From IMG/VR virus record IMGVR_UViG_3300036846_000566, positions 1 through 44,739 of that record: DNA of 44,739 bases. The stretch is one strand, 5' to 3'. Each line of letters begins with the position of its first letter. Position 1 is the stretch's first letter. This DNA comes from a virus. Below the pieces are notes generated by a model that saw only the letters and a list, made by a program, of their open reading frames with translations, had not been told where the DNA came from and did no database searches. Below are positions 1 to 44,739 of this stretch, piece by piece. The position numbers and the translations under genes were made by a program.

Positions 1-41
1 GCTTGAGGCGTGCACCGTCAGTTCAAACACAGGGTGGACCC

Positions 42-638
42 ATGGGGGAGAACGTCGCGGGCGCACGGCTCAGCGTCGGGTCTTCGTCGGCGTCGTGGCC
101 CGCCGCCAAGATCGTCAAGCGCCGGCTGTCGCAGCTCAAGCCGGCACCGCGCAACGCGCGCCAGCACAGCGAGCGCCAGATCGAGCAGCTCGTGGCGTCG
201 TTCAAGCGCTGGGGCTGGACGATGCCGGTGCTGGTCGACGAGGGCAGCGAGATCATCGCCGGGCACGGCCGCGTCGAGGCGGCGAAACGGCTCGGCATCA
301 CCGTGGCCCCGACTGTGGTGGCGCGCGGCTGGACGGACGAGCAAAAGCGCGCCTACGCCATCGCCGACAACAAGCTGCCGCTCAACGCGACGTGGGATGA
401 CGAGCTGCTCTCGGCCGAGCTGATCGATCTCTCGTCAGTCACCAGCATGGTCGAGCTGGGCTTCTCGACCGCCGAGCTTGCCCGACTGCTCAAGCCGATC
501 GGCGAGGCCGCCGCGCCGCAGCTGGGCAACGCGCTGGAGCATCGCATCATCGTCGAGTGCAAGAGCGAGACGCACCAAGCCGAGCTGCTGGAACGCTTCG
601 AGCGCGAGGGGCTCAAATGCCGACCGTTGATCTCCTAG
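42..638 (+). CDS. ParB/Srx-fold DNA-binding or nuclease-like protein
   Basis: A 198-residue protein with the ParB N-terminal fold. The core signature is IIAGHGR at residues 71-77, preceded by the LKPAPRNAR and QIEQLVASFKRWGW segments and followed by the DEQKRAYAIADNKL helix, as in phage ParB-like proteins. No partition-type helix-turn-helix domain and no ParA partner are visible, so a plasmid-style partition role is unlikely. The ATG is preferred over an upstream TTG at position 3 because GGTGGA lies just before it. The gene overlaps the next one by 22 bases, so the two are probably translated together. Its place beside an ABC-GNAT protein and an ASCH protein suggests DNA-targeting in a base-modification cassette (inference). 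Confidence 0.8.
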   Translation: MGENVAGARLSVGSSSASWPAAKIVKRRLSQLKPAPRNARQHSERQIEQLVASFKRWGWTMPVLVDEGSEIIAGHGRVEAAKRLGITVAPTVVARGWTDEQKRAYAIADNKLPLNATWDDELLSAELIDLSSVTSMVELGFSTAELARLLKPIGEAAAPQLGNALEHRIIVECKSETHQAELLERFEREGLKCRPLIS

Positions 639-1735
639 TCGAGAGCCCGCTCAGCCATTCGCCGCGCGCCCGGCAGCTCGAAGCGATGTTCGACGTGCCG
701 CAACAGGAGCGCGCCAAGCTCGAATGGAAGGGCGAGCTGCCGATCGAGGGGCGGCCCTGGTCGGTCGGCTTGATCGTGGGCCCATCGGGGGCGGGCAAGT
801 CGACGATCCTGCGCAGTGTGTTCGGGGAGCCGCGCACGTTGGGCTGGGGTGGCGCGTCGGTGATCGACGATTTCCCGGCGTCTCGTTCAATGAACGAGAT
901 CGCAGCGGCGTGTCAGGCGGTCGGCTTCAACACCATCCCGGCGTGGTTGCGACCCTATGGCGTGCTCAGCAACGGCGAGCGCTTCCGGGTGGAGCTCGCG
1001 CGGCGGCTGCTCGAGGACGGGGATCTGATCGCCGTCGACGAATTCACCAGCGTCGTCGATCGCCAAGTCGCCCAGATCGGGGCGCACGCCGTGCAAAAGA
1101 TCGTGCGCAAGACCGACCGCCGCTTCGTCGCCGCGTCGTGCCACTTCGACATCGTCGAATGGCTGCAGCCCGATTGGATTCTGGAGCCGGCGACGATGGC
1201 GTTTCAATGGAGGTCGCTTCAACGACGGCCCGCCGTGGCGATCGAGCTGCGCCGCGTCGATCACAAGCTGTGGCAGCTATTCGCGCCGTTCCACTATCTG
1301 ACCGCCGAGCTTGCCCGCGCCGCGACGTGCTGGGCGCTGTTCGTCGGCGAGCAGCCGGTGTGCTTTGCGGGTGTTCTGCATCGGCCGCACGCGCGACGGC
1401 GCAACATCAAGGGCATCAGCCGCGTCGTGACGCTGCCCGACTGGCAGGGGCTCGGGCTCGCGATGGCGCTGTGCGACATGCTGGGCGGGCTCTATCGCGG
1501 CATCGGCCAGCAGCTCAACATGTACCCGGCCCATCCGAGCTTCATCCGCTCGTTCGACCGCTCGCGGCGCTGGCGGCTGGAGCGCAAGCCGGGGACCTTC
1601 TCGCCGCGCCAGGGCCGGACGAGCACGCTCAATCGGATGGGCTACGCGTCGCGCCCGTGTGCGGTGTTCGGCTACTGCGGCGAGAAGCTCGAGGATGCTG
1701 CGTTCGCTGCGGCGGTGTCAGCACGATCGCCATGA
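617..1735 (+). CDS. ABC-type ATPase fused to a GNAT-like acyltransferase domain
   Basis: A 372-residue two-domain protein. The N-terminal half is an ABC ATPase: Walker A GPSGAGKST (55-63), signature LSNGE (117-121), Walker B LIAVDE (137-142) and an H-loop-like CHFD (175-178). There are no membrane segments, so it is not a transporter. The C-terminal half (about 205-335) looks like a GNAT fold: beta strands around CWALFVGEQPVCFAGVL, then RVVTLPDWQGLGLAMAL, which resembles the acyl-CoA binding motif A. This architecture matches what I know as COG2401 (ABC ATPase fused to a predicted acetyltransferase). Mu Mom, a DNA-modifying enzyme, is also GNAT-like, so base modification or anti-restriction is a reasonable but unproven role. 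ATG at 617 has GAGGGG upstream. Confidence 0.8.
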   Translation: MPTVDLLVESPLSHSPRARQLEAMFDVPQQERAKLEWKGELPIEGRPWSVGLIVGPSGAGKSTILRSVFGEPRTLGWGGASVIDDFPASRSMNEIAAACQAVGFNTIPAWLRPYGVLSNGERFRVELARRLLEDGDLIAVDEFTSVVDRQVAQIGAHAVQKIVRKTDRRFVAASCHFDIVEWLQPDWILEPATMAFQWRSLQRRPAVAIELRRVDHKLWQLFAPFHYLTAELARAATCWALFVGEQPVCFAGVLHRPHARRRNIKGISRVVTLPDWQGLGLAMALCDMLGGLYRGIGQQLNMYPAHPSFIRSFDRSRRWRLERKPGTFSPRQGRTSTLNRMGYASRPCAVFGYCGEKLEDAAFAAAVSARSP

Positions 1736-1985
1736 CCTCGCTGCCCGGCGGGTACAGGCCGGCGACCTCGGGCACGTCGTCGCTGATCGTCAGCTCGACG
1801 CCGGCCACGAAGGCGTAAAGGCGCGGCCCGGAGTAGCCATAGCTCAGCACGACGGCGCGGCCGTGATGCACCTGCCGCTCGTTCCAGCGTCCGCCGAGCA
1901 GGCGATATTCGATGCGCTTGCGGCCTTCGGCGAAGGCCAGCCAGTGCTCGCGCTTGAGCGGCACAAAGAGGGGCTTTTCATCCAT
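1629..1985 (-). CDS. ASCH/PUA-like domain protein, opposite strand
   Basis: A 118-residue protein whose first 85 residues read as an ASCH domain: LFVPLKREHWLAFAEGRK, then IEYRLLGGRWNER and GRAVVLSYGYSG. ASCH belongs to the PUA-like fold, several members of which bind RNA or modified bases. The last ~35 residues are Arg/Ser/Thr-rich and are encoded antisense to the 3' end of the ABC-GNAT gene, so they may simply be read-through to the first stop. No good ribosome-binding site is seen at the ATG; a GTG at 2006 would overlap the TerS start. It is the only leftward gene in the first 26 kb. With ParB and ABC-GNAT it forms a candidate modification/reader set (inference). Confidence 0.7.
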   Translation of the reverse strand: MDEKPLFVPLKREHWLAFAEGRKRIEYRLLGGRWNERQVHHGRAVVLSYGYSGPRLYAFVAGVELTISDDVPEVAGLYPPGSEVMAIVLTPPQRTQHPRASRRSSRTPHTGATRSPSD

Positions 1986-1999
1986 TCGAGAGGGGTAGC

Positions 2000-2530
2000 A
2001 TGGCACGCCGAATCAGCGCCAGGAAGGTTCCGGTTGTGCTCAACCGCCTGCATGGCAACCCGTCAGGCCGCCGGATCAGCCCGCAGACGCCCGAGGGTGT
2101 CGGCGTGCTGCTGGAGCCGCCCTCGCACTTCGACGACGATCAGCGCGCGCAATGGCATCACGCGATCGACAACGCGCCGATCGGCCTGCTCACCGAAACC
2201 GATCGCGTCATCCTGACGGCGTGGGTGGTGGCGGTCGTCGAGCACCGCACGGCGACGATCAAGGTTCGCGAGCTGGGGCAGCTCGTGAAGACCGCCGACG
2301 GCAACCTGATCCAGAACCCCTATCTGCCGATTATCAACCGGCAAGCCGTGCTGATCCGCCAACTCGCCAACGAGATGGGCTTCACGCCCGCGTCGCGCGC
2401 CTCGATCGGCAGCCACATCGGCGCGCCGGTCGACGGGCGCACCGTGTCGGGCTTCAGGCGCTCGTCGACGCTCAGCGACTTCATCGAAGCGAGCCCCGAT
2501 GCCCCGCCGCCGTCGCCCACCAGTCATTGA
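2000..2530 (+). CDS. terS: Terminase small subunit, P27 family
   Basis: A 176-residue protein that recognises phage DNA and loads it on the large terminase. The pattern is that of P27-type small subunits: N-terminal LNRLHGNPSGR, a central helical segment WHHAIDNAPIGLLTETDRVIL, and the conserved GQLVKTADGNLIQNPYLPIINRQ with GFTPASRASI near residues 100-135. The start has GAGAGGGG nine bases upstream. The 3' end overlaps the large-subunit start by 32 bases, normal for a co-translated terminase pair. Confidence 0.92.
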   Translation: MARRISARKVPVVLNRLHGNPSGRRISPQTPEGVGVLLEPPSHFDDDQRAQWHHAIDNAPIGLLTETDRVILTAWVVAVVEHRTATIKVRELGQLVKTADGNLIQNPYLPIINRQAVLIRQLANEMGFTPASRASIGSHIGAPVDGRTVSGFRRSSTLSDFIEASPDAPPPSPTSH

Positions 2531-4181
2531 CGAGACGACGGGCTATGCCCGCGCCGTGCTGGCGGGCAAGGTGCCGGCGTGCCGGCTGGTCAAGCTGGCG
2601 TGCGAGCGCCACATGCGCGACCTCGCCACCGGCGCCGAGCGCGGGCTCACGTGGAAGCCGGCGTCGGCGCAGCACCACATCGCGTTCTTCAGCCGCTTCC
2701 TGCATCACAGCAAAGGCGAATGGGCGCGCCAGTCGATCGAGCTGGGCTGGTGGCAGAAATTCGTGGTCGGCTCGGTGTACGGCTGGAAGCGCGCCGATGG
2801 CACGCGGCGTTATCGCTACGTCTACGAAGAAGTGCCGCGCAAAAACGGCAAGTCGACCAAGCTGGCGGGCGTCGGGCTCGACATGCTGCTTTGCGACCAC
2901 GAGCCAGGGGCCGAGGTCTACGCCGCCGCGACCAAGCGCGATCAGGCGCGCATCATCTTCGACGAGGCGCGGCGCATGGTGGCGTCCAGCCCGCATCTCG
3001 CGCAGTCGATTACCCGCTACAAGCTCAACCTCAGCGTGGCGGCGACCAGCTCGAAATTCGAGCCGCTCAGCTCGGACGATCGGACGCTCGACGGGCTCAA
3101 CCCGCATTGCGTGCTGGTCGACGAGCTGCACCGGCACAAGACGCGCGCTCTCTTGGACGTGCTCGACACCGCGATGGGCGCGCGCCGCCAGCCGCTCCTG
3201 TGGATCATCACGACGGCGGGCGACGACGACCCCGAGTCGGTCTACGCCTCGGAGAACGACTACGCCGTGAAGGTGCTCGAAGGCGTGGTCGAGGACGACA
3301 ACGTCTTCGCGTTCATCGCCACGGTCGACAAGGGCGATCGCTGGGACGATCCGATCACCTGGGCGAAGGCCAATCCCAACCTCGGCGTCAGCGTGAAGCG
3401 GGAAGACTTGGAGCGGCAGGCGCTCAAGGCGAAAAAGAGCGCGGGCGCGCTGCTCGCCTTCAAGCGATTGCGGCTCAACGTGCGCAGCTCGTCGACCGAG
3501 CGCGTGATCGACATGGCGAAGTGGGCGCAGAACACGCGCGGTCGCTTCGATCCCGATCACGACATGCTCGGTAAGCGCTGCTATGGCGGGCTCGATCTCT
3601 CAAGCAAGATCGACATCACGGCGTGGGTGAAGCTGTTCGAGCCAGACGAGAGCGGCATCCTGCGGGTCGCCTGCCGCTTCTGGATGCCGGGCGACACGAT
3701 CGAGCTGCGCGCCGATCAGGATCGCATGCCCTATCGCCAGTGGGTCGACGAGGGATGGATCGAGGCGACGCCGGGCAACGTCATCGACCACAGCGAGATC
3801 AGGGCGGCGATCGAGGGCGACGCCAAGCGTTTCGAGATCGTGTCGCTGGCCTTCGATCCATGGAACGCGACGCAGCTCGCCGTCGAGCTGCAGGACTCGG
3901 GGATCGAGGCCGTCGAATTCGTGCAAGGCATCCGCACCTACACCGCGCCGACGAAGGAGCTGCAGGCGCTGGTGTCGTCGTGCAAGCTCGATCACGGCAG
4001 CAACCCGGTGCTCACCGTCATGGCGCACAACATGAAGGTGCAGCACGACAAAAACCTCAACCAGATGCCCCACAAGAAACACTCGACGGGGCGAATCGAC
4101 GGCATGACCGCGCTGATCATGGCGCTCGGTCGGCGGATGGCGGTCGCCAACGATAGCGACCCCCAGGTGTTCTACATCTAA
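2499..4181 (+). CDS. terL: Terminase large subunit
   Basis: A 560-residue DNA-packaging motor and headful/cos nuclease. Walker A is EVPRKNGKST (111-120) and Walker B is CVLVDE (204-209), with a coupling-motif-like IITTAGDD near 237-244. The nuclease domain begins at CYGGLDLSSKID (361-372), where D366 is the likely first metal ligand, and extends to the C-terminal MTALIMALGR. Length and motifs fit the HK97-like (Terminase_1) large subunits. It works with the overlapping TerS at the portal vertex. Confidence 0.95.
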   Translation: MPRRRRPPVIDETTGYARAVLAGKVPACRLVKLACERHMRDLATGAERGLTWKPASAQHHIAFFSRFLHHSKGEWARQSIELGWWQKFVVGSVYGWKRADGTRRYRYVYEEVPRKNGKSTKLAGVGLDMLLCDHEPGAEVYAAATKRDQARIIFDEARRMVASSPHLAQSITRYKLNLSVAATSSKFEPLSSDDRTLDGLNPHCVLVDELHRHKTRALLDVLDTAMGARRQPLLWIITTAGDDDPESVYASENDYAVKVLEGVVEDDNVFAFIATVDKGDRWDDPITWAKANPNLGVSVKREDLERQALKAKKSAGALLAFKRLRLNVRSSSTERVIDMAKWAQNTRGRFDPDHDMLGKRCYGGLDLSSKIDITAWVKLFEPDESGILRVACRFWMPGDTIELRADQDRMPYRQWVDEGWIEATPGNVIDHSEIRAAIEGDAKRFEIVSLAFDPWNATQLAVELQDSGIEAVEFVQGIRTYTAPTKELQALVSSCKLDHGSNPVLTVMAHNMKVQHDKNLNQMPHKKHSTGRIDGMTALIMALGRRMAVANDSDPQVFYI

Positions 4182-4195
4182 GGGAGCTTCCCATC

Positions 4196-4345
4196 ATGAA
4201 GACCAAGCGCACGCGCCCCGCCGCAGGGCTGGGGCTGTCGTCGGCTGTCGCCTCGCGCTCGATCATCAAGCGCGAGAGCACCAAGCCTGCCAAGGTCGAG
4301 ACGCGCAAGCCCTCGTCGGCAGCGCCCAAGGGCGCGCGGCGATGA
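4196..4345 (+). CDS. Small basic protein between TerL and protease
   Basis: A 49-residue, Lys/Arg/Ser/Ala-rich protein starting MKTKRTRPAAGLGLSSAV. It has a good AAGGGA ribosome-binding site, and its stop codon overlaps the protease ATG (ATGA). The spacing and translational coupling support a real gene. No domain is recognised. It is probably disordered; its position between packaging and capsid-maturation genes could fit a minor head or packaging accessory role, but nothing in the sequence proves that. Confidence 0.6.
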   Translation: MKTKRTRPAAGLGLSSAVASRSIIKRESTKPAKVETRKPSSAAPKGARR

Positions 4346-4959
4346 GCGCGCGCACGGCGCCGATCGCCGGCGCACGCCTCGATCGCTTCGTGACGATCGA
4401 GCGCGACGACACGACGCCCAAGGTGCGACGGGCCCGCTTCGTCGCCAGCGACGAGACGGTCGATCGCTATGGCGACGTGATCCGCGCCAACGGCTGGCAG
4501 CTCGACGCCTACCGCAAGAACCCGGTGCTGCTGTACGGCCACAACTCGCGCGATCTGCCGATCGGGCGCGTCGAGCCGATCGGCGTCGAGGGCACCAAGC
4601 TGGTCGCCCACGCCGAATTCGCCAAGGAAGGCAGCAACCCGTTCGCCGACATCGTGTGGAGCCTGCTTGAGCAGAAGATGCTCAACGCCGTGTCGGTCGG
4701 CTTCATGCCGCTGGCGCCGCCCAACCCGATGTTTGACGAGGACAAGTATCTCACGGGCTTTGAATTCATCGCCCAGGAATTGCTGGAGCTGTCGGTGGTG
4801 CCGGTGCCGGCCAATCCGAACGCGCTGCAGCTCGCCAAATCCGCCTCGCTGAGCGACGCGGACCTAAGCCGCCTGTTCGGTCGCGATGTCGTGCGCGCAC
4901 GCGTCGCCGCCCAACGGCGATCCCAGCAGATCACCCTCGCACGGTTGCGTCGGCACTGA
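4342..4959 (+). CDS. HK97-family prohead protease
   Basis: A 205-residue serine protease (peptidase family S78/U35) that trims the capsid precursor during head maturation. The family landmarks are present: VDRYGDVI (40-47), VLLYGHNS with catalytic H67, NAVSVGF with catalytic S118, and the ELLELSVVPVPANPNA strand near 145-160. Translation is coupled to the upstream small basic protein. It directly precedes the major capsid gene, its substrate. Confidence 0.95.
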   Translation: MSARTAPIAGARLDRFVTIERDDTTPKVRRARFVASDETVDRYGDVIRANGWQLDAYRKNPVLLYGHNSRDLPIGRVEPIGVEGTKLVAHAEFAKEGSNPFADIVWSLLEQKMLNAVSVGFMPLAPPNPMFDEDKYLTGFEFIAQELLELSVVPVPANPNALQLAKSASLSDADLSRLFGRDVVRARVAAQRRSQQITLARLRRH

Positions 4960-5001
4960 GGGCGCTACTAACCGGCAAAGTACCTGAAAGGACTTTCGAC
5001 C

Positions 5002-6405
5002 ATGTCTATGCGCAAACAGATCACCGCGCTCGTGACCAAGCGCAACACGCTGCTCGACGGCATGTCGTCGGCGAGCGAGAAGGCCGCCAACGACAACCGG
5101 CTGTTCACCGCCGACGAGCAGACGCAATTCGACAAGGATCAGGCCGAAGTGCGCGACATCGACGTGCAGCTCGCGCGCCTCGAGGAAGCCGAACGGCAGA
5201 TGGCGTCACGCGCCCGCCCGCTGCCGACGCCGCTGCCCGGCAACGACGACCCGCCGCCGGCGACACCCGGCGTCAGGGTGCTGGCCTTCAAGCCGTTCCC
5301 CGGCCAGGGCTTCGTGCGCTACGCCGTCGCCATCGCCCGCGCCAAGGGCAACATGGGGCAGGCCGTCGAGATCGCCCGGCAATGGAAAGATCAGACGCCC
5401 GAGGTGCTGGCGATTCTCGAAATGCAGTGGCGCACCGGCATGTCGCCGGTGCAGGTGATTCGCGCGCCAGTCAATCCCGGCACCACCACCGATCCGGGGT
5501 GGGCCGGCCCGCTGGTCTACGCGCAGAATCTCGCCGCCGAATTCATCGAGCTGTTGCGCCCGCAGGTGCTGCTCTCGCGCATGACGCTGCGACCCGTGCC
5601 GTTCAACGTGCGCATCCCGCGCCAGACCTCGACGGCGGCGGTCGGCTGGGTCGGCCAGGGCCTCAGCAAGCCGGCCGGTGCGGCGGGCTTCGATGCCATC
5701 ACCATCCCGTGGGCCAAGATGGCGTGCATCACGGTGATCACCGACGAGCTGGCGCGCTTCTCGGCGCCCTCGGCCGAGATGCTGGTGCGCGACGACTTGA
5801 TCGAGTCGATCGCGCGCTATGCCGACGCGCAATTCACCGACCCCGCGGTCGCCCCGGTCGCCAACACCTCGCCCGGCTCGATCACCAACGGCATCACCGC
5901 CGGCAACATCATCGCCACGACCGGCAACACGATCACGCTGATCAACAACGACGCCACCGCCCTGCTCAAGGCGCTGGCTGCCCAGAACATCCCGATGACC
6001 AACCCGTACTGGCTGATGACGCCGGCCGCCAAGATCACGCTCGGCAACACGCGCGGCGCCACGGTCGAGATCATCGCGTGGCCCGAGATCAACGCCAGCT
6101 CGACGTGGTACGGCTACCCGATCCTGACCAGCAACTCGATCCCGGTCGGCACCGGGGCGAGCGCCGGCAAGACCCCGCTGATCCTGCTCGACGGTTCGCA
6201 AATCTTCTATGCCGACGACGGCATGGTCGACATCGAGACTTCGGCCGAGGCCTCGATCCAGATGGACAGCGCGCCCGCGACGCCACCCGCGCCGCTGATC
6301 TCGCTGTGGCAGCAGAACATGCTCGGCATCAAGGCCGAGCGCTACCAATACTGGACGCGGCGACACCTCGGCTGCGTCGGCTACATCAACAACTTTCAGA
6401 CTTGA
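5002..6405 (+). CDS. Major capsid protein, HK97 fold
   Basis: A 467-residue capsid subunit. Residues 1 to about 70 form a charged helical region (LVTKRNTLLDGM through LARLEEAERQ) like the HK97 delta/scaffolding domain that the adjacent protease removes; a Pro-rich linker follows (72-90). The remainder has typical HK97-fold segments, for example RPQVLLSRMTLRPVP, VGWVGQG, ITVITDELARFS and the late VGTGASAGKTPLILLDGSQ strands. GAAAGGA lies upstream of the ATG. An unusually long N-terminal domain (up to residue ~150 before the mature core) is likely. Confidence 0.92.
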   Translation: MSMRKQITALVTKRNTLLDGMSSASEKAANDNRLFTADEQTQFDKDQAEVRDIDVQLARLEEAERQMASRARPLPTPLPGNDDPPPATPGVRVLAFKPFPGQGFVRYAVAIARAKGNMGQAVEIARQWKDQTPEVLAILEMQWRTGMSPVQVIRAPVNPGTTTDPGWAGPLVYAQNLAAEFIELLRPQVLLSRMTLRPVPFNVRIPRQTSTAAVGWVGQGLSKPAGAAGFDAITIPWAKMACITVITDELARFSAPSAEMLVRDDLIESIARYADAQFTDPAVAPVANTSPGSITNGITAGNIIATTGNTITLINNDATALLKALAAQNIPMTNPYWLMTPAAKITLGNTRGATVEIIAWPEINASSTWYGYPILTSNSIPVGTGASAGKTPLILLDGSQIFYADDGMVDIETSAEASIQMDSAPATPPAPLISLWQQNMLGIKAERYQYWTRRHLGCVGYINNFQT

Positions 6406-6417
6406 GAGAGGCGACGA

Positions 6418-6456
6418 GCCCCGCCCGGCGCATGGTCGTCGAGCGGGGCGCTTTTC
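6418..6456 (+). terminator. Probable intrinsic terminator after the capsid gene
   Basis: GCCCCGC (6418-6424) pairs with GCGGGGC (6443-6449) across an 18-base loop and is followed closely by TTTT. It sits just after the major capsid gene, so it could attenuate transcription and leave capsid mRNA most abundant. The loop is long and the T-run short. Confidence 0.4.
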
Positions 6457-6473
6457 TCGAAAGGAGACTCGCG

Positions 6474-6671
6474 ATGGCAAAGACCGTCGATCTGATCGCC
6501 GGCTCGGCGTTCAAGCTCGCCAACGGCATCATGATCGGGAACAACGAGCGCTTCACCGTCACGCCGGCCGAGGCCGACGAGCTGAAGGCGCTGCGTCTCG
6601 CGCGCGATCCCAAGCCCGGCGACCCGCCGGCCGGCACCTACAATCGGCGCGACATGCGCGCCAAGCCGTGA
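6474..6671 (+). CDS. Small head-region protein
   Basis: A 65-residue protein starting MAKTVDLIAGSAFKLANG, with a very strong AAAGGAG ribosome-binding site. It has an N-terminal beta-rich stretch, a short TPAEADELKALRLARD helix, and a polar tail. Its stop overlaps the portal ATG (TGATG). No family is recognised. Placement right after the capsid suggests a minor head protein, but this is positional only. Confidence 0.65.
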   Translation: MAKTVDLIAGSAFKLANGIMIGNNERFTVTPAEADELKALRLARDPKPGDPPAGTYNRRDMRAKP

Positions 6672-8119
6672 TGGTCGAGCGTCGGGGGCTTCTCGGGGGG
6701 CTGCTGGGCGGGCTCGTCGGTCGCGCGGCATGGCGCATGGGCTTCGTGCGCGATCCCGGCGACGGCGGCGTGCGCCTGCACTGGCCGAGCGGCGGCGGCG
6801 ATTGGGGACCGCCGGGCTGGTGGCAGATGTACGGCCGCAGCCAGATGCCGAGCGAGCTGACGAGCTTCTCGGCGGTCTACGCGTGCGCGACGATCATCAG
6901 CCAGGACATCGGCAAGCTGCCGCTGCAGGTGTTTCGCACCGACCCCAAGACCGGCGTGCGCGTGCAACAGCGCAACGACTATTACGAGCGGCTCATGGTC
7001 GAGCCGAACAGCTACCAGACCGGCGTCGATTTCATGCAGCTTTTCGTCATGTCCTACTTGCTGCAGGGCAACGCCTACGCCTACGCCAAGCGCAACGGGC
7101 GCGGCGAGGTCTGCGAGATGCACGTGCTCGACCCGCGCAAGACGCAGCCCTATATCGACGAGACGGGCGAGATTTTCTACCGCGTCGGCACCAACCTGCT
7201 GGCGCAGCTGCCGGGCGGCGCGGTGATCCCCGAGCGCGACATCATCCACCATCGTCTGCCGCTCATGCCCGGCTTCCCGCTGGTGGGTGTCACACCCATC
7301 TATGCCGCCGCCGCGTCATCGGGCGTCGGGCTCTCGATCTTGAACAACAGCCACAGCTTCTTTCGCAACAGCTCGCGCCCCTCGGGCGTGCTGAAAGCGC
7401 CGGGCAAGGTGAGCAAGGAGACGAGCGATCGTCTCGCCACCGATTGGGACAACAACTACTCCAACCAGCGCTACGGCAAGACGGCGGTGCTGCCCGAGGG
7501 CCTCGCCTGGGAGCCGCTCACCATCACGGCGACCGACGCGCAGCTGATCGAGCAGCTGCGCTGGAGCGTCGAGGATGTCGGGCGCGTCTTTCGCGTGCCG
7601 CCCTTCATGCTGGGCGACGTGAGCAAGACGACCTACCGCAACAGTGAGCAGCTCGCCCGCGCCTATCTGTCGGGCTGCCTGTCGTGGCACATCGAGGCGC
7701 TCGAAGCGCGCTTCGGCCGGGCCTTCGACTTCCCCTTCGACTATTCGATGGTGTTCGATCTCGCGACCTTGCTGCGCGCCGAGATCGACGTGCGCTTCAA
7801 GGCCTACCAAGAGGCGCTCGCGGCGGCGTGGATAACGCCCAACGAAGTGCGCGCGTCCGAAGGCCTGCCGCCGGTCGAGGGCGGCGACGAGCCGCACATC
7901 CAAAGCCAGTACGTGCCGCTCAGCATGAGCGGCCTAGTGCCGGCGCAGCCAGCGCCAGGTGCTCCGGCTCCCGCGCCCCAGCCGGGCGATGAGCCCAAGC
8001 CGAGCGACGAGCCGCAAGAGCCCGACCCCAGCGAAAACGCGCCCGGTGCGGCGATCGATCCCGCGCTGGTGCGTCGTCTCGTGCGCGCGCGACTCACCCA
8101 GCAGGGGGCTTTGCTATGA
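6671..8119 (+). CDS. Portal protein, HK97/lambda-like
   Basis: A 482-residue portal. Typical segments are SFSAVYACATIISQDIGKLP (about 58-77), YLLQGNAYAYAKRN, the RPSGVLKAPGKVSKE block and the stem/wing region RVFRVPPFMLGD followed by YRNSEQLARAYLSGCLSW. The tail after residue ~420 is rich in Pro, Ala and acidic residues (low complexity). It forms the dodecameric DNA gate and terminase dock. Gene order is unusual: in most HK97-like genomes portal precedes protease and capsid, whereas here it follows them. Confidence 0.93.
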   Translation: MVERRGLLGGLLGGLVGRAAWRMGFVRDPGDGGVRLHWPSGGGDWGPPGWWQMYGRSQMPSELTSFSAVYACATIISQDIGKLPLQVFRTDPKTGVRVQQRNDYYERLMVEPNSYQTGVDFMQLFVMSYLLQGNAYAYAKRNGRGEVCEMHVLDPRKTQPYIDETGEIFYRVGTNLLAQLPGGAVIPERDIIHHRLPLMPGFPLVGVTPIYAAAASSGVGLSILNNSHSFFRNSSRPSGVLKAPGKVSKETSDRLATDWDNNYSNQRYGKTAVLPEGLAWEPLTITATDAQLIEQLRWSVEDVGRVFRVPPFMLGDVSKTTYRNSEQLARAYLSGCLSWHIEALEARFGRAFDFPFDYSMVFDLATLLRAEIDVRFKAYQEALAAAWITPNEVRASEGLPPVEGGDEPHIQSQYVPLSMSGLVPAQPAPGAPAPAPQPGDEPKPSDEPQEPDPSENAPGAAIDPALVRRLVRARLTQQGALL

Positions 8120-8400
8120 CCACACCGCGCGAGGAAATGGCCGCCCTGATCGCCGATGTCGTGAGCGAACACTTCGAGCGACTGCGCGCCAACGTGCTGC
8201 AAGAGCTGTTGCGCATGCGCGCGCCCAATTGGGCGCTCACGCCGAAGGGCGAGCTGTATGTCGACGGCGTGGTGATCGGCAACGTCGCCCTGGTGTTCAA
8301 GGCGACGGTGGTGCCCGTCGTCGAGCAACAGCTCGTCCCCGTGTTCAAGCGTCTTCACGAGCTGGAGCAGCGCGACCGCGAGCGCGAGGGCGACGAGTGA
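8116..8400 (+). CDS. Unknown head-module protein
   Basis: A 94-residue mostly helical protein with an acidic/basic C-terminal helix (VFKRLHELEQRDRERE). A short GELYVDGVVIGNV beta segment lies in the middle. It overlaps the portal stop (ATGA) and its own stop overlaps the next start (TGATG), so it is clearly part of the head operon. No recognisable domain; a role at the portal or as a head accessory protein is only positional inference. Confidence 0.7.
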   Translation: MTTPREEMAALIADVVSEHFERLRANVLQELLRMRAPNWALTPKGELYVDGVVIGNVALVFKATVVPVVEQQLVPVFKRLHELEQRDREREGDE

Positions 8401-9233
8401 TGCCGGCCGCCAACGCCAAGTCGTTCGCCGTCGAGACGGGCGTGTGCCCGGTCGACATCTCGGTGGTGAAAGACGATCTCGGCATCACCGCCACGACCGA
8501 TGACGCGTGGCTGCAGCGTCGCATGGATGGCACCTGGGCGCGGATGGAGCGCTACTGCTCCCGGCCGTTACAGCCCGCAACCGTCTATCAGGACGATTGG
8601 GGCCTGATCGCCCAGAACCTTAACCCGTGGTGGCGCCAGCCGGCGACGCTGCCGCCCTCGCAGCTCTATTTGCCGATGGTGGCGCGACCGATCGGCTACG
8701 CCTCGGTGTTCCTGCGCGCCTTCCCCGTGAGTGCGATTCAGAGGGCGACGCTCAACGGCTCGGACTATGACCCGACGCTGATCCTGTTCGATGGCGAGAA
8801 CGGCAAGCTGATCGGCGTGCAGGGGCCGGGCACGGCGACCGATCTCAGCAACTACCTTCTGTCGAGCCGCGCGCAGCTGCAGTACGTCGCCGGCTTCGCT
8901 GCCCTGCCGGCCGATCTCTATGAGGCGTTGCTCGGCGTCATGCAGGTGCAGTGGAGCACGCGGCAGATGGCGCAGAGCGGGGTAGCCGTCGCCGGCTTCC
9001 TGCCGACCGCCATCAACGCCATGGACGTCGGCAGCGTCACGCTCTCGCTCGCGCCCAACTATCTCGCCGATCAGGCAAGCCGCGCCGGCAAGGTCGACGA
9101 CCCGGTGCTGGGCATCTACGCCAAGCTGCTCGATCCGTTCATCGACTGGCGCACCATGATCGGCGGCTCCGCCTACCCTGTGACGACGACGATCGGGCCG
9201 CCCGCGCGGGAGCCCGCCGCCGCTGCGGAGTAG
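8400..9233 (+). CDS. Head-tail connector, gp6-like
   Basis: A 277-residue protein. The N-terminal part (VDISVVKDDLGITATTDDAW, then MERYCSRPL) resembles the start of gp6-like head-tail connectors, in which two helices are joined by a short acidic turn. The protein is about twice the usual length of such connectors because of a central Pro/Trp-rich insertion and a C-terminal helical region ending in a Pro/Ala tail. It follows the portal and precedes other neck genes, which supports the call. It would sit as a ring under the portal. Confidence 0.65.
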   Translation: MPAANAKSFAVETGVCPVDISVVKDDLGITATTDDAWLQRRMDGTWARMERYCSRPLQPATVYQDDWGLIAQNLNPWWRQPATLPPSQLYLPMVARPIGYASVFLRAFPVSAIQRATLNGSDYDPTLILFDGENGKLIGVQGPGTATDLSNYLLSSRAQLQYVAGFAALPADLYEALLGVMQVQWSTRQMAQSGVAVAGFLPTAINAMDVGSVTLSLAPNYLADQASRAGKVDDPVLGIYAKLLDPFIDWRTMIGGSAYPVTTTIGPPAREPAAAAE

Positions 9234-9238
9234 CCCCG

Positions 9239-9583
9239 ATGAATCTGGTCGATGTCATCGCGGGCAGCGAGCGCGCGGTGCTCAACCTCTTTGGCCGTCC
9301 GGCGAGCTACGTGTTGAACAGCGACGGCACGAGCGCCACGCTGGTCGCCTACGTGCGCGGCGTGCGTGCCGAGGATCTGTTTGCCTCGGCGCAACAGCTC
9401 GACGTGGTGGGTGTGATCGACGCGGCGGCCTTCTTCGCCGCCTTCCCGGCGAAGCTCAGCCCGGCCCGCCTCGATCGTCTCAAGGTCGGCCCGCGCTCGT
9501 TCGCGATCGAGGGCTGGCGCGGCTCGCCCAACGACATCGCGCCGGTATTCTTCAAGCTGCTGTTGCGCGGAGGCCAGCAATGA
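9239..9583 (+). CDS. Probable head-tail joining (head closure) protein
   Basis: A 114-residue protein (MNLVDVIAGSERAVLNLFGR) with alternating short beta strands (TLVAYVRGV, DVVGVIDAAAF, SFAIEGWRG), as expected for the small beta-barrel neck proteins encoded between connector and tail terminator. The assignment rests mainly on gene order. Its stop overlaps the next ATG. Confidence 0.55.
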   Translation: MNLVDVIAGSERAVLNLFGRPASYVLNSDGTSATLVAYVRGVRAEDLFASAQQLDVVGVIDAAAFFAAFPAKLSPARLDRLKVGPRSFAIEGWRGSPNDIAPVFFKLLLRGGQQ

Positions 9584-10035
9584 CCCCGCTCGAAATCTTC
9601 ACGTCGATCTGGCAGCAGAAGGTGACGAGCGTCCCCTACGTCGAGTGCGTCAACACCCAGGTCGACACCGACACGCTGCCCAACGAGTGGGGCTCGGCGG
9701 TCTATCAGCCGCAGACCAACGCCGACGTGACGATGGGCAGCAACCCGTGGGTCGAGGAACGCGGCACGTTCCTGATCGGGCTGTTCACGCGCTCGGGCCA
9801 GGGCCCGGCCGCGCTCGACGGCGTCGTCGCCGAAGTGCGCGCGGCCTTTCACGGGGCCGCGCTCAACGGCCTGTGGATCAGTCAAGTCGACGGCCCGCAC
9901 AATCTCGACCCCGAAGCCGATGGCGAGTGGTGGCGCGTCGCGCTCACCGCGCAATACGTGTTCCAGTACCGGCGCGACGCCACCGGGCCGCTCTACGGCG
10001 ACTGGTCGGGCTTCGACGGCGTGACGCTGCACTGA
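9580..10035 (+). CDS. Probable tail terminator protein
   Basis: A 151-residue protein with the layout of lambda gpU-type/DUF4128-like tail terminators: an N-terminal helix (LEIFTSIWQQKV), polar loops with conserved aromatic residues (WVEERGTFLIGLF), the GQGPAALDGVVAEVRAAF helix and a C-terminal WWRVALTAQYVFQY strand. It would cap the tail tube and join it to the head. It is translationally coupled on both sides. Confidence 0.65.
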   Translation: MTPLEIFTSIWQQKVTSVPYVECVNTQVDTDTLPNEWGSAVYQPQTNADVTMGSNPWVEERGTFLIGLFTRSGQGPAALDGVVAEVRAAFHGAALNGLWISQVDGPHNLDPEADGEWWRVALTAQYVFQYRRDATGPLYGDWSGFDGVTLH

Positions 10036-10640
10036 TGCCGGCGCAAGACATCCGCTCGGGCGCGCTGCAGGTGACAGGGCTCAAGCAGGCGCGAGACAAC
10101 ATGGCCGCGCTGCCCGCGATCGTGAAGCTCAAGGTGGGTCGCGACGCGTTGCGCGCGGCCGCGTGGACCGTCGAGCACGAAGTCCAGGCGCGCACCTACA
10201 CGACGTTTCATCGACTGACCGGCGCGATCGGCGCGGGCTTGCGCGTCGGCGTCGGGCATCAGCTGAAGGGCGAGGTGCTCAACGCCGTGGTCGGCGAGTT
10301 TCCCCAGCAGGCGACGGCGGGCAGCCCGATGGGTCGGCTGCTGCGGCAGAGCTACGGCGGCAGCCGCGCCGACAAGTACGCCTTCGGCGGCAGCGTCGCC
10401 TTCTGGTGGCGCTTCCTCGAGCTGGGCACCGGCCCGCGCCGCGCCATGCGCACGCCGCGCGGCGCGCATCCCTCGAAGCAGCGCGTCGATCGCTGGATGT
10501 CATCGGGCAATCGCGGCGCGATCTCGCCGCGCCCATGGGTTCGACCGGCGCTCGCCGCCAGCGCGCAGAACGCCGTCGATGTGTTTCGCCGCACGCTCGT
10601 CGAGCGGATCGAAGCCGAGGTCAATCAACTGCCTAAGTGA
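10035..10640 (+). CDS. HK97 gp10-like neck/minor tail protein
   Basis: A 201-residue protein. The gp10-type landmarks are an N-terminal VTGLKQARDNMAALP segment, an RTYTTFHRLTGAIG region, the aromatic AFWWRFLELGTGPRRAM block and the PRPWVRPAL motif near residues 168-176, which is characteristic of this family. The start overlaps the preceding stop (TGATG). The basic, Pro-containing C-terminal half is normal for the family. Confidence 0.8.
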   Translation: MPAQDIRSGALQVTGLKQARDNMAALPAIVKLKVGRDALRAAAWTVEHEVQARTYTTFHRLTGAIGAGLRVGVGHQLKGEVLNAVVGEFPQQATAGSPMGRLLRQSYGGSRADKYAFGGSVAFWWRFLELGTGPRRAMRTPRGAHPSKQRVDRWMSSGNRGAISPRPWVRPALAASAQNAVDVFRRTLVERIEAEVNQLPK

Positions 10641-10652
10641 AGGGAGAATGTC

Positions 10653-11363
10653 ATGGCTCGACTGTCGTCCCAGGGGACCGTCGTGATGATTCAGGACGCC
10701 AGCGCTGCGGTCCCCGCTGGCGATGTGATCTCGTCCGCCACCGCGGCCAAGCCCGCCGTGCTTACGCTCACGGCGGCAACTTGCGTGGTCGGCGACATCG
10801 TGGTGCCGCGCGCCACGGGATGGCCGTCGCTCGACGACCGGCCGTTCGCCGTCAAGTTGGTGGCCGCCGAAGTCGTGACGCTGGAGGACAGCGACACGAC
10901 CAACGAGGTGAACCCGTTCGCCGCCTCGGGCGCGACGCTCGAAAAGCCGCCGCTGATCGAGCTGTGCCGCTCGACCTTCAACATCAACAACCCGGCCGGC
11001 GCGACGATCGACGTGACCACGCTGTGCGACAACGCCCACAAGATCGTGTCGGGTCTGCCGGCGGTCGGCACCTGGGCGGCCAACGGCTTCTATGACATCA
11101 GCGACAAGGCGCTTTTCAGCGCGCGCGACTACTATCGCTCGGGCCAGATCGTCGCGCTCAAGGCGACCTTCCGGGACGGCTCGGGGATCTGCTTCGCGGG
11201 CAACGTCAACCTCTACGACATCACCACCGGCATCAACGCGGCGGTCGCCAACAATCTCGGCGGGCTGATCTCCGGGCTGGTGTCGGCGTTCGCGGGCGGG
11301 GCCAACGTGCTGCCCGTGACGATGCCCGCGCCGCCGCCCAACGATCGGGTGATGACGGCATGA
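10653..11363 (+). CDS. Major tail (tube) protein
   Basis: A 236-residue protein with a good AAGGGAGA ribosome-binding site. It is rich in short beta strands and Thr/Val/Ala (TVVMIQDASAAV, LTLTAATCVVGDIV, STFNINNPAGATIDVTTL), consistent with a tail-tube fold, and is located just before the tail chaperone frameshift pair, the position of the tube gene in nearly all siphophages. The last ~25 residues are Pro-rich. Confidence 0.8.
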   Translation: MARLSSQGTVVMIQDASAAVPAGDVISSATAAKPAVLTLTAATCVVGDIVVPRATGWPSLDDRPFAVKLVAAEVVTLEDSDTTNEVNPFAASGATLEKPPLIELCRSTFNINNPAGATIDVTTLCDNAHKIVSGLPAVGTWAANGFYDISDKALFSARDYYRSGQIVALKATFRDGSGICFAGNVNLYDITTGINAAVANNLGGLISGLVSAFAGGANVLPVTMPAPPPNDRVMTA

Positions 11364-11656
11364 GCGAGCCCCAGCTCGTCTGGAACAACCGCCCCGTGCG
11401 GCCGATCGAAATCGACATCCGCACCGGACGCGTCGTGCGCGAGGCGTTCACCGTCGATCGCGAAAACGGCATGTGGGAGCTGCTCGTCAAGACGCTGCGC
11501 TATGTCGACGACGGCGAGCCGGTCTTCACCTCGGTCGACGAGGTGCTGGCGCAGCCGCTTCGCCTGCAGCAGCGCCTTCAGCTGATCGCCGCCGTCGCCA
11601 TCACCGTGAACGGGCTCGATCAGCCGCAAGGGGAGGGCGATAGCCCCCCGGTCTGA
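11360..11656 (+). CDS. Tail assembly chaperone, short form (gpG-like)
   Basis: A 98-residue protein made by normal termination at the TGA after the slippery site. It starts MSEPQLVWNNRPVRPIEID and contains the helical RLQQRLQLIAAVAITVNGLD segment. In lambda-like phages the short chaperone coats the tape measure protein in a fixed ratio to a frameshifted long form. The start overlaps the tail-tube stop (ATGA). Confidence 0.85.
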   Translation: MSEPQLVWNNRPVRPIEIDIRTGRVVREAFTVDRENGMWELLVKTLRYVDDGEPVFTSVDEVLAQPLRLQQRLQLIAAVAITVNGLDQPQGEGDSPPV

Positions 11657-11967
11657 CGCCCGAGCGCATCTTCCTGCATCGTCTCGCGCTCGCGCTCGGG
11701 CGCTCAGTTGCAGAGCTTGAGCGCACGCTCAGCCATCGCGAGCTGCTCGACTGGCAGCGCTTCGCCGATCGCTGGCCGATGCCCGATCGGTTGCACGACA
11801 TCCACAACGCGATGATCTGCAGCATGATCGCCAACATCCTGCGCGACCCGCAGTCGCCAGCGGTGCGGCCGAGTCAATTCTTCGTGCTGCGCGACGAGCC
11901 CGAGCCCGAGCCCGAGCAGCTCAGCGAGGCCCAGCGCTTCAAGCGCGCGCTCTCTGCCCAGGAGTGA
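11360..11967 (+). CDS. Tail assembly chaperone, -1 frameshift fusion (gpGT-like)
   Basis: A predicted 202-residue fusion: residues 1-97 are shared with the short form, then a -1 shift continues at GGT (11650) and reads GLTPERIFLHRLALALGRS through to the TGA at 11965. The second part has the LSHRELLDWQRFADRWP pattern typical of gpT-like DUF4035 domains. That frame has a TAG at 11641 and no good start before 11779, where an ATG would omit the conserved half, so frameshifting is the sensible way to express it. It links the chaperone to the tape measure, whose gene starts 4 bases later. Confidence 0.85.
11644..11650 (+). promoter_or_regulatory. Programmed -1 ribosomal frameshift site
   Basis: The heptamer C CCC CCG fits the X XXY YYZ rule in the zero frame (AGC CCC CCG GTC TGA). 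Both tRNAs can re-pair after slipping back one base, and the zero-frame stop comes two codons later. The following sequence is GC-rich, but no clear pseudoknot was resolved by eye. Confidence 0.8.
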
Positions 11968-11970
11968 GTC

Positions 11971-14235
11971 ATGGCTGTTGCCGGCGACATCATGATCAAG
12001 CTGGCGGCCGACTTCGCCGACTTCTCGACCGGCATGGATGCTGCCGCCGCGAAGCTCGATCAGCTCGGCGAGCAGGTGAGCAAGACCGCCGCCGTGGTGC
12101 AGAACTTCGTCGAGACGATGAAGCAGCTCGGGGTCGGCGCGACGATCGAGCAAATGGCCGAGAAGCTGCTGGCCTTCGCCGAATCGACGCAGAAGGTCGC
12201 GGCCAACATCTCGACCATGGCGGCGGCCTCGGGGCTCAGCACCGATGCGCTGCAGGCCTATCAGTTCGCCGCCGTCGAGGCCGGGCAGAAGACCGACGCC
12301 GTGGTGTCGACCGTCGAGCATTTCAACCGCGCCATGGCCGAGGCGTCGCAGGGCAGTCGCCAGCAGATCACCGCTCTCAACGAGCTGGGCGTCAAGATCA
12401 TCGACGCCAACGGCAAGTACCGGGCCAACTCGGACGTGCTGACGGAGGTCGCGCAGAAGCTGCAAAAGATGCCCGAGAGCGTGCAGAAAACCTCGATCGA
12501 GATGGCGCTCTTTGGGCGCGCAGGCGAGCAGGCGAACGGCGCGATCGATCAGCTGAGCAAGGGACTGAGCGAACTTGAGCGCGAAGCCGAGTCGGCCGGC
12601 TACATCATGGACCGCAGCCTGATCGCCAAGGCCGACGAGCTGGAAAAGCACGCCGCGCTCGCCGAGAAGCGACTGCAGACCATGGTGGCGGCGGTCTATC
12701 TGCCGCTCAAGACGACGATCCTCGACACGATCGCGGACGGCATCACGGCGATTCAACGCGCGCTGCAGGCGCTCGACATCTCGAAGCTGGAGCTGATCGT
12801 CGCCATCGCCACCGGGCAATGGTCGCTGGTCGGCGCGATCGCTGGTGCGGGGATCGTCGGCGCGCGCGCCCCATTCGACAGCCAGGACTATGTCAACGCG
12901 GCCAACAAGGCGGCGCAGCTCACCGATCACATGAAGGCCCTGCAGTCGTCGCTCAACGACGCGATGCGCACCGGGAACAAAATTCTCGAGGAGCGCATGA
13001 CGAAGCTGCTCGAGGAGGATCGCCAGCAGCTCGCGTCCCAGCAGTCGCGCATGCAGATGGCGATGGGCGCGGCGCGCACTCAGGCCGAGGGCATCGGCGT
13101 GCCGAGGACGCTGCCCGATACCAGCGGCGCGACCAACCCGGCGGCGCGCGGCGGTGGCGGGCAGCACCACGATCGCGTGAGTGAGACGCTGCAAAAGTGG
13201 CGCGATCAGACCGAGGAAGCCGCCGCCAATCTGCGGCTGATGCAGAGCAGCGAGTCGAAGACCGCCGACGAAGCCGAGCGCGAGTATCAGATTCGCAAGC
13301 GGATCGCCGATCTCACCGTGCCACTGCGTCGCGTCGATCCGAGCCGCGCCAACGAGATCGACAGCACCGCCAACCAGATGGTGAAGGCCGAGGACGCGGC
13401 GAAGCGCTGGGAGAAGGCGATCAGCGACGCCGACCGGACCATGACCAAATTCGGCGACGGGTCGCGCACGATGCAAAAGGGTGTCGAGGACCTCATCCGG
13501 CAATTGCAGACCGGCTATCTCAGCACGACCGCCTTCAACAAGGCGCTTCAGGAGTTGCAGAACAACGCCGACAAGCAACGCTCGGCGATCGATCGGCTGC
13601 AGGGCGGCTTCAAGGGATTCACGGCGGGCTTGGAGGACTCGCGCAAGGCGCTCGAAAAATCGAGCGACGCCTACGCGCTCGGCGAGGCGACCTTCAACGG
13701 GCTGATCAACGCGATGAACGAGGGGCTGCTCGCGCTCGAAGGGCAGTCGAAAAAGTCCTTTGGGCAGATCGCGCTCGACTTCGTCAACATGCTGGCGCAG
13801 ATGGCCGAGAAGGCGGCGGCGTCGATGGTGTTCAAGTGGCTGTTGTCGTCGCTCGGCGGCTCGTCGCTGTTCGGCAGCAGCGACCCGACCGCCAATCTGC
13901 CGATCGATCAGCAGATCGCCATCTGGTCGAGCTACGGCGGCACGCAGAACCGTCAGAGCGGCGGGCCGGTCTATCCCGGCATGCCCTACATCGTCGGCGA
14001 GACGGGACCCGAGCGCTTCGTGCCGTCGACCACCGGCAGCATTCAGCCGCTCGGCGCCGGCTCGTCGAACGGGGCCAGTGCCACCGTCAACGTCGCGATG
14101 AGTGGCCAAGCGCCGCCCAGCCCGCGCGCCGCCGCCGACTTCGCGCGCAAGGTCAAGTCGGCGGTGGTCGATCAGATCGCCAACGAGCAGCGGCCGGGCG
14201 GCACGCTCTACAGCTACGGCGGGGTGCGCGCATGA
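11971..14235 (+). CDS. Tail length tape measure protein
   Basis: A 754-residue protein, the longest helical gene between the chaperones and the tail-tip genes, which is the standard tape measure position. Residues 1-230 have TMP-like repeats (MAVAGDIMIKLAADFADFST, LDQLGEQVSKTAAVVQNF), then a hydrophobic segment near 270-300 (IVAIATGQWSLVGAIAGAGIVG), long charged coiled-coil regions (about 320-600), and a Gly/Ser-rich C-terminal part with GGPVYPGMPYIVGETGPE (about 667-684), a motif common at the end of lambda-type tape measures. GGAGTGA lies ahead of the ATG. Confidence 0.9.
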   Translation: MAVAGDIMIKLAADFADFSTGMDAAAAKLDQLGEQVSKTAAVVQNFVETMKQLGVGATIEQMAEKLLAFAESTQKVAANISTMAAASGLSTDALQAYQFAAVEAGQKTDAVVSTVEHFNRAMAEASQGSRQQITALNELGVKIIDANGKYRANSDVLTEVAQKLQKMPESVQKTSIEMALFGRAGEQANGAIDQLSKGLSELEREAESAGYIMDRSLIAKADELEKHAALAEKRLQTMVAAVYLPLKTTILDTIADGITAIQRALQALDISKLELIVAIATGQWSLVGAIAGAGIVGARAPFDSQDYVNAANKAAQLTDHMKALQSSLNDAMRTGNKILEERMTKLLEEDRQQLASQQSRMQMAMGAARTQAEGIGVPRTLPDTSGATNPAARGGGGQHHDRVSETLQKWRDQTEEAAANLRLMQSSESKTADEAEREYQIRKRIADLTVPLRRVDPSRANEIDSTANQMVKAEDAAKRWEKAISDADRTMTKFGDGSRTMQKGVEDLIRQLQTGYLSTTAFNKALQELQNNADKQRSAIDRLQGGFKGFTAGLEDSRKALEKSSDAYALGEATFNGLINAMNEGLLALEGQSKKSFGQIALDFVNMLAQMAEKAAASMVFKWLLSSLGGSSLFGSSDPTANLPIDQQIAIWSSYGGTQNRQSGGPVYPGMPYIVGETGPERFVPSTTGSIQPLGAGSSNGASATVNVAMSGQAPPSPRAAADFARKVKSAVVDQIANEQRPGGTLYSYGGVRA

Positions 14236-14939
14236 CCCACAACACGCCCTATTGGAGCTGGTGTGCGATGCCCGGCGCCGCGCGCTCGACGACGCTCAAG
14301 ATCGATCAGAACGCCTATGGCGATGGCTACATCCATCGCGCCACGCGCGGCCTCAACCCGGCGCAGCCGAGTTGGACCCTCCAATTTCCCTTCATCGGCG
14401 TCGACGCGCTGATCGCCTATGACGATTTTCTGCGCTCATACTCGGCCGGCGGCTTCTGGTTCACGCCGCCCGATGCCAGTCTCGACGTGTTCGCGACGTG
14501 CGACAGCTGGGCGACCAGCATCACCGACAAGAGCAACGCTCAGGGCATCGTCGGCACGCTGCAGGCGACCTTCGCGCAGGCCTTCAATCCGCAGCCGTAT
14601 GCGGCACCCGTGCCCGAGCCGCCGGCGCCGATCCAGATCACCGGCAACGCCATGGTCGGCAGCGAGGCGCACGAGCGCGGCGTCGTGCAGTCGGGCACGT
14701 CGGACGCCATCCTCACCTTCGCCGGCTCGATCTTTGTCGGCACCGTGGTCCCGTGGATACGGCTTGGCCCCGGCAATCTGATCTTCGCCGCCGGCGGCAA
14801 CGGCCAGTTGCTCACCGAATTTGTCGGGTATGACAGAGCGTGGGGCGTCAATTCGAGCGGCACCGCGTGGGTCGTCCAGAACAGCGACGGCAACACGCCG
14901 ATCATCTCGATCGGCGGCGACTTGAGCGGGCCGGGCTGA
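14232..14939 (+). CDS. Minor tail protein, gpM-like
   Basis: A 235-residue protein whose first 130 residues match the lambda gpM pattern: Trp-containing start (YWSWCAMPG), NAYGDGYIHRATRGLNPAQP (about 32-51), FLRSYSAGGFWFTPPDAS, and CDSWATSI. This part belongs at the tail tip. After a Pro-rich hinge (PVPEPPAPIQI) there is an extra ~100-residue beta-rich domain (GSEAHERGVVQSGT onward) not found in lambda M, perhaps a decoration or binding domain. Start overlaps the tape measure stop. Confidence 0.85.
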   Translation: MTHNTPYWSWCAMPGAARSTTLKIDQNAYGDGYIHRATRGLNPAQPSWTLQFPFIGVDALIAYDDFLRSYSAGGFWFTPPDASLDVFATCDSWATSITDKSNAQGIVGTLQATFAQAFNPQPYAAPVPEPPAPIQITGNAMVGSEAHERGVVQSGTSDAILTFAGSIFVGTVVPWIRLGPGNLIFAAGGNGQLLTEFVGYDRAWGVNSSGTAWVVQNSDGNTPIISIGGDLSGPG

Positions 14940-17737
14940 TGTATATCAACCGCCTGCAGCTTCACCCCTATCTGCAAGACTACGTCGACGCGCTGCCCGG
15001 CGCCGAGCCCGCCGCCGGCTACTATCAGGCGCTCAACAACGTGGTGCGCTACCTCGTCAACTCGGGGCTGTGGCAGGCGTGGCTGTCGTTCGGCGTGCTC
15101 GCCACGAATTCGGTCGCCAATGCGCTGGTCGACCTGCGCAACCCGGCGAATCGCTTCAGTCTGGTCGGCTCGCCGGGCTCGTTCACGCCGTACGCTTCGA
15201 TGGCCGGCGACGGCGTGAGCTTTCATCTCGACACTCACATCAACCCGCACACCAGTCTCGCAGTGCTGGATCACATGTTCGGGCTGCATGGTCAGGCCGA
15301 CATCGTGTCGGGCACCGGCGGCAACGGCGTGCGCGACGCGACCGGACAGATCGCGCTTCAGCTTCATCGCACCACGACGCAGGCTGCCGTGTGGTCCTGC
15401 TCGGTTGGGGCGACAGTCGTCACCTCGGCGTCGGGGATCGGCTTCAAGGCGATCGGCCGCACGCAATCCAACGTCGCGCGCTTCTATCTCTCCGACACCG
15501 CGCTCAACGTCAACATCACAGCGGCCGGCCTGCCCAACGCCAACTTCTACCTGTTTCGCCAGGGCATCTCGCGCGGCTGGAGCGCGGCGGCGCTGTCATG
15601 CTTTTTCATCGGCCACAGCCAGGGCGTCACCGATGCCATGGTCGCGGGCTTTCGGCGCGTGTGGCAGCAGGCCTTGATTGCCTTCCAAACGCTGGCCGTC
15701 CCGCCGACGCCCCAGGTTGTCGCGCCGCCGAACGCCTTTCGTGCCGCTACGCACGCCTACACCACGCCGCCCGACCTGTTCGTCATCCGCCAGTTCCCCC
15801 CGATGGCGCCTGACGATGTATCGAACGCCGCGACGACCTTCGCCAACGATCCCATCGACGTTGCCGTATCGCGGCCGTGGACGGTGCCCAATTCGACCTC
15901 AACAACCACGCGCATGCAGCTCGCAGAGCTGGTGTGGGGCGATCGCAACAACTTCGCCCCGCCGCCGCTCAACAAGCCGAACGACACCAACGGCGCGATC
16001 TCCTACACGGTGCCCGGCCAGCTCGCGCATGCCGTCATGCTCAACGGTGGCTCGGGATATGTCGCCGCGCCCGCGCCGACCTTCCGTCAGCTCGCGGCCG
16101 CGGGCTTCGCCTGCACGCTCGGCGTCACCGCTGGGGCGATCAGCTCGGCGAGCATCAGCAGCGCCGGCCAATGGTATCCCGCGAGCGGCACGCTCACCGT
16201 GAGCGACTCTGCGGGGTCGGGCGCGGTGATCGGCTACACCGCCGATCCCAACACCGGGGCCGTGACGGCGCTCATCATCGCCGATGGCGGCCAAAGCTAC
16301 AGCGCGCCGGCCGGGTCGATCGTGGTGCCGACTGGCAGCGCCGATGTCCAGGCCGTGGTGTCACCCGGCGGTGCCATCAACAGCGTGTTGATCATCGACC
16401 AGGGCTCAGGCTTCCCACTGACCGGCTTCTTCACCTTCGATCCCGGCGCCAGCGCACTCGGCGCCTTCAGCGCGGCCAACACGGTCTATCCGTGCCAGCC
16501 AGAATTCACGAGCTACGATACGTCGGAGATCAGCACCGATGTGAAGCTCGCGATTACGGCCGGGCTCAAGTATCACCGCGACACGCGCCATCCGCAGGCC
16601 TGGGGCTGGCGCAACTACCTCGTGCGCGTCGCCGGGCTCTACGACTCGTCGCCGTGGGACGCATTGTACAATGCGCAATGCTTCGACCAGACGCTCGACT
16701 TCACGGGCGGCTTCGGAGTGGGCACGCCGGGCGGCATCGTCGATGCCGGCGCGGCGGCGCTGCCGTATGCGATCCTCGTCGATCTCGAAGTCGGCACCGC
16801 GTTCGCCGGGCCGACCGGCGCGCAGCTCTACATGACCTTGCAGACGGCCAGCGCGACGAGCGGCCCATGGACGGCGCTGGCCAACCTTCCGGCGATCGAC
16901 ATGGCCCAGCTGAGTCAGGCCGGCTGGCAGATGCCGACCTACCGCTACAGCGGCTCGGGCCAGCTGCGCTACCTGCAACTCGTCTACCTCGTGAGCGGCG
17001 GCCCGATGACGGCCGGCACGATCACGACGAACGCGCCGCTCGATGCGTTTCGGCTTCAGGGCAATGCCAATCTCGGCACCTGCTCGCCGTGGGGCTATTG
17101 GCACGCCAACGCGAGCGCGACCTTGTTCCCGCATGGCGCCCGCAACGGCGCGACGCGCACCTGCTACGACTCGATCATTCTCGGCCAGAGCCGGCTGTGC
17201 GATCTCCACAACGTGCCGCTGTGGGGCTTCGCCGTCGACTGCGAGATGGACGACGACGCCGGGCCGGTGCGCTTCCAGGCGCGCGTCCAGCGATGGGTCG
17301 ACATCGTTCGGGCAACCGGCTTCAAAATCTACCTTGGCATGGACCCGATCGTCGGCGGCGCTGGCGCGCGCGTCGGCATGACAAAGGACAATGCCAACGA
17401 TGTTGCTCAGCTCGTCGACTTCGTGAACATCGGTATTAGCAGCAACCCGCCGAACGGCGACCAGCTGACCTTCATCAACAATCAGATCGATGTCTATAGA
17501 GGACCCGACGGCGACCTGGACCCGCCGGTCGCCCACTTGATGATGCAGCTCAGCATCGGCAACCCGGTCATGAAAAGCGCCTACATCGCCGTTGCGCGCA
17601 GTCGCCAGGATGAGCTGGGCATCACGACCCAGGTAATCACGCCGACCTATGCCACGCTCGGCGGCCCAAGCTCGCGCGACGTGAACCAAGCCATCATCCA
17701 GTTCTGCCAGATCGCACCCGCCGGAGTCTTCGCGTGA
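14939..17737 (+). CDS. Large multi-domain tail fibre-like protein
   Basis: A 932-residue protein inserted between the M- and L-like genes. Residues ~20-240 resemble a LamG/concanavalin-like domain (LVNSGLWQAWLSFGVLA, DGVSFHLDTHINPH). Residues ~360-520 hold four degenerate GG-x-Y/F repeats (NGGSGYVAAP, SAGQWYPASG, DGGQSYSAPA, QGSGFPLTG). Residues ~600-705 resemble the Bbp16-type jelly roll (LVDLEVGTAFAG, LRYLQLVYLVSGG). The C-terminal ~220 residues (LWGFAVDCEMDDDAGP, GFKIYLGMDPIVGG) have alternating strands and helices and conserved acids, possibly a TIM-barrel carbohydrate-active domain. It is probably a receptor-binding or depolymerase component at the tail tip; the exact function is not established. 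Confidence 0.65.
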   Translation: MYINRLQLHPYLQDYVDALPGAEPAAGYYQALNNVVRYLVNSGLWQAWLSFGVLATNSVANALVDLRNPANRFSLVGSPGSFTPYASMAGDGVSFHLDTHINPHTSLAVLDHMFGLHGQADIVSGTGGNGVRDATGQIALQLHRTTTQAAVWSCSVGATVVTSASGIGFKAIGRTQSNVARFYLSDTALNVNITAAGLPNANFYLFRQGISRGWSAAALSCFFIGHSQGVTDAMVAGFRRVWQQALIAFQTLAVPPTPQVVAPPNAFRAATHAYTTPPDLFVIRQFPPMAPDDVSNAATTFANDPIDVAVSRPWTVPNSTSTTTRMQLAELVWGDRNNFAPPPLNKPNDTNGAISYTVPGQLAHAVMLNGGSGYVAAPAPTFRQLAAAGFACTLGVTAGAISSASISSAGQWYPASGTLTVSDSAGSGAVIGYTADPNTGAVTALIIADGGQSYSAPAGSIVVPTGSADVQAVVSPGGAINSVLIIDQGSGFPLTGFFTFDPGASALGAFSAANTVYPCQPEFTSYDTSEISTDVKLAITAGLKYHRDTRHPQAWGWRNYLVRVAGLYDSSPWDALYNAQCFDQTLDFTGGFGVGTPGGIVDAGAAALPYAILVDLEVGTAFAGPTGAQLYMTLQTASATSGPWTALANLPAIDMAQLSQAGWQMPTYRYSGSGQLRYLQLVYLVSGGPMTAGTITTNAPLDAFRLQGNANLGTCSPWGYWHANASATLFPHGARNGATRTCYDSIILGQSRLCDLHNVPLWGFAVDCEMDDDAGPVRFQARVQRWVDIVRATGFKIYLGMDPIVGGAGARVGMTKDNANDVAQLVDFVNIGISSNPPNGDQLTFINNQIDVYRGPDGDLDPPVAHLMMQLSIGNPVMKSAYIAVARSRQDELGITTQVITPTYATLGGPSSRDVNQAIIQFCQIAPAGVFA

Positions 17738-18414
17738 GTCTGGTGACTCAAGGGCTGCTCACGCTGTTTCAGCTCGACACCACCATGCTGAAGGGCCAGC
17801 TGTTCTACTTTTCGAGCGCCGCCGACTTCGAGCGCTCGATCCTGTGGGGCGGCAACGAGTACGTGCCGTTGCCGATCGACGCCTCGGGCTTCGAGTACAC
17901 GACGCGCGGCGCCATCCCGCAACCCAACATCACGATCAGCAACATCTTCGGCGCCGCCAACACGCTGATCGACAGCTATCAGGGGCTCGTCGGTGCGTGG
18001 CTGAGCCGCTACGTCACGTTGGAGCGCTTCCTCGACGACGGCGAGACGCCCGACCCCAACGCCTTCATCAGCTTCGACAAGTACGTGGTGACACAAAAGA
18101 CCAGCCACACCGCGATCGGCGTCGTCTTCAAGCTCGCCTCCAAGATCGACCAGCAGGGCAGCCAGGTCCCGCGCCGGCTGATCATCCGCGACTTCTGCAG
18201 CCACACCTATCGCTTCTGGGATGCGACGGCCGGCGCGTTCGACTACTCGAAGGCAACGTGCCCCTACACCGGCTCAGACACTTTCGATCCCAACAACAAC
18301 GGCACGTCGCCACCCAACGACGCATGCTCGCGCAACGTCCACGGCTGCGTGCTGCGCTTCCCCGGTCAAGCGCTGCCCGGCCGCTTCTTTCCCGGTGTCG
18401 GGAGAATCCGATGA
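17734..18414 (+). CDS. Minor tail protein, gpL-like
   Basis: A 226-residue tail-tip protein with the lambda gpL layout: N-terminal QGLLTLFQLD, GGNEYVPLPIDASGFEY (39-55) and a C-terminal domain with four cysteines at 155 (RDFCSHTYR), 176 (KATCPYTG), 198 and 205 (ACSRNVHGC). In lambda gpL four C-terminal cysteines hold an iron-sulphur cluster, and their conservation here supports the same. The GTG start overlaps the previous stop (GTGA). Confidence 0.92.
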   Translation: MSLVTQGLLTLFQLDTTMLKGQLFYFSSAADFERSILWGGNEYVPLPIDASGFEYTTRGAIPQPNITISNIFGAANTLIDSYQGLVGAWLSRYVTLERFLDDGETPDPNAFISFDKYVVTQKTSHTAIGVVFKLASKIDQQGSQVPRRLIIRDFCSHTYRFWDATAGAFDYSKATCPYTGSDTFDPNNNGTSPPNDACSRNVHGCVLRFPGQALPGRFFPGVGRIR

Positions 18415-19178
18415 TGACGCCGCCCAGCTGCCCCAAATTTCCCGCGACGTGGACCCCCGACATCCGCAAGGCCGCGCGCATGCACGCCGAGCTGAGCTAC
18501 CCCAAGGAGGCCGCCGGCTTCGTCAAGGGCGACGCTTACGTCGCGCTGCTCAATCGATCGTCGACACCCCACGACGACGTGGTGCTCGACGACGCCGATC
18601 AGCTGCGCGTCGCCGAGGCCGATCTGTTCTTTCACTCGCACCCCGATGGCCTGGGCTGCCCGAGCGAAAGCGACATGCGCTATCAGCTGCAGCTCGGCAT
18701 TCCCTTCGTGATCACCGTCTGGCCGCAAGGCGACGAGTTTTGCTTCGGCGATCAGCTCGACCGCGCGCCTCTCGTGGGTCGCGCGTTCCGGCACGGGGTC
18801 CATGATTGCTACTCGCTGATCCGCGACTGGTTTCATCTGCAGGGCGTCGACCTGCCGACCGGCCCGCGCGGCTGGGAATGGTGGCTGAAGGGCCAGCAGC
18901 TCTACATCGACAACTTTCCCGGCGCGGGCTTCGAGCAGATCGCGCTCGGCGACGCGACGCGGCCGGGCGATCTCGTGCTGTCGGCGTTCCAGAACAAGAC
19001 GCCGATGCACGGTGCGTTGATCTATGACGACCACCTGCTCCTGCATCACATCGCGGGCGTGCGGCCGGTCGACATTACGCGACTCTCGGCGGTCGTGCCG
19101 CGCGTGCGCTGGGTCCGCTTCGCCACGATGGCGCTGCGCCTGCGCGACTTCACGCCCAAGCCGTTGAAGCTGATCTAG
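18411..19178 (+). CDS. Tail assembly peptidase, gpK-like (JAMM + NlpC/P60)
   Basis: A 255-residue protein with two domains. The first is a JAB1/MPN metalloprotease: E33 (YPKEAAGF) and the full JAMM motif H75-x-H77-x7-S85-x2-D88 (FHSHPDGLGCPSESD). The second is NlpC/P60-like: catalytic C133 in GVHDCYSLIRDW and H200 in TPMHGALIYDD, with RPGDLVL preceding. In lambda, gpK acts in tail-tip assembly and peptidoglycan passage. GGGAGA lies ahead of the ATG, which overlaps the gpL stop. Confidence 0.93.
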   Translation: MMTPPSCPKFPATWTPDIRKAARMHAELSYPKEAAGFVKGDAYVALLNRSSTPHDDVVLDDADQLRVAEADLFFHSHPDGLGCPSESDMRYQLQLGIPFVITVWPQGDEFCFGDQLDRAPLVGRAFRHGVHDCYSLIRDWFHLQGVDLPTGPRGWEWWLKGQQLYIDNFPGAGFEQIALGDATRPGDLVLSAFQNKTPMHGALIYDDHLLLHHIAGVRPVDITRLSAVVPRVRWVRFATMALRLRDFTPKPLKLI

Positions 19179-19189
19179 GGAGGCGACCG

Positions 19190-19360
19190 ATGAACATCGG
19201 ATTGGCGTTCTGGATTCTCATGCTGATCTGGCTCGTGTTCGGCCTTGCGTGGCACTTCGGCTGGATCGGCGCCTACGGCCCCTGGGGCGGCTCGCTGCTC
19301 CTGTTCGTGCTCCTCCTGTTGCTCGGCTGGAAAGTGTTCGGCCCGCCGCTGCATCCGTAA
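19190..19360 (+). CDS. Small two-helix membrane protein
   Basis: A 56-residue very hydrophobic protein: MNIGLAFWILMLIWLVFGLA forms one transmembrane helix and GGSLLLFVLLLLLGWKVF a second. AGGGAGG provides a strong ribosome-binding site. It lies between the K- and I-like genes with no intergenic gap to the I gene. A lysis-related or superinfection-exclusion role is possible but unsupported; many siphophages carry a small membrane gene here. Confidence 0.75.
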   Translation: MNIGLAFWILMLIWLVFGLAWHFGWIGAYGPWGGSLLLFVLLLLLGWKVFGPPLHP

Positions 19361-20008
19361 ATGCTGCGCGACATCTACCTCCACGGCGCGCCGGGCCGCA
19401 CCTACGGTCGGCACTTCCGTCTCGACGTCAGTACCCCGCACGAGGCGGTGCGTGCGCTCTCGGCACTCCGCCCGCCGCTGCGGTCGGTGTTTCGTGAGGG
19501 CGTCTGGCGCGTCGTGGCGGGGCCGCCGCGCTTGCGCTACGCGATCGAGCCCGACCAGCTCGGGATGCGCCTCGGCAGCCAGCCGCTGCACATCGTGCCC
19601 GCTACCCGACCGGCCGGCTCGGCTGGCGGCGTCGGCAAGATCGTGGTCGGCGTCGCCCTGGTCGGCGCGGCGATCGTGCTCTCGGGCGGCACGCTCGCGG
19701 CGCCGCTCGCGGGCTTGACGGCGACCGCTTTCACGGTAGGCGGCCTCGGCGTCACCTACGGCACGGTGGCGGCGCTCGGCGTGTCGATGGTGCTGGCGGG
19801 CACGGCGGGCCTGCTCAGCCAGGGCGTCGACCAGTCGGCGACCAGCCGCGCATCACCGCAGGATCAGCCGTCGTTCCTGTTCAACGGCGTCACCAACAAC
19901 ACCCAGCCGGGCGGGCCCGTGCCGCTGGTCTATGGCACACACATGGTGGGCTCGATCGTGGTGAGCGCCGGCATCAACGTCGGGGACATCCCGCAGTGGT
20001 ACACATGA
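19361..20008 (+). CDS. Tail assembly protein, gpI-like
   Basis: A 215-residue protein. The N-terminal half is ubiquitin-like as in lambda gpI (RTYGRHFRLDVSTPHEAVRA, FREGVWRVVAG). It is followed by a hydrophobic Gly/Ala-rich region (about 85-155; KIVVGVALVGAAIVLSGGT) and the conserved C-terminal FNGVTNNTQPGGPVPLVYG block, a hallmark of gpI family members. The start codon directly follows the preceding stop, and the 3' end overlaps the J gene. Confidence 0.92.
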   Translation: MLRDIYLHGAPGRTYGRHFRLDVSTPHEAVRALSALRPPLRSVFREGVWRVVAGPPRLRYAIEPDQLGMRLGSQPLHIVPATRPAGSAGGVGKIVVGVALVGAAIVLSGGTLAAPLAGLTATAFTVGGLGVTYGTVAALGVSMVLAGTAGLLSQGVDQSATSRASPQDQPSFLFNGVTNNTQPGGPVPLVYGTHMVGSIVVSAGINVGDIPQWYT

Positions 20009-23000
20009 GCCGGCGGCCTGACGGTACTTTCCTCGAGGAGCCGCGGCCGGGCTTGCGCGTCGTCGTCAAGAAGGGCGGCGGCAAGGGCGACTCGGCGAGC
20101 GCGCCGCAGACCACCGACACGGCGGCCGATCTGCGCTCGATCGCCTACATCTCGGTCCTCGATCTCTTGTGCGAAGGCAACATCAAGGGCCTGCACACCG
20201 GCGACTGGCGCTCGTTGTTCCTCGACGGCACGCCGTTCCAGAACGCCGACAGCTCCTACAACTTCCGCGCGCCGATCACCTACATCGTCCACGGCACGCC
20301 CAACCAAGAGGTCATTCCCGGCTTCCCCAACCAGCAGAACACCGTCTCGGTCGGCATCCAGATGTTCTACAGCCAAGCGCTGATCCGCCGGGTCAATCCC
20401 GGCACGACCAGCTGCAACGTGCTGGTGCAAGTCGACGCGCTGTTCTACACGACGCCGCAAGGCCAGCTGAACGACACCGGCGTCACCTACAACGTGTATT
20501 ACCGCTATGGCGACGGCGGCTGGATTCTCGGGCAGGCAGTGACGATCCAGGGCAAGACCACGTCGCCCTACCAGCGCGGCTCGCTGATCTTCTTCTCGCC
20601 GACCACCGAGTCGATCGACATTCAGGTGTTTCGCACCACGCCCGACAACACCGACGAGAACCGCCAGGACGTGTTGCGCTGGGTGAGCTACACCGAGAAC
20701 ATCGATCAAACGCTCAACTACGCCGACACGGCGATGGTCGGCTTTCAGGCCGACAGCCACTACTGGCCGTCGATCCCGCAGCGCGCCTACTGGCTCGACG
20801 GGCGCATCGTGCAAATCCCGTCGAACTATGATCCGGTCAACCGCACCTACTCGGGCGACTGGGACGGCACCTTCGTTTGGGACTTCACCAACAACCCGGC
20901 CTGGGTCCTCTACGACATCATGACCGACACGCGCGCCGGCTGCGGGCGCGACATCGACGCCGGCTCGATCGACAAGTGGGGACTGTACGAGGCGGCCCAG
21001 TACAACGATGAGTGGGTGCCCGATCAGGAAGGCGGCTTCGAGCCGCGCTTCACCTGCAATTGCGTGATCAACACGCGCCAGGATGCCTACACCGTGCTCG
21101 CCGCCGTGGCCTCGTCGATGCGCGCGCTGCTGTACTACTCCAACGGCATGATCATGATCGCGCAGGACCGGCCGCAGCCGGCGCCGACGCGCTACTTCTC
21201 GCCGGCCAACGTCGAGAACGGGCTTTTCGACTACGCCGGCACCGACGTTCGGTCGATGTTCAATGCGGCGGCGATCACGTGGAACAACCCCGACGAGATG
21301 TATCAGCCGAACGTCGATCTTGTGGTCGACCCGTCGTTGCTCGCCACCCAGGAATATCGCGACACCAGCCAGACGGCGTTCGGCACGACCTCGCGCGGGC
21401 AGGCGATCCGGCTCGGCCGCTGGCTGGTGTTCACGTCGCAATACGAGACGGAGCTCGTCACCATCAAGACCTCGATCGAGAATGCCGACGTGCGACCGGG
21501 CGAGATCGTCGCCATCACCGATCCCAGCCGGGCCGGTGCGCGACTCGGCGGTCGCACGCTGTTCGACGAAGGGGCCGACACAGTCACGCTCGACGAGCAG
21601 CAATCGCAGACGATCAATCTCGGCTGGACGCTGTGGCTCACCGTGGGCAGCGCCGACGATGCCCCGCTCACCATCTTCAGCGCCACGATCACGGCCATCC
21701 TGGGCAACGGCCAGTACCGCCTCAACGCCAAGCCCATGGCGGTGCCGGCCGGCTCGCTGTGGGTTGCCCAGGCGAGCACCGTCAACCCGACGCTGTGGCG
21801 CGTGCTCAGCGTGCAGGATCAATCCAACGCGGCGTTTCAGATCCTCGCCTCTCAGTACGAGCCCACGAAATACACCTACGTCGACTATGGTCCGCTTCTG
21901 CCCGAGGCGCCGACATCGCTGCTGCCGAGCGGCCCGATCAAGCCGCCGAGCGCGGTTGCGGTGAAGGAGTACATCTATCTCGACAATGCCGGCGCGATTC
22001 AGTTCGGCATGACGGTGTCGTGGACCGCCTCGCCCGATCCGCGCACCGCCAACTACATCCTGCAGGCCAACGGCCCCGGCGGCGACCTCCGCACCTATCG
22101 TCACATCATCGGCGTGTCCTACGATGTGGCACCGGCGCACTACGGCACGTGGCAGCTGAGCGTGACGGCGATCGACAATCTCGGTCGCTACTCCGCGGCT
22201 GCGACGATCACCTACCTGACGATCGGCCTCACCAAGCCGCCGGCCGCACCGTCGTCGCTCTACCTCTTGCCCCAGGGCAACGTGTTGCACCTGACGTGGC
22301 CCGCGACCGGGGAAATCAATCTCCTGTTCTGGTGGCTGAAATGGTCGCCAGTGACCGATGGCTCGGCGAGCTGGGCGACCGCCACCACCATCGCGGCGCG
22401 CGTCGATAAGAGCACGCTGCAATTCGACACGCCGCTGCGCGCCGGCACCTACCTGATCAAGGCGGTCAACGCGCTCGGGATCGAGAGCACCATTCCCGCC
22501 GTGGCGATCTGCCTCATTCAGCAGTCGTTCGCCAACGTGATTTTCGACGAGGCCGAGCAGCCGTCGTGGGCCGGCACGCGCGGCAAGTGGCGGCCCAATC
22601 TCAGCGAGTTGTGGCTGCCGCCGCCCAGCGCGCGCGAAGCCACCGACAGCGACTATCCGGGGCAGCGCGCGCCGACTCCGTCGAGCGACGGCTTTCCCAA
22701 TCGCGTCGCGGCCTATGACTTCATCAACGCGCTCGACATCGGGCTGGCCGGCGAAGTGACGATGGATGCCGTCGTGCAGGCCTACGGCGACCTGATGAGT
22801 GGCGACACCATGTCGAGCTGGGTGCCGCTGTCGTCGGCGACGCCGCTCGCGTCCGGCACCGGCCCGAGCTATCGCATGTCGAGCTGGGTGCCGCTCGCCG
22901 TCGCCAAGCCGCTCGCCATGGGCTCGTCGTCGGCCTGGGACGCGCACGTCGAGGCGCGCGTCAGCCAGGACGGCAGCGCGTGGGGCAGCTGGTTCCCGTG

Positions 23001-23367
23001 CAAGTCGACCACGATCACCGGGCAGGCGTTTCAGTGGCGCCTGATCGGTTCGATCTACGATCTCGCCACCACGCTGCGCGCGACGCGGGCCGAGGTCGTG
23101 GTGAGCGTCCGCACGCGCACCCAGGAGGGCAACGACGTGGCGCTCGACGCCACCACTGGCGCGCTCACCGTCAGTTTTTCGCCGCCGTTCGCCGTCACGC
23201 CCAACGTGCAATTCACCGCGCGCCAGGGACTCGCGCCGGGCGGCAACATCGTGCTCGTGACAGCGACCCGCGATTCGTTCACCGCGCAGCATCTGGATGC
23301 GAGCGGCGCCGACGTGGGCGGCGGTTCGATCGACTATGTCGCCACCGGCTACGGGAGCCACGCATGA
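20005..23367 (+). CDS. Tail tip / host specificity protein, gpJ-like
   Basis: A 1120-residue central tail-tip protein. Residues 1-620 follow the gpJ family (early block SIAYISVLDLLCEGNIKGL; PAWVLYDIMTDTRAGCG near 300-316; DAYTVLAAVASSMRALLYYS near 375). The region 660-840 has fibronectin III-like repeats (FGMTVSWTASPDPRTANYIL, WQLSVTAIDNLGRYSAA). The C-terminal part contains a tandem duplication (MSSWVPL...KPLA type, 22 residues apart) and a beta-rich end (SWVPL, ALTVSFSPPFAVTPNVQF). The C-terminus probably determines receptor binding. The ATG overlaps the gpI stop (ATGA). Confidence 0.93.
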   Translation: MSRRPDGTFLEEPRPGLRVVVKKGGGKGDSASAPQTTDTAADLRSIAYISVLDLLCEGNIKGLHTGDWRSLFLDGTPFQNADSSYNFRAPITYIVHGTPNQEVIPGFPNQQNTVSVGIQMFYSQALIRRVNPGTTSCNVLVQVDALFYTTPQGQLNDTGVTYNVYYRYGDGGWILGQAVTIQGKTTSPYQRGSLIFFSPTTESIDIQVFRTTPDNTDENRQDVLRWVSYTENIDQTLNYADTAMVGFQADSHYWPSIPQRAYWLDGRIVQIPSNYDPVNRTYSGDWDGTFVWDFTNNPAWVLYDIMTDTRAGCGRDIDAGSIDKWGLYEAAQYNDEWVPDQEGGFEPRFTCNCVINTRQDAYTVLAAVASSMRALLYYSNGMIMIAQDRPQPAPTRYFSPANVENGLFDYAGTDVRSMFNAAAITWNNPDEMYQPNVDLVVDPSLLATQEYRDTSQTAFGTTSRGQAIRLGRWLVFTSQYETELVTIKTSIENADVRPGEIVAITDPSRAGARLGGRTLFDEGADTVTLDEQQSQTINLGWTLWLTVGSADDAPLTIFSATITAILGNGQYRLNAKPMAVPAGSLWVAQASTVNPTLWRVLSVQDQSNAAFQILASQYEPTKYTYVDYGPLLPEAPTSLLPSGPIKPPSAVAVKEYIYLDNAGAIQFGMTVSWTASPDPRTANYILQANGPGGDLRTYRHIIGVSYDVAPAHYGTWQLSVTAIDNLGRYSAAATITYLTIGLTKPPAAPSSLYLLPQGNVLHLTWPATGEINLLFWWLKWSPVTDGSASWATATTIAARVDKSTLQFDTPLRAGTYLIKAVNALGIESTIPAVAICLIQQSFANVIFDEAEQPSWAGTRGKWRPNLSELWLPPPSAREATDSDYPGQRAPTPSSDGFPNRVAAYDFINALDIGLAGEVTMDAVVQAYGDLMSGDTMSSWVPLSSATPLASGTGPSYRMSSWVPLAVAKPLAMGSSSAWDAHVEARVSQDGSAWGSWFPCKSTTITGQAFQWRLIGSIYDLATTLRATRAEVVVSVRTRTQEGNDVALDATTGALTVSFSPPFAVTPNVQFTARQGLAPGGNIVLVTATRDSFTAQHLDASGADVGGGSIDYVATGYGSHA
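22810..22895 (+). repeat. In-frame tandem repeat inside the gpJ gene
   Basis: The 20-base unit ATGTCGAGCTGGGTGCCGCT occurs at 22810 and again at 22876, 66 bases (22 codons) apart, giving two MSSWVPL units. It lies in the region expected to vary with host range. Confidence 0.85.
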
Positions 23368-24047
23368 CGCAATTCGATTTCGGCACTATCGACCCCACCG
23401 TGGTCGACGGCACTGAGCTTGGCGACGATCTCAACCAGTGGCGCGATGCGATCTACAGCATGCACCGCGCCGGGACGCGCCCGTCCTACATCGTGCCCGG
23501 CATGATGTGGATCGACGACTCGGGCGGCGCCTCGAGCTGGCTGCTGAAGGTGTATTTCGGGGCGACGCTCGGCGACACCGTGTTCGCCACCTACAACTCG
23601 GTGACTGGCAAGATCACGATCGGCACCGGCGAGGCGTCGTCGTTCTCGGCCAGCAAGAGCGCTGACCAGCGGGCCGGCGCGGGCGCCACGGTCACAGTGA
23701 GCTTCGACGCGGTGAAGTTCAACGCTGATGGCTCGTACAACGCCTCGACCAACGTCTGGACCCCGGCTGTGCCTGGGCTCTATCAGGTGAGCTATGGCAT
23801 GGGCATCGTCGCCGATGCCGGCAACGTGTCGGTCGGCGGCCTGATCTATCGGGCGCGCGACACCGCGACCTTCTTCCCCAACTACCAATTCATGGACGTC
23901 GCCGGGGGCGGCATGACGCTGGTCGGCTCAGGCCCGATCCGCATGGCTGCCGCCGACACGCTGATCGTGCAGTTCGCCAACGATCCCGGCACCGGCACGT
24001 CGGTCAAGAACGCTGCGTGGTTCGGCGCCAGCTGGATCGCACCGTAG
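23364..24047 (+). CDS. Tail fibre protein with C1q-like domain
   Basis: A 227-residue protein. The N-terminal ~80 residues are likely a tail-attachment region (FGTIDPTVVDGTELGDDLNQ). From about 105 onward the pattern is that of a C1q/TNF-like jelly roll: VSFDAVKFNADGSYNASTNV, WTPAVPGLYQVSYGMGI, MAAADTLIVQFANDPGTG and the final AAWFGASWI strand. Such domains are trimeric ligand binders, so a tip receptor-binding role is likely. Start overlaps the gpJ stop. Confidence 0.8.
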   Translation: MTQFDFGTIDPTVVDGTELGDDLNQWRDAIYSMHRAGTRPSYIVPGMMWIDDSGGASSWLLKVYFGATLGDTVFATYNSVTGKITIGTGEASSFSASKSADQRAGAGATVTVSFDAVKFNADGSYNASTNVWTPAVPGLYQVSYGMGIVADAGNVSVGGLIYRARDTATFFPNYQFMDVAGGGMTLVGSGPIRMAAADTLIVQFANDPGTGTSVKNAAWFGASWIAP

Positions 24048-24056
24048 GAGAGCGCC

Positions 24057-25127
24057 ATGGCAACGATGATCGATCCCACGGCCGCGGCGCGCCTTCCGAC
24101 GCTCGCCATCGAGATCGCCCGCGCCCGGACCCGCTGCGGCAACATCCACATGGTGCAGCACTGGCAGCTCAACGACGCGCCGCTGATCCGCAACTGCACC
24201 GCCTACCTGCGCGCCACGCAGGGCAATCAAGCGCTGTTCGATCAGTGTGACACGCTGGCCGGCATGCTCGACGACGCGCTGTCGCGACTGGGCAACTTCA
24301 CCCGACTGTGGCCGCTCGAAGCCTACGGCACGCAGCTCAGTCAGCTCGCCACGATGGTCGTCAATCCCAGCACCACGCAGCCGTGGGCGAGCAAGGTGGT
24401 CGCGGCCGGCGGCGCGATCTCCGATGCCTTCCGCGCACGCATCGACAATTTCGCCGGCTCGCTGATCTCGGGCGGCGTGTGGCCGCTGCTCGCCGACGCC
24501 TGGATGCTCCATTGCGAGAACATGATCCAGGCGCTGGTGAGCCTGAAGCTCGCCCGTCTCGGCGTCGCAGTGAATGCGCCGACCTTGCAGGTGCTCAGCG
24601 GCGTGAAGTTCGACGGCGTGGCGAACTACATCGACACCGGCTTCATCCCCGCCAACGACGGCCCGGCCGTGGGCATGACCATCAATGCCTGCCGGATCGC
24701 CGCGCGCGAGGCGGTCGACCTCGCGGCCAACGCCTACACGCTCGGCACCTTCACCGGCTCCGCTCGCTCGCTGGCGATCAAGGCGCACAATGCGCCCACG
24801 ACCGCGGCGGTCGAGGCGTCGGGCGGCGCCGGGGGCGTCGCGACCCTGATCACCCAGTCGAGCGCATCGATCATCAGCGCGTCGCGCACCGGGCCGACGA
24901 CCCTGATCGCGCGCCAGGACGGCCAGCCGCTCAGCGTCACGCCGCACACCACCTGGGCTACGTTTTTGCCGACGAACAGCCTGTGGTTCGGCGGCCGCAA
25001 CAACGCTGGCGCGCTCAACGTGCCCAAGGCCTGCACGCTGGCCTATGCCTCGTCCGGCGCGCTGCTCACCGACGCCCAGGCCGTGGCCGAGGCCACCGCC
25101 GTCAACAACTTCATCGCTGCGGGGTAA
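24057..25127 (+). CDS. LamG-like tail tip protein
   Basis: A 356-residue protein. The N-terminal 160 residues are helical (including ALFDQCDTLAGMLDDALSRL). The rest resembles a concanavalin/LamG fold: VLSGVKFDGVANYIDTGFIP (about 182-201), AYTLGTFTGSARSLAIKAHN and SLWFGGRNNAGALN, ending in a TDAQAVAEATAVNNFIAA helix. The 932-residue fibre gene has a recognisably similar domain, suggesting duplication. GGAGAGC precedes the ATG. Likely a carbohydrate-binding tip component. Confidence 0.75.
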   Translation: MATMIDPTAAARLPTLAIEIARARTRCGNIHMVQHWQLNDAPLIRNCTAYLRATQGNQALFDQCDTLAGMLDDALSRLGNFTRLWPLEAYGTQLSQLATMVVNPSTTQPWASKVVAAGGAISDAFRARIDNFAGSLISGGVWPLLADAWMLHCENMIQALVSLKLARLGVAVNAPTLQVLSGVKFDGVANYIDTGFIPANDGPAVGMTINACRIAAREAVDLAANAYTLGTFTGSARSLAIKAHNAPTTAAVEASGGAGGVATLITQSSASIISASRTGPTTLIARQDGQPLSVTPHTTWATFLPTNSLWFGGRNNAGALNVPKACTLAYASSGALLTDAQAVAEATAVNNFIAAG

Positions 25128-25131
25128 AGCC

Positions 25132-25383
25132 ATGGTCGACGATCCTCTCATCCTGATCCTGACACCCGAGATCGCCGACGCCGTGCGCGGCCCATCCGAT
25201 CTCACGGAGGCGGCGGCGCTTCATCCGCAGCCGCTCACCGATGGCCGATTCTTTCTCGGCGCGAGCGTGCTCGACGCGACAGCCCACAGCGAGCATGCCG
25301 AGCTGCTGGCGACCTGCCCGCAGGTGCCCTTTTCGACTGTCGTGTCGCTGCTGCCGCCCGAGGCGACGAGCGACGAGACGTGA
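25132..25383 (+). CDS. Small protein downstream of tail fibres
   Basis: An 83-residue protein starting MVDDPLILILTPEIADAVRG, with an acidic Pro/Glu-rich C-terminus. The stop overlaps the GTG of the holin-like gene. No domain is recognised; it may be a small fibre accessory or chaperone by position. Confidence 0.65.
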   Translation: MVDDPLILILTPEIADAVRGPSDLTEAAALHPQPLTDGRFFLGASVLDATAHSEHAELLATCPQVPFSTVVSLLPPEATSDET

Positions 25384-25610
25384 GCGATCGGCCGCCGTTC
25401 GACCTACAGCGCGCCGCCTTCTGGCTGATCGCCTTCGTCATCGGTGTCGAGGCGCTCGTCGCGGTGCTCGGCTTCGCGGCCTGCGTCTGGCATGCCGAGC
25501 TGATCCTCAACAGTCCCGAGATCAAGTGCGACCCCGACAATCGTCTGGCGCAGCTGCTCGCCGCCGCGCTGGCCGCCGCGCTGGCGCTGTGGGGAGTACG
25601 CAAGAATTGA
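25380..25610 (+). CDS. Putative holin
   Basis: A 76-residue membrane protein with two predicted helices, AAFWLIAFVIGVEALVAVLG (12-31, extending to ~36) and LAQLLAAALAAALALWGV (56-73), joined by a polar loop and ending in a short basic tail (RKN). Small size, two membrane segments and location immediately before the endolysin gene fit a class II holin. The GTG start overlaps the preceding stop. Confidence 0.65.
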   Translation: MSDRPPFDLQRAAFWLIAFVIGVEALVAVLGFAACVWHAELILNSPEIKCDPDNRLAQLLAAALAAALALWGVRKN

Positions 25611-25618
25611 AGGAACGA

Positions 25619-26059
25619 ATGCCGACGACCCTGTTGACGCCGCACTTCACGCTCGGCGAATTCACCGCGTCGCAGACCGCCGCTCGTCTCGGCGTCGGCA
25701 ACGCGCCCAACGAGATCGAGCTGGCCAATCTGCGCCGCCTCGCCGTCGTCATGGAACAGGTGCGCACGATCCTGCGCGACAAGCCGATCCTGATCTCAAG
25801 CGGCTATCGATCGAGCGAGATCAATCGTGCCGTTGGCGGTGCGCAGAGCAGCGCGCACGTAAGCGGGCTCGCCGTCGACTTCACGTGCCCAGGTTTCGGC
25901 GATCCATTGACGATCTGTCGCGCGCTCGCGTCGCACATGCCGGCGCTCGGGATCGATCAGCTGATCTATGAGTTTGCCAGCTGGGTGCATCTTGGCCTGC
26001 CGGTGCCGCGCCTGATGCAGCTCACGATCGACAGCGCCGGCACGCGCAACGGTTTCTAA
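25619..26059 (+). CDS. Endolysin, M15-type peptidase
   Basis: A 146-residue zinc D-Ala-D-Ala carboxypeptidase-like enzyme that would cleave peptidoglycan peptides at lysis. Zinc ligands are visible as H80 and D87 in SAHVSGLAVDF and H124 in SWVHLGL; ISSGYRSSEINRAVGG (59-74) is the conserved substrate-side loop. No signal peptide is seen, so release depends on the adjacent holin. AAGGAACGA lies before the ATG. Confidence 0.92.
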   Translation: MPTTLLTPHFTLGEFTASQTAARLGVGNAPNEIELANLRRLAVVMEQVRTILRDKPILISSGYRSSEINRAVGGAQSSAHVSGLAVDFTCPGFGDPLTICRALASHMPALGIDQLIYEFASWVHLGLPVPRLMQLTIDSAGTRNGF

Positions 26060-26078
26060 ACGAAAGGAGAACCCTGAC

Positions 26079-26396
26079 ATGGCCGCAACACCGCTCACGA
26101 TCGAGGGCCACGCCGTGGCTGCGCGACTCGGCAACTGTCTCGCGTCAATGGGCAACGCCATGGTGATGCAGCAAATGGGCGAATTCGACCCCGCCACCGT
26201 GCAGGCGATCAGCGCTCGACTGTTGGAGCTCGACGCCGCCTACTCGCCCGCCAACATCTCGACGCTGGGCAAGATCGCCAACGAGCTGAGCCACATGACC
26301 GGCTGCGACGGCAACATCACGTTTCTCGACGCTGCGGCGGGGGATGGCGCGACGCTCGACGCGATCGTGAGCGATCTCGAAGCGCTTGAGCCGTAG
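26079..26396 (+). CDS. Unknown small protein after the endolysin
   Basis: A 105-residue mildly acidic protein starting MAATPLTIEGHAVAARLGN, with helices around VQAISARLLELDAAY and TLGKIANELSHMTG. GAAAGGAG gives a strong ribosome-binding site. It is the last gene of the rightward late block. No spanin features (no lipobox or membrane helix) are seen. Function unknown. Confidence 0.65.
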   Translation: MAATPLTIEGHAVAARLGNCLASMGNAMVMQQMGEFDPATVQAISARLLELDAAYSPANISTLGKIANELSHMTGCDGNITFLDAAAGDGATLDAIVSDLEALEP

Positions 26397-26398
26397 CC

Positions 26399-26427
26399 AA
26401 AAAAAGACCCTCGCCGAAGCGAGGGTC
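26399..26427 (-). terminator. Strong intrinsic terminator of the H1-like gene
   Basis: GACCCTCGC pairs perfectly with GCGAGGGTC (26406-26414 / 26419-26427) around a CGAA loop. Read leftward, the stem is followed by seven Ts (26405-26399). It lies 24 bases after the leftward gene's stop. Read rightward there is no T-run, so late transcripts may pass. Confidence 0.88.
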
Positions 26428-26450
26428 CTGTTGAAGTCGAGCGCGGCCCG

Positions 26451-26816
26451 TTACTTGATACGGTAGACGGTGCCCCGTTCTGCGTCACGCTCGGCGACGA
26501 CTGTGTGGCGCTTGCGCACTGGCCCGTTGATCGTGCCTCGCACGCTCTGCGCCGTCTTGAAGTCCAGCGCCTTGGCGGCTTCCTCGTTGGTCGCTCCCTT
26601 CGCGCTCTTGAGCAGAGCGATCAGCTTGTCGACCTTCGAGTCCTTGCGCGGCGCGCTCTTGGCGGCGGTCTTCGCCTTGGCCTTCGCCTTGACGGCGGCC
26701 TTCGCCTTCGTCGGGCTTTTGGCCTTGGCCTTCGCCTTGGCCTTCGCCTTGGGCTGCGCCTTGCCGTTGCTCTTGGGAGCGATCGGCGTCGTCGTCGTGT
26801 TCGATACGTCACTCAT
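26451..26816 (-). CDS. Histone H1-like Lys/Ala-rich protein with DUF3489 domain
   Basis: A 121-residue protein with two parts. Residues ~20-58 are a low-complexity Lys/Ala/Pro tail (repeated AK units) like bacterial histone H1 analogues, likely to bind DNA non-specifically. Residues ~61-121 match DUF3489: KVDKLIALLKSAKGATNEEA, then QSVRGTINGPVRKR and RGTVYRI, a probable winged helix. Of several in-frame starts, ATG at 26816 has AAAGGA at a proper distance; an ATG six bases upstream is too close. It is oriented against the late operon and has its own terminator, a moron-like arrangement. Possible role: nucleoid or transcription modulation (inference). Confidence 0.8.
   Translation of the reverse strand: MSDVSNTTTTPIAPKSNGKAQPKAKAKAKAKAKSPTKAKAAVKAKAKAKTAAKSAPRKDSKVDKLIALLKSAKGATNEEAAKALDFKTAQSVRGTINGPVRKRHTVVAERDAERGTVYRIK
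26667..26753 (-). repeat. Degenerate hexanucleotide repeats coding Ala-Lys units
   Basis: GGCCTTCGCCTT-type units, seen on the plus strand, repeat irregularly and encode the alternating Ala/Lys tail of the H1-like protein. Such repeats can expand or contract by slippage. Confidence 0.7.
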
Positions 26817-27243
26817 CTGCATGTCCTTTCGTTGACGTTGCAGCGCCAGTGTAGCGGCCCACCTGCCGTTGTCGGGGGAAGGGAGCCGCATGTTGTCGCA
26901 GGCCCAAAGCACAGCCGGGCAGCACCCGATCGCACGGCGCTCGACTTGCCACGACGGCGCGCGCGCTCTACCTAGACGGCGAGCGCTCGGTCGACCCCTT
27001 CCCCCACGCCCGTCACGTCCCTCGACAGCGCGCTCGACGACTGGCATTGATCTGCTTTGATCCTTTCGACCTAAGCCCCCTGCTTGACGGCAGGGGGCTT
27101 TTTTTGCGTCTACAGCGCTTCCCCGGCGGGGTGGGCTCTTGTATGTCCAAACCGGCGAAACGCTCAGGCGAGCAGATTTCCCGCCCTGCTGCCGATTTTA
27201 ACGGGGACTTTGACGATGCGGCGAAGGCATCAGGGTGGGCGAG
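26817..27243. other. Intergenic accessory stretch
   Basis: About 430 bases with no convincing gene. It should hold the leftward promoter for the H1-like gene (not resolved by eye), a plus-strand terminator at 27074-27105, and a doubtful 37-codon frame. A palindrome CGAGCGCTCG lies near 26980. A weak rightward promoter-like pair (TTGCCA, 17 bases, TACCTA) lies near 26946-26974. Confidence 0.5.
27074..27105 (+). terminator. Strong plus-strand intrinsic terminator
   Basis: AGCCCCCTGC (27074-27083) pairs with GCAGGGGGCT (27090-27099) around TTGACG and is followed by a run of seven Ts ending at 27105. No rightward gene lies immediately before it, so it may end the late operon beyond the antisense H1-like gene, or end a short non-coding RNA. 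Confidence 0.88.
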
Positions 27244-27256
27244 ATGTTTGACGTGA
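27143..27256 (+). CDS. Doubtful 37-residue frame
   Basis: An ATG frame starting MSKPAKRSGEQISRPAADFN, with a distant GGCGGGGTGGG upstream. It overlaps the start of the zinc-finger gene in another frame. The composition is ordinary and coupling to the next gene is possible, but there is no domain and the ribosome-binding site is poorly spaced. Confidence 0.3.
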   Translation: MSKPAKRSGEQISRPAADFNGDFDDAAKASGWARCLT

Positions 27257-27444
27257 AACATTCGACCCCCATGAGGCAGTTCCCGCGATGCTCGCAGGCC
27301 GGGTGCGAGGCCGTGCCGCGACCTGGGCAGCGGCTGTGCCTACGCTGCCACGCCGCCTACCAGCGCAAATGGCGTGCGAGGGTAAAGGAGCGTCTCGCCC
27401 TTCGTGGCTTGACGACGGCTGGACAGCCTACGTCGTCTCGATAG
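27244..27444 (+). CDS. Small zinc-finger protein
   Basis: A 66-residue basic protein with a Cys4 zinc-binding pattern, C-x4-C-x11-C-x2-C (CSQAGC ... CLRC), followed by HAAYQRKWRARVKERLALRG. Such small phage zinc proteins are common. GGTGGG lies before the ATG. The first six codons (MFDVKH) are encoded by a parS-like palindrome. It converges with the leftward operon and overlaps its last gene by 17 bases. Confidence 0.65.
   Translation: MFDVKHSTPMRQFPRCSQAGCEAVPRPGQRLCLRCHAAYQRKWRARVKERLALRGLTTAGQPTSSR
27245..27260. promoter_or_regulatory. parS-like palindrome
   Basis: TGTTTGACGTGAAACA differs at one position from the chromosomal ParB-binding consensus TGTTTCACGTGAAACA. In a GC-rich genome a 15/16 match to this AT-containing 16-mer is unlikely by chance. 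It could recruit host ParB. The phage's own ParB-like protein lacks an obvious parS-reading HTH. Confidence 0.65.
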
Positions 27445-27751
27445 CGACGATCTCAGGGAAGATCACCAGCCAATTGTCGAGCGGCAGCGGCAGGATGGCG
27501 ACTCGGTTGGTGAGCGCGAGCGCGGCAGGATCGTCGAGCAGCTCGTGCCTGAGCGCACACGCTAGATGATCGAGCGGCTCGCCCCAGGCGACGCACAGCA
27601 GGCGCATGTCGGGCGGCGCATCTGGGTAGAGCCGATCGGCGGTGACCGACCCGACATCGATGTGCAGCCGAGCCAGGGCGTCGAGCACGGGCCGGGCTTC
27701 CTCGAGCACGGCGACGGGCACCTGCAGCGGTGCGCTCACGTCGCCCACCAT
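27428..27751 (-). CDS. Unknown phage protein, end of leftward operon
   Basis: A 107-residue protein starting MVGDVSAPLQVPVAVLEEAR, with a Leu-rich, acidic composition and a C-terminal LPLDNWLVIFPEIVA strand. Its start overlaps the end of the gene before it in the operon by 16 bases. No family recognised. Confidence 0.6.
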   Translation of the reverse strand: MVGDVSAPLQVPVAVLEEARPVLDALARLHIDVGSVTADRLYPDAPPDMRLLCVAWGEPLDHLACALRHELLDDPAALALTNRVAILPLPLDNWLVIFPEIVAIETT

Positions 27752-27921
27752 GAGCCGTTGCGGCGCGCCCGACGCAGTGCCGCCATCACGTGCTGCACGT
27801 CACGCAGCGGGAAGATCGGCGGCTCGCCGTCCTGGCGGGCCAACCAGCGACGCGCCTCAAGGGCCCGCTTGAGCCAGTAGCGTCGTGCGAGCGCGTAGTT
27901 GAGCCCGCTGATCACGCTCAT
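27736..27921 (-). CDS. Small basic protein
   Basis: A 61-residue Arg/Trp-rich protein (MSVISGLNYALARRYWLKRA, later HVMAALRRARRNG). It overlaps genes on both sides in the leftward operon (ATGA at its start), which favours a real gene. Function unknown; basic helices suggest nucleic-acid contact. Confidence 0.55.
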   Translation of the reverse strand: MSVISGLNYALARRYWLKRALEARRWLARQDGEPPIFPLRDVQHVMAALRRARRNGSWWAT

Positions 27922-28400
27922 GTCGCCGCCCCCACGCGCTGCTTGCCGTTGATGAATTGCTCGTCACTGACGAAGCGCACCGTCCAGCCGAGCGGCAGCT
28001 TGGGCGCGCGTCGCTTGCCCGATCGCATGAAGGCGAACAGGTGGTACTGGTTGGCGCTGTCGACCTTGCGCGCCTCGGCCGGGTACAGCTCGATCGCCTC
28101 GACATCGGCGCCGCAGAGCTGATTCTTGATCGCCTGCAGGTCGCGCCAGTCGTGGATCGACTCCTTGTCGCGTCGCTTGATCGACAGGTGCCAGATCGTG
28201 AAGCCCCGGAACCCGTGCGCCGGCGTCTTGTCGACGGCGACCTGATACTCGGCGCAGAGCCACAGCTCCTCGCGTCGCATCGTTTCGAGAAGCCCGATCA
28301 GGGCCTCGGGCGCGACGCGCCCGCCGAAGTCGGCGTCGAGTCGCGCGAGCGTGAGGTCTTGATACTCGGCACGCTGCAGCGTTCCTATGTCGCCGTTCAT
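27918..28400 (-). CDS. DUF7694-like phage protein
   Basis: A 160-residue protein. The segment HLSIKRRDKESIHDWRDLQA, then IKNQLCGADVEAIELYPAEA and KVDSANQYHLFAF, is a strongly conserved block of a widespread phage/mobile-element family that I know as DUF7694. The biochemical role is unknown. A good GAGGGGGG lies upstream of the ATG, which overlaps the stop of the YkgJ-like gene. Confidence 0.75.
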   Translation of the reverse strand: MNGDIGTLQRAEYQDLTLARLDADFGGRVAPEALIGLLETMRREELWLCAEYQVAVDKTPAHGFRGFTIWHLSIKRRDKESIHDWRDLQAIKNQLCGADVEAIELYPAEARKVDSANQYHLFAFMRSGKRRAPKLPLGWTVRFVSDEQFINGKQRVGAAT

Positions 28401-29074
28401 TGTTCCCCCCTCTGCTCGCGGATGCGCGCAACGTCGGCCAGCGCGCGCTCGGCTTCCTCGCGCGTCGCCGCCTGCGAGGCGACGGCGAATTGCTTGTCGC
28501 CGACCTTTAGCGTCGTGCTCCACACCGCGCCGTTGCCGGCGTCGAGACTGATGCTCAGCGAGCCGCCGAGCGCCGCCGCCTTCTGCTCCAGCGTATGACT
28601 GTGCTCGCTCATGCCCGAGCGCTGCTCGTGCCATTGACGATCCTCGCTGCACGACGGCGGGAACAACACGAAGCCGTCGCGCTCGCTGTAGCGGATGATC
28701 GCCGGCATGCGCTGGCGCTCAAGCCAGCGGCGCAACGCCGGGTCGCGATGCGCGTCGCGATGATCGGGGTCGACCCATACTTGCACGACGGGGAGATGAT
28801 CGGGCGGCCGCCCGTCGTGCCACGTCATCGTGACGTAGTCGGGTATCATGTCGACGACGTAGTGGACGCGATCGGGCCGAGGCAGATCGAGCGTGTCGAA
28901 TTCCTCGGGGGCGAGCCATTGGCAGCGCCACATCTGGCAACTGAGCGGGCGTCGATCGTAGATCGCGCAGCCGACGCCGTGCTTCTGATGTCGACAGCGC
29001 ACGTTGGCGAGCTTGTCGATCTCGGGTGTGGGCAAGAGCTTGCAGCAGAGCTGGCAGTCGCCGCATTTCCTCAT
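28397..29074 (-). CDS. YkgJ-like cysteine-cluster protein
   Basis: A 225-residue protein with a Cys-rich N-terminus: KCGDCQLCCKLLP (3-15), a cysteine near 27, GCAIYDRRPLSCQMWRCQW (about 35-53). This spacing is that of the YkgJ (CxxCxxCC) family, which binds zinc or an iron-sulphur cluster. The last ~70 residues (MSEHSHTLEQKAAALGGSLS onward) have an internal ATG and could also be made as a separate small protein. Function in phages unknown. Confidence 0.75.
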   Translation of the reverse strand: MRKCGDCQLCCKLLPTPEIDKLANVRCRHQKHGVGCAIYDRRPLSCQMWRCQWLAPEEFDTLDLPRPDRVHYVVDMIPDYVTMTWHDGRPPDHLPVVQVWVDPDHRDAHRDPALRRWLERQRMPAIIRYSERDGFVLFPPSCSEDRQWHEQRSGMSEHSHTLEQKAAALGGSLSISLDAGNGAVWSTTLKVGDKQFAVASQAATREEAERALADVARIREQRGEQ

Positions 29075-29541
29075 TTGAATTCTCCGCCGTAGCGAGCGCG
29101 CTCGCGCACGCCCTCGGTGATGTGGATCGCGCGCGCCGGCTTGCCGGTCGGCTTCTTCTTGCTCTTGTGATAGTTGGCCAGCGTGCGCTGTTTCTGTGCC
29201 GTGTAGGCGGCGGCGCCGAAGTGGATCGAGGGCGGCGGCGGCGAAAGGCGATAGTCGCCCGCTTTGAATTCCCCGCCGCGATCGTGGACCATGACTTCGA
29301 GCTTCAACGATCCTGTGAGTCGATAACGCACCCAATGATCGCCCTCGCGAACGAACGCCATCGAACGGTGCACCCAGGCCTCGCGGTGCTGCTCTCGTTT
29401 AATCGCATGGGCGACGACGCAATAGTTTTGCAGCATCGTGTAGCCGCCGACGAGATCGCTTCGCCTGACGTGCAGGACCATGGCCATCGTCGCGTCTATG
29501 ACTGGCAGGCCGCGGAAAAGCCGCGTTGAGTTTTTGGGCAT
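29071..29541 (-). CDS. Unknown phage protein
   Basis: A 156-residue basic protein (MPKNSTRLFRGLPVIDATMA). It has beta-rich central segments (HWVRYRLTGSLKLEVMVHDR) and a Lys/Arg-rich C-terminus. AAGGGGAAA lies upstream. It is the first gene of the block 29541-27428, so a leftward promoter should lie between 29542 and 29650; a weak match (TTGTCC, 17 bases, TTAAAG) is present at 29589-29617. Confidence 0.65.
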   Translation of the reverse strand: MPKNSTRLFRGLPVIDATMAMVLHVRRSDLVGGYTMLQNYCVVAHAIKREQHREAWVHRSMAFVREGDHWVRYRLTGSLKLEVMVHDRGGEFKAGDYRLSPPPPSIHFGAAAYTAQKQRTLANYHKSKKKPTGKPARAIHITEGVRERARYGGEFK

Positions 29542-29630
29542 CGCTCGTTTCCCCTTGTTGTGATCTGCTCTTGTGAGGGCTGCTCCCTCGACGCGACTTT
29601 AACGCTTTGGATACACTCGGGACAAAGCGG

Positions 29631-29800
29631 GGTGGGACCCTCGTCGCGAGAATACGCCCAGAAACACGAGGGACCCCTCGCGGGGTCCCTCCTTTAGCTA
29701 AGTCGTTGAAAGATCAGCAGCACACGCCCTTCTTCAAGACACACGTGCAGCGCGTCGATTCAATGGGTTAGCGAGGGGGTGGGACCCCAGGGTGGGACCC
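29631..29800. repeat. Three GGTGGGACCC repeats
   Basis: GGTGGGACCC occurs at 29631-29640, 29778-29787 and 29791-29800; the last two are preceded by an extra G, giving GGGT-GGG-ACCC small inverted repeats. They flank the intergenic hairpin. Regular placement near a transcription boundary suggests protein-binding sites. Confidence 0.7.
29668..29691 (-). terminator. Hairpin, possible terminator
   Basis: GAGGGACCCC (29668-29677) pairs perfectly with GGGGTCCCTC (29682-29691) around TCGC. On either strand only three Ts follow, so termination strength is uncertain. It lies downstream of the leftward genes ending at 29815. Confidence 0.5.
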
Positions 29801-29814
29801 CGCCCTCTGCGCCG

Positions 29815-30024
29815 TCATTCGCGCGTTCTCACGCTGTGCTCGCAGCGCTCAACGAGCTGGCGCTCGTCCAGCTTGCGCACGGCAGTCTCGACCGTGCTGT
29901 GCGGCAGATCGAGCGCCTCGGCGATGTCGTGGAGCGACACCCACCAGGGTTGCCAGTGGGGGCGAGCACGTTGGCGCGTGTAGCGCTTCACGTAGTCGAG
30001 CACGTGATCAGCGATCTCAGTCAT
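29815..30024 (-). CDS. Small winged-helix protein
   Basis: A 69-residue protein whose region WVSLHDIAEALDLPHSTVET (about 29-48), followed by AVRKLDERQLVERCEH, reads as a MarR/IclR-type winged helix-turn-helix. It probably binds DNA as a regulator. The ATG overlaps the preceding stop in the leftward operon. Confidence 0.7.
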   Translation of the reverse strand: MTEIADHVLDYVKRYTRQRARPHWQPWWVSLHDIAEALDLPHSTVETAVRKLDERQLVERCEHSVRTRE

Positions 30025-30353
30025 GAGCGCCGCCAGACGAAGCGCAGGCGCGGGCGCAGCTCGTCGAGCGACGTCCGCGCGCTGCATGTGTCGGGGCCGT
30101 TGCTGCCGACGATGACGCCCTGGCCCATCAGCCAGCCCGTCGAGCCCACGATGGCGAAGGCCGAGTCCTCGCCGTGCAGGAGCCCTTCCTCGTTCACCAT
30201 CAGCGTGTCGCCGTTGGGGAAGCGACACGCCGCCTCGATATAGCCGCCGACCAGCGTTTGCAGCGCCTTCAAGCTGTCGTCCTCGCCCTCGGGCAGTTGC
30301 GCCTCGACGAGACGCTGCATGCGCGGGTCGATCACGATCGCACGATAGCTCAT
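30021..30353 (-). CDS. DUF3846-like protein
   Basis: A 110-residue protein with the DUF3846 pattern: SLKALQTLVGGYIEAACRFP, then LMVNEEGLLHGEDSAFAIVG and GQGVIVGSNG. This family is common in phages and mobile elements and has no known biochemical activity. Overlapping start and stop codons place it in the same transcript as its neighbours. Confidence 0.8.
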   Translation of the reverse strand: MSYRAIVIDPRMQRLVEAQLPEGEDDSLKALQTLVGGYIEAACRFPNGDTLMVNEEGLLHGEDSAFAIVGSTGWLMGQGVIVGSNGPDTCSARTSLDELRPRLRFVWRRS

Positions 30354-30658
30354 GTGCGCCCCCGTTCGGCGAGCACGCGTCGCATGGCAGTGAGCGCCGC
30401 GCGTGGGTCGAGCGGGCGACCCTCGAAGCGCTCGCGCACGAGCACGCGAAAGGCGTTGAGCAGCTCGGCGCTGCTCACGCGCTCGCCTTGCCTGATCAGT
30501 CGCTCGACGCGAGCACGATCGGACGCGGGGATGCCGCGTCGCTTCCAGTTGTTGAACGACTGCTCGGAGACGCCGAGCGCCGCGGCTGCCTCCTTGTCGG
30601 TCTTGAAGCGCTGCGCAAACGCGCCGAGCAGATCGGCGTCGACGTGGATCGTGTTCAT
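30350..30658 (-). CDS. HTH regulator, YdaS/CI-like
   Basis: A 102-residue protein with an N-terminal helix-turn-helix: FKTDKEAAAALGVSEQSFNN followed by WKRRGIPASDRARVERLI (about 19-56), typical of YdaS/Cro-type proteins where the recognition helix is followed by WK-RGIP. Start chosen at the ATG overlapping the upstream gene's stop rather than a TTG upstream. Probably a repressor acting locally on lysogeny genes (inference). Confidence 0.8.
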   Translation of the reverse strand: MNTIHVDADLLGAFAQRFKTDKEAAAALGVSEQSFNNWKRRGIPASDRARVERLIRQGERVSSAELLNAFRVLVRERFEGRPLDPRAALTAMRRVLAERGRT

Positions 30659-30870
30659 TTGCCGATCCACCCATTGAGCTTGGCGAGCGCCATCTCGACC
30701 GAGACTTTGCGAGCGTCCTGCGAGCGCACGATCTTGAGATCACGCGCCCGTCTGCCGTGATCGCGATAGTCCTGCAGCTCGGCCTCGACAATCTCGCGAT
30801 CGTAGTCGCCGAATTGCGGGAACCAAACGCCGTGGGCTCGCGCGGCGAGCGTGTAGTAGGGGCGCGTCAT
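30655..30870 (-). CDS. Unknown small protein
   Basis: A 71-residue protein (MTRPYYTLAARAHGVWFPQF) containing FGDYDREIVEAELQDYRDHG, which resembles short phage proteins predicted to modify or sense substrates, but no domain is assigned. It is coupled by overlapping stop/start codons on both sides. Confidence 0.6.
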   Translation of the reverse strand: MTRPYYTLAARAHGVWFPQFGDYDREIVEAELQDYRDHGRRARDLKIVRSQDARKVSVEMALAKLNGWIGK

Positions 30871-31262
30871 GGCCGGCACCGCGCGTCGTGCAGGGTGCGC
30901 GCTCGATCGGTCGGGGTCTGCGAGAGTGCCCAGCACTCGGCAGGCGTCAGCTCGCGTGGCCCGCGCGCTGTCGCGTCGCTCTCGGCTTGAGAGCGTGCGC
31001 GCTGCCATGCCTTGTCGAGCGATGACGGCTCGCTGCGCGTCGCCACGTAGACGACGCCCGCGACGACAGCAGCGCACGCCGCCAGGATCAGCGGCACGCG
31101 TCGCGACTTGCGCTTGGGCGGCGGCGCAGCGCTCACGTCGTCGACGAGCGCGCACGACGTGCTCGCGCTCTCGACATTGCCGAAGTCGATTGCGGGCTGC
31201 TCGGCGTCGATCGACGTGCCGCCAGGACGCGGCACGTTGCGGATGATGTGCTCGCGATCCAT
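30867..31262 (-). CDS. Single-pass membrane protein
   Basis: A 131-residue protein with one membrane helix, VPLILAACAAVVAGVVYVAT (about 57-76), preceded by a basic KRKSRR stretch, giving a likely N-in topology. The C-terminal half is soluble and helical with cysteines near its end. It lies directly downstream of the integrase (TGATG overlap), where lysogenic-conversion or exclusion genes are sometimes found. Function unknown. Confidence 0.65.
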   Translation of the reverse strand: MDREHIIRNVPRPGGTSIDAEQPAIDFGNVESASTSCALVDDVSAAPPPKRKSRRVPLILAACAAVVAGVVYVATRSEPSSLDKAWQRARSQAESDATARGPRELTPAECWALSQTPTDRARTLHDARCRP

Positions 31263-32467
31263 CACGCGACCCTCCCGATCCGAGAGATCGCGCGCTCAGC
31301 TCGACGACGACGATCGCGCTCTTTGGTGTAGAGCCGAGTCTCGGCCGTCGTCGTGTGGTTCAAGAATTGCTGCGCGTCAGTCTCGTTGCCATCGGCGTCG
31401 ATGATCGCCGTCGCGCCGCGCTTGCGGAAGCTGTGCGGCCCGACACCCTCGACGCCCGCCTGCTTCGCCCAGCGTCGCATCATGTCGCTCAACGTGCTGT
31501 CGCTCTTGTACGGCAGTCCGTTGCCCTGAGTGATGAAGGCGAAGTCGCCATGGGGCGTTGCTGCGATCGAGCGCGCGAGATCGGGATGCACGGGCAGACT
31601 CTGCAACTTGTCGTGCTTGAGCTTGCGCTTGATCGCCTGCGAGCCCTTGCCCTTCGACTCTGTCCACGTGATCCACCCGCGCTTCACGTGCTGCGGCCCG
31701 AGCCCCACGAGATCGCTCACGCGTGCCCCTGTATAGAGCGCGAGATCGAACGCGAGACGTTGCGGCGTGCCGAGCCGCCACTTGCGGCAGATCGCGGCAT
31801 GCTGATCGTCGTCGCAGCGCTTGAAGCCCTTCTGATCGTCGCGCAGCTTGCCGAGATGGGCCGCCGGGTTGACGTGGTCGAAGTGCCCGACCTCGATTGC
31901 CCAGTAGAACATCGCGCGCAGGGCGACGATCACACAGTCGGCCTTGCCGGGCGTGGCGGCAAAGCGCTGGCGAATGCGCAACACGCCCTCTTTGGTGATC
32001 GTCGAGAAGCGTATGTCACCGACGATGGCGTCCGGCCCGTTCTTTGGATAGAGCAGAGCGCACACGTCGCGCAGCTGGCGCGAGTGCGCCTTCTGTGTCT
32101 TGAGCTTGCACGACAGATATTGCGGCGACTTCTCGAATTGCTCGACGAGCCACAGCAACGTCGAGCTTTCGATCGATTGCAGCGGCGCGAGACGCTGATA
32201 CTCGGGGCGCTCGCTCGGGCGCGTGATCGCCTTGCCGTTGTCGTCGAGCTTGCCGACGCGCTCGACGCTGCCCGATGCCCGCCAGCGCTCGACCATGCCG
32301 ATCGCCGCTTGCAAGCTCTGCTGATACGCGCGCGTCGAGGGGTCGACTCCCGCGAGCGTCTTCTTTGGCCCGCCCTTCACGGGTCGATAGACGTGGATGG
32401 GGACGAAGTCGCCCCGCTTGTTCTTTCGGCGCGTGACGAGAACGCCCCTGGCTACCTGAGTTGGCAT
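31262..32467 (-). CDS. int: Tyrosine-type site-specific integrase
   Basis: A 401-residue phage integrase. Catalytic residues are R249 (TGARVSDLVGL), H345 and R348 (PHSFRKRG), H371 (FLNHTTTAE) and the nucleophile Y380 (TRLYTKERD); K284 or K288 in the KLKHDK hairpin is the likely lysine. An arm/core-binding N-terminal part (1-210) contains the SAM-like AIVGDIRFSTITKEGVLRI region. It catalyses integration at attP/attB. AAAGGATCAA lies before the ATG. It has its own promoter and possible operators at 32494-32548. Confidence 0.95.
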   Translation of the reverse strand: MPTQVARGVLVTRRKNKRGDFVPIHVYRPVKGGPKKTLAGVDPSTRAYQQSLQAAIGMVERWRASGSVERVGKLDDNGKAITRPSERPEYQRLAPLQSIESSTLLWLVEQFEKSPQYLSCKLKTQKAHSRQLRDVCALLYPKNGPDAIVGDIRFSTITKEGVLRIRQRFAATPGKADCVIVALRAMFYWAIEVGHFDHVNPAAHLGKLRDDQKGFKRCDDDQHAAICRKWRLGTPQRLAFDLALYTGARVSDLVGLGPQHVKRGWITWTESKGKGSQAIKRKLKHDKLQSLPVHPDLARSIAATPHGDFAFITQGNGLPYKSDSTLSDMMRRWAKQAGVEGVGPHSFRKRGATAIIDADGNETDAQQFLNHTTTAETRLYTKERDRRRRAERAISRIGRVA

Positions 32468-32493
32468 TTGTTCTTTGATCCTTTTGCTTTCAT

Positions 32494-32512
32494 CGCATCG
32501 TTGATCGATGCG
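32494..32512. promoter_or_regulatory. Inverted repeat in integrase leader
   Basis: CGCATCG-TTGAT-CGATGCG is a perfect 7-base-pair inverted repeat just downstream of the predicted integrase transcription start. It could be an operator or an RNA hairpin controlling int translation. Confidence 0.55.
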
Positions 32513-32548
32513 TGCGCTAATTATAAACAGCTTGTTTAGACGAGTGAA
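32513..32548 (-). promoter_or_regulatory. Integrase promoter
   Basis: Read leftward, TTCACT (32548-32543) is separated by exactly 17 bases from a perfect TATAAT (32525-32520). Transcription would start near 32513, about 45 bases before the integrase ATG. Confidence 0.75.
32524..32538. promoter_or_regulatory. Operator-like inverted repeat over the int promoter
   Basis: TAAACA-GCT-TGTTTA is a perfect 6-base-pair inverted repeat overlapping the -10 box and spacer of the integrase promoter, the expected place for a repressor or excisionase site. Confidence 0.6.
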
Positions 32549-32577
32549 GGGTCGGAAAGCCCTTCAACCACAGTCAC

Positions 32578-32808
32578 TTATTGATCGCCCGCGCGACGCG
32601 CCGACCCGCTTCGGGCGCGCGGCAGTCGATCGATGAAGCTGTCCAGCTCGCGAATGTCCCAACGTCTCACGTCGCCCAGCATGTAGGGCGATGGCGCGCG
32701 GCCCTCGGCGACGAGCTTGGCAAAGAGCAGCCGGCCGCAGCCGACATAGGCTGCGGCATCTTTCAGCGGAAGCCCACGGCGTTGCGGGCTGTCGGTCGCG
32801 CTCGTCAC
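32578..32808 (-). CDS. AlpA/excisionase-like MerR-type HTH
   Basis: A 76-residue protein with the winged HTH seen in AlpA/Xis proteins: GLPLKDAAAYVGCGRLLFAK, VAEGRAPSPYMLGDVRRWDI and RELDSFIDRLP. Its position just upstream of int fits excisionase or an int activator. GTG start overlaps the preceding stop (GTGA); there is no better start downstream. Confidence 0.75.
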   Translation of the reverse strand: MTSATDSPQRRGLPLKDAAAYVGCGRLLFAKLVAEGRAPSPYMLGDVRRWDIRELDSFIDRLPRARSGSARRAGDQ

Positions 32809-33008
32809 TGGCCCTCGTCGTGAACGGCCTTGCGCAGTCGACGCTCAAGCTCCGCCGTGCCCGAGCGTATCCAGACCGACGCGCGCTTGTCGTCCCACAG
32901 CACCACGGCGACATTCATCTCGACGACATCGTCGGGACGTTCGCGCCGCTCGATCTCGTCGAGCGCCAGCGCGCCGACTTCAGTGGCGAGCGTCTTGGTT
33001 GGTCGCAT
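32805..33008 (-). CDS. Unknown small protein upstream of the excisionase
   Basis: A 67-residue charged protein starting MRPTKTLATEVGALALDEIE, with a beta hairpin around VVEMNVAVVLWDDKRASVWI and a basic C-terminus. AGGGAG lies upstream of the ATG. It is coupled to the AlpA-like gene. Function unknown. Confidence 0.6.
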   Translation of the reverse strand: MRPTKTLATEVGALALDEIERRERPDDVVEMNVAVVLWDDKRASVWIRSGTAELERRLRKAVHDEGQ

Positions 33009-33103
33009 GACGGTACTCCCTGTGCGCTGCGTCAACCGGCGTCGCGACGCAACGGTTTGGCGAGCTTGGCCGAAGCCTGCCTTTCGCCACACTGTTTAAG
33101 ATT

Positions 33104-33337
33104 TCATCCTTTGCGCGCCCGACGACGCGATGCCTGCCGCTCCAACAGCTCGAATTCGAGCCGCCTCATCTCGGTGTAGTCGCGCAGCTTGTCGCGCGCG
33201 TAGTCGATCTCTGCGAACGGCCCGAGCCGCAGCACCGGACCCAATCGGTCGTACTCGACGACGGCCCAGCGCTGCTGACCATCGAACACGCTCTCGATCA
33301 GCCCGAAGCTCGGGTGCGGGTTGTCGTTGATCGCCAT
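33104..33337 (-). CDS. Unknown small protein
   Basis: A 77-residue protein (MAINDNPHPSFGLIESVFDG) with a C-terminal charged helix (EMRRLEFELLERQASRRRAR). The ATG is chosen over an upstream in-frame ATG because GGAGGG lies at good distance. No domain found. Confidence 0.65.
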   Translation of the reverse strand: MAINDNPHPSFGLIESVFDGQQRWAVVEYDRLGPVLRLGPFAEIDYARDKLRDYTEMRRLEFELLERQASRRRARKG

Positions 33338-33363
33338 TGGTTCCCTCCAAAGTCCGATCGTCG

Positions 33364-34053
33364 TCATGCTTCGGGGCTCCCTGTCGGCAGATACGTGAGC
33401 GCACGCTCGGCCATGCGCTCCAGCTCTTTGATCGCCGCCGCGCCTTGTTGGGCGGCCTGTGCTTCGAGCGCCGGCATCGCCTGCGCCAGTCCGAGCGTCA
33501 CTTCGTCTTTGGTGGCGAGTCGACCCTCGCGCCACCACACGACTTCGGTCGGGTCGTTGACCGTGAACAGCACGCCGGGCTCGCCGCGATCGGCGTTCCA
33601 CACCGCCGCGCCATCGCTCATCCACAGCGCCATGAGCCCAGGATTGCGCTCGCTGTGCTCGCCAGCGGCCGGCACGACCGGCATCTCGAAAGACGACGGG
33701 TTGCGGCGCATCGCCGGCCGCGTGAGAAAGGGGCAGACCTTGAGCGCGTACTCGGCGCAATCGCGATGACTGGGCGGCTCGCTGTTGACGCGCGAGATAA
33801 CGCACATGGGGCCGAGCACGAAAGCGCAGTGGCGACCCAGCGGCTGCCCGCACAGCCAGCAGAGCTTGAAGCGGACGCAGGCGGCGAACGCCGAGGGGTC
33901 GACCACCCGGAAGTCGGGCGCGCCCGTCCCCGGTCGCCTCTGCTGGCCCTGATCGAGCCACGCCACGAAAAAGGGGATGATGAAGCCGCGATGATCGCGA
34001 CGCATCCCAGCCAGTCGCTTGGGCACCGGCACGTCGTGCTGGGGAGCGTTCAT
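33364..34053 (-). CDS. Unknown phage protein with Cys cluster
   Basis: A 229-residue protein. Residues ~50-80 contain LCWLCGQPLGRHCAFVLGPM, a likely zinc-binding knuckle, and HRDCAEYALKVCPFL supplies further cysteines; the C-terminal third is helical. The layout is familiar from conserved phage proteins of unknown function. The start overlaps its upstream neighbour's stop. Confidence 0.65.
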   Translation of the reverse strand: MNAPQHDVPVPKRLAGMRRDHRGFIIPFFVAWLDQGQQRRPGTGAPDFRVVDPSAFAACVRFKLCWLCGQPLGRHCAFVLGPMCVISRVNSEPPSHRDCAEYALKVCPFLTRPAMRRNPSSFEMPVVPAAGEHSERNPGLMALWMSDGAAVWNADRGEPGVLFTVNDPTEVVWWREGRLATKDEVTLGLAQAMPALEAQAAQQGAAAIKELERMAERALTYLPTGSPEA

Positions 34054-34268
34054 TGCGGCCTCCGTTTGTCGTAGAGCGGCACCATCTCGCGCACGGCGCG
34101 TATGTGCGCCTCGATCAGCCGGTCGCGTATCTCGGGCTCGTGCCCGGCCAGCCAGCAGGCGAGCAGCGACGCGATCGCCGCGCCCTGCACGCCGGGGTCC
34201 TCGCCGGCCAGGATCGCGGCGCACGCATCCTCGATCAGCATGGCGCGTCCGGGGCTCTGCTCTTTCAT
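34050..34268 (-). CDS. Unknown small helical protein
   Basis: A 72-residue protein (MKEQSPGRAMLIEDACAAIL), almost entirely helical, with the hydrophobic IASLLACWLAG near its middle. Overlapping start/stop codons link it to both neighbours. No domain recognised. Confidence 0.55.
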   Translation of the reverse strand: MKEQSPGRAMLIEDACAAILAGEDPGVQGAAIASLLACWLAGHEPEIRDRLIEAHIRAVREMVPLYDKRRPQ

Positions 34269-34486
34269 GCGACACCTGCCTCGCTGCGTCGTCGCGCCAG
34301 CTCGCGCTCGACCACCACGTTCCAGGCGATCACCACCCGATCGGGCCGGGCGCTGGGCGAGGTGAGCTTGCAGGCGCGACAGCGCACCCGGATGGTGCGC
34401 AGCTTGCGCGCGCCGCGCTCGATCACCGGCAGCGGGCCATGCGGGCTGCCGCACGGGCAGGGGTGGAAGTCGGCGCGCATGGTCAT
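34265..34486 (-). CDS. Lar-like restriction alleviation zinc-ribbon protein
   Basis: A 73-residue protein with two Cys pairs, CPCG (10-13) and CRAC (36-39), and a conserved ending DRVVIAWN, the pattern of Lar-type restriction-alleviation proteins (PCPFCG ... C..C ... WN). Lar-type proteins reduce the effect of type I restriction in some prophages. A second similar gene is at 38956-39159. Confidence 0.65.
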   Translation of the reverse strand: MTMRADFHPCPCGSPHGPLPVIERGARKLRTIRVRCRACKLTSPSARPDRVVIAWNVVVERELARRRSEAGVA

Positions 34487-34761
34487 GGCTGCACCGCCTC
34501 GACGAAGCCCTGCAGCCCGCGCCAGAATTCGATCGGTCGATCCTCCGAGTAGATCGCCAGCTCGCGGCCGTATGTGCGGATTTCGACGACGTGACGCTCG
34601 ACGTTCGCGGAAGGCATCACGTCATCGCAGATCAGCGGCCTCAGCTCGCGATTGAGACGGCTGGTCACGACAACTTGCGGGCCGACATCGTCGGTCAGAA
34701 GCATGAAGCCCAGCACCTTGCTGCCCTCGCAGCAGCAACGCACGGCGAACCACCGAGTCAT
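34483..34761 (-). CDS. Unknown small protein
   Basis: A 92-residue protein (MTRWFAVRCCCEGSKVLGFM), largely beta strands in the first half and ending FWRGLQGFVEAVQP. Coupled on both sides in the leftward operon. Function unknown. Confidence 0.55.
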   Translation of the reverse strand: MTRWFAVRCCCEGSKVLGFMLLTDDVGPQVVVTSRLNRELRPLICDDVMPSANVERHVVEIRTYGRELAIYSEDRPIEFWRGLQGFVEAVQP

Positions 34762-34967
34762 CGGTCGACCAGCAGCTTGCGCAGTCGCTCGACCTCGCCA
34801 CAGAGATCGCCGAGCACGCCGCTGACCTCGACCGTTTCTATTGTCTTGTCGATCTCCAGAAGCGCCCAGGCGATGCACCAGCGCGGATCGTCGCTGCTCA
34901 ACGCGTACCCACGGATGCGCTCGCGGATCGCCTGATCGTTTCTCTGTCGCGTGGTCTGCATGGTCAT
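34758..34967 (-). CDS. Unknown small helical protein
   Basis: A 69-residue protein (MTMQTTRQRNDQAIRERIRG) with a coiled-coil-like C-terminus (GDLCGEVERLRKLLVDR). GGAGAT precedes the ATG. Function unknown. Confidence 0.55.
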   Translation of the reverse strand: MTMQTTRQRNDQAIRERIRGYALSSDDPRWCIAWALLEIDKTIETVEVSGVLGDLCGEVERLRKLLVDR

Positions 34968-35170
34968 CGTCCGATCTCCTCGCCGCTGTAGAAAGCGCGC
35001 AACGCGGCCTTGGCGTCGTGATCGAAGCGCCCTTCGAGATGACGCGCCGCGGCAAGCTCGGGGCCGGCCGGGTGCCCGCGCCGTCGCTCCTCGAAGTAGC
35101 GTTGCTGGGCCTTGCGCATGGCAACGCCCACCTCGATCGCGAGCGCGAGCTGCTTTTCGAGCGGCGTCAT
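34964..35170 (-). CDS. Unknown small protein
   Basis: A 68-residue helical protein (MTPLEKQLALAIEVGVAMRK), with QQRYFEERR and the C-terminal FDHDAKAALRAFYSG. Overlaps both neighbours by four bases. Function unknown. Confidence 0.55.
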   Translation of the reverse strand: MTPLEKQLALAIEVGVAMRKAQQRYFEERRRGHPAGPELAAARHLEGRFDHDAKAALRAFYSGEEIGR

Positions 35171-35439
35171 AGCGGATCAACCCCGGCGTCGATCGCGCAG
35201 TCGAGCCAGCGCTCGATCATGGCGCGATCGGCAAGCCAGTCGACCGTGCCGCGCAGCACGTCGACCGCTTTACCCTGGAACCCCGGCGCGAAGATCCATT
35301 GCCGCAGATAGGCGCGCAGCGCCGCGACGTGCTCGGGTGACAGCTCGTCGCGACGATTGAGCAAGGCCTCGATCGCCGGCCGCAACACGCCGCTCTGCTC
35401 GTTGGGCCAGTAGCCGGGCACGCCCTCGACGATCGTCAT
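35167..35439 (-). CDS. Unknown small protein
   Basis: A 90-residue helical protein (MTIVEGVPGYWPNEQSGVLR) with Trp-rich later segments (YLRQWIFAPGFQG, RGTVDWLADRAMIERWLDCA). Coupled to its neighbours. Function unknown. Confidence 0.55.
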   Translation of the reverse strand: MTIVEGVPGYWPNEQSGVLRPAIEALLNRRDELSPEHVAALRAYLRQWIFAPGFQGKAVDVLRGTVDWLADRAMIERWLDCAIDAGVDPL

Positions 35440-35975
35440 GCCTTGCCCTCCCGGCACTGGTCGTGAATGGCGCGCAGCAGCTCGACCATCGGGCGCAGCG
35501 CCTCGACGGGGACCCAATAGGCCAAGTCGAGCGCGCCGTTGGGTCCTCTCGTCAGCTTGCCGCCCGCCAGCACCTTGCCCTCGCTCGCGTAGCACCAGCC
35601 GACGAGTCGCGCCTTGGGCAGCGTCGAGCAATCGACCATGACGCAGGGTCGATCCTTCGCCACGTCGTCGTCGCCGAGCGGCATGCTGTGCGGGCGCTTG
35701 CGCGAGGCGCGTGCCTCGACGCCGAAGCCCACGTCCGGCTGGCCCTGGTCGAGCAGGTTCGACCAGTAGAGATTGAGCCCCTTGGCGACGGCGATCTCGC
35801 CGACGCAGCCCACCGCATCCTTCATCGGCTCGAACACCACGGCGCTGCCGCGCCCGCCGTAGTTGCCCTGCTGCTCTTTGTGCAGCGCGAGCGCGGCGCG
35901 CGCCGACGCCACCATCAGGGCGAGGCCGATTTCCTCGACCTTGAGCGTCACGTCCCAATCGAGTCGCGGCATCAT
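35436..35975 (-). CDS. Putative PD-(D/E)XK-like nuclease
   Basis: A 179-residue protein. The arrangement GCVGEIAVAKGLNLY (E60) followed by QGQPDVGFGVEARASRKR (D81, E87, R89) and strands CVMVDCS and RLVGWCYA resembles a restriction-endonuclease fold, with E and PD-x5-E-x-R in place of the usual ExK. It lies directly downstream of the probable single-strand annealing protein, like an exonuclease/annealing pair in phage recombination modules. Nuclease activity is inferred, not shown. Confidence 0.5.
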   Translation of the reverse strand: MMPRLDWDVTLKVEEIGLALMVASARAALALHKEQQGNYGGRGSAVVFEPMKDAVGCVGEIAVAKGLNLYWSNLLDQGQPDVGFGVEARASRKRPHSMPLGDDDVAKDRPCVMVDCSTLPKARLVGWCYASEGKVLAGGKLTRGPNGALDLAYWVPVEALRPMVELLRAIHDQCREGKA

Positions 35976-37111
35976 GGCTGCGTCATCCGCTCCCGCGCGT
36001 CGCGCTCGGCGACGTTGATCTCGCTGCGACGCAGCCCGGTGATCTTGGCAATGCGCTCGGCGTTGAGCGTCTTGATCGCGTCGATGTCGGCTTCGCTCGC
36101 GGCCTTGGCGAAAAGCGCCTTCAGCGTGTTGATCACCGAGTCCTGACCGATCAGGCCCTCGGGCAGCAGCCACGGCGAGGGGGCATCGGTGGTGGCTGAC
36201 TGCTCCGAGGGCGGCGCACTCGCCGCCGGCTCGGGGTGCGCGTGCGGATGCTGTGTCGGCTCGCCCTTGGGCGCCTCCTCAAACGGGACGTCGGTCGGCG
36301 TGCGGCGCGGCTCGGGCGGGATTTCGGCCGGCCAGATGTCCTCGATCGTCGCCATGCCTTCGGTCACTGCCTTGATCTCGGCGATGACGCGCGCAACGTC
36401 GGGCGCGAGCCACTGATCGAGCACGCGGCCGACGAAGCCCTCGACGCGCTTGATCGGCACGCCCAGCTCGGCGAGGCGCTCCAGGCAGCGGGCGCGATAC
36501 TCGGGCAGCTTCTTGCCGACCCGCTCGACCAGGTTTTGCTTGGCCTGCTCGAAAGCGTAGTTGACGAAAAACGGGATGCCGTGGTGCACGGCGTTGCGCA
36601 TGGCGAAGCTCTGCCCCAGCGAGGCGGCCATGCGCTTGCGGCGTTCCTCGTCGTCGCCGCCGAGCTTGATCGCGCCCTTGCTGATCGGCACCGCCCGAGT
36701 GATGGCGTAGCCGTTCTCATGGTCGACAAAGCGGGCATAGACCATGTAGTGCGCGCCCTCGTCGAGCACGCGCACGTCCTGCTCGCAATTCTTGAACAGC
36801 TGCGCGACGTTGTCGGTGCAGACGATCGACGGCCCCTCGATCCAGTCGATGCCGCCGCCCTTCTTCTTCACCTGATAACGGTAGTACCAGTCCTCGCCGG
36901 CCGCGGCGGCACGCGCCGCGATGTTGCGCAGGATCGACGGCTCATCCCGCGCTATCTGGACGCGCTGGGCTGTCACCACTCCGAACAGGCCCTCGGCCCG
37001 CGCCATCAGGCGTTCGCCGCTTGGCACGAGATCGCCCGGCTTTTCCGGCCGCATGCGTTGCTCGAATTCGTGAAGCTCGACCGGGTCGAGCAGCTCGGGG
37101 CCGCGTGCCAT
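35972..37111 (-). CDS. Probable single-strand annealing recombinase
   Basis: A 379-residue protein. The order of features resembles RecT/Erf-type annealing proteins: GIDWIEGPSIVCTDNVAQLF (about 88-107), AHYMVYARFVDHENG, the basic GDDEERRKRMAASLGQSFAM and RNAVHHGIPFFV, and C-terminal GFVGRVLDQW. A Pro/Glu-rich linker (about 265-320) leads to a small helical C-terminal domain (SEADIDAIKTLNAERIAKIT). AGGAGA lies seven bases before the ATG; a TTG at 37129 is rejected. It would anneal phage DNA during recombination. The family match is by pattern only. Confidence 0.55.
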   Translation of the reverse strand: MARGPELLDPVELHEFEQRMRPEKPGDLVPSGERLMARAEGLFGVVTAQRVQIARDEPSILRNIAARAAAAGEDWYYRYQVKKKGGGIDWIEGPSIVCTDNVAQLFKNCEQDVRVLDEGAHYMVYARFVDHENGYAITRAVPISKGAIKLGGDDEERRKRMAASLGQSFAMRNAVHHGIPFFVNYAFEQAKQNLVERVGKKLPEYRARCLERLAELGVPIKRVEGFVGRVLDQWLAPDVARVIAEIKAVTEGMATIEDIWPAEIPPEPRRTPTDVPFEEAPKGEPTQHPHAHPEPAASAPPSEQSATTDAPSPWLLPEGLIGQDSVINTLKALFAKAASEADIDAIKTLNAERIAKITGLRRSEINVAERDARERMTQP

Positions 37112-37256
37112 GGAGCATCTCCTGTTCAAACGTGCCCTCGACCACGTGGAAGAAGGCGAAAAAAACGTCGTCGATCACGTGCTCGACGCTCTTGCCTTGG
37201 CGCTTGGCCCACCAGCGCACGATGCGCTCGCGCCGCTTGTCGAGGGTGATCTTCAT
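36942..37256 (-). CDS. Small basic protein with long overlap
   Basis: A 104-residue frame. Residues 1-50 (MKITLDKRRERIVRWWAKRQ, then SVEHVIDDVFFAFFHVVEG) look like a real short domain, but the final ~55 residues are Arg/Ala-rich and overlap the annealing-protein gene by 170 bases in another frame. Either the tail is a by-product of a distant stop or a frameshift has removed the original end. Start overlaps the preceding stop. Confidence 0.5.
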   Translation of the reverse strand: MKITLDKRRERIVRWWAKRQGKSVEHVIDDVFFAFFHVVEGTFEQEMLHGTRPRAARPGRASRIRATHAAGKAGRSRAKRRTPDGAGRGPVRSGDSPARPDSAG

Positions 37257-37414
37257 GACTGATCGCCCTCGATCTCCTCGCGCAGCGCGTCGGCCGACAT
37301 CCCCAGCCGGTCGACCACGGCCTCGAGGAATTCGAGCGCCTCGGTCTTGCTCATGAGGCCCGGCTTGCACAGCGCCTCGACGGCGTCGACGGCTTCGGTG
37401 ACTTGCTTGTCCAT
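37253..37414 (-). CDS. Unknown small acidic protein
   Basis: A 53-residue helical acidic protein (MDKQVTEAVDAVEALCKPGL, later FLEAVVDRLGMSADALREEI). ATG at 37414 is chosen because AAGGGAG lies about nine bases upstream; an ATG at 37420 would overlap the preceding stop but sits too close to that site. Function unknown. Confidence 0.6.
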   Translation of the reverse strand: MDKQVTEAVDAVEALCKPGLMSKTEALEFLEAVVDRLGMSADALREEIEGDQS

Positions 37415-37416
37415 GA

Positions 37417-37608
37417 TCATGCTCCCTTCGATCCCTTGGCTGGCGGCATCAGGCCGACGAGGTTCATCGCCTTCATCCAGACGATCACCTCGTCGTCGCG
37501 GCACAGCACGTCGAGCGCCGAGCCGCGCTCTACCTGATGGATGGCGGTGTGAACGATGCCGGCGAGCTTCTCGAGGAGCTCGGGCGAGGGCTTGAGCGGC
37601 TCGATCAT
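37417..37608 (-). CDS. Unknown small protein
   Basis: A 63-residue protein (MIEPLKPSPELLEKLAGIVH) with an amphipathic middle and a basic Gly/Lys end. Its start overlaps the 3' end of the large coiled-coil gene. Function unknown. Confidence 0.55.
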   Translation of the reverse strand: MIEPLKPSPELLEKLAGIVHTAIHQVERGSALDVLCRDDEVIVWMKAMNLVGLMPPAKGSKGA

Positions 37609-38336
37609 TGGGCCTTCTCCGTCCGAACGAAGCGCACGCCGGGCGGCGCCGCGTCGACGCGCTTCTCGCGGCTGGCGTGTCGGGTGGCGGCGCGCTCGAT
37701 CATCGGGTCGAGGTCGCGCGCGACGATCGCGTCGTGCTTGCGGTAGTAGGCGAGCGCCAGATCGGGATCGTCGATCTCGCCATGCCAGTATTCGCGCAGG
37801 CTCATGGCGCGCGGCGAGTAGTCGCCACGCACGCGGGCTCGCCCGACAGGGCGCGACGCGGCAGCCACCGCATCCTCGGCGTGTTCCTCGGCGCGCTGCG
37901 CGGCCAAGCGCTCCTCGATCGTGGCGTCGGGCTTCTGCGCCTGATGGGCGAGCTGCGCCGCCTCGACGATGGCGGCATCGGCCGCCTTGCGCTTGGCCTC
38001 GGCCTCGCGCTTGGCCCGCTCGCTCTTGAAGGAGAGCCACTTGGTCGAGCGGGCGAGCATGTCGGTCAGCGCCATCGCCACCATGTCGCGGATGTCGCGA
38101 TAGCTGAGCTTGATGGCTTCGATCTCCTGCTCGTGCGGCGCGCGTTCGGCCTTCTCGTCCTTTTCGAGATCGTCGCGCGCGGCGCGCAGCTGGGTGACGA
38201 AGTCGTCGGCAATGCCGGCGTGCTCCTCGCTGGTGATCTCGGGCCGCTCCTTGGTCCAGCGGTCGGCGTTGCCGATCAGCTCGCGCGCCCGATCGCGCGT
38301 CGAGGGCAGGTTGTGGCCGATGCCGGGGCGGGTCAT
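37605..38336 (-). CDS. Coiled-coil recombination-module protein with GIGHN motif
   Basis: A 243-residue, highly helical and charged protein. It starts MTRPGIGHNLPSTRDRAREL; residues ~30-160 form long coiled coils (DDLEKDEKAERAPHEQEIEA, KSERAKREAEAKRKAADA), then a basic RPVGRARVRGDYSPR patch and a compact end (GVRFVRTEK). Proteins of this layout commonly precede annealing or nuclease genes in phages. The GIGHN pentapeptide recurs in the gene at 40394. The TGATG overlap decides the start. Confidence 0.65.
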   Translation of the reverse strand: MTRPGIGHNLPSTRDRARELIGNADRWTKERPEITSEEHAGIADDFVTQLRAARDDLEKDEKAERAPHEQEIEAIKLSYRDIRDMVAMALTDMLARSTKWLSFKSERAKREAEAKRKAADAAIVEAAQLAHQAQKPDATIEERLAAQRAEEHAEDAVAAASRPVGRARVRGDYSPRAMSLREYWHGEIDDPDLALAYYRKHDAIVARDLDPMIERAATRHASREKRVDAAPPGVRFVRTEKAQ

Positions 38337-38563
38337 CACGAGTCCCGCGCCGCGCGGATCATCGCGGCAAAGATCGAGGCGACGGATTGCTCGTCGCTCA
38401 TCGCGTGGCGGCCGATCGCCTGCATGTGCAGGTTGGGCGCTTCCAGCTCCAGCAGGATCGCCTCGACGATCGCCGCCGCCTGGACGCTGGTCAGCTCGAC
38501 GCCGCGTCGCCGACCCGTGTCGCGTGTCGCCAGCTCAAGAGCAGGAACCATCGGGAATCGCAT
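38336..38563 (-). CDS. Unknown small protein
   Basis: A 75-residue helical protein (MRFPMVPALELATRDTGRRR, then LTSVQAAAIVEAILLELEA). GAGGTG lies before the ATG. It heads the recombination group of the leftward operon. Function unknown. Confidence 0.6.
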   Translation of the reverse strand: MRFPMVPALELATRDTGRRRGVELTSVQAAAIVEAILLELEAPNLHMQAIGRHAMSDEQSVASIFAAMIRAARDS

Positions 38564-38572
38564 GGCAACACC

Positions 38573-38959
38573 TCAGAAGGCCGGCTTCAGCGCGCGAATA
38601 TCGATCGTCTCCCACGGGCGCGCGGCGGGATGATCGGGCGCGTGCTGGCGCGCCCAGGCGGCGCGGCGCAGCAGGAAGCGATACTCGTCGCGGCTGATCG
38701 GGTTGCGCGCGCACCACGGCCATACCCGCTCGACATCGTGCGGCACGCGACCGATCAGCAGGCCCGTCACGCCGTAGAAGTTGCGCGCGCTGGTGCCGTT
38801 CACGATCGCGCACCAGCGCGCCGGGCGGTCCTGGCGCTCGCCGTCGATCACCGGCTGGCCGAAGTAGAGTCGCACCGGCACCATGATGCCGCCGCGCATC
38901 AGGCGGATCGTGTAGAAGCCCGCCACGGGCTCGTCGCTCGTGAGCGCGTCGGGCCTCAC
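38573..38959 (-). CDS. Conserved phage protein of unknown function
   Basis: A 128-residue protein. The pattern AGFYTIRLMRGGIMVPVRLY, ARWCAIVNG and DEYRFLLRRAAWARQHAPDH is recurrent in alphaproteobacterial phage genomes. The GTG start overlaps the stop of the Lar-like gene (GTGA), and no ATG fits. Function unknown. Confidence 0.65.
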   Translation of the reverse strand: MRPDALTSDEPVAGFYTIRLMRGGIMVPVRLYFGQPVIDGERQDRPARWCAIVNGTSARNFYGVTGLLIGRVPHDVERVWPWCARNPISRDEYRFLLRRAAWARQHAPDHPAARPWETIDIRALKPAF

Positions 38960-39159
38960 GGCGCGATCCTCGAGGCGCGCACCAGTCGGATGTGCTCGTT
39001 CCAGGCGCCGCGCACGTGTTCGGCTTTGACGAGCGGCGCGACGATCTTGCAGCGCCAGCAGCGGTAGCAGACGAGCGAGCTGCGCGAGCCCGGCCGGTCG
39101 AACACGGGCGGGCGACCGCAAAGACAAAGCTCCAGTGGCTCCGGCTTTGATTCCGGCAT
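38956..39159 (-). CDS. Second Lar-like zinc-ribbon protein
   Basis: A 67-residue protein with LCLCGRPPVF (two Cys) and CYRCWRCKIVAP, ending EHVRGAWNEHIRLVRA. It follows the same CxC ... CxxC ... AWN scheme as the gene at 34265-34486. GAGAGGG lies upstream. It is the first gene of the leftward operon after the repressor side. Role in restriction alleviation is inferred from the pattern. Confidence 0.6.
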   Translation of the reverse strand: MPESKPEPLELCLCGRPPVFDRPGSRSSLVCYRCWRCKIVAPLVKAEHVRGAWNEHIRLVRASRIAP

Positions 39160-39188
39160 GGCCTGCGATCCCTCTCTGTCGTCTTCGT

Positions 39189-39278
39189 TTAGCGGCAGAG
39201 CAGGATCAGCAGTCCCATCAGCGCCAGCGCACTCGCCCCGTCGAGCAATCGACGACGGAGCCGCTGCCGTCTCACCAT
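39189..39278 (-). CDS. Possible 29-residue membrane microprotein
   Basis: An ATG frame encoding MVRRQRLRRRLLDGASALAL followed by MGLLILLCR: a strongly basic N-terminus and one short hydrophobic helix, the plan of small phage membrane peptides. No ribosome-binding site is visible, so translation is uncertain. Confidence 0.3.
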   Translation of the reverse strand: MVRRQRLRRRLLDGASALALMGLLILLCR

Positions 39279-39472
39279 CGTTGGCACGATGCTACTGGCA
39301 ACGAGTGGGCGCGAGCTGCCGGGCATGCCGGTGATCCCCCTGTGACGCTTTTGTGCCAGGGGTGAGACTACGCCTCGCGGCGATTTACCGGCAAGCGATG
39401 TTTCTCAAACCGTTAAAACGACGACCGCGCGCGATCGGCGCGTCGACGTTTCAACGACTTGGCGAGGGCTGT
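39279..39472. promoter_or_regulatory. Non-coding stretch downstream of the repressor gene
   Basis: About 190 bases without a gene. Read leftward it has TTGAGA, 15 bases, TAAATC (39410-39384) as a possible early leftward promoter, and an imperfect CCCCTG/CAGGGG inverted repeat at 39336-39361. The two elements GTTTCAACGAC and GTTAAAACGAC lie on the plus strand near 39450 and 39413. Confidence 0.4.
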
Positions 39473-39904
39473 TCAGTCGGCGAGCGCGTCCGATGGGCCA
39501 TCGCCATTCGAGTTATCCCCACGATCCCCAGGACGCTTTGCCGCAGATCGACGGCGACGCGCCTGCTTCGGCGTCTCGCCGACGAGCCGCTTCGGCTTGC
39601 CGTGAACCGGGCGCGGCACGACGTTGGAGCGCAACCGCTCGATCAGCTCGACCGGCATCTCGCTCTTGTAGCTGTCGCGAATCAGATAGTCGGTGGTGAC
39701 GCCGAATTTCTGGCAGAAGCGCACCATGGTCGGCAGATCGAATGGGCGCCGGCCCGTCTCATAGTTGAACCACCGCTGTGGCGTGCAACGCATCTCGCGC
39801 GCCATCGCCGACAACGTGTAGAGCAGGCGCTCACGTATGCGGCGGAGTCGCAGAGCGATCTCGCGACGCAAGATCACCTGCTCGTCTTCGAGCTTGGTTG
39901 GCAT
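39473..39904 (-). CDS. XRE-family (CI-like) repressor
   Basis: A 143-residue protein. Residues ~15-75 are an XRE helix-turn-helix: LRLRRIRERLLYTLSAMARE, MRCTPQRWFNYETGRRPFDL and FCQKFGVTTDYLIRD. The C-terminal third is basic and probably disordered, with no LexA-like peptidase domain, so SOS cleavage is not expected. AAAAGGA precedes the ATG. Placed divergently from the Cro-like gene, it is the likely lysogeny repressor acting on 39905-40098. Confidence 0.85.
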   Translation of the reverse strand: MPTKLEDEQVILRREIALRLRRIRERLLYTLSAMAREMRCTPQRWFNYETGRRPFDLPTMVRFCQKFGVTTDYLIRDSYKSEMPVELIERLRSNVVPRPVHGKPKRLVGETPKQARRRRSAAKRPGDRGDNSNGDGPSDALAD

Positions 39905-40080
39905 GTTGATCCTTTTTCATGTGAGCGACGGCCCACCTTCCCAAATTTGCACCGTCACTTTTGCGGCAGAGTGCCACAGTCTCGACAACGCTGACAACCA
40001 TTCGTGGTGGCATCGCGCCATCGCCCAGGCGGATACCCACCGAGTTTTACGCTTTGTTCACCCTGTCATCGTCTCGTCAA
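39905..40080. promoter_or_regulatory. Divergent operator/promoter region
   Basis: The region separates the leftward repressor from the rightward early genes and is visibly richer in A/T than its surroundings. A direct repeat GACAAC-GCT-GACAAC lies at 39990-40001 on the plus strand, and GTTTTACGCTTTGTTCAC lies at 40042-40059. No clean consensus promoter was found by eye, so exact sites are uncertain. Confidence 0.6.
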
Positions 40081-40098
40081 ATGGTTGAGAGTGCGGCC

Positions 40099-40515
40099 AT
40101 GCGGGAGCTGCAAGTCGTCGACGACCAGATGGCGATCGATCTTCTCGCCGAGCGCTGTGCGAAACGGCTGCGAATCGACGTGGGATCGCGTCATCACAAA
40201 TGCCGGCTCGTGGCCATCGAAGTCTCGCAGTTTTCGAGCATCACCGCCCATCAGGTCGAGCAGTGGCACGCACGCGGGCACATCGCCGCCCACAAGCGGC
40301 TGGCGTTCCTGCAGGCGTTCAACGCCCTGCGCGGCCCGAAACTGCCGATGGTGTGGCTCGCGGCCCCCGCCCAACGCCAGAACGGAGGGCAGCATGGCGA
40401 AGGCGAAGCGCAAGAGCGCAAGGCGCAAGGGAAACGGCATCGGTCACAACGGCGCACCCGGCGGCGTACCGGACGAGGTCTACGAACGCTGGCTGCCGAA
40501 AATCGCGCTGGCTGA
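40099..40515 (+). CDS. Cro-like early regulator
   Basis: A 138-residue protein, first gene of the rightward early operon. The segment RLVAIEVSQFSSITAHQVEQ, then WHARGHIAAHKRLAFLQAF, resembles a Cro/YdaS-type HTH with its trailing W-x-RG. ATG at 40099 has GAGAG at proper distance; an ATG at 40081 has none. The last ~45 residues are Arg/Gln-rich and overlap the next gene by 122 bases, so they may be a by-product of a late stop. Confidence 0.65.
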   Translation: MRELQVVDDQMAIDLLAERCAKRLRIDVGSRHHKCRLVAIEVSQFSSITAHQVEQWHARGHIAAHKRLAFLQAFNALRGPKLPMVWLAAPAQRQNGGQHGEGEAQERKAQGKRHRSQRRTRRRTGRGLRTLAAENRAG

Positions 40516-40909
40516 GAACGCGCTGCGCAACGCGCGCTCCAGGCTCGGCAATCTCTATCAGCAGGCCGAAAAGGACGGCTGCAACCGCGCGGCGATCAAG
40601 AGCGCGCGACGCAAGATGGTGCGCGACACCGGCGCGGTGATCGTCGACGCCAAGGCCGAGGCCCAGGTGCTGCGCATCCTGCAGTCGCCCTTGCAGCTGC
40701 AATTCAACCTGTTCGGCGGCATCGTCGAGACCAAGCCCGTCAACCCCTATCTCGCGGGCCAGCAGGCCGGGCGCAATGCCGAGCCGATCGACAACAACCC
40801 GCACAAGCCGGGGACGGAAGACTTCGATCTGTGGCGCCAGGGCTGGCACTCGGGTCAAGAGGGCAATCGCCAGTCGTTGCGCGAGGGCGCGGCCGACTTC
40901 CAAGCGTAG
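40394..40909 (+). CDS. GIGHN-motif early protein
   Basis: A 171-residue protein. A basic N-terminus (MAKAKRKSARRKGNGIGHNG) carries the GIGHN motif, then comes a helical region (LAENALRNARSRLGNLYQQA) and a C-terminal half with FNLFGGIVETKPVNPYLAGQ and FDLWRQGWHSGQEGN. The latter resembles ribosome modulation factor-like (Rmf/CrpP) sequences, which end with G-x-x-A and W-x-G-W patterns. GGAGGG precedes the ATG. Function not established. Confidence 0.6.
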   Translation: MAKAKRKSARRKGNGIGHNGAPGGVPDEVYERWLPKIALAENALRNARSRLGNLYQQAEKDGCNRAAIKSARRKMVRDTGAVIVDAKAEAQVLRILQSPLQLQFNLFGGIVETKPVNPYLAGQQAGRNAEPIDNNPHKPGTEDFDLWRQGWHSGQEGNRQSLREGAADFQA

Positions 40910-40919
40910 GGAGGCGGCG

Positions 40920-41324
40920 ATGCCGCGCGATGATGCTGGCGCCGCGCGACGGCGGCGTGACGAACAAGAGCGCGAGCTGCATGCCGCGGTGGCGCAGCTG
41001 CTGCGCTGGATTCTGCGGCCGCCGACGTTCTGGACCACATTCCCGGCCGGCGGCGGCGGTCTGGAGCACGGCAGGATGATGGCGCGCCTCGGGCTGCGCG
41101 CGGGCTTCCCCGACATCATCGTGTTTCACCCGAGCCTGCTCGGCCATCACACGATCGTGGTCGGGCTGGAGCTCAAGACCGAGATCGGGCGCCAGTCGGG
41201 CGCGCAGCGCGATGTCGAGCGCGACTTCACCGCGACGGGCGCGATCTACGCGCTCTGTCGATCGATCGACGACGTCCAGGCCGTGTTGCGCTCGGCCGGC
41301 GTGCCCTTCCTCGGCACGCGATGA
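40920..41324 (+). CDS. VRR-NUC domain nuclease
   Basis: A 134-residue nuclease of the PD-(D/E)XK superfamily: GFPDIIVF with D65, then VVGLELKTEIG with E84 and K86, and QRDVERDFTATGAIYALCRS as the conserved C-terminal helix/strand. Stand-alone VRR-NUC proteins are common in phage replication modules and probably process branched DNA. AGGGAGG gives a strong ribosome-binding site. Confidence 0.9.
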   Translation: MPRDDAGAARRRRDEQERELHAAVAQLLRWILRPPTFWTTFPAGGGGLEHGRMMARLGLRAGFPDIIVFHPSLLGHHTIVVGLELKTEIGRQSGAQRDVERDFTATGAIYALCRSIDDVQAVLRSAGVPFLGTR

Positions 41325-41331
41325 TCGACCC

Positions 41332-41862
41332 ATGGGCATCGAGGTCGATCTTGAAGCTGAGTTCTGGCGTTCGATCGAGCGCGCACGGCTTGCGAGCGTG
41401 GCGCCCATGTTGGCGCGCCTGGAGCTGTCGCGACACATGCAATGGGGCCTCGCCAAGGTGGCGTGGTGGGGTGACGAGCGGCGCTACTGGGAGCCCGCGC
41501 CCGATGGGCGTTTCGCCATCGTCGCCCCCGTCGTCGAGGATTGCGAGCTGGTCGATCTCTGCGCGATCGAGCTGCCCGGTCAGCACACCGGCTTGCGTCT
41601 CGGGCTCGCGCGTCTCGCCTGGGGGCTTGGCCTCGACGCCGTCGAGAAGGCGCGCTTCGGCTGCTGCGATCTCGGGCTGTTGGAACGGCCGCTCGACTGG
41701 CTGACCGATCCTGTCGACACCTGTTGGCTCGCCGACTTGCGCCACGTCGCAATCGTCTTGGACGGGGTCGAGGAATTCAGCGTCAAGGGCCATAGCTTCG
41801 CCCAACGCGTGCGCTCCTTGCTGGCGCCCAGCGCCCGCGATCGTGTGCTGGTGGCGGAGTGA
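41332..41862 (+). CDS. Unknown early protein
   Basis: A 176-residue acidic protein (MGIEVDLEAEFWRSIERARL), with WWGDERRYWEPAPDGRFAIV and a Leu-rich C-terminal half. A frame starting at 41321 is rejected because its translation is Ser/Arg-rich noise. The stop overlaps the GTG of the helicase gene. Located between a nuclease and a replication ATPase, so a replication accessory role is possible. Confidence 0.6.
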   Translation: MGIEVDLEAEFWRSIERARLASVAPMLARLELSRHMQWGLAKVAWWGDERRYWEPAPDGRFAIVAPVVEDCELVDLCAIELPGQHTGLRLGLARLAWGLGLDAVEKARFGCCDLGLLERPLDWLTDPVDTCWLADLRHVAIVLDGVEEFSVKGHSFAQRVRSLLAPSARDRVLVAE

Positions 41863-43037
41863 AGAAGGGCATCCCTTTCGACGAGTCGACGCGCCGACGC
41901 GCCACGCGCGAGCGCAGCGATCGCACACCGCGCAGACCGACGCTCAACGGTCACGACCCATCACCACCGACATCGCTTTTCGATCTCTCGCACGCCGATG
42001 TCATGCGCTGGGAAAATGAGGAGTTGCCGCCCATGGAATTCACCGTCGCCGAGATCATCCCGCATCACACCGCCTGGCTGATCGGCGGCGACTCGGGCTC
42101 GGGCAAGTCGATCCTGATGCAGACGCTTTGCACCTGCATCGCAGCCGACCTGCCGTTCCTCGGCCGCGCCGTGCGCCACGGCCGCGCGGTCTACGTCACC
42201 GGCGAGGATCGCGACGACATCCTGCACGCGCGCCAGCTGCGCATCTTCAAGGCGCTCGGCATCTCGTTCGCCGAGGTCGGCAACAATCTCTTGGTGCGAT
42301 CGATGGCCGATCGCGAAATGTGGCTGTTCAACGAACACGGGCCGACGCCGCACGGCATGGGGTTGGTCGACGAAATCAAAAAGCTCGGCGGCCAGACATC
42401 GCTCGCCGTCATCGACTCGGCGTCGCTCACCTTCGACGGCGAAGAGATCAGACGCCGGCCGGTCGCCGACTTCATGCGCTATCTCAATCGCTCGGCCGTC
42501 GACATTGGCGGCTCGATCGGGCTGGTGGCACACACGTCGCGCTCAAGCCGCAGCGACGCGCGATCGATGGTCTCGGGCTCGACCGCCTGGGTGGCGCAGG
42601 CCCGCGCCGGCTTGCTCCTCGAGGCGCACGGCGACGATCAAGCGAAGCTCTCGCTGATCGCGCCCAATTACAGCCGGCGCATTGATCCCGTGCTGCTGAG
42701 CTGGAACGACGAGGGCGTGTTGCTGCCCAAGCCGCCGCGCTCGCAGCTCGACGTGATCCAAGAGCGCGCCGACGAGAACGTGGTGCTGAGCGAGATCACG
42801 TCGCGATGGGCCAAGGGCAGCCCGCTCGGGCAGCAGGGCAAGCGCGCTGTCGGCAAGGTGATGGCCGAGCTTGGCCGCATGAGCGTCGAGCGCGCAAAGG
42901 CGGCGGCGGAACGGCTTGAGACGGCCGGATTGATCGGGCCGGGGCGCATCCACAACGGCCCAAGTGGTTATCGTCCATTGCCACAAGATGTGGGTACACA
43001 CTTTGAAAAAGTGTCACCGGACATTTTGGAGAGCTAA
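41859..43037 (+). CDS. RepA-like replicative helicase / RecA-fold ATPase
   Basis: A 392-residue protein with a RecA-fold ATPase core of the AAA_25/RepA (RSF1010-like) type: Walker A GGDSGSGKS (76-84), VYVTGEDRDD (111-120), Walker B SLAVIDSAS (181-189), and the GLVAHTSRS sensor region near 222-230. Residues ~305-370 form a winged-helix end (VLSEITSRW, RMSVERAKAAAERLETAGLI). It probably drives phage DNA unwinding at the origin. GTG start overlaps the preceding stop. Repeats lie in its 3' end and just beyond. Confidence 0.85.
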   Translation: MKKGIPFDESTRRRATRERSDRTPRRPTLNGHDPSPPTSLFDLSHADVMRWENEELPPMEFTVAEIIPHHTAWLIGGDSGSGKSILMQTLCTCIAADLPFLGRAVRHGRAVYVTGEDRDDILHARQLRIFKALGISFAEVGNNLLVRSMADREMWLFNEHGPTPHGMGLVDEIKKLGGQTSLAVIDSASLTFDGEEIRRRPVADFMRYLNRSAVDIGGSIGLVAHTSRSSRSDARSMVSGSTAWVAQARAGLLLEAHGDDQAKLSLIAPNYSRRIDPVLLSWNDEGVLLPKPPRSQLDVIQERADENVVLSEITSRWAKGSPLGQQGKRAVGKVMAELGRMSVERAKAAAERLETAGLIGPGRIHNGPSGYRPLPQDVGTHFEKVSPDILES

Positions 43038-43160
43038 GCCGATGGAATTCCTCACCAAAGTCGTTGGTACACACTTTCCCCCATACCCCCTAGCGAGGCG
43101 TACCCCTCGCCCTCGCTGTCGCGAGGGATACACCCCTAGCCCTAGGGGCCGGCTGAGACT
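42993..43160. repeat. Repeat/hairpin cluster, possible replication origin
   Basis: GGTACACACTTT occurs at 42993-43004 and 43066-43077. ACACTTT-GAA-AAAGTGT (42998-43014) is a perfect inverted repeat. Beyond it (43084-43154) come nested stems such as GCGAGG/CCTCGC, CCCTCGC/GCGAGGG and CCCCTAG/CTAGGGG with repeated TACCCC words. The cluster lies at the end of the helicase gene and in the 142-base gap after it. Confidence 0.55.
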
Positions 43161-43179
43161 GGGTTTTGGGGTCCGACCA

Positions 43180-43458
43180 ATGACGATCGCCCGTGATCAG
43201 CTCGTCGAGTGGTGGCCGCTGGTGGACGTCACCCGACTGCGCATCCGTGAAGGCGATCTGGTGATCGTCCGCATCGCCGAAGGTCGACAGCTCACCGCCG
43301 CCCAGGTCGAGCGCATCGCCGACGCGCTGCATGACGCCTATCCGCTCTGCCCGGCCCTGGTGGTCGACAACGGCATCGACTTCGTCCTGCGCCGCGCCAT
43401 GCCCGACATGCGCGCCGAGGACCTCATCCAACCGAAACGCACCACGACGATGGAGTGA
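43180..43458 (+). CDS. Unknown small protein after the helicase
   Basis: A 92-residue protein (MTIARDQLVEWWPLVDVTRL) with alternating strands and helices (DLVIVRIAEGRQLTAAQVER, PALVVDNGIDFVLR). An in-frame ATG at 43042 would add 46 low-quality residues through the hairpin region and is not favoured. Function unknown. Confidence 0.65.
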   Translation: MTIARDQLVEWWPLVDVTRLRIREGDLVIVRIAEGRQLTAAQVERIADALHDAYPLCPALVVDNGIDFVLRRAMPDMRAEDLIQPKRTTTME

Positions 43459-43462
43459 CGCC

Positions 43463-43660
43463 ATGGACAACGAAGCGCTGTTGCAATTCTTCGCCTACGA
43501 ACACCTGCCCGAGCCGCTGCAGGGCATATCGGCGCCGTTCGGCAAGCTCGCCGGCTGGATCGTTCAGGAGTTGCCGCGTAACCCGGAGCGCACCGTGGCC
43601 TTGCGCAAGCTGTTGGAGGCCAAAGACTGCGCGGTGCGAGCGCGACTGTTCAAGGGTTGA
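43463..43660 (+). CDS. Conserved small phage protein
   Basis: A 65-residue protein with FFAYEHLPEPLQGISAPFGK and ERTVALRKLLEAKDCAVRAR. This 'YEHLP ... LLEAKD-AVRA' pattern recurs in small proteins of many phages, including actinobacteriophages, with no known function. Confidence 0.8.
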   Translation: MDNEALLQFFAYEHLPEPLQGISAPFGKLAGWIVQELPRNPERTVALRKLLEAKDCAVRARLFKG

Positions 43661-43664
43661 GCCG

Positions 43665-44195
43665 ATGGCGAACGCCAAAAAGCGGCGGGCTCGCAAAGCG
43701 CGCCGTGGTCGTGATCGGCGCATCAAGATTCCCAATCGTCGCGTGCCACGCGAGCCGATCTTGCCACGCTCGCGCTGGATGCTGATGACGCTCCTAGAAC
43801 GCGGGCCCGACCAGGGCGGCATCGACGCCGAGCAATTCGAGGCGGCGATCGAGATCGTCGAGGCGTTCGATGCCTTGACGCGCGACCTGGGCTTCGCCGG
43901 CAGTGGCGAGATCATCGTCGCCGGCAGTCGTCAGCCGTTGTGGCTGCAGAAGAACCTCACGGCGCGCGAGCTGCGCTTGGTGACGATCTACGTCGAGTGG
44001 GCGCCGGCCGTGCCGCGCTTCCTGCAGCTGCGCCCTTCGGTGATCGTCGAATGGGTGCAGGACGAGCGCGCGATGGACGAGGACGACATCGCAATCTTGC
44101 AGCGCGCCACCACGATGTGGGTGCTGACGCGCCTCGATCTTGAGCAGCCGAGCGACCGTGCGGTCGACGTCCCAGGGCTTGCGGCAACGGCTTGA
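43665..44195 (+). CDS. Unknown protein with basic N-terminus
   Basis: A 176-residue protein. The first 30 residues are strongly basic (MANAKKRRARKARRGRDRRI); the rest is helical and acidic (FEAAIEIVEAFDALTRDLGF, ARELRLVTIYVEW). The stop is followed closely by the HNH region. Position before HNH suggests a late regulator (Q-like) or packaging accessory, but no motif confirms it. Confidence 0.6.
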   Translation: MANAKKRRARKARRGRDRRIKIPNRRVPREPILPRSRWMLMTLLERGPDQGGIDAEQFEAAIEIVEAFDALTRDLGFAGSGEIIVAGSRQPLWLQKNLTARELRLVTIYVEWAPAVPRFLQLRPSVIVEWVQDERAMDEDDIAILQRATTMWVLTRLDLEQPSDRAVDVPGLAATA

Positions 44196-44249
44196 CAAGA
44201 TGCACAAATGGTTGGAACGCTAGACGACACATCAAACTGTGACTTGCGC

Positions 44250-44606
44250 ATGCCGCAGCGACCACCCGTGCACCGGCCACCTTGGGCCAAGAGTAAGGGG
44301 CAGATCGCGAGGGAACGTCAGCACGCGCGCGACGTTGAGCGCGGCTCAGCAGCACAGCGTGGCTATGATGCCAAGTGGCGAGCGCTGCGCGGCGCCTACA
44401 TCGCTCGACATCCCTTTTGCAGCGTCGCGGGCTGTGGTCGACCGACCGTAGACGTGGACCATCAGATTCGGATCAAGCTGCGCCCCGAGCTGCGCCTCAG
44501 CTGGAAGAACCTTCGCGCGTTCTGTCATGCGCACCATGCGGCGCACTCAGCACGAGAGCAGGCGCTCGAAGCGCGCGAGCTGCGTCGGGCGATCGCTCTG
44601 CGATAG
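44250..44606 (+). CDS. HNH endonuclease
   Basis: A 118-residue HNH nuclease: RGYDAKWRALRGAYIARHPF (38-56), zinc cysteines C57 and C62 (FCSVAGC), the HNH core VDVDHQI (D70, H71), N87 in SWKNLRAFC, and C92/H95 in FCHAHH. In HK97-type phages an HNH protein next to the terminase is needed for cos cleavage. ATG at 44250 (MPQRPPVHRPPW) fits the family; an ATG at 44208 would add 14 residues. No ribosome-binding site is evident for either. Confidence 0.92.
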   Translation: MPQRPPVHRPPWAKSKGQIARERQHARDVERGSAAQRGYDAKWRALRGAYIARHPFCSVAGCGRPTVDVDHQIRIKLRPELRLSWKNLRAFCHAHHAAHSAREQALEARELRRAIALR

Positions 44607-44739
44607 CCCCCAGGATTGCCATTAGGGGCTCACCAGCTCGACCCGCTACCCCAGCCCACCCTCGCGCGTCGGGCGTGCAGGGACGCTGCAAATCTGAGCT
44701 TGGGGGGCGGGTCCCGCACGGGGGGATGGGGTCCGAGAC
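44607..44739. other. Right-end non-coding region, possible cos/pac vicinity
   Basis: The 133 bases carry no gene. AGCCCC/GGGGCT (44605-44610 / 44625-44630) form a small hairpin. The end is unusually G-rich with GGGTCCCGC and GGGGTCC words. If the ends join, this becomes the spacer between HNH and the ParB-like gene, where a packaging site would be expected. Confidence 0.4.

Follow-up and report, generated by a model that had tools for sequence, protein, structure and literature searches.

A phage ParB/ABC-GNAT cassette with a probable role in the acylation of DNA bases

The cassette that precedes the terminase genes of the virus record IMG/VR IMGVR_UViG_3300036846_000566 (44,739 nt, the whole of which is referred to here as the window) is probably a phage DNA-modification system, in which the tail of a ParB protein would dock an ABC-GNAT enzyme, a base would be acylated and an ASCH protein would read the mark. 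This interpretation is drawn from sequence comparisons and structural models, and is based on a ParB with a dedicated tail, an intact enzyme and the exchange of the cassette with other genes at the same site. The features of the window are as follows.

42..638, plus strand: ParB/Srx-fold protein, 198 aa (ATG at 42, stop at 638), with the ParB core domain at about residues 20-150 and a C-terminal tail beyond
516..638, plus strand: ParB C-terminal tail, partner-specific module (residues ~159-198)
617..638, plus strand: 22-nt overlap of parB and abc-gnat
617..1735, plus strand: ABC-GNAT gene (ATG at 617, stop at 1735)
617..1198, plus strand: ABC ATPase domain of ABC-GNAT
1199..1735, plus strand: GNAT acyltransferase domain of ABC-GNAT
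1629..1985, minus strand: ASCH-fold protein, 118 aa, phrog_625-like, convergent with ABC-GNAT and divergent from TerS
2000..2530, plus strand: TerS, terminase small subunit, a neighbour outside the system
2499..4181, plus strand: TerL, terminase large subunit, a neighbour that served to find phages of the same clade
31265-32467, minus strand: integrase

The initial annotation had the coordinates and the domain calls (ParB, ABC-GNAT and ASCH before TerS) correct; for the ASCH gene the minus strand was retained and the start was moved from GTG 2006 to ATG 1985. The open frame extends from 2006 to 1629 (minus strand), and the ATG is likely to be the start, because relatives start there too. The last 107 nt of this gene are antisense to the 3' end of ABC-GNAT. 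The window phage also carries an endolysin and a primase/helicase-like gene and, judging by these and the integrase, is probably temperate. As full-length homologues were found across many phages and phyla, the cassette is not a chance arrangement.

The ABC-GNAT protein of the window matched phrog_11143, labelled 'unknown function', over its whole length (E 2.8e-93), and Pfam searches returned ABC_tran (E 8.5e-9) and Acetyltransf_1 (E 0.005, below the Pfam cut-off). The ABC half contains Walker A (G55-x-S-G-x-G-K61), the signature LSNGE (117-121), Walker B (D141-E142) and the H-loop (H176), the full motif set of a working ATPase. Within the GNAT half, HY at 226-227, R269 and P274 are all conserved, and the CoA-binding motif reads Q277-G-L-G-L-A282 (family form Q277-x-x-G-x-A/G). 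Catalytic positions were 99-100% conserved over 128 dereplicated sequences including the window, with Walker A, signature, Walker B, H-loop and GNAT motif A all present in the window and near-invariant. An AlphaFold model of the GNAT domain, generated from a 52-sequence alignment (pLDDT 90), had the strand and helix order typical of GNAT, and the 50 PDB matches listed by Foldseek were all acetyltransferases or GNAT-like proteins, which agrees with the original assignment of the C-terminal domain as GNAT-like. The closest folds included RimI and Naa80, both protein acetyltransferases.

Matches were found in 67 annotated phage records (Gordonia, Streptococcus, Pseudomonas, Leptospira, Aeromonas and others), the weakest covering the ABC half alone, and contigs of viral and bacterial-genome origin from many phyla contained homologues as well. 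Alignment queries were required for the scans of viral contigs, a single-protein query yielding 2 loci for ABC-GNAT and 0 for ASCH. Cultured phages with ABC-GNAT include Gordonia Sisko, Gordonia Yago84, Lactococcus P335 and Leptospira biflexa LE4; ABC and GNAT are two separate genes in Streptococcus and Lactococcus phages. Public records name members of the family 'iron siderophore transporter' or 'hemin importer', yet a function as an ABC transporter was rejected, as Pfam identified no membrane domain and a GNAT domain is attached.

The window ParB matched Pfam ParB_N (E 4.6e-6) and phrog_620 (E 9e-49), and the G-x-x-R box of the ParB_N fold is present as GHGR. Among the 122 dereplicated loci whose upstream sequence was long enough, 113 had a ParB adjoining ABC-GNAT, a figure that describes relatives of the window's branch, the sample having been picked by similarity to the enzyme. 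The exact 22-nt overlap was the commonest arrangement (45/122 dereplicated, 72/175 before dereplication), and ParB, ABC and GNAT were fused in a single ORF in two loci, L111 and L166. No ParB was located beside ABC-GNAT in the large phages Vibrio vB_VmeM-32 and AsFcp_2 or in the small P12024S, and some loci, mainly from large phages, had neither ParB nor tail.

The tail, representing the last ~40 residues of the protein, was in frame with a ParB core in 108 loci. Full ParB was absent from Mu-like phages (Porphyromonas 011a and Pseudomonas Komp_PAO1_1) and from two gut phages, where the start of ABC-GNAT is accompanied by a short frame encoding scarcely more than the ParB tail, a microprotein of ~40 residues. 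A tblastn search with a tail query detected 17 phages, every one carrying ABC-GNAT and with the tail at its gene start, and the tail profile was unmatched by the ParBs accompanying methylases, TAGT or Mom (five tested). The window ParB core was 54-60% identical to ParBs at methylase/TAGT loci of related phages and less similar (42-52%) to the ABC-GNAT-linked ParBs compared, whereas the alignment ended at residue ~150 against the former and at 196-198 against the latter. The ParBs of Gordonia phages Sisko and Evaa share 60% identity as far as residue 163 and diverge beyond it. The ParB core goes with the phage and the C-terminal tail with the enzyme, and the tail may dock ABC-GNAT. The Porphyromonas phage 011a protein DBA55097.1 (L010:4870-4998), recorded as an 'acr candidate', is a 42-residue ParB-tail microprotein overlapping ABC-GNAT, and its anti-CRISPR label is probably wrong.

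Phages of the window's clade were gathered by TerL, mostly at 70-77% identity with a distant few at 31-37%, and the slot before TerS was compared. It was occupied by ParB and ABC-GNAT in L222, L226 and L231, and by ABC-GNAT cut off by the contig end in L233. In L223, L225 and the distantly related L235 the same slot held a fusion of ParB with an N6/N4 methylase, and in L234 a ParB followed by the TET-associated glycosyltransferase TAGT (606-1625; PF20691, E 1e-39). The ParB-methylase fusion of L223 (L223:1-3616) is followed by a dioxygenase of the Asp/Arg-hydroxylase type (PF05118) and a PLP-dependent enzyme, a gene set that looks like another putative base hypermodification pathway. The pattern was repeated in the Gordonia phages: the Sisko slot contains ParB, ABC-GNAT and a formyltransferase and the Evaa slot contains ParB, a ParB-methyltransferase and a methyltransferase, both preceding homologous terminases (53% identity). 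The DR-cluster Gordonia phage CaiB is reported to encode, ahead of the terminase, a ParB together with a TET/JBP module and further enzymes of base modification (PMC9302106). The left flanks of Porphyromonas phages 011a and 012a are 87.6% identical across 4.7 kb, up to the swapped gene; the insert before the common right end is ABC-GNAT and a formyltransferase in 011a and a Mom homologue in 012a. Exchange with accepted DNA modifiers in these three series favours DNA as the substrate. The initial suggestion that the cassette targets and modifies phage DNA is consequently the best reading of a slot shared with DNA-modification genes in three phage groups.

According to PMC7824862, Iyer et al. 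(2013; its reference 136) predicted that proteins joining a GNAT to an ABC ATPase place an uncharacterised acyl modification on a DNA base, and the kind of system described here is, on that account, a known prediction. The example given in PMC7824862, QAX98348.1, is the Aeromonas AsFcp_2 protein (locus L013); it is about 31% identical to the window ABC-GNAT and collinear with it, with all core motifs in common, and so the window protein belongs to this ABC ATPase-GNAT family, for which the same reaction is predicted. The ParB with a dedicated tail, the mom and methylase exchanges and the PanD, CoA-transferase, formyltransferase and ASCH partners go beyond the prediction as restated there, although some may be contained in Iyer et al. 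(2013). It had been stated at the outset that no characterised system with exactly this composition was known; no experimentally tested ABC-GNAT modification was found in the literature search, in keeping with that statement, but the enzyme had already been predicted as a DNA acyl-modifier in what PMC7824862 restates. No modified nucleoside reported for any phage of the family was found in the literature searched; the report on Serratia phage eta, consulted as potential evidence, describes no modified base, and the Leptospira LE3/LE4 paper contained no restriction data. Descriptions of an exchangeable ParB tail, tail-only microproteins, direct mom replacement or donor-gene and ASCH partners were not found in a search that covered literature other than Iyer et al. 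(2013) itself.

Mom of phage Mu (structure 8bv8), whose product is N6-carbamoylmethyl adenine, is a DNA modifier of the GNAT superfamily and has the HY motif in common with ABC-GNAT, and the Mom of Porphyromonas 012a occupies the exact site of ABC-GNAT and formyltransferase in 011a. However, Mom has neither an ABC domain nor the canonical Q-x-x-G-x-G CoA motif, while ABC-GNAT lacks the ELNRMW and SFAD motifs of Mom. Kinship with Mom, which the initial annotation had raised, was not upheld, the profile similarity being insignificant (hhalign probability 1.2, E 0.044, 47 columns); none of the 50 viral fold matches listed for the GNAT domain was named Mom. In Microbacterium phage Appa (L216:2469-3621) the gene for a Mom homologue shares 8 nt with the ParB gene upstream of it, and Mom can therefore be ParB-linked too. 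ParB-DNA methyltransferase fusions (phrog_498) have a ParB core 54-60% identical to that of the window and lie in the same genomic slot; partners of the ParB-methyltransferase, CmoX and DpdB types differ from the window cassette in enzyme and ParB C-terminus. DpdB is a ParB-type protein accompanying a studied DNA modifier, according to the summary in PMC12839542, and phage CmoX is accompanied by a ParB-type protein (PMC12783734). No cognate nuclease was detected in the cassette or among its annotated recurrent immediate neighbours.

Genes that might supply an acyl donor were present directly 3' of ABC-GNAT in some loci. One is PanD (aspartate decarboxylase; PF02261, E about 1e-30), in which the G-S cleavage site was kept wherever the N-terminus was complete. 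It pairs in this position with a CoA-transferase family III protein (L064:1781-2823, L083:1838-2967 and L008:5960-7209), the phage protein being shorter than the Pfam model at ~235 residues. A formyltransferase (PF00551) lies directly 3' of ABC-GNAT in other loci; Sisko gp3 (L001:1814-2464), annotated as 'tRNA-methyltransferase', groups with these formyltransferases. A simple reading of these gene sets is that the subclass with PanD and CoA-transferase would make beta-alanyl-CoA as the donor and that formyl would be added in another. In E. coli the GNAT protein PanZ matures PanD, and, by analogy, PanD next to a GNAT might instead echo the PanZ-PanD maturation pair. A match to the GNAT fold was also seen for the viral protein A0A8S5PZ92, which is named aspartate 1-decarboxylase and may be PanZ-like or a fusion of GNAT and PanD. 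PanD, CoA-transferase and formyltransferase were all absent from the window phage. A literature search for PanD or CoA-transferase linked to phage DNA modification found none.

The window ASCH protein had no Pfam match. Its AF2 model (pLDDT 86) gave the ASCH structures 3iuw, 5y6c and 2z0t as top PDB matches in Foldseek (E 5e-4 to 4e-3), in agreement with the ASCH call of the initial annotation. An ASCH gene was immediately downstream of ABC-GNAT in 26 of 120 dereplicated loci, on the opposite strand in 23, and ASCH as an obligatory partner was rejected on this frequency. The proposed co-occurrence of three genes thus holds for ParB and ABC-GNAT, which are nearly always together, with ASCH as an option. 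Gene order in Pasteurella Pmp13 is identical to that of the window, ASCH included, and Streptococcus MismyG has an ASCH of a different family on the same strand ahead of the terminase. Among the TerL relatives, some on contigs that are short upstream, ASCH was present in 4 of 5 with ABC-GNAT sequence and in 0 without it. The association of ASCH is real yet optional.

The window ASCH protein is similar to ZmASCH, TRIP4 and YqfB in predicted fold and in the conserved G-x-K-x-x-E-x-R motif, and forms its own small family near phrog_625. The E. coli ASCH protein YqfB hydrolyses N4-acylcytosines (PMC6972931), a chemistry that would mirror a GNAT writer, and the ASCH protein could accordingly be imagined as an eraser, a YqfB-like amidohydrolase stripping acyl groups from acylated bases, rather than a reader. 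This was considered unlikely. In a comparison aligned through the G-x-K motif, not through structure, the Lys-Thr-Glu catalytic triad of YqfB was not matched: the residue corresponding to the Thr24 nucleophile is Glu26, without exception in the window's ASCH family, and most Pfam-ASCH partners have Glu there as well. YqfB-like catalysis is thus unsupported, and this Glu makes a reader more likely than an eraser.

A terminase was located within 4 kb downstream of the cassette in 56 of 94 loci and upstream in 1 of 71. Proximity is common but not general, Mu-like and other phages carrying the cassette away from the terminase, and the suggested coupling to packaging gained no support. Members of the phrog_645 ('RNase E') family often lie between ABC-GNAT and TerL (L060, L077, L080, L105 and 17 others).

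In the proposed mechanism the ParB core would sit on phage DNA and the tail would dock ABC-GNAT there, which may be likened to ParB loading ABC ATPases of the SMC type. ATP binding would close the ABC dimer on DNA and present a base, and the GNAT domain would move acyl from acyl-CoA to a base amino group, adenine N6 and cytosine N4 being the obvious candidates. The acyl mark would protect phage DNA against host restriction, and the ASCH protein would most likely bind the marked base.

Several points speak against DNA modification: GNATs act mostly on proteins or small molecules, the literature searched gave no modified nucleoside for the family, some loci have neither ParB nor tail, the profile resemblance to Mom is insignificant, and the window carries none of the putative donor genes. 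ABC-GNAT may instead acylate a protein (host RNA polymerase, a nucleoid protein, the terminase or ParB), with ParB bringing it to DNA-bound targets and host machinery being redirected; the phage GNAT phiKMV Rac is reported to act on RNA polymerase, as cited in PMC7824862, and RimI and Naa80 are among the closest folds. Against this, the family shares its site with mom, N6/N4 methylases, TAGT and TET/JBP modules in three phage groups and has likely acyl-donor genes at some loci, and protein acylation appears a rather slim prospect.

ParB loads SMC onto DNA, and the cassette could by this precedent be a partition or DNA-condensation module, in which ParB loads the ABC ATPase in SMC fashion on phage DNA and the GNAT is regulatory; an ABC domain with no membrane domain in Pfam and the close terminase would fit. 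Such a module is very improbable, as the CoA motif and HY pair of the GNAT are near-invariant, as for a working enzyme, the Mu-like phages have the tail alone without the ParB core, and no ParA was found among the annotated recurrent neighbours of the cassette, the window gene after ParB being ABC-GNAT. A defence or toxin module directed against competing phages or the host, with the GNAT as toxin and the ABC domain as sensor, was judged highly unlikely too. Variable slots of this sort often house defence genes, and Mom domains fused to nucleases are described (PMC7824862), but the cassette is without a nuclease or antitoxin partner, its swap partners are modification enzymes, and it is present in phages such as Leptospira LE4, described as lytic in the title of PMC6078989.

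DNA modification, the preferred reading, has consequences for the family. The slot exchanges tie ABC-GNAT to DNA modification by position, beyond fold, for a family predicted in 2013 and for which a tested product, donor or partner logic was not found in the literature searched. The tail swap suggests what ParB may do next to modification enzymes, a role described as unknown in PMC12783734. Tentatively, phage ParBs may be a shared platform for many DNA-modifying enzymes, with a swappable tail that picks the enzyme, and the ABC-GNAT branch may produce acylated bases of a new class, possibly of a beta-alanyl type in the subclass with PanD and CoA-transferase and formylated aminoacyl in another. 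To our knowledge neither mark is known in DNA. The PanD, CoA-transferase and formyltransferase partners point to specific masses of modified nucleosides, and the cultured carriers make the chemistry of ABC-GNAT directly accessible.
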